Shown: positions 1 to 64,000 of the stretch, in pieces
Position numbering within the stretch: position 1 is the stretch's first letter
Layout: the number at the start of each line of letters is the position of its first letter
Source: Mycolicibacterium fallax
Lineage (GTDB): Bacteria > Actinomycetota > Actinomycetes > Mycobacteriales > Mycobacteriaceae
DNA length: 64,000 nt
Direction: 5' to 3'
NCBI RefSeq assembly: GCF_010726955.1
Contig: NZ_AP022603.1
Span: 1,612,001-1,676,000 of the forward strand
Program-made: the position numbers and the translations under genes
Notes under the pieces: generated by a model
Seen by the model: only the letters and a program-made list of their open reading frames with translations
Database searches by the model: none
Told to the model about the DNA's origin: nothing

Positions 1-1425
1 GAAAGACGCCGGACGGCAACGCGGTATGGGGTCACCGGCAAGTTCGAGCACCTCGTCGAACCCGGCCCGTAGGCAGTCGGCGAACAGTTCCGGATCGGTG
101 ATCGAGGCGCGGTCGTAGCGGGTGGTGATCGTGCAGTAGCCGCCGCGGGACACCAGCACCGCCATCATCGCGACACCCGGGAGCGGGCCGACAGCGTACT
201 GCCGCAACACTTTTACCCCGGCGATGTAGGTGTCGCCCGGGTACACCGGCACGTTGCTGGCCTGGACGTCGGAGACGACCACCGAACCGGCCATCGATTC
301 CAGCAGGACGTCGGGCAGCAGCGAGACCACCGGCGCGACAGCGCCGGTGATGTCCAGGGCGACCTCTTCGCGTCGCTTGATCATCTGGTTGCGGATCCGC
401 CCGATCCGCCGGGCCGGATCGGCGGTGCCGATCGGCGCGGCGAGGTTGAGTCCGACGAAGCGATTGCCGCCGGCCGGATCGTCCTCCGAGCGCAGGTTCA
501 CCGGAACGGCGAGCGGCAGGGTGCCCACCGGCATGCCCATCGCCTCGTGGTAGCGCCGCAGCGCCCCGCACAGGCCGGCCAGATAGGCGTCGTTGATCGA
601 CCCGCCGGCGGCCCCGGCGGCCCGGTGCAGATCGGCAAGCCGGATGTCGATGGCCTCGGTGCGGCTGGACAGGCTGCGCCGGGCCAGCAGCGCCGAGTGC
701 GGCGCGGCCGGCCGCATCACTCGGGCGCCGGAGGCGAGGTAGCCCACCGCCCCGGTCACGGTTCGCACCGGGTTGCCGAGCGCGCCTCGAACGACACCCG
801 CCGTCTCGCCCAGCAGGGACGCGACCCCGCCGGCAACCGAGGCCGGCAGCCGCCACAGCCCCTCCCGCATCAACTCAATGGAGGACAAATCTTGTGGAAT
901 AGGCAGCGGCAGAACGGGTTTCGGGCCAGGTTCGGGCTCGATGTCGTAGATGCTGGCAAACATCTCCACCCCGCCCACGCCGTCGACGATGGCATGGCTC
1001 AGGTGCACGATGTGGGCGGCGCGGCCGCCGGCCAGCCCCTCAACCAGGGTGGCGCTCCACAGCGGACGGGAGATGTCCAGCGGTGACTGCAGCGCCACCT
1101 CGGCGATGTCGAGAACCTCGCGCAGCGTGCCGGGCTCCGGCGCGCGGAGCCGGCGGACGTGAAAGTCCAGATTGAAGTCGGGGTCGATCACCCAGCGCGG
1201 CGCGGTGGTCGGCAGCGTGGGCATCACCACCTTCTGGCGCAGTCGGGTGATCCGGCGCGAGGCGCTCTCGTAGGTGGCGCGGTAACGCTGCCAGTCCGGG
1301 GCCCGGTCGAAAATCTCGATGACCATGATGCCCGAGCGGGTGCGCGGGTTGGCCTCGCCGCGGTGCAGCAGCTGGTCGACGGCGCCGAGTTCATCGGGCA
1401 GCCCGGCCGTCACCCTGTCACTCAC
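1..1425 (-). CDS. WS/DGAT-family wax ester synthase / diacylglycerol acyltransferase (3' end outside window)
   Basis: 475 codons are readable and the gene runs off the left edge without a stop; family members are about 460-475 residues, so nearly all of it is here. The family transfers fatty acyl groups from acyl-CoA to diacylglycerol or alcohols, making storage triacylglycerol or wax esters at the membrane. Visible are the PLW motif near residue 121, the acyltransferase motif SHAIVDG at about 143-149 (the usual HHxxxDG with the first His replaced by Ser) and INDAYLAGL further on. The GTG start at 1425 follows an AGGGCAGGGG ribosome site and an in-frame upstream stop. It lies downstream of a Lip-type esterase on the same strand, a pairing seen repeatedly in mycobacteria. 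Which of the many paralogues it is cannot be told. Confidence 0.9.
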   Translation of the reverse strand, partial: MSDRVTAGLPDELGAVDQLLHRGEANPRTRSGIMVIEIFDRAPDWQRYRATYESASRRITRLRQKVVMPTLPTTAPRWVIDPDFNLDFHVRRLRAPEPGTLREVLDIAEVALQSPLDISRPLWSATLVEGLAGGRAAHIVHLSHAIVDGVGGVEMFASIYDIEPEPGPKPVLPLPIPQDLSSIELMREGLWRLPASVAGGVASLLGETAGVVRGALGNPVRTVTGAVGYLASGARVMRPAAPHSALLARRSLSSRTEAIDIRLADLHRAAGAAGGSINDAYLAGLCGALRRYHEAMGMPVGTLPLAVPVNLRSEDDPAGGNRFVGLNLAAPIGTADPARRIGRIRNQMIKRREEVALDITGAVAPVVSLLPDVLLESMAGSVVVSDVQASNVPVYPGDTYIAGVKVLRQYAVGPLPGVAMMAVLVSRGGYCTITTRYDRASITDPELFADCLRAGFDEVLELAGDPIPRCRPASF

Positions 1426-1567
1426 CGTGTCCCCTGCCCTTCATCCGGCCCGGCCGCGATCACCCGGGTACGCCCGCGGCAGCAACGCTAGTCGGCGGTG
1501 CCGTCTCACGCCGTCGATTGTGCCGAACGACGGGCCCGACCGCACCGGGAGGGGCGAGCGGCGCCGG

Positions 1568-2746
1568 TCAGCCGGCCGTGGCCGCCAGCGGCGGCTGCTG
1601 CAGGCCCGCGCGATGCCGGGCGTAGCTGATGCCCAGGAAGTTGGCCACCGCTTCGGCGGTGAGCTGCGAGCGCAGCGTGGCCAGCGCGTCGAAGGCATGG
1701 TGGGCGTTGGGCAGATCGGCGTGCACGACGGTCTGCGCCCCGGCGCCGCGCAGCGCGGAGACGAACGCCGAGGCCTGGCCGGCCGGGATGACGGCGTCGT
1801 TGCTGCCGTGCAGCACGAAGAACGGCGGCGCGTCACGGTGTACCCGGTGCATCGGCGAGGCGTCGCGAAACAGCTCCGGCCGGTCGCCGATGCGGGCGCG
1901 CATGACGAACTGCTCCAGGAAGGGCATCATCAGCGCGCACATGTTCGACGCATCGGTCAGGTCGTAGGCACCGTAGTAGGGCACCGCCGCCTGCACGCTG
2001 GTGTCGACGTGTTCGAAGCCCGGCTGCAGGGTCGGGTCGTCGGCGGTCAGCGCCGCCAGCGACGCCAGGTGGCCGCCCGCCGACCCTCCGGTGATGGCAA
2101 TGAAATTCGGATCACCACCGTGACCGGCGATGTTGTCCCGGACCCAGGCGATGGCGCGCTTGACGTCGGTGATGTGCGCGGGCCACGCCGAGAACGGGCT
2201 GCGACTGTAGTTGATCGACACACAGATCCAGCCGTGCTGGACCATCCGCGCCATCAGCGGATAGGCCTGGCCGCGTTTCTCGCTGATCGCCCAGGCGCCG
2301 CCGGGGATCTGCAGCAACACCGGCGCCGCCGCATCGGCCGGCAGGTCCGGGGACCGCCAAATGTCGAGCAGATGGTCGCGCTGGTGCGGACCGTAGGAGA
2401 TTTCGGTGGTCGAGGCCCCAAACCGCTTGCGGTGCTTGGTGGCGTGCCAGATACCGGCGACGCTGTGCCGCAGGTGCGAGGCGTCGAACGGATGCTGGGC
2501 CAGCTCACCGAAGTTGTCGCCGAACGCCGCGCCGAGCGCATCGGTCAGCACGTGGCCGGCGCGCTGGGCACCCCAGGAATTGGTCAGCCGCTCAAAGTGC
2601 GGCATCCCGACGGTGGACAGCGCGTGCCCGGCAACGGCGTGCGGGGTGAATTCGGTGGCCGCCCAGCCGGCCAGCCAGCCCGCCAGGGTGGGGGCACCGC
2701 GCAACAGCACCGATCCGGACCGCAACATATCCACGCGAGCGCTCAT
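1568..2746 (-). CDS. alpha/beta hydrolase, mycobacterial Lip-type carboxylesterase
   Basis: 392 residues, hormone-sensitive-lipase-like fold. The oxyanion segment reads IPGGAW (about 147-152) instead of HGGG, the nucleophile elbow is GGSAGG (220-225), and Asp (in GSNDAV) and His (in NAHHAF) complete the triad near the C-terminus. The 110-residue N-terminal extension with a hydrophobic helix is typical of LipC/LipO/LipM/LipQ-type mycobacterial esterases, which hydrolyse acyl esters at the envelope. It is followed by the WS/DGAT gene 142 bp downstream on the same strand, so the two may act together in lipid storage or turnover. LipC and LipO both neighbour a WS/DGAT gene in M. tuberculosis, so I do not assign a symbol. 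Confidence 0.9.
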   Translation of the reverse strand: MSARVDMLRSGSVLLRGAPTLAGWLAGWAATEFTPHAVAGHALSTVGMPHFERLTNSWGAQRAGHVLTDALGAAFGDNFGELAQHPFDASHLRHSVAGIWHATKHRKRFGASTTEISYGPHQRDHLLDIWRSPDLPADAAAPVLLQIPGGAWAISEKRGQAYPLMARMVQHGWICVSINYSRSPFSAWPAHITDVKRAIAWVRDNIAGHGGDPNFIAITGGSAGGHLASLAALTADDPTLQPGFEHVDTSVQAAVPYYGAYDLTDASNMCALMMPFLEQFVMRARIGDRPELFRDASPMHRVHRDAPPFFVLHGSNDAVIPAGQASAFVSALRGAGAQTVVHADLPNAHHAFDALATLRSQLTAEAVANFLGISYARHRAGLQQPPLAATAG

Positions 2747-2968
2747 CTGTCGGCGAACTCCTCGAAGACCGGCGGGGGCGTCATTGCCCGACCGCGAGTT
2801 ACATCAGACACCTGAAGTGTTGTGCCGACAGTCACATTAACCAAGTTATGGCCCCCCGTCGGCATTTCCGCCGGGCGCGCCGCGACGAGACGGCAGACGG
2901 TGGCCGCAACGGCGGCGCCGGTGGCCCCCCGGCGGTGCCCGCCACCCGGATAGACTGGCACCCGCGAT

Positions 2969-3042
2969 GCCTCCGTAGCTCAGTTGGATAGAGCAAGGGC
3001 CTTCTAATCCCTAGGTCGCAGGTTCGATTCCTGCCGGGGGCG
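2969..3042 (+). tRNA. tRNA-Arg (anticodon TCT)
   Basis: Full cloverleaf: acceptor GCCTCCG (2969-2975) pairs with CGGGGGC (3035-3041) with one T-G pair, discriminator G3042; D-stem GCTC/GAGC; T-arm GCAGG-TTCGATT-CCTGC. The anticodon loop CTTCTAA gives TCT at 3003-3005. The base pair closing the anticodon loop is a C/T mismatch (3000/3008), which is unusual. CCA is not encoded. A T-run follows directly (CTTTTT), which may end transcription. Confidence 0.93.
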
Positions 3043-3267
3043 CTTTTTCATCATTGTCGCTGCTGGTCAGTGGTATCGATAGGCGCTGACGAGATAGCTG
3101 ATCGCGGCGTTCGGGACTCGGCGCACAGCGTTCTCCGCTGCCGAATCGGTTGTCCGCCCCCCGCTGGTGGCGTAGTGTTCAGTTCAGGTTGAGTTCACAG
3201 CCGCTTGCAGCGTTCGTTGACAGCTGGGCAGAACTCCCGTCCGGCCCTTCAGCCTTCGCCGCAGGAC

Positions 3268-3281
3268 GAATACATGTATTC
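3268..3281. promoter_or_regulatory. 14-bp perfect palindrome upstream of the STAS gene
   Basis: GAATACATGTATTC is perfectly self-complementary and ends 17 bp before the STAS start codon, just upstream of its GAGGAAG ribosome site. In this GC-rich setting an AT-rich palindrome at this place suggests an operator. The regulator is unknown and no SigF-type promoter was found here. Confidence 0.4.
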
Positions 3282-3298
3282 CGACTGAGGAAGTAACC

Positions 3299-3724
3299 AT
3301 GCCTGCCACCTCAATGATTGCCCCCACGTCGATTGCCCCCATGTCGCACACCAACGGGCCGATGGCCTCGTTCAGCACCACCTGGCTCTCGCCGACCACG
3401 GCCATCGTCAGCGTCTACGGTGAAATCGACGCGGCAAACGCCCCCGAGTTCGCCGCCCACGCCGGCGAACACACCGCCCGGACCGAACGACTGGTGCTCG
3501 ATCTGTCCAAGGTCTCGTTCTGCGGCACCGCAGGCTTGGCTGCGCTGCAACAGCTCGAGGACCAGTGCGCCGCCGAGCGTGTCGCCTGGGGCATGACCGC
3601 CAGCGCGGCGGTGCACCGACTGGTCGGCATCTGCGACGTCACCTTGCCGATCCATCCGACGGTGGCGGCGGCCCTGGACGCGGTTCGCCGCCGTTCGGCC
3701 CGGTTATTCGAGCTGATCGCGTAG
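3299..3724 (+). CDS. STAS-domain protein, anti-sigma-factor-antagonist-like
   Basis: 141 residues. After a loose 25-residue N-terminus comes a STAS domain: beta strand AIVSVYGEID (about 35-44), then LVLDLSKVSFCGTAGLAAL (65-83). In anti-anti-sigma factors the corresponding loop carries the phosphorylated Ser (DSSGL type); here it reads CGTAGL, so Ala sits at the usual phospho-Ser position with Thr just before it. This suggests a partner-switching protein that is not controlled by ordinary phosphorylation, or a protein with another role. The ATG follows GAGGAAG at ideal spacing. It converges on sigF with a 21-bp tail-to-tail overlap, so a link to SigF/RsbW control is plausible but inferred. Confidence 0.82.
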   Translation: MPATSMIAPTSIAPMSHTNGPMASFSTTWLSPTTAIVSVYGEIDAANAPEFAAHAGEHTARTERLVLDLSKVSFCGTAGLAALQQLEDQCAAERVAWGMTASAAVHRLVGICDVTLPIHPTVAAALDAVRRRSARLFELIA

Positions 3725-4456
3725 TCGCGCAAGCGATTTCGCCAACAACCGGGAGACGTGCATCTGAGAGACACCGATCCGCTCGGCGATCTGGGTCTGC
3801 GTCTGCGAGTCGAAAAACCGCAGCAGCAGCACCGTGCGCTCTCGCTCCGGTAGGGACGCCAGCACCGGCCGCAAGGTTTCGCGGTCCTCGATCTGCTCCA
3901 GCGCCGCGTCCACATCGCCGAGGGAGTCGGCGATCACCGGTGCATCCTCGTCACCACCGCCGCCACCTTCGATCGACAACGTGTTGTAGGAACTGCCGGC
4001 AATCAGGCCCTCGACGATCTCCTCGCGGGTCATGTCGAGTTCGTCGGCCAGCTCTGAGGCATTCGGCGCCCGCCCCAACCGCTGCGCCAGTTCGGCACTG
4101 GTGGATCCGAGCCGCAGATGCAGCTCCTTGAGGCGCCGCGGTACCTTCACCGACCAACTGTTGTCCCGGAAGTGCCGGCGCACCTCCCCCATGATGGTGG
4201 GGACGGCGAAGGATTCGAAGTCCGAGCCGGTCGACACATCAAACCGGTTGACGGCGTTGAGCAACCCGACCCGGGCGACCTGAACCAGGTCATCGCGTGC
4301 TTCTCCCCGTCCGTTGAAGCGGTGCGCGATGTGGTCGGCCAGCGGCAGGCATCGGCTGATGATGCGTTCGCGCTGCTCGGCGTGCGCCTCGGAGTCCTCT
4401 GCCAGCCCGTCGAGCAGCCGGAACATGTCCAGTACGTCAGCGTATTCCGACGTCAC
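3704..4456 (-). CDS. sigF: RNA polymerase sigma factor SigF
   Basis: 250 residues, SigB/SigF/SigG type. Region 2 (about 35-105) contains DDLVQVARVGLLNAVNRFD and the recognition helix; region 3 follows (about 115-190), and region 4 (about 195-250) carries the helix-turn-helix TQTQIAERIGVSQMHVSRLL. In mycobacteria SigF directs stress, stationary-phase and pigment/catalase genes and is held inactive by RsbW. The start overlaps the rsbW stop by ATGA, so the two are translationally coupled. A GTTT-N15-GGGTA promoter before rsbW implies autoregulation. Several other genes in the window carry the same promoter type. Confidence 0.97.
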   Translation of the reverse strand: MTSEYADVLDMFRLLDGLAEDSEAHAEQRERIISRCLPLADHIAHRFNGRGEARDDLVQVARVGLLNAVNRFDVSTGSDFESFAVPTIMGEVRRHFRDNSWSVKVPRRLKELHLRLGSTSAELAQRLGRAPNASELADELDMTREEIVEGLIAGSSYNTLSIEGGGGGDEDAPVIADSLGDVDAALEQIEDRETLRPVLASLPERERTVLLLRFFDSQTQTQIAERIGVSQMHVSRLLAKSLARLRDQLE

Positions 4457-4914
4457 TGCAAATAACTCACTCGCCTGGTGACCAGCGTTACCCCCACCAC
4501 GCCTGCGGTGTCCACACCGTCGCGCGGCGATTCGGCCAGCACCTCGTCGACCAGCGAACTCATCACATGCCAGCCGAAGCTGCCGGGTGCGATCGCGCTG
4601 CCGGTGCCGCTGGTGGTGGAGGCGTTGATGTGCAGCGCGTCGTCACGCGAATCAACCACCAGCACCAGATCGGCTCCCTCCAGCGACGACCGGATCAGCG
4701 CGGTGCATGCCTCATCGACGGCCAGTCGCAGGTCGGAGACGGAATCGAGATCGAGGTCCTCGAGGGTGGCGATCGCGGCGACGACGGCCCGTAGCGTGGC
4801 GAGGTTCTCCACCCGCGCCGGCACCTTGATCTCGACCGTCCGGGCACCGGCCCCCGGTGCGCCCGCCGTGACGTCGTCCTGCCCCATGAGACCTCCAACC
4901 AGTTTGACGGTCAC
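4453..4914 (-). CDS. rsbW: anti-sigma-F factor RsbW (UsfX), HATPase serine kinase fold
   Basis: 153 residues. GHKL/HATPase_c fold with the N-box region LRLAVDEACTALI at about 62-74 and a later Gly-containing segment (PGSFGWHVMSSL). It binds SigF and keeps it from core polymerase; STAS antagonists release SigF by partner switching. It is followed by sigF with a 4-bp overlap. The first start codon gives an N-terminal extension of about nine residues before a second Met at 4887, so the exact start is not certain. Mycobacterial RsbW is usually poor at phosphorylating its antagonists; that cannot be judged here. Confidence 0.95.
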   Translation of the reverse strand: MTVKLVGGLMGQDDVTAGAPGAGARTVEIKVPARVENLATLRAVVAAIATLEDLDLDSVSDLRLAVDEACTALIRSSLEGADLVLVVDSRDDALHINASTTSGTGSAIAPGSFGWHVMSSLVDEVLAESPRDGVDTAGVVGVTLVTRRVSYLQ

Positions 4915-4957
4915 GCTACTCCCACGACCATCGCGTTGAACCGGATGTCAATAGCAG

Positions 4958-4981
4958 TACCCGTGCAGGAATCAGCCAAAC
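4958..4981 (-). promoter_or_regulatory. SigF-type promoter for rsbW-sigF
   Basis: Read on the minus strand: GTTT (4981-4978), 15-nt spacer, GGGTA (4962-4958). This is the mycobacterial SigF consensus, 44 bp upstream of the rsbW start, and fits the known autoregulation of the sigF operon. The -35 element touches a divergent gene's leader (ATG at 4998). Confidence 0.82.
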
Positions 4982-4997
4982 CGGGTACGCAGGTTCC

Positions 4998-5357
4998 ATG
5001 ACCGAAACGAGCCCGCACGATGCCGACCAGCCCAGTGGCCAACCCCGGCCCGGAGTCCGAACCGCGTGGAACTGGGCGCTGGCCCTGCTGACCCTGCCGG
5101 CCGCCGGCGCGGTGTACCTGCTCGCGATGGCCGGGGTGATGGGGCTGGCGGGGTGCACCGGCGGTGCCTGCGCCGACCGCGTGCCGAATGAATTCTGGTT
5201 CGGCGTGCTGGTGTACGGCGCACCGGTGATCGCCGTCGTCTGCGTCGCGGTGTCCGTGGTCACCGCCCGACTCCGCCGAGGGATCCTGGTGCCACTGACG
5301 GGGCTGGGTCTGCTGGCCCTCGACGCCGCTGTCCTGGTCACCGCCTTTGACTTCTGA
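4998..5357 (+). CDS. small membrane protein of unknown function
   Basis: 119 residues. A charged, Pro-rich N-terminus (about 20 residues) is followed by three predicted membrane helices (about 24-50, 68-90, 97-117) and a Cys pair in the first loop (GCTGGACAD). It lies on the plus strand between usfY and rsbW, both on the minus strand, so it interrupts the usfY-rsbW-sigF order known from M. tuberculosis. A GGGTA sits at 4983-4987, but no GTTT stands at the right distance. I do not recognise a named family. Confidence 0.75.
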   Translation: MTETSPHDADQPSGQPRPGVRTAWNWALALLTLPAAGAVYLLAMAGVMGLAGCTGGACADRVPNEFWFGVLVYGAPVIAVVCVAVSVVTARLRRGILVPLTGLGLLALDAAVLVTAFDF

Positions 5358-5484
5358 GTGTGGCTTTGACCTTCTGATTGTGGCCTTCGCAATGCCGATT
5401 TCGCTGTCCTCGCCTCCTTGCCTCGTCACCCCGGCGGGCTGGCCGACCCGCCGGGTCGGCCAGCCATTCGGGCAGGTCGCGGAA

Positions 5485-5793
5485 TCAGCTGTTGGGCGGC
5501 TGCCGGATCTCGCCGGGATGCTCGTCGTACCAACGGTCCTCGATCCGGCGCACCCGCCGATGCTCGATGCCCAGCCAGCCCAGCCCCAGCACGAGTCCTA
5601 CCGCGGAGAGTCCCGCGAGCAGCGCCGCGGGCTGAGGATGACCGGTGGCGAAGGCCGCCAGGCAGGCGACGAACAGCACCACGGCCACCCCGACAACCAC
5701 CAGGGCCGGCAGATTACGGGCGTTCTTGACCGTTTCGCCGGCATGCGGTCGGGTGGTGCGGGCATGGTCAACGGGGTCAACGGGATTCGTCAC
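5485..5793 (-). CDS. usfY: UsfY-family protein
   Basis: 102 residues. The N-terminus has the UsfY signature DPVDHARTTRPHAGE, followed by two hydrophobic helices (about 29-48 and 58-75) and a basic tail containing EHRRVRRIEDRWYDEHP. UsfY is encoded upstream of rsbW-sigF in M. tuberculosis; its function is unknown and it is a small membrane protein. The GTG start at 5793 follows AGGAAGG at good spacing. Here it is separated from rsbW by a gene on the other strand, so it cannot be in one transcript with sigF. No SigF consensus was seen directly upstream. Confidence 0.85.
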   Translation of the reverse strand: MTNPVDPVDHARTTRPHAGETVKNARNLPALVVVGVAVVLFVACLAAFATGHPQPAALLAGLSAVGLVLGLGWLGIEHRRVRRIEDRWYDEHPGEIRQPPNS

Positions 5794-5831
5794 GTCCGAA
5801 CCTTCCTATAAAGTCTGCGGGCTGGCCGGCG

Positions 5832-5987
5832 TCAGTACCAAGACCGGCGACCGGCGACCGGGCGCCCCATCATGCCGAGGAGCCAGAACACGGCACCGAC
5901 GACAAGCAGGACCACCCCCAGAACCCAGAGGACATGGATGTTGAGCAGCCATCCGAGGACGAGAAGTATTGCGCCGACGACAATCAT
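5832..5987 (-). CDS. DUF6131-type small membrane protein
   Basis: 51 residues, starting MIVVGAILLVLG, with two hydrophobic stretches and a Gly-Arg-rich tail ending GRRSWY. This matches the short actinobacterial DUF6131 proteins. An earlier in-frame start at 6029 would add 14 polar residues that break the usual N-terminus, so 5987 is preferred. It sits in a run of small stress-locus membrane proteins (usfY downstream, another small protein upstream) on the same strand. Function unknown. Confidence 0.75.
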   Translation of the reverse strand: MIVVGAILLVLGWLLNIHVLWVLGVVLLVVGAVFWLLGMMGRPVAGRRSWY

Positions 5988-6124
5988 CGTGATCTCACTT
6001 TCTGTGTGGTGGGGAAAACGTGGGGGCACTGTGGTGGGAACGCGGGGAAACGCAGCGGGAAAATCGGGAAAGCGCAGCGAGTAATCCCTGCTACCGCGTG
6101 GCCCCTGCTACGGCATGGCGATGA

Positions 6125-6334
6125 TCACGCCGCCGGTTCGGGAAGTCTGCATTCACCCACCTGCGGGTTGACGCCCATATAGTTCAGCGGCCCGGCCACC
6201 ACGGTGAGGGCGATGTCTGCCGCGGTGCCGCAACTCGGTGTGCGCGAGGTGAAGTAGTCACGCTGCCACACCGCCAGCACACCGACGAGCAGCCAAATCA
6301 TGGCTATCACTCCGAAGACTCGCGCGATTCTCAT
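6125..6334 (-). CDS. small conserved mycobacterial membrane/secreted protein
   Basis: 69 residues: one N-terminal hydrophobic helix (about 6-23, VFGVIAMIWLLVGVLAVWQ), two Cys (CGTAA and ECRLP) likely facing outside, and the segment TVVAGPLNYMGVNP, which I recognise as conserved in small mycobacterial proteins of unknown function. A GTTT-N15-GGGTA SigF-type promoter ends 11 bp before the start codon, so the transcript would be leaderless or nearly so. Confidence 0.78.
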   Translation of the reverse strand: MRIARVFGVIAMIWLLVGVLAVWQRDYFTSRTPSCGTAADIALTVVAGPLNYMGVNPQVGECRLPEPAA

Positions 6335-6344
6335 TCCGGCGGGG

Positions 6345-6368
6345 TACCCGGCCGGCGATCATTCAAAC
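6345..6368 (-). promoter_or_regulatory. SigF-type promoter for the 69-residue membrane protein
   Basis: Minus strand: GTTT (6368-6365), 15-nt spacer, GGGTA (6349-6345). The -10 lies 11 bp before the ATG, so the expected start of transcription is at or next to the start codon. The -35 borders an ISL3 transposase remnant. Confidence 0.72.
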
Positions 6369-6696
6369 CCGTTGCCGCCGCGAACTCGGCATCTCCAACG
6401 CCCTCATCGAAGGCATCAACGCCAAGATCCGCCTCATCAACGCCCGCTGCTACGGACACCACTCCGCCCAAACTTTGACGTCAATGATCTACCTCTGTTG
6501 GGGAGGACTGCAGGTCACGCTCCCCGAGCCGCACATACGTACGAATATTCTGCGTGCCGCGGACCGGGCGAGACCCTCGCACCCCGAACGCACAATTTGT
6601 GACAGTCGAGCGCCATCGGGAACTCCCAGATCAGCGCCGCAGTTCGACGGCCCGGAACCCCACCCAGGAACCGGCGCAGCGGCGAATCAGGTTTAG
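6361..6696 (+). pseudogene. ISL3-family transposase C-terminal remnant
   Basis: The reading frame from about 6376 translates as RRELGISNALIEGINAKIR, then LINARCYGHHSAQTLTSMIY and LCWGGLQVTLP. This is the very characteristic end of ISL3-family transposases (N-K-R-L, YGFHSAE, MIYL-GG). The catalytic core and N-terminus are absent, and the frame runs on through unrelated residues to a stop at 6694-6696, inside the target duplication of the neighbouring IS1380 element. It is a dead fragment. The left border is uncertain, between 6340 and 6376. Confidence 0.82.
6692..6696. repeat. target site duplication TTTAG, left copy
   Basis: TTTAG directly before the left inverted repeat of the IS1380-family element; the second copy is at 8354-8358. 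Confidence 0.8.
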
Positions 6697-8353
6697 CCTC
6701 GATCCGTGGATCGACCCGGTTGAGGTGTCTGGGGATTGATTTTTGCGGTGCTGTGGGTGGTGGGCAGCGTGTAGCTGCTGGTCTGTCCAGCTTTTCCTGT
6801 GTGCTCCGGTCGGGCCTTTCGGCGGGTGGTCAGGTGGGGATTGCCGCTGGTGGGCTGTATCCGATGGTGTTGCGCCACAGGGTGGTCCACGTTGATGCCC
6901 AAGGCCAGTGGCTGGGTAGGTGCAGTGTCGGCCGCCGTTGGGGTCGGGCAAGTCGGGCCGGAATGTTGACGATGCGGCGGCGCAGTGTGGATCCTCGCGC
7001 GACGGCGTTCGTCGCGCCGGCCAGGACACCGGCCGCGCGCAACAGATTGTGGGCGATCGCGGCGCACAGGATCCAAGCCGAGTTGGCCCCGAACCGCCCC
7101 GAAGGCATGTGCGCCAGGGGTCCGTCGATGAGGTCGGCGAACACGGTTTCGATGATGGCGTGGCGGCGGTGGGTGATGTCGGCGGCATCGATCGGTTCGT
7201 CGGTGTCGGTGAAGAACGGGTGGTACCGCCACACCGGGAACAGGGCGTCTGGGTAGCGGGCGTCTTTGACGCGGCGCACGATCAACCGTGCAGTGACCGG
7301 GTGATCGGTGGAACTGAAAGCGGTGTAGGTGGTTTCGGCGACTTCGGCGTCGGAGATCCATCCGCCGGTGTCGGGGTCGCGCACTGCGCCGGGGTAGTTG
7401 ACCGGAATCCAGGCGTTGTTATCGATGGAGTCGATGGCCGCGGCCACGGCGGTTGACTTGGTCAGCACCAGCGAGAATCGGGCTCCGGCGCGGCGGCAGG
7501 CAGTCGCCACGGTGCTGTTGCCGTACGCCGAGTCGCCGCGCACCAGAATCTGCCCGGTAACACCAGCGGCACGTGCGGTCGCCACGGCCTGAGCGATCAT
7601 CTGGGCTGCGCCCTTACCGGAGTTGGTCTTGCCTGCCCGCAACCGCGCACCGGCGATCACCGGCGCACCGCTGTCGGTGCTGATCGTGGCAACCAACGGC
7701 GACAGGCCCTTGCGCAGGATCTGCTTCCCGGCGATCTTGGTGTGCCCATACGAGGCCCCTTGTTTGGCGTGACCAAAGACCGGGCGCAGTAGCGAGTCGA
7801 TGTCGACGAAGGCCCGCACGTCGGCGCCGGGGATCAGATCGACGCGCGAGCACAGCGCGGCCAGGTGCTCGCGCAGCACTGATTCGAGTTGGCGGGTGTG
7901 CCCGAAGGTGAACTCCCGCAACAGGGTTCCGATCGTCGATGATGCGTACACGCCGTCGAAGAGGGTCTTCATCCCGCCCGAGCGCACGATATCGAGGTCA
8001 TCGATGCTGTCCGCGCCGGCACACATGCCGGCGATCAGGGTGGTCAGCTTCGGGGACGGATTGGCCGCACCAGATTTGATCCGCTCGCAGGTGAAACGAA
8101 CCTTCTGCTCCAACAGCACCGAAAGGCGGCTCTGTTGAGCCAAGGTCATCACCGGCACCAGCCCGGCGCACGACACGAGATGCTCATCATCGAAGACCGC
8201 CGACGACGTGGTGAACCTGTGGGACACTTGCACCGGAAGTGCCTTTCTTGGGCTGTTCAGATTGTGGTGTGGTAACTCCAATCATCGCAGCTCAGAGGGC
8301 ACTTTCCCTATTGCGACACCCGGTCACCCGGTCAATTCTTCGGTGGATCGAGG
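6697..8353. mobile_element. IS1380-family insertion sequence, intact, 1657 bp
   Basis: The outer ends are inverted: CCTCGATCC at 6697-6705 and GGATCGAGG at 8345-8353, with further partial matches inside. Both ends are flanked by TTTAG (6692-6696 and 8354-8358), a short duplication that fits the 4-5 bp made by this family. One full-length transposase fills the inside. Intact ends, duplication and reading frame mean a recent and possibly still mobile insertion. Deleting it with one TTTAG joins the ISL3 remnant side directly to the leader of the secreted-protein gene at 8389, so the element landed 30 bp before that start codon. Confidence 0.88.
6830..8230 (-). CDS. IS1380-family transposase
   Basis: 466 residues from the GTG at 8230, which follows AAGAAAGG and gives the family start VQVSHRFTTSSAVFDDEHLV; a longer frame to 8281 is less likely. 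DDE-type integrase fold: first Asp in AFVDIDSLLRPVFG, second in ILVRGDSAYG, Glu in IIETVFADLIDG. The length is normal and no stop or frameshift was seen, so it should be active. It carries out cut-and-paste transposition of the surrounding element. Confidence 0.93.
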   Translation of the reverse strand, partial: QVSHRFTTSSAVFDDEHLVSCAGLVPVMTLAQQSRLSVLLEQKVRFTCERIKSGAANPSPKLTTLIAGMCAGADSIDDLDIVRSGGMKTLFDGVYASSTIGTLLREFTFGHTRQLESVLREHLAALCSRVDLIPGADVRAFVDIDSLLRPVFGHAKQGASYGHTKIAGKQILRKGLSPLVATISTDSGAPVIAGARLRAGKTNSGKGAAQMIAQAVATARAAGVTGQILVRGDSAYGNSTVATACRRAGARFSLVLTKSTAVAAAIDSIDNNAWIPVNYPGAVRDPDTGGWISDAEVAETTYTAFSSTDHPVTARLIVRRVKDARYPDALFPVWRYHPFFTDTDEPIDAADITHRRHAIIETVFADLIDGPLAHMPSGRFGANSAWILCAAIAHNLLRAAGVLAGATNAVARGSTLRRRIVNIPARLARPQRRPTLHLPSHWPWASTWTTLWRNTIGYSPPAAIPT

Positions 8354-8358
8354 TTTAG
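8354..8358. repeat. target site duplication TTTAG, right copy
   Basis: Partner of 6692-6696, directly after the right inverted repeat of the IS1380 element and 30 bp before the next gene's ATG. Confidence 0.8.
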
Positions 8359-8388
8359 CCCTGGCGGGCACGGGATAACCCCGAACTC

Positions 8389-8772
8389 ATGAAAACCCTC
8401 AACTTGAAACCCAGAATTGTCCTTCGCGCTGCACCCCTGCTGGCGGCGGGTGCTCTGGTCTCGGCGTTCGGCGCGGCACCGTTGGCCGCCGCCAGTGTCG
8501 CCGAGGCGGCTTCGGCTCCCGCCGGTGTCACCACCACTCTCAGCGCATTCGAATTCCCGCTCAACGAACCGGGCGGTGGCGGCTGCGTCGGCGACACCTG
8601 TGGTTCCGGCGGCACCGACGGCGGGCCCGGTGGCGGGCCCGGCGGCCAGGGTTGCATCCCGACTGCGGGCGGCACCGCCTGCGGTTCCGGCGGAGTCAAC
8701 CAGGGCCCGGGCAGCGTCCCCGGCGGTCAGGGCTGCATTCCCGGGGTCGGCTGCGGCTCGGGCCACGCTTGA
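8389..8772 (+). CDS. small secreted Gly/Cys-rich repeat protein
   Basis: 127 residues. Sec signal peptide with basic N-terminus and Ala/Leu-rich core (about 1-40, likely cut near AEA/ASA). The mature part is Gly-rich with six Cys arranged in a repeated block: GGCVGDTCGSGG, then PGGQGCIPTAGGTACGSGG, then PGGQGCIPGVGCGSG. Each block holds two Cys 4-8 residues apart, which suggests disulphide loops. I do not recognise a named family. The ATG has no clear ribosome site. The IS1380 element ends 30 bp upstream, so the native promoter has probably been displaced and expression may now depend on the IS or be lost. A hairpin follows the stop. Confidence 0.78.
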   Translation: MKTLNLKPRIVLRAAPLLAAGALVSAFGAAPLAAASVAEAASAPAGVTTTLSAFEFPLNEPGGGGCVGDTCGSGGTDGGPGGGPGGQGCIPTAGGTACGSGGVNQGPGSVPGGQGCIPGVGCGSGHA

Positions 8773-8782
8773 TCCACCAACA

Positions 8783-8817
8783 CGAAGGGGTCACTCCAAC
8801 CCGGGGTGGCCCCTTCG
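8783..8817 (+). terminator. hairpin after the secreted-protein gene
   Basis: CGAAGGGGTCAC (8783-8794) pairs with GTGGCCCCTTCG (8806-8817), with one T-G pair and an 11-nt loop. No T-run follows, as is common in mycobacteria. Confidence 0.6.
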
Positions 8818-8883
8818 CCGTTGGCCGGTTCCGGCCGGCCGGCCAGCAGGACCGTAACGGCCCGCGCGGGGCGGGCCCGGCGA

Positions 8884-10398
8884 TCAGACAGCCACCACCC
8901 GGACAGTGCACAACGACGGGTCTGCTGGGTCCGGCACATTCATCCCGGCCGCCACCCCGGTGCGCAGGTAGTCGATCACCGTGCGGGTCATCAGTTCGCC
9001 GGGAATCACCGCCGGAATGCCGGGCGGATATGGCGTGATCTGCTCGGCCGCGATGCGCCCCGGGGCCTGCTCTGCCGGGACCGTCTCGGTGGCCGAGAAG
9101 AACGCCTCGCGGGGACTCAGCACCGATTCCAGCTGCAACTGCTTGGGCTCGGGAAGCACGATCGGCTGCGGCGGCTCAAACCGGTCGGCCGCCCGCCGCC
9201 AGTCGCGCAGCGCGTCGAGCAACATGGCGACGGTGTCCTCGTCGTCGGCGATAGACAGCGTGGCCAGGATCCGGCGATGGTCGCTCATGCCCACATCGAT
9301 GCCACGATGCTCGCGCAACCAGTCCGCGGCCTGGTACCCGGAGGTGGCGGTCCCCGCCACGTCGAGAAGCACCTGCAGCCGGTCCAGGTCGTGGGACGCT
9401 TCGACCCCCAGGAGTTCGTCCTCCAGCACCGTCACGTCGGGCAGCGACTGCAGCGCCGCGCGAACCTGCACCGCGCGGCTGAGAGCAACATCGAGCAACT
9501 CGGCGCCGTGTTGCACCATCTGGCGACGCCAGCCGTCAATCACCGCATAGATCGGCACGCTTGGGCTGGTTGTCATCAGCAGGTCCGCACAGGCCCACAA
9601 CCGCTCCCGGTCAATGAGATCGCCCTGGACGTGGAACACCGAGCCCTGCTCAAATCCGACCCCCATCTTGTGCACGCTGACCACGCAGATGTCGGCGCCG
9701 GCATCCATCGCCCAGCTGGGAAGCCCGGGATGAAACGGCAGGTGCGCACCCCACGCCTCGTCCACGATAAGCGGCTTGGCCCGACGGTGGCACGCCTCAG
9801 CGATACCAGTCAGATCCGCGCACGTTCCGTACGGTGTCGGACTCACGATCAGCGCGCCGTCGGCGTCCGGGTGGCGCTGCCAGGCCTGCTCGACCTGGGC
9901 GGGCGACGGCGGGTGCGACAGATGCCGATCGGCGTCCCAGCGCGGGGTGATCCAGCGCGGTTGCAGTCCGCCGAAGATCAGCCCGGCGACGATCGACTTG
10001 TGACTGTCGCGGCTGACCAGCAGCCCGTCGCCGCGCCGCCCGCACGCCACCGCCATCATCGCGGCCTTCACCGACAACGAACTGCCGCAGGTGGAGAAGT
10101 AGGCCTCCGACGCGCCGACCGCATCGGCCATCAACTGTTCGGCGCGCATCAGGTAGCGGCCCTGCGCGCGCCGGTCATCGAGGCCGCCGGTAGCCAGCAC
10201 GTCGGCGCGGAAGATGTCCGTGCCGAGCACTTCCAGCACACGCTCGTCGGCCGCGCGGCCCTGCCGATGTCCCGGCGGGGTGAATCCGTACCGGTGCCGA
10301 CGGTGATAGCTCTGCAGCGCCTCGAGTAGCGGGGCGTCGTCATGTTCCACCACAGGGACGTAGCCCGTCGACAGGGTGGTCAAACCTGCGCTGCGCAC
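8884..10398 (-). CDS. Orn/Lys/Arg decarboxylase-family PLP enzyme
   Basis: 504 residues, fold type I PLP enzyme of the major Orn/Lys/Arg decarboxylase group. N-terminal substrate region YGFTPPGHRQG (about 37-47), then STCGSSLSVKAAMMA, Asp of the cofactor site in IVDEAWGAH, and the Schiff-base Lys in VSVHKMGVG. C-terminal segment GIPAVIPGELMT is also typical. Members decarboxylate basic amino acids to polyamines or are of unknown specificity; substrate cannot be decided here. It is much shorter than the M. tuberculosis Adi protein (Rv2531c, over 900 residues as I recall). It is divergent from katE across 324 bp. Confidence 0.88.
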   Translation of the reverse strand: MRSAGLTTLSTGYVPVVEHDDAPLLEALQSYHRRHRYGFTPPGHRQGRAADERVLEVLGTDIFRADVLATGGLDDRRAQGRYLMRAEQLMADAVGASEAYFSTCGSSLSVKAAMMAVACGRRGDGLLVSRDSHKSIVAGLIFGGLQPRWITPRWDADRHLSHPPSPAQVEQAWQRHPDADGALIVSPTPYGTCADLTGIAEACHRRAKPLIVDEAWGAHLPFHPGLPSWAMDAGADICVVSVHKMGVGFEQGSVFHVQGDLIDRERLWACADLLMTTSPSVPIYAVIDGWRRQMVQHGAELLDVALSRAVQVRAALQSLPDVTVLEDELLGVEASHDLDRLQVLLDVAGTATSGYQAADWLREHRGIDVGMSDHRRILATLSIADDEDTVAMLLDALRDWRRAADRFEPPQPIVLPEPKQLQLESVLSPREAFFSATETVPAEQAPGRIAAEQITPYPPGIPAVIPGELMTRTVIDYLRTGVAAGMNVPDPADPSLCTVRVVAV

Positions 10399-10661
10399 CG
10401 TTTTGGCGACGCGCCGCTCTCGTCACAGGCGGTCCCCAGTGGCGAGCCAGCCGCTGGATCAGCGTCTCGTGGCGCTGTCCTGTCGCGCATCTCAGTCCTG
10501 ATCGACCCCCCGGGCGTGATCGGTGATCCGTGTCATAACGCCACCTGGTCATAACGCCACCTGCCACCCGGCGCGTCCCCGACACCCGACTCACAGCGCC
10601 CGCGCGCCACTCGGCCGGGAGGACATCGCGCCGGCGGCCGCAGACGATTCGCCCGGGCCGC
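10399..10661. other. decarboxylase-katE intergenic stretch
   Basis: No gene seen. It holds a 16-bp direct repeat (10533-10564) and, at its right side, the katE SigF-type promoter. Nothing else was recognised. Confidence 0.6.
10533..10564. repeat. tandem direct repeat, 2 x 16 bp
   Basis: TCATAACGCCACCTGG occurs twice head to tail (the second copy ends in C instead of the final G). It lies between the decarboxylase and katE, about 100 bp before the katE promoter. It could be a paired binding site or slippage. Confidence 0.7.
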
Positions 10662-10685
10662 GTTTGCCGGGCGCGACCGCGGGTA
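10662..10685 (+). promoter_or_regulatory. SigF-type promoter for katE
   Basis: GTTT (10662-10665), 15-nt spacer, GGGTA (10681-10685), 38 bp before the preferred katE start. Matches the mycobacterial SigF consensus. Catalases are known SigF targets in fast-growing mycobacteria. Confidence 0.82.
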
Positions 10686-10722
10686 ACCAAAAGCATCCAT
10701 GACCGGTACGAGAGGAACCGCT

Positions 10723-12837
10723 GTGAACGACCGCCCGGATCCCAAGCAACAGCAACTCGACGATGCGAGGGTCGCCGCCGACCGCGGCTTCCTGACCACC
10801 CAGCAGGGTGTCCGGGTGGACCACACCGATGACGCCCTGACCGTCGGTGACCGCGGCCCGACATTGCTGGAAGATTTCCACGCCCGAGAGAAGATCACCC
10901 ATTTCGACCACGAACGAATTCCCGAGCGGGTCGTGCACGCCCGCGGCGCCGGGGCGTACGGCTTCTTCGAACCCTACGGAAACTGGCTCGCCGAATACAC
11001 CGCCGCGAAGTTCCTCACCACCCCGGGCCGCCGCACCCCGGTGTTCGTCCGGTTCTCCACCGTCGCGGGGTCGCGAGGCTCGGCCGACACCGTCCGCGAT
11101 GTCCGCGGGTTCGCCACAAAGTTCTACACCGACGAGGGCAACTACGATCTGGTTGGCAACAACTTTCCGGTGTTCTTCATCCAGGACGGGATCAAATTCC
11201 CCGACCTCGTGCATGCGGTGAAACCCGAGCCGGACAACGAGATTCCGCAGGCCGCCTCCGCGCACGACACGCTGTGGGACTTCGTCTCCCTGCAGCCCGA
11301 GACGCTGCACACCATCATGTGGCTGATGTCGGATCGTGCGCTGCCGCGCAGCTACCGGATGATGCAGGGGTTCGGGGTGCACACCTTCCGGCTGGTCAGC
11401 GAGTCCGGGCAGGGCACCTTCGTGAAATTCCACTGGACCCCGCGGCTGGGGGTGCATTCGCTGATCTGGGACGAGTGCCAGAAAATCGCGGGCAAGGATC
11501 CCGATTTCAACCGACGCGACCTGTGGGAGGCGATCGCCGCCGGCCAGCATCCCGAGTGGGAGCTCGGCGTCCAACTGGTGCCGGAACGCGACGAGTTCAA
11601 GTTCTCCTTCGATCTGCTCGATGCGACGAAAATCATTCCCGAGGAACTGGTTCCGGTCACTCCGGTCGGACGGATGGTGCTCAACCGCAATCCGGAGAAC
11701 TTCTTCGCCGAGACCGAGCAGGTCGCCTTCCACACCGCCAACGTCGTTCCCGGAATCGATTTCACCAACGATCCGCTGCTGCAGTTCCGCAACTTCTCCT
11801 ACCTGGACACCCAACTGATCCGGCTCGGTGGCCCCAACTTCGCCCAGCTGCCGGTTAATCGTCCGGTGGCCGAAGTGCACAACAATCAGCGCGACGGCTA
11901 CGGACAGCAGCGGATCGTCGGCGGCACCACCAGTTACCACAAGAACAGCCTGGGCGGCGGCTGCCCGGCGATCGCCAACGCCGACGTGTTCCGGCACTAC
12001 ACCGAACGCGTCGAGGGACACACGATCCGGCGCCGCGCCGAGTCGTTCGCCGACCACTACAGCCAGGCCCGGATGTTCTGGCGGAGCATGTCCGAGGTGG
12101 AGGCCGGCCACATCGTCGCCGCCTATGCCTTCGAACTCGGAAAAGTCGGCGCCGAAACCGGCATCCGGGAACGGGTCGTCGGTGAACTCGCCAAGATCGA
12201 CGGTGAGCTGGCCGAGCAGGTGGCTACCGAGTTGGGCATCAGCGCACCGGCCGCAGCCGAATTGTTCCCGGAGAATTCCCCCAATCCCTCACCGGCGTTG
12301 TCGCAGCTCGACAGCGGGGAGCAGACCATCATGTCGCGCCGGGTGGCTATTCTCGCCGCCGACGGCGTCGACGGCGTCGGCCTCACCCGCGTCGCCGAGG
12401 CACTGCGCGATCTCGGGGCGGTGCCCGAAGTGCTCAGCCTCCGGGCCGGGGGCAGCATCGCCGGCGTCGACGGCGACAGCGTCCCGGTCGACCGTGGCAT
12501 CACCACCATGGCGTCGGTGCTCTACGACGCCGTCCTGGTGCCCGGCGGCTCGGCCTCGGCCGAGCGGCTCAGCCGCGACGGTTACGCGGTGCACTTTGTG
12601 GCTGAGGCCTACAAGCATCTCAAGACCATCGGCGCGTTCGGCGACGGAATGCTGCTGCTGCGGGCGGCGGGCATCGTGGCGGGGCTGGCCGAAGGCACCG
12701 CGCCGGCCGACGAGAACGGGGTGATCACCTCGATGGCCGCCGGCGCCGGGCTGCCCGAGGCATTCACCGCCGGCGTCGTTGCTTCTCTGCAGCATCACCG
12801 CTGCTGGGCGCGAACCACTACCGCCGTGCCGGCCTGA
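10723..12837 (+). CDS. katE: large-subunit (HPII-type) heme catalase KatE
   Basis: 704 residues. Catalase core: the distal His in VVHARGAGAYGFFE, RFSTVAGSRGSADT, NNFPVFFIQDG, and the heme-ligand Tyr in RNFSYLDTQ. Beyond about residue 540 comes the extra DJ-1/PfpI-like flavodoxin-fold domain of clade 2 catalases (SRRVAILAADGVDG, VLVPGGSAS). It destroys hydrogen peroxide in the cytoplasm. The GTG at 10723 follows GAGAGGA at ideal spacing and is preferred to an in-frame ATG at 10699. A SigF-type promoter lies directly upstream, so it should be induced with the general stress response. Confidence 0.95.
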   Translation: MNDRPDPKQQQLDDARVAADRGFLTTQQGVRVDHTDDALTVGDRGPTLLEDFHAREKITHFDHERIPERVVHARGAGAYGFFEPYGNWLAEYTAAKFLTTPGRRTPVFVRFSTVAGSRGSADTVRDVRGFATKFYTDEGNYDLVGNNFPVFFIQDGIKFPDLVHAVKPEPDNEIPQAASAHDTLWDFVSLQPETLHTIMWLMSDRALPRSYRMMQGFGVHTFRLVSESGQGTFVKFHWTPRLGVHSLIWDECQKIAGKDPDFNRRDLWEAIAAGQHPEWELGVQLVPERDEFKFSFDLLDATKIIPEELVPVTPVGRMVLNRNPENFFAETEQVAFHTANVVPGIDFTNDPLLQFRNFSYLDTQLIRLGGPNFAQLPVNRPVAEVHNNQRDGYGQQRIVGGTTSYHKNSLGGGCPAIANADVFRHYTERVEGHTIRRRAESFADHYSQARMFWRSMSEVEAGHIVAAYAFELGKVGAETGIRERVVGELAKIDGELAEQVATELGISAPAAAELFPENSPNPSPALSQLDSGEQTIMSRRVAILAADGVDGVGLTRVAEALRDLGAVPEVLSLRAGGSIAGVDGDSVPVDRGITTMASVLYDAVLVPGGSASAERLSRDGYAVHFVAEAYKHLKTIGAFGDGMLLLRAAGIVAGLAEGTAPADENGVITSMAAGAGLPEAFTAGVVASLQHHRCWARTTTAVPA

Positions 12838-12979
12838 ACCGCGCCGGCGGTTGGCGGTAGGCCACTGGGCCGATCTGGTCGCAGATCCGCACGGCGTCGG
12901 TGGCGATGCGATTCGGGTGTCTGGGGTTGCCGGGGAGACTGAGCGGGCTGGCGTGCTCGGACACCATTGCGATGTTCAT
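12818..12979 (-). pseudogene. glycosyltransferase 5'-end remnant
   Basis: After a strong GGAGGGAGG ribosome site an ATG opens MNIAMVSEHASPL, the conserved N-terminus of mycobacterial family-1 glycosyltransferases (normally followed by the GGVDAGGQNVH sugar-nucleotide loop). Here it breaks off after about 13 codons and continues with 40 unrelated residues to a stop that overlaps the end of katE. It looks like a deletion remnant. A short peptide could still be made. Confidence 0.62.
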
Positions 12980-13143
12980 TGGCGCCTCCCTCCGACGAGG
13001 GCGACCCAAGCCGCAATTTCGCCGAAGTGACGTACCCAGCTGCTCGTCCGGTAACACCGACCGCAGCCGGTGCGGCACCGGTCTGGCGGCGATCGGTGGG
13101 TGGCCGGTGGCACCCGGGTCGCCGACAGCCAAACCGCGGCCGT

Positions 13144-13167
13144 GTTTGCCGCGGCCGCGCCGGGGTA
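13144..13167 (+). promoter_or_regulatory. SigF-type promoter for the SDR-diiron operon
   Basis: GTTT (13144-13147), 15-nt spacer, GGGTA (13163-13167), only 10 bp before the ATG at 13178, so the mRNA is probably leaderless. This also fixes the start codon, since an earlier in-frame ATG (13070) would lie upstream of the promoter. Confidence 0.8.
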
Positions 13168-13177
13168 CTCCTGCATC

Positions 13178-14119
13178 ATGAGCACCCCGGACCTGCCCGA
13201 TGATGTGCCCTTGGATGCCCTGGAGCAGCACCGCGTCGCCGACGCGGTCGCCGAGGCGGCGCAGCCCGGTCTGCCGGCACCGGAGAACACCGTGATCGGC
13301 TATCCGGGCCACACCGCCGACATGCCCAGTCAGCCAGACGACGAGATGCGCGGATACACCGGAACGGGACTGTTGGCGGGGAAACGGGCGCTGATCACCG
13401 GAGGCGATTCCGGGATCGGCCGGGCCACGGCGGTGGCCTTCGCCAAGGAGGGTGCCGACGTGGTCATTGCCTACCTGCAGGAGCACGGCGACGCCGCACA
13501 CACCGCCGAACTGGTGGAGCGCGAAGGCCGGCGGTGCCTGGCACTTGCCGGGGACCTCGGCCAGGCTCAGCACTGCCGTTCGGTGGTCAGCAGGACCGCC
13601 GCGGCTCTGGGCGGCATCGACATTCTGGTCAACAATGCGGGCTATCAGAACCCGGCCGACGATCTCACCGACATCACCGACGAGCAGTGGCGGCGCACCT
13701 TCGCCGTCAACATCGACAGCTTCTTCCACGTCACCAAGGCCGCACTGGCCCAGCTGCCCGACGGCGGTGCGATCATCAACACCGCCTCGGTCAACGGGTT
13801 GCGGGGCAACAAAACCCTGATCGATTACTCGGCGACAAAAGGGGCGGTGATCGCGTTCAGCTACGCGCTCGCCCAGGCCCTGGCCGGCCGCCGGATCCGG
13901 GTGAACTGCGTGGCGCCAGGTCCGGTCTGGACGCCGCTGATCCCGGCGACGATGGACGCCGAACGGGTCAGCAGCTTCGGCGCCCACACCCCCTTCGGAC
14001 GCCCCGCCCAGCCCGACGAGGTGGCGCCGTCATATGTGTTCTTCGCCGCCGATCGGCTCTCGTCCTATTACAGCGGCGAGGTGCTGGCGCCGCTGGGCGG
14101 CGAAACCCTACCCGGATGA
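13178..14119 (+). CDS. SDR-family oxidoreductase, YghA/YdaD general-stress type
   Basis: 313 residues. A 55-residue N-terminal extension (typical of the YghA/GS39 subgroup) precedes a Rossmann fold with TGGDSGIGRA, NNAG, and the catalytic Ser...YSATK pair, and ends in GEVLAPLGGE. NAD(P)-dependent dehydrogenase or reductase of unknown substrate; the Bacillus relative is a general stress protein. The stop overlaps the next start as ATGA, so it is coupled to the diiron gene. The SigF-type promoter at its start agrees with a stress role. Confidence 0.9.
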   Translation: MSTPDLPDDVPLDALEQHRVADAVAEAAQPGLPAPENTVIGYPGHTADMPSQPDDEMRGYTGTGLLAGKRALITGGDSGIGRATAVAFAKEGADVVIAYLQEHGDAAHTAELVEREGRRCLALAGDLGQAQHCRSVVSRTAAALGGIDILVNNAGYQNPADDLTDITDEQWRRTFAVNIDSFFHVTKAALAQLPDGGAIINTASVNGLRGNKTLIDYSATKGAVIAFSYALAQALAGRRIRVNCVAPGPVWTPLIPATMDAERVSSFGAHTPFGRPAQPDEVAPSYVFFAADRLSSYYSGEVLAPLGGETLPG

Positions 14120-15135
14120 ACACCATCTTCGCCGGGCTCGACCGGCCGCCCACGCTCCCCCGCGCCGCGGGCCCCGCCTCGGCCTTGGTCATCGACGCCT
14201 TGGCCGGTCCGGCCGGGAAACGTTGCGATGCGCCCGGTCCCGTGCCGGCGGACTCCGACCCGTTCGGGCTTGACCTGCAGTTGGCTCTCTATCTCTGCTA
14301 CGAGCTGCACTATCGGGGTTTTGCCGGCGTCGATCCGGACTGGGAGTGGAATCCCGCACTGATCGCGCTGCGTACCGACATGGAGCGAATCTTGCTCTCC
14401 GCGCTGCACCACAATCTCGGCCCGGCCGAAACCTCCATCACCGTGGCGTGCGAGCTGCGGCGCCTGTCGACCGGATCGGTGCACGGCAGCGGCATTGGTG
14501 CGCACCTGCGCGAGCACGGCACCTGGCCGCAGATGCGCGAGTACTTCGTCCACCGCTCGCTGTATCACCTCAAGGAGGCCGATCCGCACGCCTGGCTGAT
14601 CCCCCGATTGACCGGCCAGGCGAAATCCGCCCTGGTGGCCGTGGAGTTCGACGAATTCGGCGCCGGCCACGCCAACCAGATGCATCAGCGGCTGTATGCC
14701 GACCTGATGACCGCGGCCGGTCTGGACCCGGCCTATCTCGGCTACCTGGACGCGGTCCCCGCGCCCGCGCTGCTGGTGGTGAACCTGATGTCGTTGTTCG
14801 GCTTGCATCGACGACTGCGCGGCGCGGGCGCCGGACAGTTCGCGGCCATCGAGATCACCTCGCCCCCGGGCTCGCAACGCATCGTCGACGCGCTGCGGCG
14901 AATGGCGGCCCCGCAGCCGTGCGTGCGCTTCTACGCCGAGCACGTCGAGGCCGACGCGGTGCACGAACAGGTCGTCCGGGGCCTCGTCGAGGCTCTGCTG
15001 GCCGCCGAGCCGGACCTGGCCGACGACGTCATCTTCGGGATTCGGGCGTGGGAATTCAGCGAGCAGCTGCTCGACGATCAGCTGCGGCGATGCTGGGCGG
15101 CCGGCCGCCCGTCGCTACGACGCGGGATCGGCTGA
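14116..15135 (+). CDS. iron-containing redox enzyme, heme-oxygenase-like fold
   Basis: 339 residues. The pattern YFVHRSLYHLKEADPHAW, then VAVEFDEFGAGHANQMHQRLY, is that of the iron-containing redox enzyme (Haem_oxygenas_2) family, whose heme-oxygenase-like fold carries a diiron site made of Glu, His and Asp. Relatives oxidise amino acids or fatty acids, but most are uncharacterised. It is translationally coupled to the SDR (ATGA) and converges on a CDGSH iron-sulphur protein with a 21-bp overlap. Together they suggest one redox pathway; the substrate is unknown. Confidence 0.85.
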   Translation: MNTIFAGLDRPPTLPRAAGPASALVIDALAGPAGKRCDAPGPVPADSDPFGLDLQLALYLCYELHYRGFAGVDPDWEWNPALIALRTDMERILLSALHHNLGPAETSITVACELRRLSTGSVHGSGIGAHLREHGTWPQMREYFVHRSLYHLKEADPHAWLIPRLTGQAKSALVAVEFDEFGAGHANQMHQRLYADLMTAAGLDPAYLGYLDAVPAPALLVVNLMSLFGLHRRLRGAGAGQFAAIEITSPPGSQRIVDALRRMAAPQPCVRFYAEHVEADAVHEQVVRGLVEALLAAEPDLADDVIFGIRAWEFSEQLLDDQLRRCWAAGRPSLRRGIG

Positions 15136-15324
15136 GCCGGCCCGCCGGCGGCTGCGGTGGCTGGTGTCGCACAGCGGATAGATCGCCGACCGGCGGCAGA
15201 CGCACAGCGCGGTCACGAACCGATCCGACTCCAGCACCCGTCCGTCGGGGAGTTCGATGCGCACCGGCCCCTCGACCAGAATCGGCCCGCCGGCGGTCAC
15301 CCGAATGGTGCGCGGCGTCCTCAC
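15115..15324 (-). CDS. CDGSH-type iron-sulphur protein
   Basis: 69 residues from a GTG that overlaps the methyltransferase stop (GTGA). The C-terminal half has the 2Fe-2S ligand set of mitoNEET-like proteins: CVCRRSAIYPLCDTSH (C-x-C, then C and H), with CDTSH in place of CDGSH. Such proteins bind a labile 2Fe-2S cluster with three Cys and one His and serve in electron or cluster transfer. It could supply electrons to the converging diiron protein; that is inference. Confidence 0.85.
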   Translation of the reverse strand: MRTPRTIRVTAGGPILVEGPVRIELPDGRVLESDRFVTALCVCRRSAIYPLCDTSHRSRRRAGSADPAS

Positions 15325-15983
15325 GGCTTGTCCGCCCGGATGACTACCAGCCGTTCGCTGCGCCGACCGAGCGCCAGTCGGCCCGCCGACTCCAGGGCCC
15401 GGGCCTGGGACGACAACACCGGCCCGAAGGGAATCGATTTCGTCGCAATGATTTCGGCCCGAAGTCCGGCGTTGACTAGCCGGCGAAGGGATTCCTCGGC
15501 GCCTGCCAGGCTGGACTGGACCACAAACAGGGTTCCTCCGTCGCTGAGCAGGTCCGGCGCGGCCGCACACAGGGGGTCGAGCATCCGGCGGCCGTCGGCG
15601 CCGCCATCCCAGGACACCGGCGGCCCCGCGGACGCCGGGATCTCGGCGTCGTCGGGGTCGGTCAGCACCGGCACGTAGGGCGGATTGGACAGCACTAGGT
15701 CGAACGGCGCAAACTCCAGCGCTCGGGTCCACGAGCCCAGCCGCACGTCAACGGCAGCGTCCGCGGCGGCCACCTGGGCGCGCGCGCAGCGCACCGCGTT
15801 GGGACAGACATCGAAGGCGGTCACCGTACCGCCGAGGCCCGCGGCCGCGATCGCCACCACCCCGCTGCCGGTGCCCAGGTCGGCAACCCGGCGTCCCCGC
15901 AGCGGGCCGCCCGCGGTCACGGCGTCGATGAGCAACTGGGAATCCTGCTGCGGGCGATACACCCCGGCCGGCGCGGCGGTCAT
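15321..15983 (-). CDS. HemK-like SAM-dependent methyltransferase
   Basis: 220 residues. SAM motif VADLGTGSGVVAIAAA (about 33-48), acidic post-motif FDVCPNAV, and the N6/glutamine-amide methyltransferase signature LVLSNPPYVP. It resembles HemK2/MTQ2-type short methyltransferases, which methylate Gln in release factors or other proteins, but it lacks the N-terminal helical domain of PrmC. The substrate is unknown. The ATG follows GGAAAGGA and lies 29 bp after a SigF-type promoter. It is the first gene of a two-gene operon with the CDGSH protein. Confidence 0.87.
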   Translation of the reverse strand: MTAAPAGVYRPQQDSQLLIDAVTAGGPLRGRRVADLGTGSGVVAIAAAGLGGTVTAFDVCPNAVRCARAQVAAADAAVDVRLGSWTRALEFAPFDLVLSNPPYVPVLTDPDDAEIPASAGPPVSWDGGADGRRMLDPLCAAAPDLLSDGGTLFVVQSSLAGAEESLRRLVNAGLRAEIIATKSIPFGPVLSSQARALESAGRLALGRRSERLVVIRADKP

Positions 15984-16012
15984 CTCGATCCTTTCCGTCG
16001 ATGCGCCCGGGA

Positions 16013-16037
16013 TACCCGCGCCGGCGGCAGATCAAAC
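16013..16037 (-). promoter_or_regulatory. SigF-type promoter for methyltransferase-CDGSH operon
   Basis: Minus strand: GTTT (16037-16034), 16-nt spacer, GGGTA (16017-16013), 29 bp before the ATG. Same form as the promoters of the converging operon, katE and rsbW. Confidence 0.76.
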
Positions 16038-16061
16038 GGACATCGGGTGTCCCGCAGAGGG

Positions 16062-16748
16062 CTACCCCGCCGGCGGCACCCGCAAATGCGCGGTGAGCAA
16101 TAACCGATCGAACACCACCCGGTCCGGCAGCACGTCGCCATAGTCCAGCGCGGCGATCTCGGTGGCGATCTGCTCGGCCAGCGGTCGCAGCTTGGTGTTG
16201 GTCTCCTGGGACCGCCACCGCAACAGATCGAAGGCGGCGTCGGCGTCGATCCGGTAGATCAGCATCAGCATGCCCTTGACCTGCTCGATCCCGCCGCGGG
16301 CCTCGGCGATCTCGGCGACCGCCTCGCTGAGTGCCGCCTGGTCGGCATCGGCCCGAGCGGGCGTGACGTCGATGTAGAAACCGTTCGTCCCGATCACCGC
16401 GCCGGCGTCGTCATGCAACTGGTCACCGACCACGACGACGTGGTGGACCGCGCCGGCGGTGTCGACGATGCGATGCCGGGTGCTGAACGCCGCGCCGGTG
16501 CGGCGCATCACCGCCAGGATGTCGGACACCTGGCCCAGGTCCTCGGGGTGTTTGTGCGAGAGCACCAGTTCGGTGGTCGGATTCGCCGTCCCGGCCGGAT
16601 AACCGTGCATGCGCTCGACCTGCGCGGACCACTCCCAGCGCTCGCCATCGAGATAGAACCGGAACCAGCCGACCCGCAGCGGCTCACCGACCGACAGCGC
16701 GTGCTCGATCGAGGTCTGGTGTCCGGCGTCAACCGCGTCAGTGGCCAT
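16062..16748 (-). CDS. PAS and ANTAR domain regulator
   Basis: 228 residues from the ATG at 16748 (a longer frame to 16832 adds an unlikely basic leader). A PAS fold (about 25-125) with the WEWSAQVERMHGYPAG pattern is followed by an ANTAR domain (about 140-205) containing ARGGIEQVKGMLMLIYRIDADAAFDLLRWRSQ. ANTAR domains bind paired RNA hexaloops and prevent termination; the PAS domain would sense a ligand or redox state. This PAS-ANTAR layout is common in mycobacteria. Target RNAs are unknown and no ANTAR hairpin pair was identified nearby. Confidence 0.9.
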   Translation of the reverse strand: MATDAVDAGHQTSIEHALSVGEPLRVGWFRFYLDGERWEWSAQVERMHGYPAGTANPTTELVLSHKHPEDLGQVSDILAVMRRTGAAFSTRHRIVDTAGAVHHVVVVGDQLHDDAGAVIGTNGFYIDVTPARADADQAALSEAVAEIAEARGGIEQVKGMLMLIYRIDADAAFDLLRWRSQETNTKLRPLAEQIATEIAALDYGDVLPDRVVFDRLLLTAHLRVPPAG

Positions 16749-16910
16749 CGTGCCGAGTTTCCCCCGCATCGCCGCATTTGGAGCAGACGGCCCGACGGCC
16801 GATTCCCTGAGGATACGACACGACCGAGGCAAACAGGCATTTACTTGGACACTCGGTCCCGCTAAATTGGCCGCAACGATCCGCCGTCACCGATCCGTCA
16901 GGAGGCAACG

Positions 16911-17909
16911 ATGCCGACCCTCGCATCCGCGGTAGCCACCCCCGCACCCGGTTACCGGGAACTGCTCGCCGTGCTGTCGGAGGGCTCGGTCCGCCGCCGC
17001 TTCGACCCCTACCTCGACATTGACTGGGACGCCCCGGAGCTCGCGCTGGACCCCGAGGACCCGCGCTGGGTGCTGTCGGGCACCGTCGACCCGCTCGGCG
17101 CCACCCGGTGGTACCAGGATCAGCCGCTGGAGCGCCAGATCGCCATCGGCCGGTGGCGCACGATGAACACCGTCAAGGTGGGTGCGGCGTTCGAAAGCAT
17201 CCTGATCCGCGGGCTGATGGCCTTCATCATGGGTCTGCCGAACAACTCCCCGGAATTCCGCTACGCCCTGCACGAGATGACCGAAGAGTGCAACCACATC
17301 CAGATGTTCCAGGAGTTGGTCAACCGCTCCGGCGCCGACGTGCCGGGCATGAGTCCGCTGTTCCGCCGACTGTCCCCCTTCATCGGCCTGGTCGGCCACA
17401 TCTCGCCGTCCGCGTTCATGGCCGGGATCCTCGCCGGCGAGGAGCCCATCGATCATTTTCAGAAGGCGCTGATCCGCGAGGACGCCAACCTCCCGCCCGC
17501 GGTGCTGCGAACCATGCAGATTCACATCGCCGAGGAGGCCCGGCACATCTCCTGGGCCAACGAGTTCCTCAAGACGTACTGGCCCGAGCGGTCGTGGCGG
17601 ATGAAGGCCTTCGCCACCGTCGCGTTCCCGTTGTTGCTGCGCTACCTGGCCTACGAGATCATGACGCCGTCGAAGAAGATCTTCATGGCCGAATTCGACA
17701 TTCCCGCGGAGGTGTTCCGCGAGGCGTTCTGGCGCGGGCCGCAGGCACGCCGGATCATGGCCGGGTACTTCCCCGAGATGCGTGCGCTGGCAGCCGATCT
17801 CGGCCTGATGAACCGCGTCGGCCGCCGGCTGTGGAAGATCTGCCGGATCGACGGCGACGCCGCCCGCTACCGCAGCGCCCCGAAACGCGAAGCGATTGCG
17901 ATCGCCTGA
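16911..17909 (+). CDS. AurF-like diiron oxygenase family protein (Rv0885-like)
   Basis: 332 residues, with the two Glu/His iron-binding helices EMTEECNHIQMF (about 122-133) and HIAEEARHISWANEF (about 206-220) of AurF p-aminobenzoate N-oxygenase-like proteins. The ATG follows AGGAGG. The next gene, fprB, starts inside the stop (TGATG), so the two are coupled, and a ferredoxin/reductase next door is a natural electron source for a diiron oxygenase. The same pair is Rv0885-Rv0886 in M. tuberculosis. The substrate is unknown. Confidence 0.88.
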   Translation: MPTLASAVATPAPGYRELLAVLSEGSVRRRFDPYLDIDWDAPELALDPEDPRWVLSGTVDPLGATRWYQDQPLERQIAIGRWRTMNTVKVGAAFESILIRGLMAFIMGLPNNSPEFRYALHEMTEECNHIQMFQELVNRSGADVPGMSPLFRRLSPFIGLVGHISPSAFMAGILAGEEPIDHFQKALIREDANLPPAVLRTMQIHIAEEARHISWANEFLKTYWPERSWRMKAFATVAFPLLLRYLAYEIMTPSKKIFMAEFDIPAEVFREAFWRGPQARRIMAGYFPEMRALAADLGLMNRVGRRLWKICRIDGDAARYRSAPKREAIAIA

Positions 17910-19333
17910 TGCCGCACGTCATCACCCAGTCCTGCTGCAGCGACGCGTCCTGCGTCTACGCCTGCCCGGTCAACTGCATCCATCCCACCCCCGACGAACC
18001 GGACTTCCTGACCGCACAGATGCTCTACATCGACCCGGTCGAGTGCGTCGACTGCGGTGCCTGCGTCACCGCCTGCCCGGTGGACGCCATCAAGCACGAC
18101 GGCTCGCTGTCACCCGTCGAGCAGATCTTCGCCGACCTGAATGCCGACTTCTACGCCGCGCCGCGGCCCCGGCCGCTGCTGGCTCCCCCGGTTCCGGCGC
18201 TGCAGGTGCGCAACGGCGCGCAGCTGCGGGTCGCCATCGTCGGATCCGGCCCGGCTGCGATGTATGCCGCCGACGAACTCCTGACCATTCCCGGTGCGCG
18301 GGTACGCATTTACGAACGGCTGCAGACCCCGTTCGGGTTGGCCCGGTTCGGGGTGGCGCCCGACCACCAACGCACCCGCGGGGTGACCCGCCAGTTCGAG
18401 CACATCGTGTCCGATCCGCGGGTGGACGTGGTGCTCGGCACCGAGATCGGCGCCGCGCTCAGCCACCACGACCTGATGGCCGAGCACCACGCCGTCATCT
18501 ATGCGGTCGGCGCCGCCACCGACCGGCGCCTCGACATCCCGGGTACCGAGCTGGCCGGCGTCGGGACGGCGACCGAGTTCGTGGCCTGGTACAACGGCCA
18601 CCCAGACCACGCACACCGCAGCTATGACCTGTCCGGGCCGCGGGCGGTCATCATCGGCAACGGCAACGTCGCGCTGGACGTGGCCCGCATCCTGACCATG
18701 GACCCGGAGCTGCTGGCCGGCACCGACATCGCTCCGCACGCGCTGAATGCATTGCGCCACAGCGGGATCGAAGAAGTCGTGGTGGCCGGGCGGCGTGGGC
18801 TCGGGCAGGCCGCGTTCACCGTGCCCGAATTGGCCGGGCTGTGCTCGACGCCGGGCGTCGAGGTCGTGGTCGCCGACGAACACCTGGCCGCCCTGCCCGC
18901 CGACGACCCGCGGGCGCGGATCCTGCGCACCGCCCGGCGGCAGACCGGCGACCGGCGGATTGTGCTGGACTTCCTGCTCGCACCTTCGGGGCTGCTCGGC
19001 CAGCAGCGGGTGCAGGCCGTCCAGTTCGACGGCCGCGAACTGATCCCCGCACCGGACGGGTCGATGCGGGTCAAACCCAACGGCGAGCAACGCACCGTGC
19101 CGGCCGGCCTGGCGCTGACCTCGATCGGCTATCGAGGCCGGCCGGTGCCCGGGCTGCCCTTCGACGAGGCCACCGCGACCGTGCCGCACGACGCCGGCCG
19201 GGTCAGCGGTGTCCGCGGCGCCTACGTGACGGGCTGGATCAAGCGCGGGGCCACCGGCTTCATCGGCACCAACAAATCGTGCGCCCAGGAGACCGTCCGC
19301 AGCCTGGTCGCCGACTACAACGTTTCCGGGTAA
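17909..19333 (+). CDS. fprB: ferredoxin / NADPH:ferredoxin reductase fusion FprB, C-terminally short
   Basis: 474 residues. Residues 1-75 are a 7Fe-type ferredoxin (CSDASCVYACPVNC and CVDCGACVTACPVDAIK). From about 105 an adrenodoxin-reductase-like FAD/NADPH domain follows: VAIVGSGPAAMYAADELL (FAD), FGVAPDH, VIIGNGNVALDVARIL (NADPH), and the late VTGWIKRGATGFIGTNK. The reductase ends about 20 residues after GTNK, whereas FprA and FprB of M. tuberculosis go on for about 70 more (FprB about 575 in total as I recall). There are 32 bp to the next gene, so the tail is truly absent. It should pass electrons from NADPH to partners such as the AurF-like protein. Confidence 0.9.
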   Translation: MPHVITQSCCSDASCVYACPVNCIHPTPDEPDFLTAQMLYIDPVECVDCGACVTACPVDAIKHDGSLSPVEQIFADLNADFYAAPRPRPLLAPPVPALQVRNGAQLRVAIVGSGPAAMYAADELLTIPGARVRIYERLQTPFGLARFGVAPDHQRTRGVTRQFEHIVSDPRVDVVLGTEIGAALSHHDLMAEHHAVIYAVGAATDRRLDIPGTELAGVGTATEFVAWYNGHPDHAHRSYDLSGPRAVIIGNGNVALDVARILTMDPELLAGTDIAPHALNALRHSGIEEVVVAGRRGLGQAAFTVPELAGLCSTPGVEVVVADEHLAALPADDPRARILRTARRQTGDRRIVLDFLLAPSGLLGQQRVQAVQFDGRELIPAPDGSMRVKPNGEQRTVPAGLALTSIGYRGRPVPGLPFDEATATVPHDAGRVSGVRGAYVTGWIKRGATGFIGTNKSCAQETVRSLVADYNVSG

Positions 19334-19365
19334 CCGTCTCCCGTTCATGCGCGCGGCAGGCCCGG

Positions 19366-20091
19366 TCAGCCTGGCGTCAGCGAACCGGTCAGCTCGGCGA
19401 TCATCGCGGTGAACGGGACGTCCGGGCGCACCTCGATCCCGGCCGCGCGGGCGGCGCCGTCAAGCACATACCAGGCGTAGTCGGCCAGGTCCGAGATGAT
19501 CTCGGCGCGCGACCGGGTCGGCGCGGCACCGCGGATCCAGGCCGACAGGGTGGCCTCGATCATCGTCACCACCGCGAACGGCACCGACCGGAACGAGGCG
19601 TCATCGGCGTTGAGCGCCGCGGCGAGCGCCCCGATGATGCCCTCCGCCTGGACCATCATTCGGTGCTTGAACTGACTGACCGCATCCAGCGAGCCGTCGC
19701 TTTCAAAGGTCGGCCCGCGCCGGACGAACTCGTTGAGCCGCGGATGATCGAGCATCCAGTCGGCGACCGCGGCGATGGTGCGGGTCAGGATCTCCCGCAG
19801 CGAGCCGTCGGCCAGGTCGAGCCGCTCATCGAGCACACCCGCGAGATCCTCAAAGGTCAGCGATCGCACTCGCCGTTCGAGTTCGTCCTTGTTGCCGAAC
19901 TGCCGGTAGACCACGGACTTGGCCAGACCGGCCCGCTGCGCGACGTCGCGCACCGAGACATCGGCGTCGGCCGGGCCCTCCTCGATCAGCTCGATCGCCG
20001 CCCGCAGGATCCGGGTGCGCCGCTCGGCGTTGTGCTCTTCCCAGCGCGCCTCATACCCACTGATGGCCGGGACATCGGGGGCGCGGGACAC
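19366..20091 (-). CDS. TetR/AcrR-family transcriptional regulator
   Basis: 241 residues from a GTG at 20091 (an ATG at 20175 would add 28 residues without homology). N-terminal helix-turn-helix: [43 protein letters not shown] (about 25-75), then an all-helical ligand domain. It is divergent from the DUF808 gene, with 96 bp between them, and converges on fprB. The ligand and targets are unknown; the shared intergenic region is the first place to look for its operator. Confidence 0.9.
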
Positions 20092-20187
20092 CGCTCCGAG
20101 GCTACCGTTCGCCGGGACGCACCGGTACCCGGCGATGCGCCCCACACCGCTGCCAGCGGGTACCGTTTGGGCCATGGTGGGTCAACG

Positions 20188-21132
20188 GTGAGCTCCGGGC
20201 TGTTCGCGCTACTCGACGATGTCGCAGCGCTGGCGAAGCTCGCCGCCGCATCGGTCGACGACGTCGGCGCCGCCGCCGGTCGGGCCACCGCCAAGGCCGC
20301 CGGCGTGGTGATCGACGACACCGCGGTCACCCCGCAGTACGTGCAGGGCATCGCGGCCGAGCGCGAGCTGCCGATCGTCAAGCGGATCGCGATCGGATCG
20401 CTGCGCAACAAGCTGCTGCTGATCCTGCCGGCGGCGCTGCTGCTCAGCCAGTTCGCCCCGTGGGCGCTGACCCCGATCCTGATGCTCGGCGCCACCTATC
20501 TGTGCTACGAGGGCGCCGAGAAGATCTGGGGACGGCTGCGCGGCCACGAGCACAGCGCCGCCGCCGAAAGCGAGATCAAGGACCGCGACGCCGAGGAGAA
20601 GACGGTGGCCGGCGCCATCCGCACCGACCTCATCCTGTCCGCCGAGATCATGGTGATCGCCCTCAACGAGGTTGCCGCACAATCATTCTGGCCGCGACTG
20701 ATCATCCTGGTGGTCGTCGCCTTCGTGATCACCATCGTGGTCTACGGGGTGGTCGGGGCGATCGTGAAGATGGACGACATCGGCTTGAGCCTGGCCCAGC
20801 GCAGCGGCCGGATGGCCCAGCGGATCGGCCGCGGTCTGGTCACCGGGATGCCAAAGGTGCTGGCCACCCTCTCGACGGTGGGCATCGTGGCGATGCTCTG
20901 GGTCGGCGGTCACATCCTGCTCACCGGCACCGACAAGGTCGGCTGGCACAGCCCGTACGCGATCGTGCACCACCTGGAGGAGCTGGTGTCCGATGCCACC
21001 GGTGCGGCCGGGCCGGCGCTGGCGTGGCTCACCAACACCGGCATCTCGGCGGTGATCGGCCTGGTCGTGGGCGGACTGGTCCTCGCGGTGCTCGCCATGC
21101 TGCCGTCGCGATCGGCGCAGCCGCACCAGTAG
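20188..21132 (+). CDS. DUF808-family membrane protein
   Basis: 314 residues from the GTG that gives the family start [19 protein letters not shown]. The conserved block [25 protein letters not shown] follows, then five or so membrane helices (about 75-100, 150-165, 167-190, 230-250, 285-305). Found in proteobacteria as YedI and in mycobacteria; function unknown, inner membrane. It is divergent from the TetR gene, which may control it. Confidence 0.88.
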
Positions 21133-21161
21133 CCGGCCGCCGGCGCGGTAGCGTGCCGGTC

Positions 21162-21935
21162 ATGAGCCCCGAACTGGTCCGCTACGACCTGACCGAGCCC
21201 TCGGAGATCGGCGGTCGGGTCGCCGTCGTCACGGTCAACGATCCCGACCGCCGCAACGCCGTCACCGACGCCATGTCCGCGCAGTTGCGCGCGGCCGTCG
21301 AGCGCGCCGAGTCCGATCAAGCGGTGCATGCCCTGGTGGTCACCGGGGCATGCACGGCGTTCTGCGCGGGCGCCGACCTGAGTGCGCTCGGTGCGGCCGC
21401 CGAGGACGGCCTGCTGCGGATTTACGACGGGTTCATGGCGATCGCCGGCTGCGCGCTGCCCACCATCGCGGCCGTCAACGGCGCCGCCGTCGGCGCCGGG
21501 CTGAACCTGGCGCTGGCCGCCGACGTCCGGATCGCCGGCCCGCGCGCCCTGTTCGACGCCCGCTTCCAGAAGCTGGGCATCCATCCCGGCGGCGGAGCCA
21601 CCTGGATGCTGCAACGGGCGGTCGGACCGCAGGCGGCTCGGGCCGCACTGCTGTTCGGCATGCGGTTTGACGCCGACGCCGCCGTCGCCCACGGTCTGGC
21701 GCTGCGCACCGCCGACGACGCGCTCGCCGACGCCCTGCAGCTGGCCGGCGGCCCGGCGGCGGCGCCGCGGGAGGTGGTGCTGGCGACCAAGGCGAGCATG
21801 CGCGCGACCTGTCAACCCGGCGCCGCCGAGGCCGACCTGCACGACGCCGCGATGCGGATCGAGCTGGGGCCGCAGGCCCGGTCCATTCAGTCCCCGGAGT
21901 TCCAGGACCGGCTGCGCTCGGCGACCCGCCGCTGA
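21162..21935 (+). CDS. enoyl-CoA hydratase/isomerase family protein
   Basis: 257 residues, crotonase fold. Oxyanion-hole segments are [10 protein letters not shown] (about 64-73) and [22 protein letters not shown] (about 98-119); the region after [21 protein letters not shown] carries the variable catalytic residue, here Gly-rich where hydratases have Glu (GGGATW), so hydratase activity is not assured. It could be an isomerase, hydrolase or hydratase in fatty acid or amino acid breakdown. It converges on bkdC. Confidence 0.88.
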
Positions 21936-21943
21936 ACCCGGGC

Positions 21944-23155
21944 CTAGAGTTCCAGCAGGGCGGTCTCGGGCGCCTCGATCAGCGCGCGCAGCCCGACGAG
22001 GAACCCGGCGACCTGGGCGCCGTCGGCGACCCGATGGTCGAAGGCACAGGTCAGCTGCGCGGTGGGGCGGGCGGCAAGTTCCCCATCGATGACGACGGCG
22101 CGCGGCCGGATCGCACCCATGCCCAGAATGGCGGCCTCCGGGTGGTTGATCACCGGCACGCCGTCATCGAGCCCGAGGGCACCGAAGTTCGACACCGTGA
22201 ACGTCGAGCCGGTCAGCGCGGCGGGCGCCAGGGCGCCGTCGCGGGCCGCGTCGATCAGCCCGGCGACGGCCTGCGCCAGCTCCCGGGTGGTTTTGGCCTG
22301 GGCGTCGTGCACGACCGGCACCAGCAGACCGCGCGGCGCGGCCACCCCGAACCCGAGATGCACGCCGCGATGGGTGCGGATCTGCGGGCCGTCCGGGCCG
22401 TCGACCCAGCTGGAGTTGAGGATCCGGTGCCGGGTCAGGGCGTGCACGACCAGCCGCAGGGTCAGCACGAACGGGGTGATCTCCAGCCGGCCGGCGAGCT
22501 GCAGCAGCCGCGCACAGTCCACCTCGATGCGGGCGTGCGCGTCGGGGATCTCCCGGCGTGCGGCGCTCATCCGCCGGGCCATCTCCGCCTGCACGCCGCG
22601 CACCGGTTGCAGTTCATCGGCGGCGGACTCGCCGGCGGACTCGGCCGCCGCCAGCACCGCGTCGCGGCCGACGATTCCGTCCGGGCCGGCCCGCACCGCG
22701 CCGAGGTCCACCTGCAGGTCCGCGGCCAGCCGGCGCACCGACGGTTTGGCCCGCGGCCGCGAGCCCGGCCGGCGCCGGCTGCGGTCGGCGCCGGCGTCGG
22801 CCCCGTAGCCCACCAGCACGCTGTCGCGGGCCGGCGCGGCGCTCTCAGCCGGCCGGGCGCTCTCGACCGGCCGGGCGGCCTCGGCCGGCGCGGTGCCGGT
22901 TGCCTCGAAGCGGACCAGCAGCGCCCCCACCGGCAGCACGTCGCCGACCGCGCCGCCCAGCGCGCGCACCCGGCCGGCGACCGGGCTGGGGATCTCGACG
23001 GCGGCCTTGGCGGTCTCCACCGTGCACAGCACCTGGTTCAGCGCCACCTCGTCGCCGAGGGCCACCTCCCACTGCGTCACGGTGACGTCCTCCAGGCCCT
23101 CCCCGAGGTCGGGCACCAGGAACTCCCCGCCGCGCGGCTCACCGGTCCCGGTCAT
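21944..23155 (-). CDS. bkdC: branched-chain keto acid dehydrogenase E2 (BkdC)
   Basis: 403 residues. N-terminal lipoyl domain (about 8-85) with the lipoylated Lys in [15 protein letters not shown], a peripheral subunit-binding domain ([15 protein letters not shown], about 140-175), and a C-terminal acyltransferase domain with the catalytic [10 protein letters not shown] (His and Asp) near residue 370. It is the core of the branched-chain 2-oxo acid dehydrogenase complex in the cytoplasm. The ATG follows GGAGG and overlaps the bkdB stop (ATGA). It is the last gene of the accD1-to-bkdC operon. Confidence 0.95.
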
Positions 23156-24180
23156 GGTGCCTCCAAGGTCCGTTCGACGCAGTCCAGCAGCCGGTCGACC
23201 CCCGGCAGCCAGCTCGTCTCGAGCCGCGCCGGCGGGTAGGGGGTGTCGAAACCGGTGGCGCGCAGCACCGGCGCCTCCAGGTCGTAGAACAGTTCCTCGC
23301 TGAGGCGGGCGGCCAACTCGGCGCCGAACCCCAGGGTGCGTGGGCCCTCGTGCAGCACCACGGCCCGGCCGGTGCGGCGCACCGAATCCGCGACGGTGTC
23401 GAAGTCCAGCGGGTTCAGCGACCGCAGGTCGACGACCTCCAGGCTCCAATCATGTTCGGCGGCGGCCAGTTCGGCCGCCGCCAGCGCGGTGCCGACCAGC
23501 GGGCCGTAGCTGATGACGGTGGCATCGTCGCCCGGCCGGGCGATCACGGCCCGGCCGATCGGGGGCCCCGGGGTGGTCGGGTCGACCAGTCCGCGGCTCC
23601 AGTACCGGCGCTTGGGCTCCAGGAAGATCACCGGATCTGGGCTGGCGATCGCGTGCCGCAGCAGCCAGTAGGCGTCCGACGGGGTGGCCGGCACCACCAC
23701 CTTCAACCCCGCGGTGTGCGCCCAGTAGGTTTCGGTGGACTCCGAGTGATGTTCCACCGCACCAATTCCACCGAACGACGGGATCCGGATGGTGACCGCC
23801 AACTCGATGTCGCCGCGGGTGCGCATCCGGTATTTGGCCAGGTGGCTGACGATCTGGTCGAACGCCGGATAGCTGAAGCCGTCGAACTGCAGCTCGGGCA
23901 CCGGCACCAGCCCCCGGATCGCCATCCCGATCGCGATGCCGATGATCGCCGACTCGGCCAGCGGCGTGTCGAAACAGCGGGACGGCCCGAAGGTTTCGGC
24001 CAGCCCGTCGGTCACCCGGAACACCCCGCCGAGGGCGGCCACGTCCTCGCCGAAGACCAGGACCCGGTCGTCGGCGGCCATCACGTCGCGCAGCGCCCGG
24101 TTGATCGCGGCGACCATGGTGAGTTCGGCGGCGACGCCGGGGTTTTCGGCCGCGGGCGGTCGTGCGAAGGTGGCGGTCAT
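23152..24180 (-). CDS. bkdB: branched-chain keto acid dehydrogenase E1 beta (BkdB)
   Basis: 342 residues, transketolase pyrimidine-binding plus C-terminal domain. Conserved [16 protein letters not shown] (about 43-58), [40 protein letters not shown] and [12 protein letters not shown] are visible. With BkdA it forms the alpha2-beta2 thiamine-diphosphate decarboxylase that acts on 2-oxo acids from Leu, Ile and Val. The start at 24180 (MTATFARPP) leaves 1 bp from the bkdA stop; an earlier in-frame start would overlap bkdA. Confidence 0.95.
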
Positions 24181-24181
24181 C

Positions 24182-25288
24182 TCAGGTCTCCCTGACCAGT
24201 TCGGCGCGCAATTGCTCACGCTGGGCGGCCAGGTCCGGGGTGATGTCGTGGTAGACCGCGTCGAACAGCTCGGTGGGGTCGGGGTCGACGGCCCCGACGA
24301 CCGCGGCCCGCAGCTCGTCGCACAGCCGCTGCGCGTGCTGCTCGCTGCGCTGCCGCAGCCGGTCGGTCCAGAGCCCGATGTGCTGTAGGTATTTTCGGAA
24401 GCGGTCCAGCGGATCGAGGGCCTGCCAGTGCCGAAGCTCGGCGTCGTCGCGGTAGCGGGTCGGGTCGTCGGAGGTGGTGTGCGGGCCCATCCGGTAGGTC
24501 AGCGCCTCGACCAGCGCCGGTCCCCCGCCGGCCCGGGCGCGGGCGGCGACCGCCGCCGTCACGGCGTAGCAGGCCAGCACGTCGTTGCCGTCGACCCGGA
24601 TGCCGGGCATTCCGTAGCCGGCCGCCCGGCTCGCGATCGACGGCCCGCCGACCTGGCGGTGCACCGGAACCGAGATGGCCCACTGGTTGTTCTGCACATA
24701 GAACACGCACGGCGCGGCGAACACCGCGGCGAAGTTCAGCGCCTCGTGCACGTCGCCCTCGCTGGTCGCGCCGTCGCCGAGGAACGCCACCGTGACGCCG
24801 TCCTCGCCGAGGTGCCGGGCCGCCATCGCCGCGCCGACGGCGTGCAGCTGCTGGGTGCCGATCGGGATCGAGATCGGGGCGCAGTTGAACGCGGTGAATC
24901 CCAGCCCGCCGTGCCAGGACCCGCGCCACAGCGCACTCATCTGCGCGACGGTGATCCCGCGGACCAGCAGCACCCCCAGCTCGCGGTACTGCGGAAACAG
25001 CCAGTCGGTGCTCGGCAGGCAGGCCGCCGCGCCGACCTGGGCGGCCTCCTGGCCGCGGCAGGACGCATAAAGCGCCAGCTCGCCCTGCCGCTGCAGGTTG
25101 GTGAACTCGGTGTCCAGCGCCCGGGTGACCGCCATCATCTGGTAGAGCCGGTCCAGGGTTTCCCGGGGCAGATCCCGGCCGACCCGGTCCTCCTCGGTGG
25201 GGGTGCCGTCGGGCCGGATCAGTTGTAGCGGCGGGGATTCGGCTGCCGCCGGCGCGTCGAACAGCGCGGAGTGAACGGAACTCGCCAT
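24182..25288 (-). CDS. bkdA: branched-chain keto acid dehydrogenase E1 alpha (BkdA)
   Basis: 368 residues, thiamine-diphosphate-binding E1 alpha. The cofactor motif GDGATSEGDVHEALNFAAVFAAP... with NNQWAIS (about 180-215) is complete, and the phosphorylation-loop region YRMGPHTTSDDPTRYR is present. It starts after a perfect AGGAGG. 113 bp separate it from citE upstream, so bkdABC may have its own promoter besides reading from the operon. It decarboxylates branched-chain 2-oxo acids together with BkdB. Confidence 0.95.
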   Translation of the reverse strand: MASSVHSALFDAPAAAESPPLQLIRPDGTPTEEDRVGRDLPRETLDRLYQMMAVTRALDTEFTNLQRQGELALYASCRGQEAAQVGAAACLPSTDWLFPQYRELGVLLVRGITVAQMSALWRGSWHGGLGFTAFNCAPISIPIGTQQLHAVGAAMAARHLGEDGVTVAFLGDGATSEGDVHEALNFAAVFAAPCVFYVQNNQWAISVPVHRQVGGPSIASRAAGYGMPGIRVDGNDVLACYAVTAAVAARARAGGGPALVEALTYRMGPHTTSDDPTRYRDDAELRHWQALDPLDRFRKYLQHIGLWTDRLRQRSEQHAQRLCDELRAAVVGAVDPDPTELFDAVYHDITPDLAAQREQLRAELVRET

Positions 25289-25401
25289 GGCGCCTCCTGC
25301 AGCCGCTGCCCGCATGTTCGGCGGGCAGTCAACGTTCGGTGCTGACCAGCGCGGGTTCACAGAGCGGCCCCGCTTGTGGCGGCACCGGCGGGCGTCCCGG
25401 G

Positions 25402-26202
25402 TCAGGGCGCGAGCGTGAGGATTCGCTCTGCTCGCCGTAGCACTGGCGCATCCACCATTATGCCCTCGAAACCGAACGCACCGCGTTGCGACGCGGCCGC
25501 ATCGAGCACGCGTCGCGCCCACTGCAGCTGTTCGGCGGACGGCCGGTAGCCGTCCCGGATCACCGTCACCTGGGTCGGATGCAGCGCCACCTTGATGTCG
25601 AACCCGACCGCGACGGCGTCGTCGACCTCGCGGCGCAGCCCGTCGAGATCCTTGATGTCGATGTACACCGAATCCAGCGCCAGCTTGCCGAAGGCCTTGG
25701 CGGCCAGCAGCGACTGGGCGCGGACATGCTCGGCCACCTGCCGGTAGCTGCCGTCGGCGAACCGGTTGGCGGTCCCCCCGAGCAGCCCGAACAGGTCCTC
25801 GGCGCCCCAGAACACCCCGAGGGTGTTGGGCACGGCCGCGCACTCGGTCACCCGCAGCGCACCCAACGGCGTCTCCACGATGAACACCACCGCAAGCGGC
25901 GCCAGCGCGGCAACCTGCTCGGCCGCCTCGCATTTCGGCAGCATCACCGTGGTGTAGTCGGTGCGGCCCAACGCCTCCAGGTCGAGCCGCTGATCCTCGG
26001 TGCCGTGCGGGTTGATCCGCACCACGGTGCGCTCCGGGTCCAGCGCGGAGTTGACGACCGCCTCGCGGGCGGCGGGCTTGTCGCCGGCCCCGTCCTCCAG
26101 GTCGAGGATCACCACATCCCCGGCGGCGGCGGCCTTGGCGAACCGTTCGGGACGATCGGCGGGGCAGAAGATCCAGGCCGGGCCCGCGGTGTCCAGGCTC
26201 AC
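25402..26202 (-). CDS. CitE-like beta-hydroxyacyl-CoA lyase (Rv2498c-like)
   Basis: 266 residues, HpcH/HpaI TIM barrel. Substrate/metal residues: LDLEDGAGDKP (about 33-43), VVRINPHGTE, MLPKCE, VFIVETPLG, GAEDL and the late IKVALHPTQ. The M. tuberculosis orthologue Rv2498c is described as a lyase acting on citramalyl-CoA and HMG-CoA, linking itaconate dissimilation to leucine breakdown. Here it lies in the same operon position, after maoC (overlap ATGA) and before bkdA, which fits the last step of leucine degradation to acetyl-CoA. Confidence 0.9.
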   Translation of the reverse strand: MSLDTAGPAWIFCPADRPERFAKAAAAGDVVILDLEDGAGDKPAAREAVVNSALDPERTVVRINPHGTEDQRLDLEALGRTDYTTVMLPKCEAAEQVAALAPLAVVFIVETPLGALRVTECAAVPNTLGVFWGAEDLFGLLGGTANRFADGSYRQVAEHVRAQSLLAAKAFGKLALDSVYIDIKDLDGLRREVDDAVAVGFDIKVALHPTQVTVIRDGYRPSAEQLQWARRVLDAAASQRGAFGFEGIMVDAPVLRRAERILTLAP

Positions 26203-26693
26203 CGGTTCTCCTCGCCACTCGGCCGCTTGCGCATCATGGCCTTTCGGGTCGCCGTCGCCACCACGTCGCCGTGCTGATTGCGTCCGGTGTGCACGAACGT
26301 GACGATGCCCTCGCCGGGACGGCTTTGGGATTCCCGCTTCTCGGTCACCACCGTTTCGGCATAGAGCGTGTCACCGTGGGACATCGGCTTGGGGAACGCG
26401 ATGTCGGAGAAGCCGAGATTGCCGACGGTGGTGCCCTGGGTCAGCTGCGCCACCGACAGGCCCACCAGGGTGGACAGGGTGAACATCGAGTTGACCAGCC
26501 GGGCATTGAACGGCGGCTGGGCATCGGACCAGGCCGCATCCAGATGCAGCGCCTGGGTGTTCATCGTCAGCGTGGTGAACAGCACGTTGTCGGCCTCGGT
26601 GATGGTCCGGCCGGGCGCATGCACATATCGGACGTCGGGTTCGAGTTCCTCGTACCACAGGCCGCGTTGCCGAACCACCCTCTGCTCGCTCAC
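26199..26693 (-). CDS. MaoC-like dehydratase (Rv2499c-like)
   Basis: 164 residues, hot-dog fold. The hydratase-2-like motif is ITEADNVLFTTLTMNTQALHLDAAW (about 31-55), with Asp and His as catalytic pair, followed by GLSVAQLTQGTTVGNLGF. In the leucine/itaconate pathway the orthologue Rv2499c is thought to hydrate methylglutaconyl-CoA or itaconyl-CoA. GTG start. It sits between fadE19 (6 bp away) and the lyase gene (overlapping). Confidence 0.9.
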   Translation of the reverse strand: MSEQRVVRQRGLWYEELEPDVRYVHAPGRTITEADNVLFTTLTMNTQALHLDAAWSDAQPPFNARLVNSMFTLSTLVGLSVAQLTQGTTVGNLGFSDIAFPKPMSHGDTLYAETVVTEKRESQSRPGEGIVTFVHTGRNQHGDVVATATRKAMMRKRPSGEENR

Positions 26694-26699
26694 GGTTTT

Positions 26700-27860
26700 T
26701 CAGACTCCCATCTGTCGCGCAATGATCATCAATTGCACTTCGGTTGTGCCCTCGCCGATTTCGAGGATCTTGCTGTCACGGTAGTGCCGGGCGACCGGGT
26801 ACTCGTTCATGAAGCCGTAGCCGCCGTGGATCTGGGTGGCATCGCGGGCGTTGTCCATCGCCGCCTCGCTGGCCACCAGCTTGGCGACCGCGGCCTCGGT
26901 CTTGAACGGCTTGCCGGCCAGCATCAGCGCGGCGGCGTCGTAGTAGGCGGTGCGGGCCGCGTGGGCGCGGGCCTGCATGCGGGCCAGCTTGAACTCGATG
27001 GCCTGGTACCGGCCGATCGGCTGGCCGAAGGCGCTGCGCTGCTTGGCGTATTTCACGCTCTCGTCCACGCAGCCCTGGGCCGCCCCGACCGACAGGGCGG
27101 CGATCGCGATGCGGCCCTCGTCGAGGATCCGCAGGAAGTTGGCGTAGCCGCGGCCACGCTCGCCGAGCAGGTTCTGCTCGGGAACCCGGACGTCGTCGAA
27201 GCTCAGCGGGTGGGTGTCCGAGGCGTTCCAGCCGACCTTGTTGTAGGCCGGCTCGGGGGTGAATCCGGGGGTGGGCACCGGGACCAGAATGGCGCTGATC
27301 TCGGGCCGCTCCGGGGTGCCGCCGGTGACCGCGGTGACCGTCACGAGCTCGGTGATGTCGGTGCCGGAGTTGGTGATGAACTGCTTGGAACCATTGATCA
27401 GCCACTGCCCGTCGTCCAACCGCGCGGTGGTCTTGGTGGCGCCGGCGTCGCTGCCCCCGCCCGCCTCGGTCAGGCCGAACGCCCCCAGGGCCCGGCCGCT
27501 GGTCAGCCGCGGCAGCCAGTGCTGCTTCTGTTCCTCGGTGCCGAACCGGTAGACCGGCATCGCGCCGAGGGACACCCCGGCCTCCAGGGTGATGGCCACG
27601 CTCTGGTCGATCTTGCCGAGTTCCTCCAGCGCCAGGCACAGCGCGAAGTAGTCCCCGCCCATCCCGCCGTACTCCTCGGGGAACGGCAGGCCGAACAGGC
27701 CCATCTCGGCCATCCCGGCGACCACCTCGTAGGGGAAGGTGTGCTCGGCGTCGTGCTTGGCGGCCACCGGGGCGACCACCGACCGGGCGAAGTCGCCGAC
27801 GGCGCCGACCAGTTGCGCGTAGTCCTCGGGCAGGTTTCCGGTCGACAGGTAGTCAGGCAT
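26700..27860 (-). CDS. fadE19: acyl-CoA dehydrogenase FadE19
   Basis: 386 residues from [10 protein letters not shown], after AGAAGAGAG; a longer frame begins inside accA1. FAD-binding [11 protein letters not shown] and [10 protein letters not shown], and the C-terminal [20 protein letters not shown]. The catalytic Glu lies in [10 protein letters not shown], the position used by short-chain dehydrogenases (isovaleryl-CoA dehydrogenases usually lack it there). In the operon it should oxidise isovaleryl-CoA or a related branched acyl-CoA before the AccA1/AccD1 carboxylase. Its start overlaps the accA1 stop by 8 bp. Confidence 0.94.
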
Positions 27861-29877
27861 CGGGCTGGCTCTCTTCTGCTGGGTGGGCGGTGATACGGGC
27901 CAGCGGCTGGCCGACCCTGACCTGCTCGCCGGCGGCGACGAGCAGCTCGACCACACCGTCGACCGGTGCGCTCAGTGCGTGTTCCATCTTCATCGCCTCC
28001 ACGGCGACCACGACGGTGCCCGCGGTGACGGCCTGTCCGTCGGACACGTTCACCGCGACGACGGTGCCCGGCATCGGGCTGCACAGTTCGGCGTCCCCGG
28101 CGTGTTGGTCGTCGGCGCGCACCGGGGCCTCGCGGACCTCCTCCAGCAGGGCGACGCCGCGCTCGCCGGCCAGCCACACCTGCCCGGGCACCGCCGCGCA
28201 CCGGTAGCGGCGCCGTCGGCCGCCCCAGCTGACGGTCAGCAGGTCCGCGGTCTGGTCGGCGGTCAGCGGCGCGGGCTGCCCGCCCTCGACGGCGGCGGTG
28301 GCCTCGCCCGGGGTGCCGGTGATCGCGACGTGCACGCTGCGCTCGCCGCCGCGCAGCCGGACCACCGTCGGCGCCGGCGTGCCGATCCGCCAGCCACTGG
28401 GCTGCGACCACGGGTCGTCGCCGGCGGCGCGCCACCGCTGCAGCCACAATTGCGTTGCGGCGGCGACATATTCGGCGTCGTCGACGACGGGCCTGCGGTA
28501 GTCGCCGACCCGGCGGTCCAGCAGCCCGGTGTCCAGCCGGCCGGCCCGCACGTCGTCGTCGGCCAGCAGGAAGCGCAGGAAGTCGATGTTGGTGATGACA
28601 CCGAGCAGCTGGGTGCGCGCCAGCGCGCTGTCCAGGGCGGCCAGCGCCTGCGCGCGGTCGGCGCCGTGCGCGATGACCTTGGCCAGCATCGGGTCGTAGT
28701 CACTGCCGATGACGGTGCCGGCCGCCAGCCCGGAGTCCACCCGCACCGTCGCCGTCGGGTCGGCGCCGGTGCGGGGCGCCCCCGGCGCCGGCTCGCCGAG
28801 CGCCAGGACCGGGCCGCCGGTGGGCAGGAAGCCGTTGGCGGGGTCCTCGGCGTACACCCGGGCCTCGATGGCGTGCCCGGTCGTTGTCACGTCGTCCTGG
28901 GCGATGCTCAGCGCGGCGCCGGCGGCGATGCGCAACTGCCAGGCCACCAGGTCCAGGCCGGTGACCAGCTCGGTGACCGGATGCTCGACCTGCAGCCGGG
29001 TGTTCATCTCCATGAAGAAGAACTCGTCCGGGGTGTCGGCGGAGACGATGAACTCCACCGTGCCCGCGCCGACGTAGTCCACGCTGCGCGCGGTGTCGCA
29101 GGCCGCGGCGCCGATCCGGGCGCGGGTCGGTGCGTCCAGCAGCGGCGAAGGCGCCTCCTCGACGACCTTCTGGTGCCGGCGCTGCAGGCTGCACTCCCGC
29201 TCACCGAGATGGATGACGTTGCCGTGCGTGTCGGCGAGCACCTGCACCTCAATGTGCCTGGGCCGCAGCACAAACCGCTCCAGGAACAGGGTGTCGTCGC
29301 CGAATGCCGCACCGGCCTCGCGGCGGGCCCCGGCCAGCGCGGCGGGCAGCTCGGCGGGATCCTCGACCAGCCGCATGCCCTTGCCGCCGCCGCCGGCCGA
29401 CGGCTTGACCAGCACCGGGTAGCCGATCTCGGCGGCCGCCTCGATCAGCTCCGGATCGGAGAGACCGGGCCGGGCGATGCCGGGCACCACCGGCACCCCG
29501 AACGCCGAGACCGTTGCCTTGGCGGCGATCTTGTCGCCCATCGTGGCGATCGCCGACACCGGTGGTCCGATGAACACGATCCCGGCCTCGGCCAGGGCCG
29601 CGGCGAATTCCGCGTTCTCGGAAAGGAATCCGTAGCCCGGGTGCACCGCCTGCGCGCCGGTGGCCACCGCGGCGGCGACCACCGCGTCGATGTTCAGATA
29701 GGACTCCCGCGCCGGGGCCGGACCGATCCGCACCGCATCGTCGGCCTCGGTGACGTGCCGGGCGGCGGCGTCGGCGTCGCTGTAGACCGCGACCGACCGG
29801 ATGCCGAGCTCGCGCAGGGTACGGATGACGCGCACCGCGATCTCTCCGCGGTTGGCGACCAACACGGTCTGAAACAT
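27853..29877 (-). CDS. accA1: acyl-CoA carboxylase alpha subunit AccA1 (biotin carboxylase + BCCP)
   Basis: 674 residues. Biotin carboxylase N-terminus [22 protein letters not shown]-grasp loop [14 protein letters not shown] (about 160-173), [14 protein letters not shown] (catalytic Glu/Arg), and at the C-terminus the biotin site [10 protein letters not shown]. It carboxylates biotin, and with AccD1 transfers carbonate to 3-methylcrotonyl-CoA in leucine breakdown. The ATG at 29877 is chosen because upstream codons would run into accD1, whose stop is at 29886. Confidence 0.96.
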
Positions 29878-29885
29878 TGCGCCCC

Positions 29886-31442
29886 TCACATCCGGAAAAC
29901 GCCGTAGCCGACCGGCTCCAGCGGTGCGTTCCCCGCCACCGAGAGCGCCAGCCCCAACACGGTGCGGGTGTCGGCGGGGTCGATCACCCCGTCGTCCCAC
30001 AGTCGCGCCGTCGAATAGTAGGGGTTGCCCTGCTGCTCGTACTGCTCACGGATCGGCGCCTTGAACGCCTCCTGCTCCTCGGCGGTCATCTCGCCGCGGA
30101 CGGTCGCCAGCACGGAGGCGGCCTGCTCGCCGCCCATCACCGAGATCCGGGCGTTGGGCCACATCCACAGGAATCGCGGCGAATACGCCCGGCCGCACAT
30201 CGAGTAGTTGCCGGCCCCGAAGGAGCCGCCGATCACCACGGTGAACTTCGGCACCCGGGCGCAGGCCACCGCAGTGACCATCTTGGCGCCGTGTTTGGCG
30301 ATGCCGCCGGCCTCGTAGTCCCGTCCCACCATGAATCCGGCGATGTTCTGCAGGAACACCAGCGGCACCGACCGTTTGTCGCACAGTTCGATGAAGTGCG
30401 CTCCCTTGAGCGCGGATTCGCCGAACAGCACGCCGTTGTTGGCGATGATCCCGACCGGATGCCCGTGGATGTGCGCGAAGCCGGTGACCAGGGTGGTGCC
30501 GTAGCCGGCCTTGAACTCGTCGAACTGCCCGCCGTCGACCAGTCGCAGCACCACCTCGTGCACGTCGTACGGGGTGCGCGGGTCGACCGGCACGACGTCG
30601 TAGAGCTCGCGCTGGTCGCAGATCGCCGGCACGCTCGGACGCACCGGCCAGGGCCGCGGCGCGACCGGCCCGAAGGTCCCGACGATCCGGCGCACGATCT
30701 GCAGGGCGTCGCGGTCGTCGGCGGCCAGGTGGTCGGCGACCCCGGAGACCCGGGTGTGCAGGTCCCCGCCGCCGAGTTCCTCGGCGGTCACCACCTCGCC
30801 GGTGGCGGCCTTCACCAGCGGCGGTCCGCCCAGAAAGATGGTGCCCTGGTTCGCGACGATGACGGCCTCGTCGCTCATCGCCGGGACGTACGCGCCGCCG
30901 GCGGTGCAGGACCCGAGCACCGCGGCGACCTGGGGAATGCCGGCGGCACTCATGGTGGCCTGGTTGTAGAAGATCCGGCCGAAGTGTTCGCGGTCCGGGA
31001 ACACCTCATCCTGGCGGGGTAGGAACGCGCCGCCGGAGTCCACCAGGTAGACACACGGCAACCGGTTCTGCGCCGCGATCTCCTGGGCGCGCAGATGCTT
31101 CTTCACCGTGACCGGGTAGTAGGTGCCGCCCTTGACGGTGGCGTCGTTGGCCACCACCATGCATTCGCGTCCGGCGATCCGGCCGATCCCGGCGATCATC
31201 CCGGCGCCCGGACACTCGCCGTCGTACATTCCGTCGGCGGCCAGCGGCGCGATCTCCAGCAGCGGACTGCCCGGATCCAGCACGGCGTCCACCCGGTCGC
31301 GTGGCAGCAGCTTGCCGCGGTCGATGTGGCGTTGCCGGGCCCGCTCGGAGCCGCCGCGCGCGGCGGCGGCCAGCTTCTCGGCCAACTGCGCCACCAGGGC
31401 CAGGTGATCGGCCCGGTTCGAGGTCGTTGCCGGGGATTGCAT
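29886..31442 (-). CDS. accD1: acyl-CoA carboxylase beta subunit AccD1
   Basis: 518 residues, two crotonase-like carboxyltransferase halves. Oxyanion segments [16 protein letters not shown] (about 176-191) and [20 protein letters not shown] (about 405-424), plus the methylcrotonyl-type [17 protein letters not shown]. It forms 3-methylcrotonyl-CoA carboxylase with AccA1. First gene of the minus-strand operon running to bkdC. In M. tuberculosis scoA, scoB and fadD35 lie upstream; here they are missing and a plus-strand membrane protein gene is 156 bp away. Confidence 0.95.
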
Positions 31443-31598
31443 GGGACCGCCCGTCGCTCGGCTGATGACAACGACCTCATGGTATTGCGCACGGCCGCCC
31501 GGCTTTCCGCGACCCGTCCCGCACCGGTGCGCCGCGGCGGAACGCCCAACCCGGGTGCACCGTTTTCAAACGCAGGTAGCCTGCAACCGGGAGGTGGA

Positions 31599-32384
31599 AT
31601 GAGCGATCCACGTCGGCCGGAGGCACCCGACGCACGTCGGTCCGGCTCGTCACAGCCGGACACGTCGGCGGTCCAGGGTTACTACCCGCCGCCGGATCCG
31701 GCCTACGCCGGGCAGTACCAATACCCGGCATACCTCCCGTCGGGCAATGAGACCCGGCCGCTGCCGACCTACTGGACCCAAACCCAGCAGCCGATCCCGG
31801 CGGACACTCCGCAGGAGCCGCCGCCGGCGCCACGGCGGTCGCGGCGCTGGCTGTGGATCGGCGCGGCGACGGCGGTGGTACTGGTCGCCGGGCTGGTGAT
31901 CGCGCTGGTGATCGCCAACGATTCGACCACCCGCGATGCGCTGACGGCCCCGATGCCGACCCCTCCGGACGCCACCAGCCTGCCGCGCGCGACGACGCCG
32001 CCGCTGCCCACGGTGCCGCGCACCACGACCCGGGCGCCGATCCCCATCCCCATTCCGCTGCCCATCCCCACCACCACCGCGCCGTCGCCGCCGGGCAGCA
32101 CGCCCAGCAATCCCGGTGCCACCAACACCGTGGTGTATTCGGTCAGCGGCGAGGGCCGGGCGATCAGCATCACCTACATCGACGCCGGCGGCATCCTGCA
32201 GATCGAGTTCAACGTCCCGCTGCCGTGGAGCCGACAGGTCAGCCTGTCGCCGTCGGCCACCGAGACGGCGAGCCTGTCGGTGCTCAACGCCGGGCGCGAG
32301 GTGACCTGCTCGCTGACGGTCAACGGGAAGACCGTGCGTCAGCGCTCCGGCGCCGGCCTGACCATCTGCTCGTCGCGGCGCTGA
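31599..32384 (+). CDS. Pro-rich membrane protein with MmpS-like C-terminal domain (Rv2507-like)
   Basis: 261 residues. Disordered Pro/Tyr-rich cytoplasmic N-terminus (1-80), one membrane helix (about 86-106, WLWIGAATAVVLVAGLVIAL), a Thr/Pro-rich linker with a PIPIPLPIP run, then an 85-residue extracellular beta domain (VVYSVSGEGRAISITYIDAGG ... CSLTVNGKTV) like those of MmpS proteins. Strong GGGAGGTGGA before the ATG at 31599. The position between accD1 and the MFS gene matches Rv2507. Function unknown. Confidence 0.85.
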   Translation: MSDPRRPEAPDARRSGSSQPDTSAVQGYYPPPDPAYAGQYQYPAYLPSGNETRPLPTYWTQTQQPIPADTPQEPPPAPRRSRRWLWIGAATAVVLVAGLVIALVIANDSTTRDALTAPMPTPPDATSLPRATTPPLPTVPRTTTRAPIPIPIPLPIPTTTAPSPPGSTPSNPGATNTVVYSVSGEGRAISITYIDAGGILQIEFNVPLPWSRQVSLSPSATETASLSVLNAGREVTCSLTVNGKTVRQRSGAGLTICSSRR

Positions 32385-32397
32385 GGTTCGACGCCGG

Positions 32398-33729
32398 TCA
32401 CGCCGCGGCGCGGCGGTGTTCGGGAGCGCGCACGGTGACCAGCACCGCCAGGCCGGCGACCAGCACCACGATCAGGCCGCCCATCCCGGCGCGGACGGTG
32501 TCGAACACGTCGACGAACACCGAGAACAGCCAGGGCCCCAGGAAGGCCACCGCCCGCCCGGTCATGGTGTAGAGCCCGAACGCGACACCCTCGCGGCCCG
32601 CGCCGGACATCCGGATCAGCATGGTGCGCGACGCCGCCTGGACCGGTCCGATGAACAGGCACAGCGCCAAGCCCAGCACCCAGAACGCCGTCGGCCCCGA
32701 GGCCACCAGCAACACCAGGCCAAGGACGATCATGCAGCTCAGCGCGGTGACGATGACCGGCTTCGCACCGATCCGGTCATCGATCAAGCCACCGGCGGCC
32801 GCTCCGAGGGCGGCGACCACGCAGGCCGCCACCCCGAAGATCAGCACGTCGGCGGCCGAGACGCCGTACACGTTCACCCCGAGCACCGCGCCGAACACGA
32901 ACACCCCGACCATGCCGTCCCGGTACAGCGCGCTGGCCAGCAGGAATCGCACCAGGTTGCGGTCGCGGCGCCGCTCGGCGGCCAGGTCGGTCCACACCTG
33001 CCGGTAGGCCCGGGCCACGCCGACCGGCGTTCCGCGGTCCGGATCGGGGGCACCGATCCGATGCGCCCGCAGCAGCAGTGGCAGCGCGAACAGCGCGAAC
33101 CAGCCCGCGGTCACCAGCATCGCCATCCGCACGTTGGTGCCCTCGGCGGCGGGCAACCCCAGCAGCCCGCGGGTGTCTCCGCCCCCGGCGACGAACCCGA
33201 CATAGATCACCAGCAGCAGCACCACGCTGCCGGAATAGGCGGCGGCCCAACCGAATCCGGATATTCGACCGGCGGTACGCGGGGTGGCGACCTGGGTCAG
33301 CATGGCGTTGTACGGGATGCTGGCCAGGTCGCTGCAGCCGGTCGCGACGGCCAGCAGCGCCAGGCCGGCGAACAGGTAGGAGCAGTCCGGGCGGATCAGG
33401 GCCATCGCGGCGGTCAACGTCACCGCCGCCGCGGTGAACAGCGTCAGCACCCGGCGCCGACGCCGGGGGTGCTGCACCCACACCCCGACCGCGGGCGCCA
33501 GCGCGGCGACGGTCAGCCCGGCCACCGTCAGCGCCCGGCCCAGCCAGGAAGCCGGGCTGGTGTCGCCGGTGCACCCGGCGCCGACGGCATTGGTCAGGTA
33601 CACCGCGAACACAAAGGTCCCGACGATCGCGCTCATCCCGTTGCAGCCGGCGTCCCAGAGCGCCCAGACGACCACGTCGGTGCGTCGCGTCGCAGGCAGC
33701 GCCGGTTGCTGGCGCCCCGGCGGTGTCAT
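32398..33729 (-). CDS. MFS transporter, UMF1-like (Rv2508c-like)
   Basis: 443 residues with about twelve membrane helices. The N-terminal VVVWALWDAGCNGMSAIVGTFVFAVYL and the mid region IPYNAMLTQVATPRTAGRISGFGWAAAYSGS are typical of the UMF1/Atg22-like major facilitator branch. The start is set at MTPPGRQQP (33729); longer frames overlap the divergent SDR gene. Orthologous position to Rv2508c. Substrate unknown. Confidence 0.88.
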   Translation of the reverse strand: MTPPGRQQPALPATRRTDVVVWALWDAGCNGMSAIVGTFVFAVYLTNAVGAGCTGDTSPASWLGRALTVAGLTVAALAPAVGVWVQHPRRRRRVLTLFTAAAVTLTAAMALIRPDCSYLFAGLALLAVATGCSDLASIPYNAMLTQVATPRTAGRISGFGWAAAYSGSVVLLLVIYVGFVAGGGDTRGLLGLPAAEGTNVRMAMLVTAGWFALFALPLLLRAHRIGAPDPDRGTPVGVARAYRQVWTDLAAERRRDRNLVRFLLASALYRDGMVGVFVFGAVLGVNVYGVSAADVLIFGVAACVVAALGAAAGGLIDDRIGAKPVIVTALSCMIVLGLVLLVASGPTAFWVLGLALCLFIGPVQAASRTMLIRMSGAGREGVAFGLYTMTGRAVAFLGPWLFSVFVDVFDTVRAGMGGLIVVLVAGLAVLVTVRAPEHRRAAA

Positions 33730-33760
33730 GTCCGGAACCCTAAGCCCTACCATTGGCCCC

Positions 33761-34567
33761 ATGCCCGTACCAGCGCCCAGCCCCGATGCCCGTGCCGTCG
33801 TCACCGGAGCCTCCCAGGGCATCGGCGAGGCACTGGCCACCGAACTCGCCGCGCGCGGTCACAACCTGATCATCACCGCCCGCCGCGGCGAGGTACTGAC
33901 CGATCTGGCGGCCCGGCTGACCGAGCGCTACGGCGTCACCGTCGAGGTCCGCGCCGTCGACCTGGCCGACCCGGCCGCCCGCGCGCAGCTGTGTCAGGAG
34001 CTGGCCGAGCGCAACATCTCCATCCTGTGCAACAACGCCGGGACCGCGACATTCGGGCCGATCGCCGGCCTGGACCCGGCCGGCGAGCAGGCCCAGGTGC
34101 AGCTCAACGCCGTCGCCGTGCACGACCTGACCCTCGCGGTGCTGCCGGGCATGATCTCCCGGCAGGCCGGCGGCATCCTGACCTCCGGTTCGGCGGCCGG
34201 CAACTCCCCCATCCCCAACAACGCCAGCTACGCCGCGTCCAAGGCGTTCGCCAACACCTTCAGCGAGTCGCTGCGCGGCGAACTGAAGAAGGACGGGGTC
34301 CACGTCACGTTGCTGGCCCCCGGCCCGGTGCGCACCGAACTGCCGGAGGCCGCCGAGCAGTCCCTGGTGGAGCGCCTGATCCCGGACTTTTTGTGGATCA
34401 ACACCGAATACACCGCCCGCAAGTCACTCGACGCGCTGGAGCACAACCGGATGCGCGTGGTGCCGGGCCTGACCTCCAAGGCAATGTCGGTCGGTGCGGG
34501 CTACACCCCGCGGGCCATCGTCACGCCGATCGTCGGGGCCATCTACAAGAAGCTCGGCGGGCAGTAA
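33761..34567 (+). CDS. SDR-family short-chain dehydrogenase (Rv2509-like)
   Basis: 268 residues, the same length as I recall for Rv2509. Rossmann motif TGASQGIGEALA (about 15-26), CNNAGTATFG, and the catalytic SYAASKAF. C-terminal extension of about 60 residues (YTARKSLDAL ... TPIVGAIYKKLGG) typical of this mycobacterial group; NADP preferred from ARRGE after strand 2. Rv2509 has been linked to mycolic acid maturation (reduction of the beta-keto mycolate by CmrA is done by this gene), so a lipid reductase role is likely. Confidence 0.87.
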   Translation: MPVPAPSPDARAVVTGASQGIGEALATELAARGHNLIITARRGEVLTDLAARLTERYGVTVEVRAVDLADPAARAQLCQELAERNISILCNNAGTATFGPIAGLDPAGEQAQVQLNAVAVHDLTLAVLPGMISRQAGGILTSGSAAGNSPIPNNASYAASKAFANTFSESLRGELKKDGVHVTLLAPGPVRTELPEAAEQSLVERLIPDFLWINTEYTARKSLDALEHNRMRVVPGLTSKAMSVGAGYTPRAIVTPIVGAIYKKLGGQ

Positions 34568-34576
34568 CTCCGCCGT

Positions 34577-34909
34577 TCAGGGGCGTGGGGCGTACATGAT
34601 GACGCCGACGCCGAGCAGGCAGATCAGCGCCCCACCGACATCCCAGCGATCCGGGCGGAAGCCGTCGGCGACCATGCCCCAGAGCAGGGATCCGGCGACA
34701 AACACCCCGCCGTAGGCGGCCAGGATCCGGCCGAAGTTGGCATCCGGTTGCAAGGTGGCGACAAAGCCGTAGGCGCCCAGGGTGAGCACCCCGAGACCGA
34801 TCCACACCCAGCCCCGATGCTCGCGCACCCCCTGCCAGACCAACCAGGCGCCACCGATCTCGAACAGCGCGGCCACGGCGAACAACAGGATGGACTTCGC
34901 GACGGACAT
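34577..34909 (-). CDS. YnfA/UPF0060-family small membrane protein
   Basis: 110 residues, exactly the family length, from [25 protein letters not shown]. Four membrane helices; conserved [35 protein letters not shown] and the late [10 protein letters not shown] are all present. SMR-like fold of unknown transport function. It converges on the SDR with 9 bp between. It is one of the genes found here between the Rv2509- and Rv2510c-like genes that are adjacent in M. tuberculosis. Confidence 0.92.
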
Positions 34910-35060
34910 GCGCCAACGGTAGGCCGTCCACGGACGGTCACCGACCACCGTGGGACCCCGGTGACCAAGGTCACCGAATTGCGGCAGACCGTTCTCGCCG
35001 GCAAGGGATCGGTCGTCTCCGCGATACCATGGGACGGCCGTCTACCTTAGGGAATGTGAA

Positions 35061-36029
35061 ATGTCGAGACGATTGACCGATCCGGAGATTCTCAGCGAGC
35101 TTGAGCCGATCGCCGAGAACCACCTCAACCGGCATTTGTCGGCGACCACCGACTGGCATCCGCACGACTACGTTCCGTGGGATCGCGGCAGCAACTTCGC
35201 CGCCACCGGCGGCAAGGACTGGTCCGAGGAGCAGTCCGAGCTCAGCGACGTCGCCAAGGCCGCGATGATCACCAACCTGCTGACCGAGGACAACCTGCCG
35301 TCGTACCACCGGCAGGCCGCCGAGTACTTCTCCCAGGACCGCGCCTGGGGCACCTGGGTGAACCGCTGGACCGCCGAGGAGAACCGGCACGGCATCGCCA
35401 TCCGCGACTACCTGGTGGTGGCCCGCGGCGTCGACCCCATCGCGCTGGAGCAGGCCCGGATGGAACACGTCACCAACGGCTTCGCGCCCACCGACAAGGA
35501 GGAAGAGGCCTACAAGACCGACTTCCTGCTGTCGGTCGCGTACGTGACGTTCCAGGAACTCGCCACCCGGGTCAGCCACCGCAACACCGGCAAGGTCTGC
35601 GACGATCCGGTCGCCGATCGGCTGCTGCAGCGGGTCGCCGCCGACGAGAACCTGCACATGATCTTCTACCGCGACACCTGCGGGGCGGCCCTGGACCTGG
35701 TCCCCGACCAGGCAATCGACGCGATCGCGTCCTGCGTGGAGAACTTCCGGATGCCGGGTCAGGGCATGCCGAACTTCCGCCGCAACGGCGTGCTGATGGC
35801 CAAGCACGGCATCTACGACCCGCGCCAGCACCTGGAGGAGGTTGTGCGGCCGAACCTGCGCAAGTGGCAGCTGTTCGAGCGCACCGACTTCAGCCCGGTC
35901 GGGGAGGCGCGGCGGGACAAGTTCGCCCTCTTCCTGGAGGACCTGGAGCGACAGGCCACCAAGTTCGAGGAGCAGCGCGACCGGCTGCTGGCCCGCGAGG
36001 CCCGCAAGCTGGAGGCCGCGGCCGTCTGA
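35061..36029 (+). CDS. acyl-ACP desaturase, DesA type
   Basis: 322 residues, ferritin-like diiron fold. Iron ligands: Glu in TEDNLPSYH (about 74-82), EENRHGIA (about 106-113), Glu in FQELATRVSHRN (about 158-169) and DENLHMIFYRD (about 193-203). It introduces a double bond into ACP-bound fatty acids with electrons from ferredoxin. It is similar in layout to DesA1 (about 338 residues) but clearly a paralogue, and lies in the lineage-specific stretch between the SDR and the HerA-like gene. A strong hairpin terminator follows. Confidence 0.9.
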   Translation: MSRRLTDPEILSELEPIAENHLNRHLSATTDWHPHDYVPWDRGSNFAATGGKDWSEEQSELSDVAKAAMITNLLTEDNLPSYHRQAAEYFSQDRAWGTWVNRWTAEENRHGIAIRDYLVVARGVDPIALEQARMEHVTNGFAPTDKEEEAYKTDFLLSVAYVTFQELATRVSHRNTGKVCDDPVADRLLQRVAADENLHMIFYRDTCGAALDLVPDQAIDAIASCVENFRMPGQGMPNFRRNGVLMAKHGIYDPRQHLEEVVRPNLRKWQLFERTDFSPVGEARRDKFALFLEDLERQATKFEEQRDRLLAREARKLEAAAV

Positions 36030-36045
36030 TCCGCAACCACCCGAG

Positions 36046-36074
36046 AAACGCCGCCCGTACGGGCGGCGTTTTTC
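36046..36074 (+). terminator. rho-independent terminator after the desaturase gene
   Basis: AACGCCGCCCGT and ACGGGCGGCGTT form a perfect 24-bp palindrome (36047-36070), running into a T-run to 36073. It marks the left edge of the lower-GC stretch. Confidence 0.88.
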
Positions 36075-36170
36075 GTTTCCGGCACCTCAGCGCTTCGGTG
36101 AAACCGCTCCGGGGAAATCCCGGTTCCTGCATGATCGTCTCTGGACAGAATTGTGCGGGGAGGGGGATTC

Positions 36171-36881
36171 ATGGCAGCTCGCCTGACGCGGGAACAACGG
36201 ATGGAACGGTTGGTGACGAAATGCCGCGAGCGTATTTCGGCGCTAGATTTCAATCCCAGCTCACTATCCCAAACCCCAGACAGCAAATTGGGACGGTTAG
36301 CGCAAGAGGCCGGCTACGAACGGGTTTCGACGCAGTTCTGTCAACTCCTCGACGCGCAGCTAGGCGCAGCGAACATCGGTACATACCCGGCGCTCACTGA
36401 TCCGACGATCACTCGTGACACCAGGATTCACCTCTACGACCTCGATCACGCCGTGCCGCACCAGGAAGCCCGGGTTCTGTTTACCTCCGAAAAACAACTT
36501 TCGGAGTTCATGCAGCGGAATTTCGCGGCACTTTCGTACGTGAAAGAGCACCGCCTAAAATTTCGCAAACCCGAAGCTCGGATCGAAGGCTATCGATGTC
36601 GAGTAGACCTCCTCGCGGAGGACAGAAAGAACCATCTACTCGTGGGCTTCGAACTCAAACACGATGCACCAGGACGGGACCTCGTTTCCCAGGCCGGGGA
36701 TTACATGGATGCGCTGCGCGCCTTGGCAGAAAAAGAGGGTTTGCGGGGCGCTCGTTTGGTGATCGTCACCGGACAGCCGGACCCCAACAGGCAGGCGCAG
36801 ATCCAGGAATTAGCGAAGACACGCGGCGTGCAGACCACCTGGTTGCTCTATCGCCTCTCGATGAAGCTGACCGAGGCCTAA
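36171..36881 (+). CDS. PD-(D/E)XK nuclease, NucS/DUF91-like C-terminal domain
   Basis: 236 residues from the ATG after GGGAGGGGG. The N-terminal 90 residues look like a helical DNA-binding or winged domain (LGRLAQEAGYERVSTQFCQL). The C-terminal half has the nuclease core: SEKQLSEFMQRNFAAL (Glu near 108-112), IEGYRCRVDLLAED (Asp146), LLVGFELKHD (E161-x-K163), then SQAGDYMDAL (Gln174, Tyr178). This is the EndoNuc/NucS pattern, but the N-terminus is not that of NucS. Its composition is clearly lower in GC than its neighbours. It converges on a GyrB-like gene with 15 bp between. The role is unknown; DNA repair or defence is possible. Confidence 0.82.
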   Translation: MAARLTREQRMERLVTKCRERISALDFNPSSLSQTPDSKLGRLAQEAGYERVSTQFCQLLDAQLGAANIGTYPALTDPTITRDTRIHLYDLDHAVPHQEARVLFTSEKQLSEFMQRNFAALSYVKEHRLKFRKPEARIEGYRCRVDLLAEDRKNHLLVGFELKHDAPGRDLVSQAGDYMDALRALAEKEGLRGARLVIVTGQPDPNRQAQIQELAKTRGVQTTWLLYRLSMKLTEA

Positions 36882-36896
36882 GAGACTTCTCCCCGG

Positions 36897-37919
36897 CTAT
36901 GCGCGGCAGCTGACCCTCCGTACCCGCGAGAGCTCATACCGGGATTCAATGGCCCTTTCGATGACCTCGTCCACCACCTCGGTGTTCTCCAACATCCAAT
37001 TGCTGAAGTGTCCGGCGAACCTGTTGGAGACTTCCGGGGCGATCTCGACTTCCCATCTCCACCGATCCAGCGCAAATCTCGGATCGGCCGTTCGAATCGA
37101 GATGACCAAGACGAGGCCTTCAGTCACATTGCCGTGTGTCAGCGGGTTGCCCGAGGTCAATCCTCGCCGAAAGATGTACTGGTTCAACCCGTCGATGATC
37201 TTACGAACAAAACGATCCTCGTATGCGGTCTCCCATGACATCCGCACGCCATCGATGAAAACACGGAAGTCGAGGCTGTATCGGCCGTTCCACTGCGCCG
37301 CGACCTCGGTCGTCGTGCCGCCGGCGACATCCCGGAAATGCAGCACACCACCATGCATCGGATTCCATATTCGATTGATGTACCAAATGTAGTCGAGGAT
37401 GCCACGCGGATAGTGCAGCGTCAGTATCCGTTTGCTACCCAACTCCCCATCGCTACCCTGATCCCAGTCTTCGCTCACCGTGATCGTCAGCCCCGGATTG
37501 AGGAACGCCAGATCCCTGAGGGTCCCCAAGGCCGTTTCAAACAACTTACGGCCCCCCGTCATCAAGGCCGTCAGGCGCAGCGCCTCGTCCGCGGAGAGGA
37601 TCAGATCTGGACCGTCAGACCGGTCCGAATGCAGCTCGAGAGTGCCATCCGGATCGAGTGTGGCGTCGATTCGGCTGCCGCCGGCGTGCGCAACCCCCTC
37701 CACGGCGCGGACCAAGCGCTCGTTCAGTTCCTCAAGGGCAGCTTCCTCGGCGTCCTCGGGGCTGATTTCCGGGTCGAGCTCAGCCACGGTCAGGGGCCAA
37801 TCGGCGATGGACTCCTCCGGGTACTTCACCACGCAGTGGTGCGGCCCGCCCAGCCACGGAAACAGCGCGACCTCACAACATTTCCCGCAGACGGGCCAAC
37901 TCAACCCAAAGGTTTTCAC
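36897..37919 (-). CDS. orphan GyrB transducer-like protein with degenerate GHKL region
   Basis: 340 residues, GTG start fixed by an in-frame stop just upstream. Residues 130-330 follow the end of the ATPase domain and the transducer domain of DNA gyrase B: LRDLAFLNPGLTITV (134-148), LTLHYPRGILDYIWYINR (166-183), AAQWNGRYS (207-215), LTHGNVTEGLVLVISIRTADP (260-280), then a helical WMLENTEVVDEVIERAI. Residues 67-100 (AVEGVAHAGGSRIDATLDPDG) resemble the first GHKL strand, but the ATP-binding Asn/Glu, GLHGVG loop and the QTK-loop Lys are all missing (ALDRWRW stands at QTK). A Cys/His cluster (C11, C14, C15, H27, H28, C29) starts the protein. TOPRIM is absent. Function unknown; an ATPase-dead gyrase mimic is one reading. 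Confidence 0.72.
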   Translation of the reverse strand: MKTFGLSWPVCGKCCEVALFPWLGGPHHCVVKYPEESIADWPLTVAELDPEISPEDAEEAALEELNERLVRAVEGVAHAGGSRIDATLDPDGTLELHSDRSDGPDLILSADEALRLTALMTGGRKLFETALGTLRDLAFLNPGLTITVSEDWDQGSDGELGSKRILTLHYPRGILDYIWYINRIWNPMHGGVLHFRDVAGGTTTEVAAQWNGRYSLDFRVFIDGVRMSWETAYEDRFVRKIIDGLNQYIFRRGLTSGNPLTHGNVTEGLVLVISIRTADPRFALDRWRWEVEIAPEVSNRFAGHFSNWMLENTEVVDEVIERAIESRYELSRVRRVSCRA

Positions 37920-37977
37920 ACCCCAATTTTACCGGCGAGGTACGACAAAACAGCTGGCCAAAGGCGTGCGGGAACCG

Positions 37978-39558
37978 TCAGCGGCGGCGCCCGGTGCCGA
38001 AAATGCTGCGGGTGATCTCCCGGCCGATGACGGTGCCCGCCGAACGCATGGCGCTCTTGAACGCCGGGTTGTTCATCATCTTGTCCAGCATGCTCGGCTC
38101 CTCCGGCGCGGGCTTGCCCGCCGGGGCCGGCATCGGCGGCGGGGTGCCTGCGTCCGGCACCGGTGCCGCTGCCGGGGGCGGCGGCGCCAGCCGGGCCGCC
38201 AGCCTCTCGTAGGCCGACTCCCGGTCGATGCTCTGGCCGTAGGTGGCCTGCAGCGGGCTGGCCGCCGCGGCCGCGGCGATCGCCTCCGGCCCGATGGTGT
38301 CCATCAGCGACCGGGGTGCACGCATCCGGGTCCATGCCACCGGCGTGGGCGCACCGCGCTCGGAGAGCACCGTCACGACGGCCTCCCCGATGCCGAGCGA
38401 GGTCAACGCGCTCTCCAGGTCGTAGACGCCGGTCTTCGGGTAGGTGCGCACCGTCTTCGACAGTGCCTTCTGGTCGTCGGGGGTGAACGCGCGCAGCGCA
38501 TGCTGCACCCGCGCGCCGAGCTGGGACAGCACATTGTTGGGCACGTCGGTGGGCAGCTGGGTGCAGAAGAACACCCCGACGCCCTTGGAGCGGATCAGCT
38601 TCACCGTCTGCTCGACCTGCTCCAGGAAGGCCTTGGAGGCGTCGTTGAACAGCAGGTGCGCCTCGTCGAAGAAGAACACCAGCTTGGGCTTGTCGACGTC
38701 GCCGATCTCCGGCAGACCGGTGAACAGGTCGGCCAGCACCCACATCAGGAAGGTGGAGAACAGCACCGGGCGGGTGGCCTGGTCGCCGAGCTCCAGCAGC
38801 GTGATCACGCCGCGGCCCTGCGGGTCCAGCCGCATCAGGTCCTTGGGTTCGAGCTCGGGCTCGCCGAAGAAGGTGTCCCCGCCGTCGGCCTCCAGGTTGA
38901 TCAGCGCCCGCAGGATCACCCCGGCCGTCGTGGAGGACACCGCGCCGAGCGCCTTGAGCTCGGCCTTGCCCTCGGCGCTGGTCAGGAACTGGATGACCGC
39001 GCGCAGATCCTTGAGGTCCAGCAGCGGCAGGCCCTGCTGATCGGCCCAGTGGAAGATCAGTCCCAGCGTCGACTCCTGGGTCTGGTTGAGGCCCAGCACC
39101 TTCGACAGCAGGATCGGGCCGAAACTGGTGATGCTGGCGCGAACCGGCACGCCGGTGCCCTGGGTGCCCAGCGACAGGAACTCCACCGGGTAGGCGGTCG
39201 GGGTCCACTCATCGGCGGTGTCGGTGGCCCGCTGGGCGGTGCGCTCCCCGGCTTCGCCCGGCCGCGACAGGCCCGACAGGTCGCCCTTGACGTCGGCCAT
39301 CACCACCGGGACGCCGGCCGCCGAGAGCTGCTCGGCCAGCACCTGCAGCGACTTGGTCTTGCCGGTGCCGGTGGCCCCGGCGATCAGGCCGTGCCGGTTA
39401 ACCGTGGCCAACGGGATGCGCACCCGGGCGTTGGGCGTCACCTCCCCGTCGACGACGACGGAACCGAGGACCAGTGCCGCCCCATCGACGGCGTAGCCGC
39501 CGGCAATGTGCTGCGCGGGGGTCATCGCCGAAGATGGCGCGCTCTGTTCGGTGCTCAC
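37978..39558 (-). CDS. HerA-like ATPase, DUF853 family (Rv2510c-like)
   Basis: 526 residues. Walker A GATGTGKTK (about 60-68), Walker B LVFFFDEAHLLF, and the DUF853 segments VVMADVKGDLSG, LGLNQTQESTLGLIF and FCTQLPTDVPNNVLSQLGARVQHALRAF. RecA-fold ATPase related to HerA/FtsK DNA pumps. C-terminal Pro-rich linker and a short tail ending FGTGRRR. It corresponds to Rv2510c in gene order. The GyrB-like gene lies 58 bp downstream on the same strand and may be read through from it. Confidence 0.92.
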   Translation of the reverse strand: MSTEQSAPSSAMTPAQHIAGGYAVDGAALVLGSVVVDGEVTPNARVRIPLATVNRHGLIAGATGTGKTKSLQVLAEQLSAAGVPVVMADVKGDLSGLSRPGEAGERTAQRATDTADEWTPTAYPVEFLSLGTQGTGVPVRASITSFGPILLSKVLGLNQTQESTLGLIFHWADQQGLPLLDLKDLRAVIQFLTSAEGKAELKALGAVSSTTAGVILRALINLEADGGDTFFGEPELEPKDLMRLDPQGRGVITLLELGDQATRPVLFSTFLMWVLADLFTGLPEIGDVDKPKLVFFFDEAHLLFNDASKAFLEQVEQTVKLIRSKGVGVFFCTQLPTDVPNNVLSQLGARVQHALRAFTPDDQKALSKTVRTYPKTGVYDLESALTSLGIGEAVVTVLSERGAPTPVAWTRMRAPRSLMDTIGPEAIAAAAAASPLQATYGQSIDRESAYERLAARLAPPPPAAAPVPDAGTPPPMPAPAGKPAPEEPSMLDKMMNNPAFKSAMRSAGTVIGREITRSIFGTGRRR

Positions 39559-39701
39559 GTGCCCGTCCTTTCAGGTGGTCCGGCCAGGCCCGAGACTACT
39601 TGGCGGCCGCGACCGCGGGCGGTCCGGCACTGCGCCGGGCCCCCGCCCCCGGGAGCCTGCTCCGGCAAAAGGGCGCCCTCGTCGTCTAACGTGGTCATCT
39701 T

Positions 39702-40340
39702 GTGAGCCCTACGCGTGACGAATTGGTGTGGATCGACTGCGAGATGACCGGGCTGGACATCGGCTCGGACAAGCTGATCGAGATCGCGGCCCTGGTCACC
39801 GACGCCGACCTCAACATCCTCGGCGACGGCATCGACGTGGTGATCCACGCCGAGGACGCGGCGCTGGACTCGATGATCGACGTCGTCACCCAGATGCACA
39901 CCCGATCCGGCCTGATCAACGAGGTCAGGGCCTCCACCGTCGACCTGGCCAGCGCCGAGGCCGCCGTGCTGGACTACATCAAGTCCTACGTCAAGACGGC
40001 CAAGGTGGCGCCGCTGTGCGGCAACTCGATCGGCACCGACCGCGGCTTCATCGCCCGTGACATGCCGCTGCTGGACAACTACCTGCACTACCGGATGATC
40101 GACGTGAGCTCGATCAAGGAGTTGTGCCGGCGCTGGTACCCGCGGATCTACTTCGGCCAGCCGGAGAAGGGTCTGGCGCACCGGGCCCTCGCCGACATCC
40201 ACGAGTCGATCCGCGAACTCAAGTACTACCGCCAGACCGCGTTCGTCGCCCCGCCCGGACCGACTACCAGCGAAATCGCCACGGTGGCCGGGGAGCTGGG
40301 CCCGCCGCCGGCGGCCGCGCCGGATACCGATTCGGCCTAG
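39702..40340 (+). CDS. orn: oligoribonuclease Orn
   Basis: 212 residues, DEDDh exonuclease: [11 protein letters not shown] (Asp and Glu, about 9-19), [12 protein letters not shown] (Asp), and [12 protein letters not shown] (His and Asp). It degrades 2-5 nt RNA and pGpG in the cytoplasm. GTG start. The 30-residue C-terminal tail is disordered. It is followed by tRNA-His, as in M. tuberculosis (Rv2511-hisT). Confidence 0.95.
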
Positions 40341-40402
40341 CGGGGTTTTCCGGCTAGTATCGTCTGCGCTGCGTGTGTCGGTCCGCCGACGAGGGCAGCG
40401 AT

Positions 40403-40476
40403 GGTGGCTGTAGTTCAGTTGGTAGAGCACCAGGTTGTGATCCTGGCTGTCGCGGGTTCGAGTCCCGTCAGCCACC
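40403..40476 (+). tRNA. tRNA-His (anticodon GTG)
   Basis: Acceptor GTGGCTG (40404-40410) pairs with CAGCCAC (40469-40475), with the extra G-1 (40403) opposite C73 (40476) that marks tRNA-His. Anticodon loop TTGTGAT gives GTG at 40437-40439. It follows orn. Confidence 0.95.
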
Positions 40477-40484
40477 CGAGGTAG

Positions 40485-40527
40485 AAACACCGCCTCACCT
40501 GCAAATATGCGGGTGAGGCGGTGTTTT
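40485..40527 (+). terminator. rho-independent terminator after tRNA-His
   Basis: ACACCGCCTCACC and GGTGAGGCGGTGT form a 13-bp stem around a 12-nt loop, followed by a T-run. It also stands at the end of tspO on the other strand. Confidence 0.87.
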
Positions 40528-40547
40528 TCGTGGCCGTAGGTCACATC

Positions 40548-41051
40548 TCAGTGCTGCCCGCCCCGGTTGAGCCGGGCGATGTCCGCCGACATCACCGTCG
40601 CGAACGAAGTCCACGCCGGGTACGGCGCCAGTGCGGCACCGAGTTTGGGGTCGGCCGAGGCGGCGCGGCGGGCCAGGTCGGCGCTGCTGAGGGCCAGTAC
40701 CCCGGCCAGCGCCGCAGCGGCCGGCAGCCGGTGCCATTTGAAGAACACCCAGCTCCAGGCGCCGTTGAGGACGTAGTTGGCGGCCAGGGCGCGCACGTAA
40801 GCGTCGGCCTCGGCGTCGCGGCCGTCGGCGCGCAACCGGTCGATGGCCTGCGCCGACGTCCCGGCGATCGTCGCGTACAGCACGTTCCAGGCAATCGGGA
40901 AGACCACGTTCGGTGGCACGTACCGCGGCTTTCGCAGCGTGGGGTACCAGGTGCCGATGCTGCTACGGGTGGCCAGGCCGCCGAGAGCGCCCGCAGCCGC
41001 GGCCCCCAGTCCGGTCGCGAGCAAGGTGCCGATACGCATGGCTTTGAACAT
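40548..41051 (-). CDS. TspO/MBR family membrane protein
   Basis: 167 residues, five membrane helices. Family motifs: WYPTLRKPRYVPPNVVFPIAWNVLY (about 35-59), LNGAWSWVFF (about 94-103), and PYPAWTSFATVMSADIARLN at the end. TspO proteins bind porphyrins and sterol-like ligands in the membrane and are linked to tetrapyrrole handling and oxidative stress. Single-gene unit between tRNA-His and the IdeR-controlled mbtA. Confidence 0.93.
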   Translation of the reverse strand: MFKAMRIGTLLATGLGAAAAGALGGLATRSSIGTWYPTLRKPRYVPPNVVFPIAWNVLYATIAGTSAQAIDRLRADGRDAEADAYVRALAANYVLNGAWSWVFFKWHRLPAAAALAGVLALSSADLARRAASADPKLGAALAPYPAWTSFATVMSADIARLNRGGQH

Positions 41052-41130
41052 ACCCGCGCACGCCGGGATCGAAAGGCCACACTCTGATCATCGGCCGCGA
41101 CCAGCCACCGCGCCCGCCGCCACCGTCCAC

Positions 41131-41149
41131 TAGGTTAGGCTTGCCTATC
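41131..41149 (+). promoter_or_regulatory. IdeR iron box upstream of mbtA
   Basis: TAGGTTAGGCTTGCCTATC, close to the IdeR consensus TTAGGTTAGGCTAACCTAA, 32 bp before the mbtA start. Iron-bound IdeR would repress mbtA. Confidence 0.85.
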
Positions 41150-41181
41150 CATATTCCCCGGTGAGCGCCCCAGGAGCCGCG

Positions 41182-44305
<3,124 letters not shown>

Positions 44306-44325
44306 TTATTTAGGCTAGCCTAGCC
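44306..44325 (-). promoter_or_regulatory. IdeR iron box upstream of mbtI
   Basis: TTATTTAGGCTAGCCTAGCC (44306-44325), with AGGCTAGCCT as its palindromic centre, matches the IdeR box pattern. Located 85-105 bp upstream of mbtI. Confidence 0.83.
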
Positions 44326-44480
44326 AATTACTGCCGGGTGCGGGGGTGCCGATCCCGGCGGGTGCAGACATGAGCGTGCCCCGGCCGCGTTGCTGGGGGA
44401 ACGACGGCGACCGGGGCAGTACTCACGCTAGGCGGCGTTCCTGACGGTTCGCTGTGCGGAACCTGTCGGCACGCGCCGGA

Positions 44481-45680
44481 TCAGCCGGCGTTGCCGGCCT
44501 TCCAGGTCTTCCAATCGATGTTCCAGTCCCCCAGTCCGTCGGTGCCCGGCAGGGTCGAACCGACGGTGTTGACCACGTCGACGATGTCGCCACGCTTGGT
44601 GTTCTGGTAAAACCACAGCGCGTTGTCGGTGCTGACGTTCAGGCAGCCGTGGCTGGCGTTGGAGTACCCCTGCGCTCCCACCGACCACGGCGCGGCGTGC
44701 ACGTAGATCCCGCTGTAGGACATCTGGGTGGCATAGGACACCTCGGTCCGATACCCGTCGGCGGAGTTGGTCGGGACGCCGTAGGTCGACGAGTCCATCA
44801 CCAGCTTGGAGTGCCGATCGCCGACGATGTAGGTGCCGTTGTCGGTCGGCGTGTTGTCCTTGCCCATCGAGATCGGCATGGTCTTGATGACCTCGCCGTT
44901 GCGGCGGACGGTCAGCGTCTTGGTGTTGTCGTCGGCGGTGGCGATGACGGCGTCACCGATGCTGAAGGTCGCCGCGGTGTCGTCCTGACCGACCATGCCG
45001 CCACCGAGGTCCACCCCGTAGGTGTCGACCTTCACGGTGACCGTGGTGCCGGGAGCCCAGTAGTGCTCCGGGCGCCACCGGACCTCCTGATTGCTCAACC
45101 AGTAGAAGGCCCCCTCGACCGGAGGTTCGGTGGTGACGGTGATGGCCTTCTCGGCCGCCTTGCGGTCCGGGATGCGCTCGTCGAAGCGGATCGCCACCGG
45201 CTGCCCGATGCCGACCGTGCTGCCGTCGCCGGGCACCAGGTACGGCATGGTCAGGTTGTCCGGCGAGTAGGTCCGGAACGCCAGCTCTCGGTCGCTGACG
45301 CCGGCGAGGCCCTCGGCCCGCGCGTTGATGGTGTAGCGCTCACCGAAGCCCAGCTGCGCGGTGCTCTCCCAGTTGCGGCCGTCGGCGCTGAGCGTGCCGT
45401 CGATCTCCTCGCCGTTCTGGCCCTCGACGGTGACCTCGTCGAGGACGCCGTCCTCGACCGACACGGTCAGCGGCCGGTTGACCCGGACCCCGGTGTCGCC
45501 GTCGGCCACCGATGCGGTGATCTTCGGGGTCAGCAGGTCGGTGTAGGGCAGGCCCTTGTCGGCCAGGGTCGTCGGGCCCGATTCACTCGCGCAGCCGGTG
45601 AGCCCGAAGACCACCGCGGGCACCACCGCCATCGCCGCGAGAACGGACCGGAACCGGCGCGGCCGGGTGACCTGCCACAT
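44481..45680 (-). CDS. ldtB: L,D-transpeptidase LdtB (LdtMt2-type lipoprotein)
   Basis: 399 residues from [10 protein letters not shown]. Signal peptide with lipobox LTGC (about 27-30), two Ig-like domains (about 45-140, 145-245), and the YkuD catalytic domain with [24 protein letters not shown] (His and nucleophile Cys). The C-terminal tail [18 protein letters not shown] is as in M. tuberculosis LdtMt2 (Rv2518c). It makes 3-3 cross-links in peptidoglycan outside the membrane and is the target of carbapenems. Confidence 0.95.
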
Positions 45681-45838
45681 GACGCTGCACACCTCACTGG
45701 ATCGGATTAAAGAAACTCTGAGAAACAGTCTATGGGATCCCCGGGAGATGCGCCGAACTCGACAATCGGGCCACACGCAGGCACAACCACCCCGATTTCG
45801 TACTTCGCCGCGGTGCTGTTAGTCTTTTCCAGGTTCAC

Positions 45839-45914
<76 letters not shown>

Positions 45915-45917
45915 CAC

Positions 45918-45947
45918 CCGAAAACCCTGCTTCGGCAGGGTTTTCGG
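45918..45947 (+). terminator. hairpin after tRNA-Lys
   Basis: CCGAAAACCCTGC and GCAGGGTTTTCGG form a 13-bp stem with a TTCG loop. No T-run follows outside the stem. Confidence 0.75.
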
Positions 45948-46109
45948 CGTTTCGGAGGCAGCACCGCAGGTCCGGCGCCGGTGGCGACGGACGACGACAC
46001 CGGCACCGCAGGCACGGCAGCGACACCTACCGAACCGGAGCGCGGATGTGAGGAGATCGACCCGTCGATCGCGACGGGTCGAGGCCGGATCAGGCCGGAT
46101 CAGGCCGGG

Positions 46110-46910
46110 TCAGGCCAGCGGGTTGGCGCCGTTGAGCAGGAACCAGATCCCGACGCCCACCCCGATGCCCAGCAGCAGCGCCAAGAACGAGCCGATGAAC
46201 GGCCGTCGGGCCCAACCGCGACCGGCGTCGAAGCCGTACCGGCCGGGGCCGGTCAGCACGATGGAAGCGGCCAGCACGATCAGGATCAGCAGGTATTCGT
46301 GCCCGGCGGGCAGGAAAAACGCCAGGTTGCGGCCCCCGTCGGAGGCCACCGCGGCCAGCAGCGCGTTGACCAGGTAGGCCAGCGCGGCCGCGGCGGCCAG
46401 CGGGGTGAACAGGCCCAGCACCAGCAGCACACCGGCGGTGATCTGGGTGCCCGCCGCCACATAGGTCAGGATGTCGGCGTGCTGGTAGCCCATCTCGGTC
46501 AGCGAGTCACGCAGCCCGGACAGGCCGTTCCCGCCCCACCAGCCGAAGATCTTGTGCAGACCGTGCACGATCAGCAGGGCGCCGAAACCGGCTCGCAGCA
46601 GCAGCAGGCCCAGGTCCTGGGTGCCGCGGCGCCCGGCCGCGCGTACCCGCTCGTCGTCGATGGGCGGGCCGATCTCCACCGGCCCGGTCGACATGTAGCG
46701 GCCGGCGGCCGGTTGCACGTAGGGCAGCGGTTCCGGCTCGTGCAGCAGGTCCATCCCAGAACTCGAGGAGCCGGGCGAGCCCTGGTAGGGCGGAATCGCG
46801 GTCGTCTCGAAATCCCCGCCGTAGGTGGCCGACGGCAGGTCGTCTTCAGGGTCCACCAGGCTCGGCGAACCGGGTCGCTGCCAGCGTGGGTCATCCGATG
46901 AGCTGGTCAC
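46110..46910 (-). CDS. DoxX-family membrane protein (Rv3005c-like)
   Basis: 266 residues. A disordered, acidic and Pro-rich N-terminus (1-95), then a DoxX domain of four helices: LLLLRAGFGALLIVHGLHKIFGWWGG, YVAAGTQITAGVLLVLGLFTPLAAAAALAYLVNAL and a last pair. The family includes the Rv3005c DoxX that forms a redox complex with SodA and SseA. Position next to lppZ matches Rv3005c-Rv3006. Confidence 0.9.
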   Translation of the reverse strand: MTSSSDDPRWQRPGSPSLVDPEDDLPSATYGGDFETTAIPPYQGSPGSSSSGMDLLHEPEPLPYVQPAAGRYMSTGPVEIGPPIDDERVRAAGRRGTQDLGLLLLRAGFGALLIVHGLHKIFGWWGGNGLSGLRDSLTEMGYQHADILTYVAAGTQITAGVLLVLGLFTPLAAAAALAYLVNALLAAVASDGGRNLAFFLPAGHEYLLILIVLAASIVLTGPGRYGFDAGRGWARRPFIGSFLALLLGIGVGVGIWFLLNGANPLA

Positions 46911-47058
46911 AGCAGCCAGGGTAAGGCCCGGATCCCGGTAATTGGGGATTTGAACCGGCGCTGTGGCGCGTCATTATCAGACTGTTATGCAGGCCCGCGG
47001 CGGCGTTTGACCAAAGTGCCGTGGCACGGCTCCGCGCGGCATCCGTAACCTTGCTGGC

Positions 47059-48198
47059 ATGAATGTGCGTGATCGGGGTCGTCGGCGGCTGTCCACGGCG
47101 GGTCTGGCCGTCGTCCTCACCGTGGTCACCACCGCGGCGATGACCGGTTGCGCCCGGTTCGACAATGCCCAGTCCGAGCCGTTCACCACCCGCGCCGAGG
47201 GTGGCGGCGGCGTCGCGACCACCACCACGCCGCCTCCCCCGCTGCCCGGCAAACCGTTCCCCAAGCAGTGCCCGGCGCCCGGGGTGATGCAGGGCTGCCT
47301 GGAGACCACCAGCGGCCTGATCATGGACGAGGCCAAATCCGCGTTGGTCGCCGAACGCACCACCGGCGCGGTCAAGCGGGTGTCCCTCACCGCCGAGCCG
47401 ACGGTGAAGATGGTCATCCCGGTCGACCCGGCCGGCGACGGCGGGCTGCTCGACATCGTCGCCTCGCCGTCCTACGTTCAGGACCGGCTGACCTTCGCTC
47501 TGATCAGCACACCCACCGACAATCGGGTGGTGCGGATCGCCGACGGCGACGTGCCCAAGGACATCCTCACCGGAATCCCCAAGGGTGCCAACGGAAATGC
47601 CGGGTCGCTGATCTTCAGCAGCCCGACCACGCTGCTGGTCCAGACCGGCGACGCCGGCGACCCGGGCCTGGCGGGCGATCCGAACTCCAAGGCGGGCAAG
47701 ATCCTGCGGATCGAGCAGCCGACGACGGTGGACCAGGCGCCGATCACCACCGCGCTGTCCGGCCTGGGCGCCGGCGGCGGCATGTGCATCGACCCCAAGG
47801 ACGAATCGCTGTATGTCACCGACCGCTCCCCCAGCGGCGACCGGATGCAGCGAATCACCAAGGACTCCAAGGTCTCCACGGTCTGGACCTGGCCGGACAA
47901 GCCCGGCGTCGCCGGCTGCGTCGCACTCGACGGGACCGTGGTGGTGAACCTGGTCAACACCAAGGAGACCGTTGCCCTGCACCTGGCCCCCGACACCGGC
48001 GCGGTCACCGGCGACCCCGAGGTCATCCGCAAGGACCGGCACGGTCACGCCTGGTCGCTGGCGGTCTCCCCGGACGGCAACATCTGGGGCGCCACGGTCA
48101 ATCGCGCCTTCGGCGATGCCGGCGAGTTCGACGACGTGGTGTTCCCGTTGTCGACCAGCGGCGGCGGCTTCCCGCGCGCCAACGACGAAAAGACGTAG
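47059..48198 (+). CDS. lppZ: lipoprotein LppZ, beta-propeller-like
   Basis: 379 residues. Signal peptide with lipobox MTGC (about 28-31), a Thr/Pro linker, then a sorbosone-dehydrogenase/PQQ-like beta-propeller domain (GGLLDIVASPSY, NAGSLIFSSPTTLLVQTGDAGDPGLAGDPNSKAGKILRI, HAWSLAVSPDGNIWG). Outer face of the membrane. Rv3006-like in sequence and order. Its stop lies just before a 15-bp tandem array that reaches into gatB. Confidence 0.9.
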   Translation: MNVRDRGRRRLSTAGLAVVLTVVTTAAMTGCARFDNAQSEPFTTRAEGGGGVATTTTPPPPLPGKPFPKQCPAPGVMQGCLETTSGLIMDEAKSALVAERTTGAVKRVSLTAEPTVKMVIPVDPAGDGGLLDIVASPSYVQDRLTFALISTPTDNRVVRIADGDVPKDILTGIPKGANGNAGSLIFSSPTTLLVQTGDAGDPGLAGDPNSKAGKILRIEQPTTVDQAPITTALSGLGAGGGMCIDPKDESLYVTDRSPSGDRMQRITKDSKVSTVWTWPDKPGVAGCVALDGTVVVNLVNTKETVALHLAPDTGAVTGDPEVIRKDRHGHAWSLAVSPDGNIWGATVNRAFGDAGEFDDVVFPLSTSGGGFPRANDEKT

Positions 48199-48207
48199 GC
48201 CCCAGGA

Positions 48208-48312
48208 CTGTTCGGCGCCGGGCTACTCGGCGCCAGGCCACTCGACGCCGGGCTACTCGGCGCCAGGCCACTCGACGCCGGGCTACTCGGCGCCGGGCTA
48301 TTCGGCGCCGCA
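48208..48312. repeat. 15-bp tandem array over the gatB 3' end, about 7 copies
   Basis: Unit GGCYACTCGRCGCCR repeated head to tail from 48208 to 48312, alternating GGCTACTCGGCGCC and GGCCACTCGACGCC. The right-most copy contains the gatB stop. On the gatB strand most copies read GCC-GA(G/A)-TAG, so they repeat the last codons and stop of gatB. Likely variable in copy number. Confidence 0.88.
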
Positions 48313-49809
48313 GGCCGCGAGCACCAACTCGCGGACCCGGGCGGCGTCGGCCTGCCCCTTGGTGGCCTTCATGACCGCGCCGACGATGGCGCCCGCGGCC
48401 GCCACCTTGCCACCACGGATCTTCTCGGCGACATCGGGATTGGCCGCCAGCGCCTCGTCGACCGCGGACTGGATCAGCGAGTCGTCACGCACCAGCGCCA
48501 GGCCGCGCGCGGTCATCACCGCCTCCGGCTCACCCTCACCGGCCAGCACGCCCTCCACCACCTGGCGGGCGAGCTTGTTGGACAGTTTGCCGTCGGCGAT
48601 CAACGCGATGACCTCGGCCACCTGCCGCGCCGTGATGGCCAGATCGGCCGCCGCGACGCCGGCCTCGTTGGCCTTCTGGACCAGGAAGTTGCCCCACCAG
48701 GCGCGGGCCTGCTCGCTGGGTGCGCCCTCGGCGACCGTCTCGGCGACCAGCTCGACAACACCGTTGTTGACCAGGTCACGCATCACCTCGTCGGAAACAC
48801 CCCAGTCCTGCTGAATCCGCTGCCGGACCAGCCACGGCAACTCGGGGATGGTCTCGCGCAGCCGCTGCACCAACTCACGGCTGGGGGCCACCGGCTCCAG
48901 GTCCGGCTCGGGGAAATAGCGGTAGTCCTCGGCGGTCTCCTTGGCGCGTCCGGGGCTCGTGTAGCCGTCCTCGTGGAAGTGCCGGGTCTCCTGGAACACC
49001 TCGCCACCGGAGGTCAGCACGGCGGCCTGCCTGCGCATCTCGTAGGTGACCGCCACCTCGACGCTCTTGAGCGAGTTGACGTTCTTGGTCTCGGTGCGGG
49101 TGCCGAATTCGGTTGTCCCCTTGGGCATCAGCGAGACATTCGAGTCGCACCGCATCGAACCCTGGTCCATCCGGACATCGGAGACCCCCAGGGACCGCAG
49201 CACCTCACGCAGCGCGGTCACGTAGGCGCGGGCGATCTGCGGCGCGCGATCGCCGGCGCCGACGATCGGCTTCGTGACGATCTCGATCAGCGGCACCCCG
49301 GCGCGGTTGTAGTCCAGCAGGGATTCGGTCGCCCCGGCGATCCGGCCGGTCTCGCTGCCCAGGTGCAGCGACTTGCCGGTGTCCTCCTCCATGTGGGCGC
49401 GCTCGATGTCGACCCGCCAGGTGCTGCCGTCCTCCAGCGGCACGTCCAGGTAGCCGTTGATGGCGATCGGCTCGTCATACTGGCTGATCTGGTAGTTCTT
49501 CGGCATGTCCGGGTAGAAGTAGTTCTTCCGAGCGAACCGGCACCACTCGACGATCTCGCAGTTGAGCGCCAGGCCGATCCGGATGGCGGACTCCACCGCC
49601 GCGGCATTCAGGGTGGGCAGCGCGCCGGGCATCCCCAGACACGTCGGGCACACCTGGGTGTTGGGTTCGGCGCCGAAAGTGGTCGCGCAGCCGCAGAACA
49701 TCTTGGTGGCCGTCGACAGCTCGACGTGCACCTCCATGCCCATCACCGGGTCGTAGGTGGCGAGGACGTCGTCGTAGTCCAGCAGATCGGCAGTCGCGGC
49801 AGAACTCAT
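48298..49809 (-). CDS. gatB: Asp-tRNA(Asn)/Glu-tRNA(Gln) amidotransferase subunit B
   Basis: 503 residues. GatB cradle domain with [18 protein letters not shown] (about 24-41), [35 protein letters not shown], and a C-terminal YqeY-like tRNA-binding domain. With GatC and GatA it converts misacylated Asp-tRNA(Asn) or Glu-tRNA(Gln) to the amide forms. It lies downstream of gatA on the same strand but 348 bp away, with a VNTR in between where M. tuberculosis has pfkA. Confidence 0.96.
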
Positions 49810-49873
49810 GCGTCGATCCTAATTCGGACCCTCCCGACCCCGGCCGAGGCCTCCGCTGCGCTACGGAGCGGCG

Positions 49874-50178
49874 CTACGGCTTCGTCACCGGGCCCACCCC
49901 ACCTGCCCGGCTCCTCCGCCTCCGCTGCGCTACGGCTTCGTCACCGGGCCACACCCGACTTGCCCGGCTCCTCCGCCTCCGCTGCGCTACGGCTTCGTCA
50001 CCGGGCCACACCCGACTTGCCCGGCTCCTCCGCCTCCGCTGCGCTACGGCTTCGTCACCGGGCCACACCCGACTTGCCCGGCTCCTCCGCCTCCGCTGCG
50101 CTACGGCTTCGTCACCGGGCCACACCCGACTTGCCCGGCTCCTCCGCCTCCGCTGCGCTACGGCTTCGTCACCGGGCC
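49874..50178. repeat. 57-bp tandem repeat (VNTR) between gatB and gatA
   Basis: The segment starting CTACGGCTTCGTCACCGGGC begins at 49874, 49930, 49987, 50044, 50101 and 50158, a period of 57 bp (56 for the first). The last copy is the 3' end of gatA itself (codons for GPVTKP and the stop), so the array is made of copies of the gatA end plus a spacer (ACCCGACTTGCCCGGCTCC). The stretch 49810-50157 holds no gene. Confidence 0.93.
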
Positions 50179-51645
50179 ACGCGCCGCCTCGTAGGCCGCC
50201 CCGACCCGGTACAGCCGATCATCGGCCATCGCGGGCGCCATGATCTGCAACCCGACCGGCAGGTTGTCGTCCGGCGCCAGGCCCGACGGCACCGACATGC
50301 CGCAGTGCCCCGCCAGGTTCAGCGGCAGCGTGCACAGGTCGAACAGGTACATGGCCAGCGGATCGTCGACCTTCTCGCCCAGCCGGAACGCGGTGGTCGG
50401 GGTGGCCGGCGAAACCAGCACGTCGACAGACTGGTAGGCGCGGTCGAGGTCGTCGGCGATCAGCGTGCGGACCTTCTGCGCCTGGTTGTAGTAGGCGTCG
50501 TAGTAGCCCGCCGACAGCGCGTAGGTGCCGATCATGATCCGGCGCTTGACCTCCGGACCGAAGCCGGCCGCGCGGGTCAGCGCCATCACCTCGTCGGCGC
50601 TGTGGGTGCCGTCGTCACCAACCCGCAGCCCGTACCGCATGGCGTCGAAGCGGGCCAGGTTCGAGGAAACCTCCGAGGGCAGGATCAGGTAGTAGGCCGC
50701 CAGCGCGTGGTCGAAGTGCGGGCAGTCCACCTCGGTGATCTCGGCGCCGAGCGCACGCAGCTGCTCGACGGCGGCGTTGAACGACTCCAGCACGCCCGGC
50801 TGATAGCCCTCGCCGCGGTGCAGCTGGGACACCACACCCACCCGCACCCCGCGCAGGTCCCCGGCGGCGCCGGCGCGAGCGGCACCGACCACGTCGGGCA
50901 CCGCGGCGTGCACCGAGGTCGAATCGCGCGGATCGTGACCGGCGATCACCTCGTGCAGCAGCGCGGTGTCCAGCACGGTGCGCGCGCACGGCCCGCCCTG
51001 GTCCAGCGACGACGCGCAGGCGATCAGGCCGTACCGGCTGACCGTGCCGTAGGTGGGCTTGACGCCGACGGTGGCCGTCAGCGCGGCGGGCTGCCGGATC
51101 GAGCCGCCGGTGTCGGTGCCGATCGCCAGCGGTGCCTGGTGCGCGGCCAGCGCCGCGGCGCTCCCGCCGCCGGAGCCGCCCGGCACCCGCTCGGTGTCCC
51201 ACGGGTTTCGGGTCGGGCCGTAGGCGGAGTTCTCCGTGGAACTACCCATGGCGAACTCGTCCATGTTGGTCTTGCCGAGGATCGGGATGCCGGCCGCGCG
51301 CAGCCGCGCGGTGACGGTGGCGTCGTACGGCGACATCCACCCCTCCAGGATCTTCGATCCGGCGGTGGTCGGCATGTCGGTCGTGGTGAACACGTCCTTG
51401 AGCGCCAGCGGCACCCCGGCCAGCGCCGAGGGCAGCGGCTTTCCGTCGGCAACCAGGGCGTCGACCTCGGCGGCCGCGGACAACGCCTGCTCGGCGCCGA
51501 CGTGCAGGAACGCGTGATAGGTGTCGTCGGTGGCGGCGATGCGGTCCAGGCACGCCTGGGTCGCCGCGACCGAGGAGATCTCCCCGGCGGCGATCCCGGT
51601 GGCCAGCGTGGCCGCGTCGAGCTGGGTCAGGTCGGTGCTGGTCAC
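50158..51645 (-). CDS. gatA: Asp-tRNA(Asn)/Glu-tRNA(Gln) amidotransferase subunit A
   Basis: 495 residues, amidase signature enzyme. Catalytic triad Lys in [11 protein letters not shown] (about 83), Ser in [13 protein letters not shown], and the [13 protein letters not shown] loop (about 155-168). It hydrolyses glutamine to supply ammonia to GatB. Overlaps gatC by ATGA. The last residues GPVTKP are encoded by the first unit of the VNTR, so the native C-terminus may have been altered when the array formed. Confidence 0.96.
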
Positions 51646-51941
51646 TGGCTCTCTCCGAGAATCTGCGGCACGGCGAAGCGGCCCTCGGCCGCCCGCGGGG
51701 CCTGGTCAAGCGCCTGCTCCTGGGTGAGTCCGGGCAGCACGACGTCCGGGCGGGTGACGTTGACGTCGGTGAGCGGGTTGTCGGTCGCCACCACCCCGGT
51801 GACGTCGACGGATTGGATGCGGCCGACGTGATCGATGATCGCGTCGAGCTGGCCGGAGAAGCTGTCCAGCTCGGCGTCGGTCAGCGCCAGCCGGGCCAGC
51901 CGCGCCAGGTGGGCGACGTCGTCTCGAGAGATTTGTGACAC
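51642..51941 (-). CDS. gatC: Asp-tRNA(Asn)/Glu-tRNA(Gln) amidotransferase subunit C
   Basis: 99 residues from GTG 51941 ([19 protein letters not shown]), the usual length. The C-terminal [23 protein letters not shown] is typical and wraps around the GatA-GatB interface. First gene of the gat operon; divergent from the ACT-domain gene with 105 bp between. Confidence 0.94.
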
Positions 51942-52046
51942 GGGATAAAAGCCTATCGTCCGACCTCGGGCGGCCACGGGTTGGTCCGCTCCGGGCGCGC
52001 GGCCTTCGCACTGCCGGGCGCCCGAGGCTGTGCAAAGCTGGAATTC

Positions 52047-52706
52047 GTGCCTTCGTATCTACTGCGCGTTCAACTCGCCGATCGCCCCGGCAGCCTCGGC
52101 TCCCTGGCGGTCGCCCTCGGGTCGGTCGGGGTCGACATCCTTTCCCTCGACGTCGTCGAGCGCGAAGTCGGCTACGCCGTCGACGACCTGGTGGTCGAAC
52201 TGCCCTCCGGCGGGATGCCGGACGCCGTGATCACCGCGGCCGAGGCACTCAGCGGCATCCGGGTGCAGAGCATCCGGCCGCACACCGGCCTGCTGGAGGC
52301 CAATCGCGAGCTGGAACTGATCGCCCACGTCGCGGCCGGCCAGGGCCGGGGCGCCAAGATGCAGATCCTGGTCGACGAGGCACCGCGGGTGCTGCGGGTG
52401 GCCTGGACCAGCATCGTCACCCAGACCGACGGACCGCTGCAGCGGGTGGCCGGCAGCGCGGCCGCCCCCGAGACGCTGTGCCAGACCGTGCCGTGGCTGC
52501 CGCTGGAGGCGGCCACCGCGCTCGACGGCACCGCCGACTGGGTTCCTCAGCTGTGGCGAGACCTGGACACCGCGCTGGCGGCCGCGCCGCTGGGCAGCTC
52601 GGACACCGCGCTGGTGCTCGGCCGGGTCGGCGGCCCGGAGTTTCTGCCCTCCGAGATCGCCCGGCTGGGCTACCTCAGCGGGATCGTCACCTCACTGCTG
52701 CGCTGA
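52047..52706 (+). CDS. ACT-domain protein (Rv3013-like)
   Basis: 219 residues from a GTG giving [24 protein letters not shown], a classic ACT-domain start (about 1-75), which binds amino acids. The rest has no catalytic motif I recognise; Rv3013 has the same length and place. Probably a small regulatory or amino-acid-sensing protein. A 25-bp hairpin follows. Confidence 0.85.
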
Positions 52707-52713
52707 CCGCCCG

Positions 52714-52767
52714 GCAAACCCAATCGCCGCGCCGGATCTGTCGATCCGGCGCGGCGATTGGGTTTGC
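52714..52767. terminator. bidirectional terminator, 25-bp perfect stem
   Basis: GCAAACCCAATCGCCGCGCC... at 52714-52738 pairs fully with 52743-52767 around a 4-nt loop. It lies between two converging genes (ACT protein and a membrane protein) with AAACCC/GGGTTT at the base, so it can serve both. Confidence 0.85.
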
Positions 52768-52772
52768 TCGGT

Positions 52773-53921
52773 TCAGCTGAACAGCACCGTCGGCGGCGAG
52801 GTGCTCACGTCGATCTTGCCGTAGACGTAGGCGTTGTCGGAGTCCGTCTTGGTGCCACCCCGGGTGCTCTGGTAGCTCACCGGGAACACCAGCGTCCCGG
52901 TGAACCGCACCTCGGTGGAGTAGCTGGACAGGCCCTCGATGGTCAGCGGCGACAGGTCCGGCATGCTCCAGGTGGCGGTGTTGTCGACGGCGTCGTAGGC
53001 GTACAGATCCTGCGGGCACCCGGTGGGCTTCAGCGCCGTGGACTGCACGCAGGTGGTCAGCGCCGAGCTCAGGGCGCTCTTGACGGCCTGCGCGCCGGTG
53101 TCGCTGAGCTCAAACTTGACGTCGGACATGCTCAAGCTGAAGTAGCTCAGCCCCTTGAGCAGGATCGGCTCGGAGCTGACCTGCAGGTTCTCGTTGGTGG
53201 TGCCCCAGTCCTGCCAGCCCGGGAAGACATACACCGTCTCCTTGCCGAACGGGCTGCCGAACAGCGTCAGCGTCTCGGCCGCCTTGTCGTTGCTGACGTA
53301 GGACGGCTTCTCGATCTTGACGGCCGCGGCGTCCAGCTTCCAGTCGCTGCCGGACTTCTTCATGGAGATGGTCTCGTCGGACACCTTGTCGCCGAACTTG
53401 GCCGACACGTGCACCCGCGACATCCCGTACGAGGAATCGTCGTTGAGGATCTTGATGTCGGTGATCGGCGAGTGCTCGATCTGCTGCTTCAGCACCTCGT
53501 CGGTGAGGAACTCCTTGTTGCCGGGCTCGTCGTTGCTGTAGGACAGCGCCTCGGCGGCGTCGCCGGCGGCCAGCGCCTCCAGGTAGCCGCGCATGGCGTC
53601 ACCCGCCGACCCGCCCTTGCCGCCGCCACCGGAGCTGACGACCACGGCAACCACGATGCCGAGCACCAGCAGCACCACCGCACCAATGGACAGCCCGATG
53701 ATCAGCGGCTTCTTGTTCGACTTCGGCGGGGTGGTGCCGAGCTCGCCCCACTGCTGCGGGTAGCCGCCCGACGCCGGTGCCTGCGCTGCTCCCGGGTAGG
53801 GCTGCCAGCTGGACTGCGGCGGCACCGGGGTGCCCCAGGAACCCGAACTCGGGTAATCGACGGGGCCGCCCGCACCGGACGGGTCTGGGCCGCCGGGCTG
53901 TCCTCCGGACCAGTTCGTCAA
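52773..53921 (-). CDS. Pro/Gly-rich single-pass membrane protein of unknown function
   Basis: About 382 residues. The start is taken as TTG 53921 after AGAGGTGGCGAA; GTG at 53936 or 53957 is possible. Cytoplasmic Gly/Pro/Ser-rich N-terminus (1-75), one membrane helix (about 84-106, PLIIGLSIGAVVLLVLGIVVAVVVS), then an extracellular domain with a DUF4878/SnoaL-like part (AMRGYLEALAAGDAAEALSY) and a C-terminal beta-rich part with two Cys. It lies between the ACT gene and ligA. I do not recognise a named protein. Confidence 0.8.
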   Translation of the reverse strand: MTNWSGGQPGGPDPSGAGGPVDYPSSGSWGTPVPPQSSWQPYPGAAQAPASGGYPQQWGELGTTPPKSNKKPLIIGLSIGAVVLLVLGIVVAVVVSSGGGGKGGSAGDAMRGYLEALAAGDAAEALSYSNDEPGNKEFLTDEVLKQQIEHSPITDIKILNDDSSYGMSRVHVSAKFGDKVSDETISMKKSGSDWKLDAAAVKIEKPSYVSNDKAAETLTLFGSPFGKETVYVFPGWQDWGTTNENLQVSSEPILLKGLSYFSLSMSDVKFELSDTGAQAVKSALSSALTTCVQSTALKPTGCPQDLYAYDAVDNTATWSMPDLSPLTIEGLSSYSTEVRFTGTLVFPVSYQSTRGGTKTDSDNAYVYGKIDVSTSPPTVLFS

Positions 53922-54041
53922 TTCGCCACCTCTAACGGTCGGCCGGCGGGGCACCATAACCCCCCGGCGAGCTTCACGATTGCTAGCAGTCTAAACAGGC
54001 CTCGGCTGCCCTCAGCACGCCAGTTTGGTGCGGGATCGGCG

Positions 54042-56449
<2,408 letters not shown>

Positions 56450-56896
56450 GTGCCGCACCCGATCATGTTCTCCGACGACGATCCGGGCCTGGCCGAGCTG
56501 CGCCGGATCGCCCTGGACCTGCCCGGCGCCTTCGAGAAGATCAGCCACGGCAGGCCGTCCTTCTGCGTCCCGACGATGTTCGCCATCTACGGCGGAAACA
56601 TCAAGGTGCCCACCGACGCGCAGCGCCGTTGGGCGGACTCCGCCACCACCCGGACCGGCATGATCACGGTCCCGCACTGCGTGCTGATGAAGGTCGACCC
56701 CGCCGAACGCCCCGCGCTGGAACAGGATTCGCGGTTCTTCCACCCCGCCTATGTGGGACCGTTCGGCTGGCTGGGCCTGAACTTCGACGCCGCTCCGGTG
56801 GACTGGACCGAGGTCGCCGAGCTCGTCGACGCGTCGTATCGGCTGACTGCGGCCAAGCGGCTGATCAAGCAGCTCGACGATCAATCCTCGACGTAG
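56450..56896 (+). CDS. MmcQ/YjbR-family DNA-binding-like protein
   Basis: 148 residues from a GTG giving PHPIMFSDDDPGLAELRRIALDLPGAFEKISHGRPSF..., the usual start; a GTG 9 bp earlier is possible. The family has a double-psi-like fold (also called CyaY-like) and unknown function, with conserved HGRPSFCVP, LMKVDPAERPALEQD and HPAYVGPFGWLGL. It converges on the ArsR gene with a 16-bp overlap. Confidence 0.87.
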   Translation: MPHPIMFSDDDPGLAELRRIALDLPGAFEKISHGRPSFCVPTMFAIYGGNIKVPTDAQRRWADSATTRTGMITVPHCVLMKVDPAERPALEQDSRFFHPAYVGPFGWLGLNFDAAPVDWTEVAELVDASYRLTAAKRLIKQLDDQSST

Positions 56897-57201
56897 TCGC
56901 GCAGCCGGTCGAGCCGCGCGTCCCAGCGCCGGGACAGCACCCTCAACTGGTCGGCGAGCCCGGTCAGCGATTCCGGGCGTACCGCCCAGATCCGCTCGCG
57001 ACCGCGCCTGGCGCTGGTCACCACCCCCGCCGCGCTCAGCACCTCCAGGTGCTTGGTGGCGGCCTGCCGGGTCGACGGCAGCATTCGGCTCAGCGCCGAG
57101 GTCGGGCTGGGTCCGTCTTCACAGAGCGCAATGACCATCCGCAGCCGGTTCGGGTCACCGAGCGCGCCGAACACCGGTGCGTCGGCGACGCTCAGGCCCA
57201 C
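56881..57201 (-). CDS. ArsR-family transcriptional regulator
   Basis: 106 residues. Winged helix: FGALGDPNRLRMVIALCEDG (about 9-28), recognition helix PSTRQAATKHLEVLSAAGVV, wing RRGRERIWAV. No metal-binding Cys seen, so it belongs to the non-metal group that is often paired with SRPBCC proteins. Its GTG start overlaps the SRPBCC stop by 10 bp, giving the order SRPBCC then ArsR. Two palindromes before the SRPBCC gene are likely its operators. Confidence 0.9.
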   Translation of the reverse strand: MGLSVADAPVFGALGDPNRLRMVIALCEDGPSPTSALSRMLPSTRQAATKHLEVLSAAGVVTSARRGRERIWAVRPESLTGLADQLRVLSRRWDARLDRLRDYVED

Positions 57202-57677
57202 GCCGGATCCGTGACGTAGCGACCCACCAGGTCCAGCTGGATGGTCCAGCCCCGGTCGTTGTCGGTCCAGGACGACCGGCGCGGCCCCGCAGGCAGCGCG
57301 TCGAAGCCCGACTCCATGACCGTCAGGCGCACCCCGTCGGCGGTCTCGGACAGGGTGAACTCGACCAGGGTGAACAGCTCGGCGAACTCGTTGCCGGGCA
57401 ATGGATTCCAGCGAAAGGCCAGCTGCTTCCGTGGCTGCACCGAGACGATCTGCAGCGGGAACGGGCCGTGCGGATGGGCGCACTGCTCGGCGGCCACCGC
57501 CTCGTCGATCAGGGTTCCGGTCATCTCGGCGTTGACGACCGATCCGGCGACGAAGGGGCCGTCGACCCGCACGCCGAACCAGCGGCCGAATTCGGTGGCA
57601 TCAGCGATGGCCCGCCAGACCCGGTCCAGCGGCGCGTGCAGCACGACGCTCTTTTCGATGCGATCAATGTTCGCCAT
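57192..57677 (-). CDS. SRPBCC/AHSA1-domain protein
   Basis: 161 residues. START-like fold with the AHSA1 pattern IEKSVVLHAPLDRVWRAIADATEFGRWFGVRV (about 7-38), FRWNPLP, and TLVEFTLSETADGVRLTVMESGFDALP. Binds hydrophobic ligands or acts as co-chaperone-like protein; actual ligand unknown. First gene of a two-gene unit with ArsR, strong AGGAGGTTGC before ATG lying inside one palindrome. Confidence 0.9.
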   Translation of the reverse strand: MANIDRIEKSVVLHAPLDRVWRAIADATEFGRWFGVRVDGPFVAGSVVNAEMTGTLIDEAVAAEQCAHPHGPFPLQIVSVQPRKQLAFRWNPLPGNEFAELFTLVEFTLSETADGVRLTVMESGFDALPAGPRRSSWTDNDRGWTIQLDLVGRYVTDPAWA

Positions 57678-57681
57678 AAAA

Positions 57682-57697
57682 GCAACCTCCTGGTTGC
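57682..57697 (-). promoter_or_regulatory. palindromic operator 1 before SRPBCC-ArsR
   Basis: GCAACCTCCTGGTTGC: arms GCAACC/GGTTGC around 4 nt. It covers the ribosome site of the SRPBCC gene, so a bound repressor would block initiation. A second copy lies 44 bp upstream. Confidence 0.65.
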
Positions 57698-57725
57698 CTG
57701 ATGCTAACCGTCGATTTCGCTATAG

Positions 57726-57741
57726 GCAATCTTTTGGTTGC
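57726..57741 (-). promoter_or_regulatory. palindromic operator 2 before SRPBCC-ArsR
   Basis: GCAATCTTTTGGTTGC: the same pattern as operator 1 with one mismatch in the left arm. It lies just before the end of the MetE-like gene and probably in the promoter of SRPBCC-ArsR. Confidence 0.6.
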
Positions 57742-57747
57742 GCATTT

Positions 57748-58758
57748 TCAGGCCGCGTCCGGGTCGGCGGCGATGCCGTCGGCCACCCGCTGGCACAGTT
57801 CGACCGCGGTCCGGGCCCAGTCCAGCCCGGCCTCGGCCAACCCGCAGGCCGGCGTCACCCCGATCTGCTCGGCCAGCACCGCGCGGGCGAACCCGAGACG
57901 GTCGGTCACCGCCGCCGCGGCCGCGGCGACCTGTTCGACCCCCGGGCGCGGGGTGACCGGCCGGCCCGGCAGCACACCGAGTTGCACGGTGCGCCCGGAT
58001 TCGATGAACTCCCCCACCCCGTCCAGGTCGGCGGCGTCGAGCACCGCGACGTCCACCGACACCGCATCGATCTGACTGCGCTGCAAGACATCCCAGGGAA
58101 TGTCGGGGGCACAGCAGTGCACCGAGAGCGGCGCCGCTATGCGTGCCGCGCAGCCGTCGAGCAGCTCCACCGCGACCGGACCGTCGATCGGATGCACCGC
58201 CGACAACGCGGTGACCCCGCCGAGCCGCCCGGCCAGCGCCGCGGGCAACGACGGTTCGTCGAGTTGCGCGACGACCGTCGTCTCCAACCGCCGGGCCACG
58301 TTCGCCAGATGCTCGGCGATCCCCTCGGCCAGCGAGGCGGCCAGGTCGCGCACCGCCCCCGGGTCGGTGATCGCCCGATGCCCGTTGGCCAGCTCCAACT
58401 GCGCGGCCAGGGTGACCGGCCCGGGCGCGGCGACCTTGACCGGGCGTCCGCTGCCGCGCAGGCCGGCGTTCTCCCACGCCTCCTCCAGCGCGTCGAGGTC
58501 CTCGCCGAGCAGGCTGATCGCCCGGCGGCTCACCGCGCCCGGGCGGGCGACCAGCCGGTAGCCGCGGGTGCTGGTGTCGATGGCGATGTCGACCAGCAGT
58601 GCCCCGGCCCGCCCGATCAGGTCCGCCCCCACCCCGCGGGCCGGCAACTCCGTCAGCGGGGTCAGGCTGTGCAGTTCACCGACGACGATCTCGGCGGCCT
58701 GCCGGGCGGAGGTTCCCGGCCAGGAGCCGATGCCGGTCGCGGTGGCGAAGATGCTCAC
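57748..58758 (-). CDS. MetE-like / uroporphyrinogen decarboxylase-fold protein (Rv3015c-like)
   Basis: 336 residues from a GTG giving SIFATATGIGSWPG (337 in Rv3015c as I recall). TIM-barrel of the cobalamin-independent methionine synthase type: VKVAAPGPVTLAAQL, VVAQLDEPSLP, and LSVHCCAPDIPWDVL with a His-Cys-Cys zinc-like pair, followed by GVTPACGLAE at the end (second Cys). It lacks the N-terminal half of MetE. Methyl transfer is possible, with unknown substrate. Confidence 0.88.
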   Translation of the reverse strand: MSIFATATGIGSWPGTSARQAAEIVVGELHSLTPLTELPARGVGADLIGRAGALLVDIAIDTSTRGYRLVARPGAVSRRAISLLGEDLDALEEAWENAGLRGSGRPVKVAAPGPVTLAAQLELANGHRAITDPGAVRDLAASLAEGIAEHLANVARRLETTVVAQLDEPSLPAALAGRLGGVTALSAVHPIDGPVAVELLDGCAARIAAPLSVHCCAPDIPWDVLQRSQIDAVSVDVAVLDAADLDGVGEFIESGRTVQLGVLPGRPVTPRPGVEQVAAAAAAVTDRLGFARAVLAEQIGVTPACGLAEAGLDWARTAVELCQRVADGIAADPDAA

Positions 58759-58884
58759 CGGACCACCGTATGGGATCACCGCGGCCCGGCGAAAACAACC
58801 GCGGCGCGGGTCCCGGCACGGCAGCGCTGATGTCCGGATTCGTGCGGACACCGGCCGGCAGCTACGCCACGCCGGGGCGCGATC

Positions 58885-59958
58885 TCAGCGCGCGGCGCTG
58901 ATCGTCGCGCTGGCCAGCACCTCGTCGCCGTCGGGATCGGGGCGGTAGAACACCACGGTCTGGCCGGTGGCCACCCCGCGCAGCGGGGAGCTCAGCCGCA
59001 CCCGCAGATCGCCGTCGACGAACTCGGCGACCGCGTCGGCGATGCCGCCGTGCGCCCGCACCTGAGCCTGTCCCTGCACCGGGCCGGCCAGCGGGCTGCC
59101 CGAGGTGAAAATCGGGTCCCGGCCGGTCAATTCGGTGACCTCCAGATCCTCCAGCCGCCCGACCTGCACCGTCGCGGTGGCCGCGTCGATGCCGGTGACG
59201 TAGCGGGGCTGACCGTCCGGGCCGGGCCCGGCAATGCCCAGGCCCTTGCGTTGCCCGATGGTGAAGCCGTGCACCCCGTCGTGCTCGGCGAGCACGGTGC
59301 CCGCGGCGTCGACGACGCTGCCGCGGCGCACCCCGATCCGCGCGCCCAGGAACGCCTGGGTGTCCCCGGACGGGATGAAGCAGATGTCGTGACTGTCGGG
59401 CTTGCCCGCGGTGATCAGACCGCGCTCGGCGGCCTCGGCGCGGATCGCCGACTTCGGGGTGTCGCCGATCGGGAACAGTGCGCGGCGCAGCTGTCCGGCG
59501 GTCAGCACCGCCAGCACGTAGGACTGGTCCTTGTCGGGGTCCACGGCGCGGCGCAGCCTGCCGCCGGCGAGCCGGGCGTAGTGGCCGGTGGCCAGCGCGT
59601 CGAAGCCCAGCGCCAGCGCGCGGGCGGCCATGGCGGAGAACTTGATTCGCTCATTGCACCGCACGCAGGGGTTCGGCGTTTCCCCGCGGGCGTACGCGTC
59701 GACGAAGTCGTCGATCACCTCGGCCTTGAACTGATCGGCGAAATCCCAGACGTAGAAGGGGATTCCGAGCACGTCGGCGACCCGTCGGGCATCACCGGCG
59801 TCCTCCCTGGAGCAGCAGCCGCGCGACCCGGTCCGCAGCGTGCCCGGCGCGCTGGACAGCGCCAGATGCACCCCGACCACGTCGTGGCCGGCATCGACCA
59901 TTCGGGCGGCGGCGACCGACGAGTCCACCCCACCGCTCATCGCAACCAGTACCCGCAT
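58885..59958 (-). CDS. mnmA: tRNA 2-thiouridylase MnmA
   Basis: 357 residues. PP-loop ATP pyrophosphatase: [13 protein letters not shown] (about 4-16), [15 protein letters not shown], catalytic Cys in [12 protein letters not shown] (about 96-107) and ICFIPSGD, and the GHYARL loop. It 2-thiolates U34 of Lys, Glu and Gln tRNAs with sulphur from IscS, whose gene is directly upstream (2 bp). The C-terminal part has the usual beta-barrel. Confidence 0.95.
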
Positions 59959-59960
59959 GC

Positions 59961-61151
59961 TCACCACATCCCGGTGCTGGCCAGCGCGGCCTGCCGGGCC
60001 CGCTCGACGACCGCGGGCAGCACCTGCAGCGCCGCGTCGATGTCGGCCTCGGTACTGGTGTGCCCCAGGGTCAGCCGGATCGACCCGCGCGCACTTTGCC
60101 GGGTGCGGCCCATGGCCAGCAGCACGTGCGAGGGCTGCGCCACCCCGGCCGTGCAGGCCGAACCGGTGGAGCATTCGATTCCGTTGGCATCCAGCAGCAT
60201 CAGCAGCGAGTCACCCTCGCAGCCGCCGAAGGTGAAGTGCGCATTGCCGGGCAGCCGGTACTCCCGCGACCCGTTGAGCGTCACGTCGTCGATGCCGGCC
60301 AGCACGCCGTCGATAAGCCGGTCCCGCAGCCCGGTCAGCCGGTCGGCGTTGCGTTCCAGCGCGCCGACGGCGATCCGGGCGGCCTCGGCCAGGCCCACCG
60401 CGCCGGCGACGTCCGGGGTGCCCGACCGCACGTCGCGCTCCTGCCCACCGCCGTGGGTCAGCGGCATGCACGCGGTGTCGCGGCGCAGCAGCAGCACGCC
60501 GGTGCCTACCGGGCCGCCGAACTTGTGCCCGGTGACGCTGGCCGCGGCCAGTCCGCTGGCGGCAAAGTCCACCGGCACCTGGCCGACGGCCTGGACGGCG
60601 TCGCTGTGCATCGGCACGCCGAACTCGGCGGCGACGGCGGCCAGCTCGGTGACCGGCAGCAGGGTGCCGACCTCGTTGTTGGCCCACATCGCGGTGACCA
60701 GGGCGACGTCGTCGTGCCGACTCAGCGCCGCGCGCAGCGCGGCCGGGCTGACCGACCCGTCCGGTTCGGTCGGCAGCACGGTCAGGGTGGCGCCCTGCTG
60801 CTCGGTGAGCCATTGCACCGCGTCGAGCACGGCGTGGTGCTCGACCGCGGTGGTGATGATGCGGCGCCGCGCCGGATCGGCGGCGGTGCGCGCCCAGAAG
60901 ATGCCCTTGACGGCCAGGTTGTCACTCTCGGTACCGCCGGCGGTGAAGATCACCTCGGAGGGCCGGCAGCCGAGCGCCCCGGCGATGGTCTCCCGGGACT
61001 CCTCCATCCGGCGCCGAGCGGCCCGGCCCGCGCTGTGCAGCGACGAGGCGTTGCCGACGGTGCCCAGCAGGCCCGTCATCGCCTCGATGGCGCTCGGGTA
61101 CATCGGGGTGGTGGCGGCGTGGTCGAGATACACCGGAGGGGCGGGGGTCAT
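59961..61151 (-). CDS. iscS: cysteine desulfurase IscS
   Basis: 396 residues, fold type I PLP enzyme. [17 protein letters not shown] Lys in [13 protein letters not shown] (about 204), the His in VEHHAVLD, and the active-site Cys loop [19 protein letters not shown]. Provides persulphide sulphur for MnmA and iron-sulphur clusters. It heads a short operon with mnmA, as Rv3025c-Rv3024c. Confidence 0.95.
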
Positions 61152-61196
61152 GGCCTGTCAAGGATACCGGCAGCGCGGATCCGCGCCCCGATGCCG

Positions 61197-62051
61197 TCAG
61201 GCGGCCAACCGGACCTGCCGGCGCGCGGCCGGCCGGTGCGCGCGCACGCTCACCGCGCCCAGGACCTGCGCCTGGGTCCGGGCCGCCAGTGCTCGCCGGT
61301 CGCCGCCGGGCAGTTGTAGGGGCCCGACGTGCACCCGCACCACGGTGCGACGGGCGGTCAGCAGCCGGCGCAGCGACGCGCCAAGGGTGTCCTCGCCGAT
61401 GTAGGCCGCCGCGGTGGACGGCCGACCGTCGCGCTGTCGGTAGCTGACCCGCAGCGGCTGCACCGGGCGGCCGGCGTCGATGGCCGCCTGGAACAGCGCG
61501 GGGGCGAACCGGCCGTGCGCCAGCCCGCACCAGGTGGTGCCCTCCGGGAAGGCCACCACGGTCTTGCCGGCGCGCAACCGCTCGGCGACGACGCCGACGA
61601 CCGCGGGCAGCCGGCGCAGGTTGCCCCGCTCGATCGGGATGACCTGCAGCCAGCGGGCCAGCCGGCCCAGGGCCGGCCAGCCGACCATCTCGGCCTTGGC
61701 GACGAAGGTGCCGGGCGCGACCGCCCCGACCACGAACACGTCGGCCCAGGAGACGTGGTTGCTGGCGATCAACACGCCGCTCAGGTTGCGCACCGGGCCG
61801 CCGGTGACCCGGACTCGCACCCCCAGCGCGGCCAGCACCAGCCGGCAGTAGCCGCGCCGCAGTGCCGGGCCGGCCGGGCCAAGCAGCCCCGCCAGGGCCA
61901 GCATCGGCAGCCCGGGGACCAGCACGGCCAGCGCCGCCGCCCGGCGGGCCTGCCGCCAGGCGACCGCCAGCCGATGCCCGATCGGGTCGGTGCCTGCGGC
62001 CAGGCAGTGCTCGTCGCAGCAGGCCCGGGGCAGCCACGGGTTGGCGTTCAT
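61197..62051 (-). CDS. PlsC-type lysophospholipid acyltransferase (Rv3026c-like)
   Basis: 284 residues. N-terminal Cys-rich stretch, hydrophobic helix (about 38-58), then the acyltransferase motifs NHVSWADVFVV (NHx4D, about 97-107), IPIERGNLRR and VVAFPEGTTW. It would acylate lysophosphatidate or another hydroxyl acceptor at the membrane. It overlaps the preceding GNAT gene by ATGA, a layout that recalls ornithine-lipid OlsA/OlsB pairs. Confidence 0.9.
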   Translation of the reverse strand: MNANPWLPRACCDEHCLAAGTDPIGHRLAVAWRQARRAAALAVLVPGLPMLALAGLLGPAGPALRRGYCRLVLAALGVRVRVTGGPVRNLSGVLIASNHVSWADVFVVGAVAPGTFVAKAEMVGWPALGRLARWLQVIPIERGNLRRLPAVVGVVAERLRAGKTVVAFPEGTTWCGLAHGRFAPALFQAAIDAGRPVQPLRVSYRQRDGRPSTAAAYIGEDTLGASLRRLLTARRTVVRVHVGPLQLPGGDRRALAARTQAQVLGAVSVRAHRPAARRQVRLAA

Positions 62052-62947
62052 CGGCTGGCCGGCGCCGCGGAGCCGGCCGAGCGCAGCCGGTTCAGGTAGC
62101 GCACATCGGCCCGGCGCTTGTCCAGCAGCGCCGGGAAGTCGGCGACGCCGAACTCCGGGTCGTGCGCCGGTTCGCCGCAGACCTGTGCGCCCAGCCGCAG
62201 GTAGCCGCGCATCAGCGGCGGGATGGTGGGCCGGGCCGGCGCGGGCAGGTCGTCGAGCCCGCGGCCGTCCAGCCGCACCGGCCGGTGCGGCACGACGGTC
62301 AGTTCGGCGGGTGCGGCGTGCCGGCGGGCGACGAAGTCGCGGACCCCGCGGACCTGGCCGCCCGGGGCGCCCTCGCCGTGGATCGGGACCGACACACAGC
62401 CGGCCACCAGGTCGTAACCGGACCGGTCCAGGTAGGCCAGGATGCCGGTCCACATCAGCAGCACCACCGCGCCGTTGCGGTGATCGGCGCGCACCACCGC
62501 CCGGCCCATCTCGACCAGCGAGGGCCGCAGCGGGTCCCAGGCGCGCAGATCGAACTCGGTGGCGCTGTACAGACCGCCGGCGGCGATGGCGCCCGGGGGC
62601 GGCAGCATCCGGTAGCAGCCGACGATCTCGTCGCTGCCGTCGTCGCGGACCAGTAGGTGGTCGCAGTGCTCGTCGAACTCGTCGGCGTCGCGGCCGTCCG
62701 CCGCGGCCGGCGGGGCGAAGCCCGGTTCGGTGCTGAACACCCGATGGCGCAGCCGCTGGGCGGCGTCGATCAGCTCCGGGTCCCTCGACAGCAGCAGCGA
62801 GTAGCGCGGGGTCGGGCCGGCGGTGCCGGCGGCGGCTTCAGTGGCAGGAATGAGTGGGACGGGAATGCGTGGGACGGGAATGCGTGGGACGGGAATGCGT
62901 GGGACGGGAATGCGTGGGGCGGGAATGAGTACGGAAGCGGTGCTCAT
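62048..62947 (-). CDS. GNAT/OlsB-like N-acyltransferase (Rv3027c-like) with N-terminal repeats
   Basis: 299 residues. After an N-terminal RIPVP repeat tract (about 12-33) comes an OlsB/hemolysin-like GNAT domain: LIDAAQRLRHRVFSTEPGF (about 59-77), DEFDEHCDHLLVRD, IVGCYRML, and SLVEMGRAVVRADHRNGAVVLLMW. OlsB-type enzymes put 3-hydroxyacyl groups on ornithine, and the coupled PlsC-like gene fits the second step; this is inference. The repeat tract is a 15-bp minisatellite and not found in the family in general. Confidence 0.85.
   Translation of the reverse strand: MSTASVLIPAPRIPVPRIPVPRIPVPRIPVPLIPATEAAAGTAGPTPRYSLLLSRDPELIDAAQRLRHRVFSTEPGFAPPAAADGRDADEFDEHCDHLLVRDDGSDEIVGCYRMLPPPGAIAAGGLYSATEFDLRAWDPLRPSLVEMGRAVVRADHRNGAVVLLMWTGILAYLDRSGYDLVAGCVSVPIHGEGAPGGQVRGVRDFVARRHAAPAELTVVPHRPVRLDGRGLDDLPAPARPTIPPLMRGYLRLGAQVCGEPAHDPEFGVADFPALLDKRRADVRYLNRLRSAGSAAPASR
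62851..62925. repeat. in-frame 15-bp minisatellite, 5 copies
   Basis: TGCGTGGGACGGGAA units from 62851 to 62925 with small differences in the outer copies. On the minus strand each codes for the pentapeptide R-I-P-V-P. Being a multiple of three, copy changes would not break the gene. Confidence 0.9.
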
Positions 62948-63037
62948 GCCCGTCAGGTTGGCCGGGCCGCGCGGCCCGCGGGCAAGCGCCGTGTGACGGG
63001 TTGTTGAGCATCAGGTGACGATTTCTCCCCCCGGCAC

Positions 63038-63078
63038 GCAAAAACCCCGGCACGCCGAGGGCGCGCCGGGGTTTCTTT
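63038..63078 (-). terminator. terminator after etfA
   Basis: On the minus strand AAACCCCGGCGCGCC pairs with GGCGTGCCGGGGTTT (one G-T pair), followed by TTTTT. It ends the etfA transcript. Confidence 0.85.
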
Positions 63079-63088
63079 GCGAGCGTGA

Positions 63089-64000
63089 TCAGCCCTTGCG
63101 AGCCTTGACGGCCTCGGTGAGCTGCGGAGCGACGTTGAACAGGTCGCCCACGATGCCCAGGTCGGCGATCTCGAAGATCGGCGCCTCTTCGTCCTTGTTG
63201 ACCGCGACGATGGTCTTCGAGGTCTGCATGCCGGCCCGGTGCTGGATGGCACCGGAGATGCCCAGAGCGATGTACAGCTGCGGGGCGACGGTCTTGCCGG
63301 TCTGGCCGATCTGGAACTGACCCGGGTAGTACCCGGAGTCCACCGCGGCACGCGAGGCACCGACGGCGGCGCCGAGCGAGTCGGCGAGCTCCTCGACCAC
63401 GGAGAACTTCTCCGCCGAGCCCACCCCGCGGCCGCCGGCCACGACGACCGACGCCTCGGTCAGCTCCGGACGGTCACCGGCGACGGCCGGCTCCCGCGAG
63501 GTGATCTTGGTGGCGTTCTCGGCCTGCGCGGGCACCTCGACGGTGACCTGCTCGCCGGCTCCGGCGACCTCTTCGGCCTCCAGGCCGCCCGGGCGCACCG
63601 TGTAGATCGGGGTGTCGGTGTTGACCTTGGCCTCCACCACGAACGCACCACCGAAGATGGAGTGCACGCCAACGCCCTCGGAGTTGATGTCGACGACGTC
63701 GACCAGCAGCCCGGAGCCGATCCGCGCGGCCAACCGGCCGGCGGTCTCCTTGCCGTCGGCGGTGGCCGCGAGCAGCACGCCGGCCGGGGTGGCGGACTCG
63801 ACCAGGGCGGCCAGCACGTCCACGTAGGGGGTGACCAGGAAGTTGGCCACGTCGTCGGACTCGGCGACATAGATCTTCGCGGCGCCGGCGGCCTTGAGGC
63901 CGTCGACCAGCGGGGCGGCGGCGCCGGGGACACCCACCACGACCGCAGACGGCTCGCCCAGTCGGCGGGCCGCGGTGATGAGCTCGCTGGTGACCTTCTT
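63089..64000 (-). CDS. etfA: electron transfer flavoprotein alpha subunit EtfA/FixB (5' end outside window)
   Basis: 304 codons to the stop at 63089; the first few codons lie past the right edge. N-terminal ETF domain ([21 protein letters not shown] ... [20 protein letters not shown]) and the C-terminal FAD domain with [50 protein letters not shown] and [23 protein letters not shown]. It accepts electrons from acyl-CoA dehydrogenases such as FadE19. In M. tuberculosis it is Rv3028c, in order after Rv3027c. Confidence 0.95.

Follow-up and report, generated by a model that had tools for sequence, protein, structure and literature searches.

In the window, a stretch of 64,000 nucleotides of Mycolicibacterium fallax, a gene for a GyrB-like protein and a gene for a NucS-like nuclease were found 15 bp apart in convergent orientation. 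Because the genes converge, the pair is not one operon. The nuclease gene was missed by the earlier note on this DNA, which dealt with the GyrB-like protein, and it belongs to the same story. The features considered here are as follows.

36897..37919, minus strand: stand-alone, ATP-dead GyrB-like protein of 340 aa (PF00204, NCBIfam GyrB, five relatives, low GC)
37833..37898, minus strand: Zn-type module W-P-V-C-x2-C-x12-H-x-C, residues 8-29
37590..37754, minus strand: remains of GHKL (residues 56-110: first helix, two strands) lacking the ATP-binding residues (single BLASTP segment with residues 1-119 of the relative L014; hhalign; motif table)
36927..37535, minus strand: last GHKL helix and GyrB transducer, residues 129-331, with the QTK loop lost (PF00204, NCBIfam, solved chains, motif table, hhalign)
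36153..36881, plus strand: NucS-like PD-(D/E)XK nuclease, convergent neighbour gene (weak NucS_C and PRK04247 matches, AF2 fold, linkage in L003 and L004)
36606..36659, plus strand: catalytic signature D152-x14-E167-x-K169 of the nuclease, numbered from its GTG start
37978..39558, minus strand: HerA_C ATPase of the native flank (PF05872, 2.6e-200), 58 bp upstream of the GyrB-like gene and co-directional with it
36042..36075, no strand assigned: inverted repeat of two 17-nt arms, 94% complementary, with no loop as counted and a T-run in the 3′ arm, lying between a fatty acid (FA) desaturase gene and the pair

The GyrB-like frame starts with GTG and, judged by sequence comparison, its product is GyrB-derived with a clear line of descent. 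PF00204 (DNA_gyraseB) matched residues 173-328 with an E-value of 1.9e-11 (44.2 bits, cut-off 27), the best of the NCBIfam GyrB models matched residues 129-328 at 1.6e-20, far under the full-length cut-offs, and the best solved GyrB chain matched at 2.9e-18. On aligning five members of the family against three GyrB N-terminal halves by hhalign, a probability of 100 and an E-value of 1.5e-79 were obtained over a span that includes both GHKL and transducer. The AF2 model of the protein had a pLDDT of 44.3 from a 3-row alignment and was left out of the fold search. The reading of a stand-alone GyrB transducer-like protein thus stands, and the profile search that had been proposed as its check gave a significant match to the GyrB transducer.

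The ATP site was compared box by box using a motif table, in which the functions assigned to GyrB residues are general background and the alignment columns were computed. In the window protein the ATP lid, the GGLHGVG box and most of the DDGRG box of GHKL are missing, EVVDNA has become RLV-RA and QTKTKLG has become ALDRWRW, such that none of the GHKL ATPase motifs (Glu, Asn, GGLHGVG, lid, QTK lysine) is retained. The BLASTP alignment places 18 residues of the window copy (111-128) opposite 89 residues of L014 (120-208), so that the middle of GHKL is lacking. The transducer forms the end of the protein, and the TOPRIM and GyrA-binding half is absent. The shrunken GHKL part with no working ATP site and the lack of TOPRIM were both described correctly from the sequence in the earlier note.

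Five relatives were found in the same genus sample (six of 396 genomes including the window's), namely a protein of 428 aa in Mycolicibacter longobardus (L003), one of 442 aa in M. senuensis (Mycolicibacter; L004), and those of genomes G065, G707 and G571. Across the six members the catalytic Glu position reads R, R, R, D, D and A, the ATP-binding Asn is retained in two, and GGLHGVG, the lid, the QTK lysine and the RPGMYIG N-terminal arm are found in none, so that the ATP motifs are lost throughout. All six stop before TOPRIM and lack the GyrA-binding half, five retain the transducer, and all six carry the Zn-type module. HATPase_c (PF02518) was still recognised in L003 (1.4e-8) and L004 (2.2e-8) and gave no match in G065. 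The homologue survey therefore shows ATP-site motifs lost, Cys and His kept and TOPRIM absent in every member, with which a damaged gyrB copy fits poorly; this was dropped as the main reading since the relatives have the same TOPRIM-less layout and the host genome carries another gyrB in an open frame of 689 aa (G000:C1:2858406). In the tree, from which G571 was omitted, the five family rows split from 14 GyrB and Streptomyces rows with a support of 100/99, although the window member has a very long branch (2.4) and such long branches make any finer placement unsafe.

The N-terminus had been described as Cys/His-rich, and this holds for four of the residues: C11, C14, H27 and C29 are constant in 14 of the 14 N-termini read (six on GyrB-like proteins and eight on short proteins without a GyrB part) and are likely the metal ligands, whereas C15 and H28 vary among relatives. 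An invariant Trp sits three residues before the first Cys. The 44-residue N-terminus was searched against 396 genomes of the genus, giving 16 matches at E up to 0.001. When the frames were read, there were six GyrB-like proteins, eight short proteins (that of G590 cut short), G047 with an internal stop and G116 without the motif; the last two, G116 being weak and G047 having its stop within the match, were dropped from the count. In the family sample of 401 genomes the module is carried by six, after two weak matches in other genera (G185 and G378), whose frames were read and lack the motif, had been dropped; at order level it occurs in 5 of 249 genomes, all within the window's genus. The short proteins (L039, L040, L041, L084, L085, L088, L089 and L090) form a family that shares the window's Zn-type N-terminus and, except for the cut-short L085, a tail of the form L-x-H-L-x-R-[FY]-[FM]-E-R-[VI], for which comparison with GHKL by hhalign gave probabilities of 1.2-12%. 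Three of them scanned against Pfam gave no match above cut-off, and neither these three nor the window protein matched the YacG zinc-finger family in Pfam at E up to 10.

Judged by reading, translation of the neighbouring nuclease probably begins at the ATG at 36171, which follows a GGAGG-type site. Its matches to NucS_C (0.014, 15.8 bits against a cut-off of 24) and PRK04247 (5.7e-5, 22.3 bits against a cut-off of 216) are weak, and its N-terminal part has no NucS match. The AF2 model (pLDDT 76.8) gave EndoMS/NucS as the best PDB matches in Foldseek, with an E-value of 4.8e-5 but a TM-score of 0.36. The catalytic signature is intact and is present in six of the six nuclease relatives read; the window copy is 49% and 47% identical to those of L003 and L004. 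By motif the core is NucS/EndoMS-like and by fold it may be, while the scores stay under the Pfam and NCBIfam cut-offs. DUF4263 matched neither the window nuclease (Pfam, E up to 10) nor five relatives (E up to 5). On searching 401 genomes of the family, 13 passed the limit, of which 9 were dropped for being weak and partial (E 1.6e-4 to 5.9e-4, covering 35-91 model positions), leaving four genomes with strong matches; at order level there were 4 in 249, one of these being a weak partial match outside the family. The PADLOC candidate models PDC-S02/S11/S18 match the nuclease (3e-5 for the window copy, 7e-8 for a copy in G138), and PADLOC gave no match for the GyrB-like protein. One nuclease copy lies near a phage-type integrase (L033), and others are a few kb away from helicase genes that have PADLOC matches (L034, L079). 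One G138 copy (L032:5906-16183) has a RecB-type PD-(D/E)XK gene on one side and, on the other, a NurA-like gene just under cut-off, which is followed by a gene labelled SbcC-like by reading; this region is a possible repair or defence island. Such surroundings, together with the PADLOC candidate matches, fit a possible conflict role.

The base composition of the pair is foreign to its surroundings. The GyrB-like gene has a GC of 0.605 and a GC3 of 0.754; the GC3 values of 0.66 for the nuclease and 0.75 for the GyrB-like gene compare with 0.87-0.94 in the other five window genes measured, and in L003 and L004 the pair has a GC of 0.57-0.62 against 0.68 in the flanks. A search of 41 genus genomes matched the HerA_C ATPase upstream, which we take to be Rv2510c-like, in 37. 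From the best 30 HerA loci the window's own and L070, the contig of which ends about 0.1 kb past HerA, were left out, and at the remaining 28 neither the nuclease nor the GyrB-like gene had a match within the roughly 0.9-1.5 kb of flank past HerA. A short-chain dehydrogenase/reductase (SDR) gene takes the place of the pair in 26 of the 28, and L069 and L071 show neither the pair nor the SDR gene. The stretch 34577-36029 of the window, with a small gene and the FA-desaturase gene, is likewise absent at all 28 loci, which points either to repeated use of the site or to a composite insert. As these two genes have native-like GC3, the low-GC unit is the pair itself. The inverted repeat at 36042..36075 looks like a terminator by eye and is not in the computed list of terminator-like sites; no promoters were found, and shuffled sequence gives as many terminator-like sites as the two listed.

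A phage or plasmid origin was considered and rejected on the following searches of phage, plasmid and viral-contig sequences. With the GyrB-like protein, tblastn against phages returned 28 records, all of which cover less than 80% of the query; all of the 20 matches listed begin at residue 90 or later, without the Zn-type module, and the four annotated ones are gyrB. Viral contigs were searched with the nuclease, the L003 protein, the Zn-type module and the family alignment (2-6 short peptide patterns each), and no relative was found; the nuclease had no match in the phages or plasmids searched. As for the pair within the chromosome, its composition and its absence from the other HerA flanks suggest a foreign, mobile module.

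The pairing itself recurs. In L003 and L004 the nuclease gene directly precedes the GyrB-like gene in tandem, 63 and 111 bp apart, with flanks unlike those of the window. These two are probably one event, hence the independent pairings are two, at unrelated loci. In the M. longobardus locus two further genes, which read to us like a RES-Xre toxin-antitoxin pair, adjoin the GyrB-like gene (L003:7316-8455), and recX is there in M. senuensis. Of the four family genomes in which the nuclease matched strongly, three also have the Zn-type module (six carriers in 401 genomes), giving a hypergeometric p of 7.5e-6, or 3.7e-4 without the window genome, and 2.1e-5 and 7.8e-4, respectively, if the two weak Zn matches are counted; these values assume that both draws of 401 are the same genomes and ignore relatedness. 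Conversely, the nuclease is present in 4 of the 14 Zn-module genomes checked (G374, G086, G011 and G536, the last as two overlapping pieces). No nuclease match was found in the genomes of the GyrB-like members G065, G707 and G571, which judging by their neighbours are one locus. Nuclease copies without a GyrB-like gene are carried by G138 (twice), by G011 and by G536, where the copy is broken.

The layout was compared with known systems. With the GyrB N-terminal half (GyrB43) of type IIA topoisomerases the family has the transducer in common, and in L003 and L004 also a recognisable HATPase_c fold. It differs in lacking complete ATP motifs, arm, lid, QTK lysine and TOPRIM and in having the Zn-type module added, and the window copy further lacks most of GHKL. 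MTOPVIB is described in PMC11077084 as an ATP-dead GHKL-transducer partner of SPO11. The likeness to MTOPVIB/TOPOVIBL-SPO11 lies in a degenerate GHKL without ATP binding, a transducer and a DNA-cutting partner (putative here), whereas those proteins are eukaryotic, of Topo VIB descent and joined to SPO11, and here the best matches are to GyrB and the neighbour is a PD-(D/E)XK nuclease. VcSduA, of Shedu type I-D (paraMORC3), is according to PMC12137116 an anti-phage protein of GHKL and PD-(D/E)XK that needs its ATPase residue to defend; it resembles our pair in linking a GHKL module to a PD-(D/E)XK nuclease, but it is one polypeptide with DUF4263, as opposed to two genes, a dead ATP site and no DUF4263 match. 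Iyer et al. (PMC2292703) describe GHKL+S5 modules that work with fused or separate nucleases, including paraMORCs and MutL-MutH, in which a GHKL+S5 protein steers a stand-alone restriction-fold nuclease; MutL, unlike the GyrB-like protein, is an active ATPase from another branch. By analogy, the pair would at most work like MutL-MutH, MTOPVIB-SPO11 or GHKL-Shedu, and it is a member of none of these.

That no described family has this layout, as the earlier note held, is borne out in so far as no description of the GyrB-like/Zn-module family was found in the literature searched (open-licence papers only). It does not hold for stand-alone GyrB halves as such, three of which (WP_331725415.1, WP_331746379.1 and WP_331733845.1; 387-396 aa, GHKL and transducer without TOPRIM) are found on Streptomyces plasmids at L044:3295-4473, L045:5944-7134 and L046:5962-7125, annotated as ATP-binding protein or DNA gyrase subunit B. 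In all three the ATP-site Asn is replaced (Tyr in two, Arg in one). They differ from the window family in having no Zn-type module, other neighbours, the catalytic Glu in two of the three and the arm motif in all three, and they form a group of their own in the tree (100/100) across from the window family, by which their origin is separate. It may also be noted that L047:5183-10601 (Gordonia amicalis) and L048:673-5830 (Mycobacterium adipatum) have an extra plasmid gyrB beside arylsulfatase, formylglycine-generating enzyme and GntR genes.

The reading that we favour, tentatively and at somewhat less than an even chance, is that the protein is a GyrB-derived, ATP-independent control or targeting subunit of the NucS-like nuclease, in a mobile, conflict-type two-gene module. 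We regard a non-catalytic nuclease subunit as the best reading because of the linkage at two sites, the co-occurrence and the known GHKL-nuclease partnerships. Such a subunit would be built of a Zn-type knuckle, which may bind zinc, a broken GHKL fold and the retained transducer (S5-type) domain. It would bind the nuclease and set where or when cutting happens, its role being that of a non-catalytic targeting or restraining subunit, and the module would probably serve in conflict with phages or plasmids. Counting against this are the three nuclease-less members, the unpaired nuclease copies and the convergent order in the window.

The direction of control could also be that of an antitoxin-like inhibitor, an acidic protein masking a basic nuclease and being freed or degraded on infection. 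The window nuclease has a pI of 9.3 (9.3-9.5 among the nucleases) and its partner one of 4.95, and this opposition along with the gene pairing would suit an inhibitor. However, the full-length GyrB-like members have a pI of 4.95-5.71 with or without a nuclease (host GyrB N-half, 5.96), so that the unpaired ones are acidic as well. It is the transducer segment alone that differs, at 5.3-6.2 for the three members with a nuclease neighbour and 9.2-9.8 for the three without, and since the host GyrB transducer has 6.0, the unpaired members are the odd ones. For this reason the charge contrast gives a weaker hint at partnership. The nuclease moreover occurs without a GyrB-like partner in three genomes, even if the G536 copy is broken, the genes converge in the window, and usual antitoxins are smaller than the GyrB-like protein. 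We consider an antitoxin unlikely.

The short Zn proteins allow another arrangement, in which the Zn-type module would be a docking or control plug for the NucS-like nuclease carried on exchangeable bodies, either a short protein or an ATP-dead GyrB half. The GyrB half would then be a gyrase look-alike or a DNA-topology sensor for guard or decoy defence, a piece of an attacked housekeeping enzyme turned into a sensor, and the nuclease would be released or directed by gyrase-targeting factors of phages or plasmids or by a change in supercoiling. In its support, G011 has a nuclease and a short Zn protein about 11.5 kb from each other, and G536 has both on the same contig, its nuclease being broken and about 55 kb away. 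Most genomes that encode a short Zn protein, however, gave no nuclease match, and we hold this arrangement to be quite unlikely.

The earlier note proposed gyrase as the target, with the protein serving as its decoy, inhibitor or protector, and little was found to sustain this. GyrB subunits pair through a dimer arm at the N-terminus and through the ATP lid, and both of these, as well as the GyrA-binding half, are missing in all six members. A dead GyrB half might still compete for GyrB contacts or soak up gyrase-directed toxins, the Zn-type module possibly helping in a YacG-like manner; the clear GyrB descent and the transducer in five of the six members speak for this, and zinc-finger YacG binds GyrB by Trp insertion according to PMC10886550, an invariant Trp being part of the Zn-type module here. 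Yet the module is also on eight proteins without any GyrB part and the gene is linked to that of a nuclease rather than to gyrase, which makes a gyrase role rather improbable.

A decaying relic, a gyrB side branch fused to a Zn-type module with its domains eroding under weak selection, would account for the stepwise loss within the family. L003 and L004 still have the Asn and Asp boxes, the Asn is gone from G065 and G707, the window copy has lost the middle of GHKL, and G571 lacks the lid region and the C-terminus. The long window branch agrees with erosion, as do the pN/pS values of 0.63-0.73 between the window gene and its relatives; these come from distant comparisons only, with silent sites near-saturated, and given the very long branch as well they do not establish that the window gene itself is constrained. 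For the closest pairs the values are 0.49 (L003/L004) and 0.46 (G065/G707), owing to which these genes look maintained as proteins. The frames are open through the C-terminal Cys in five of the six members, the Zn ligands are the same throughout and the gene has moved with a nuclease, all of which weigh against a relic and leave it doubtful. That two unrelated foreign genes landed in one place by chance is the least probable, for though insertion hot spots gather genes and three members have no nuclease, both genes are rare and lie 15-111 bp apart at two unrelated sites in differing orientations.

For a control or targeting subunit, the principle would not be new, as the steering of nucleases, whether separate or fused, by a GHKL-transducer engine is known from MutL-MutH, paraMORC, Shedu and topo VI-like SPO11 complexes. 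To our knowledge, none built from GyrB and free of ATP has been described in bacteria. The Streptomyces halves suggest that a GyrB half has been retired into a stand-alone role more than once. If the pair is a working unit, it would represent a second route by which half of a topoisomerase became a non-catalytic nuclease subunit, the idea of a gyrase guard or decoy would become directly testable with two small genes, and the mycobacteria would gain an undescribed nuclease module.
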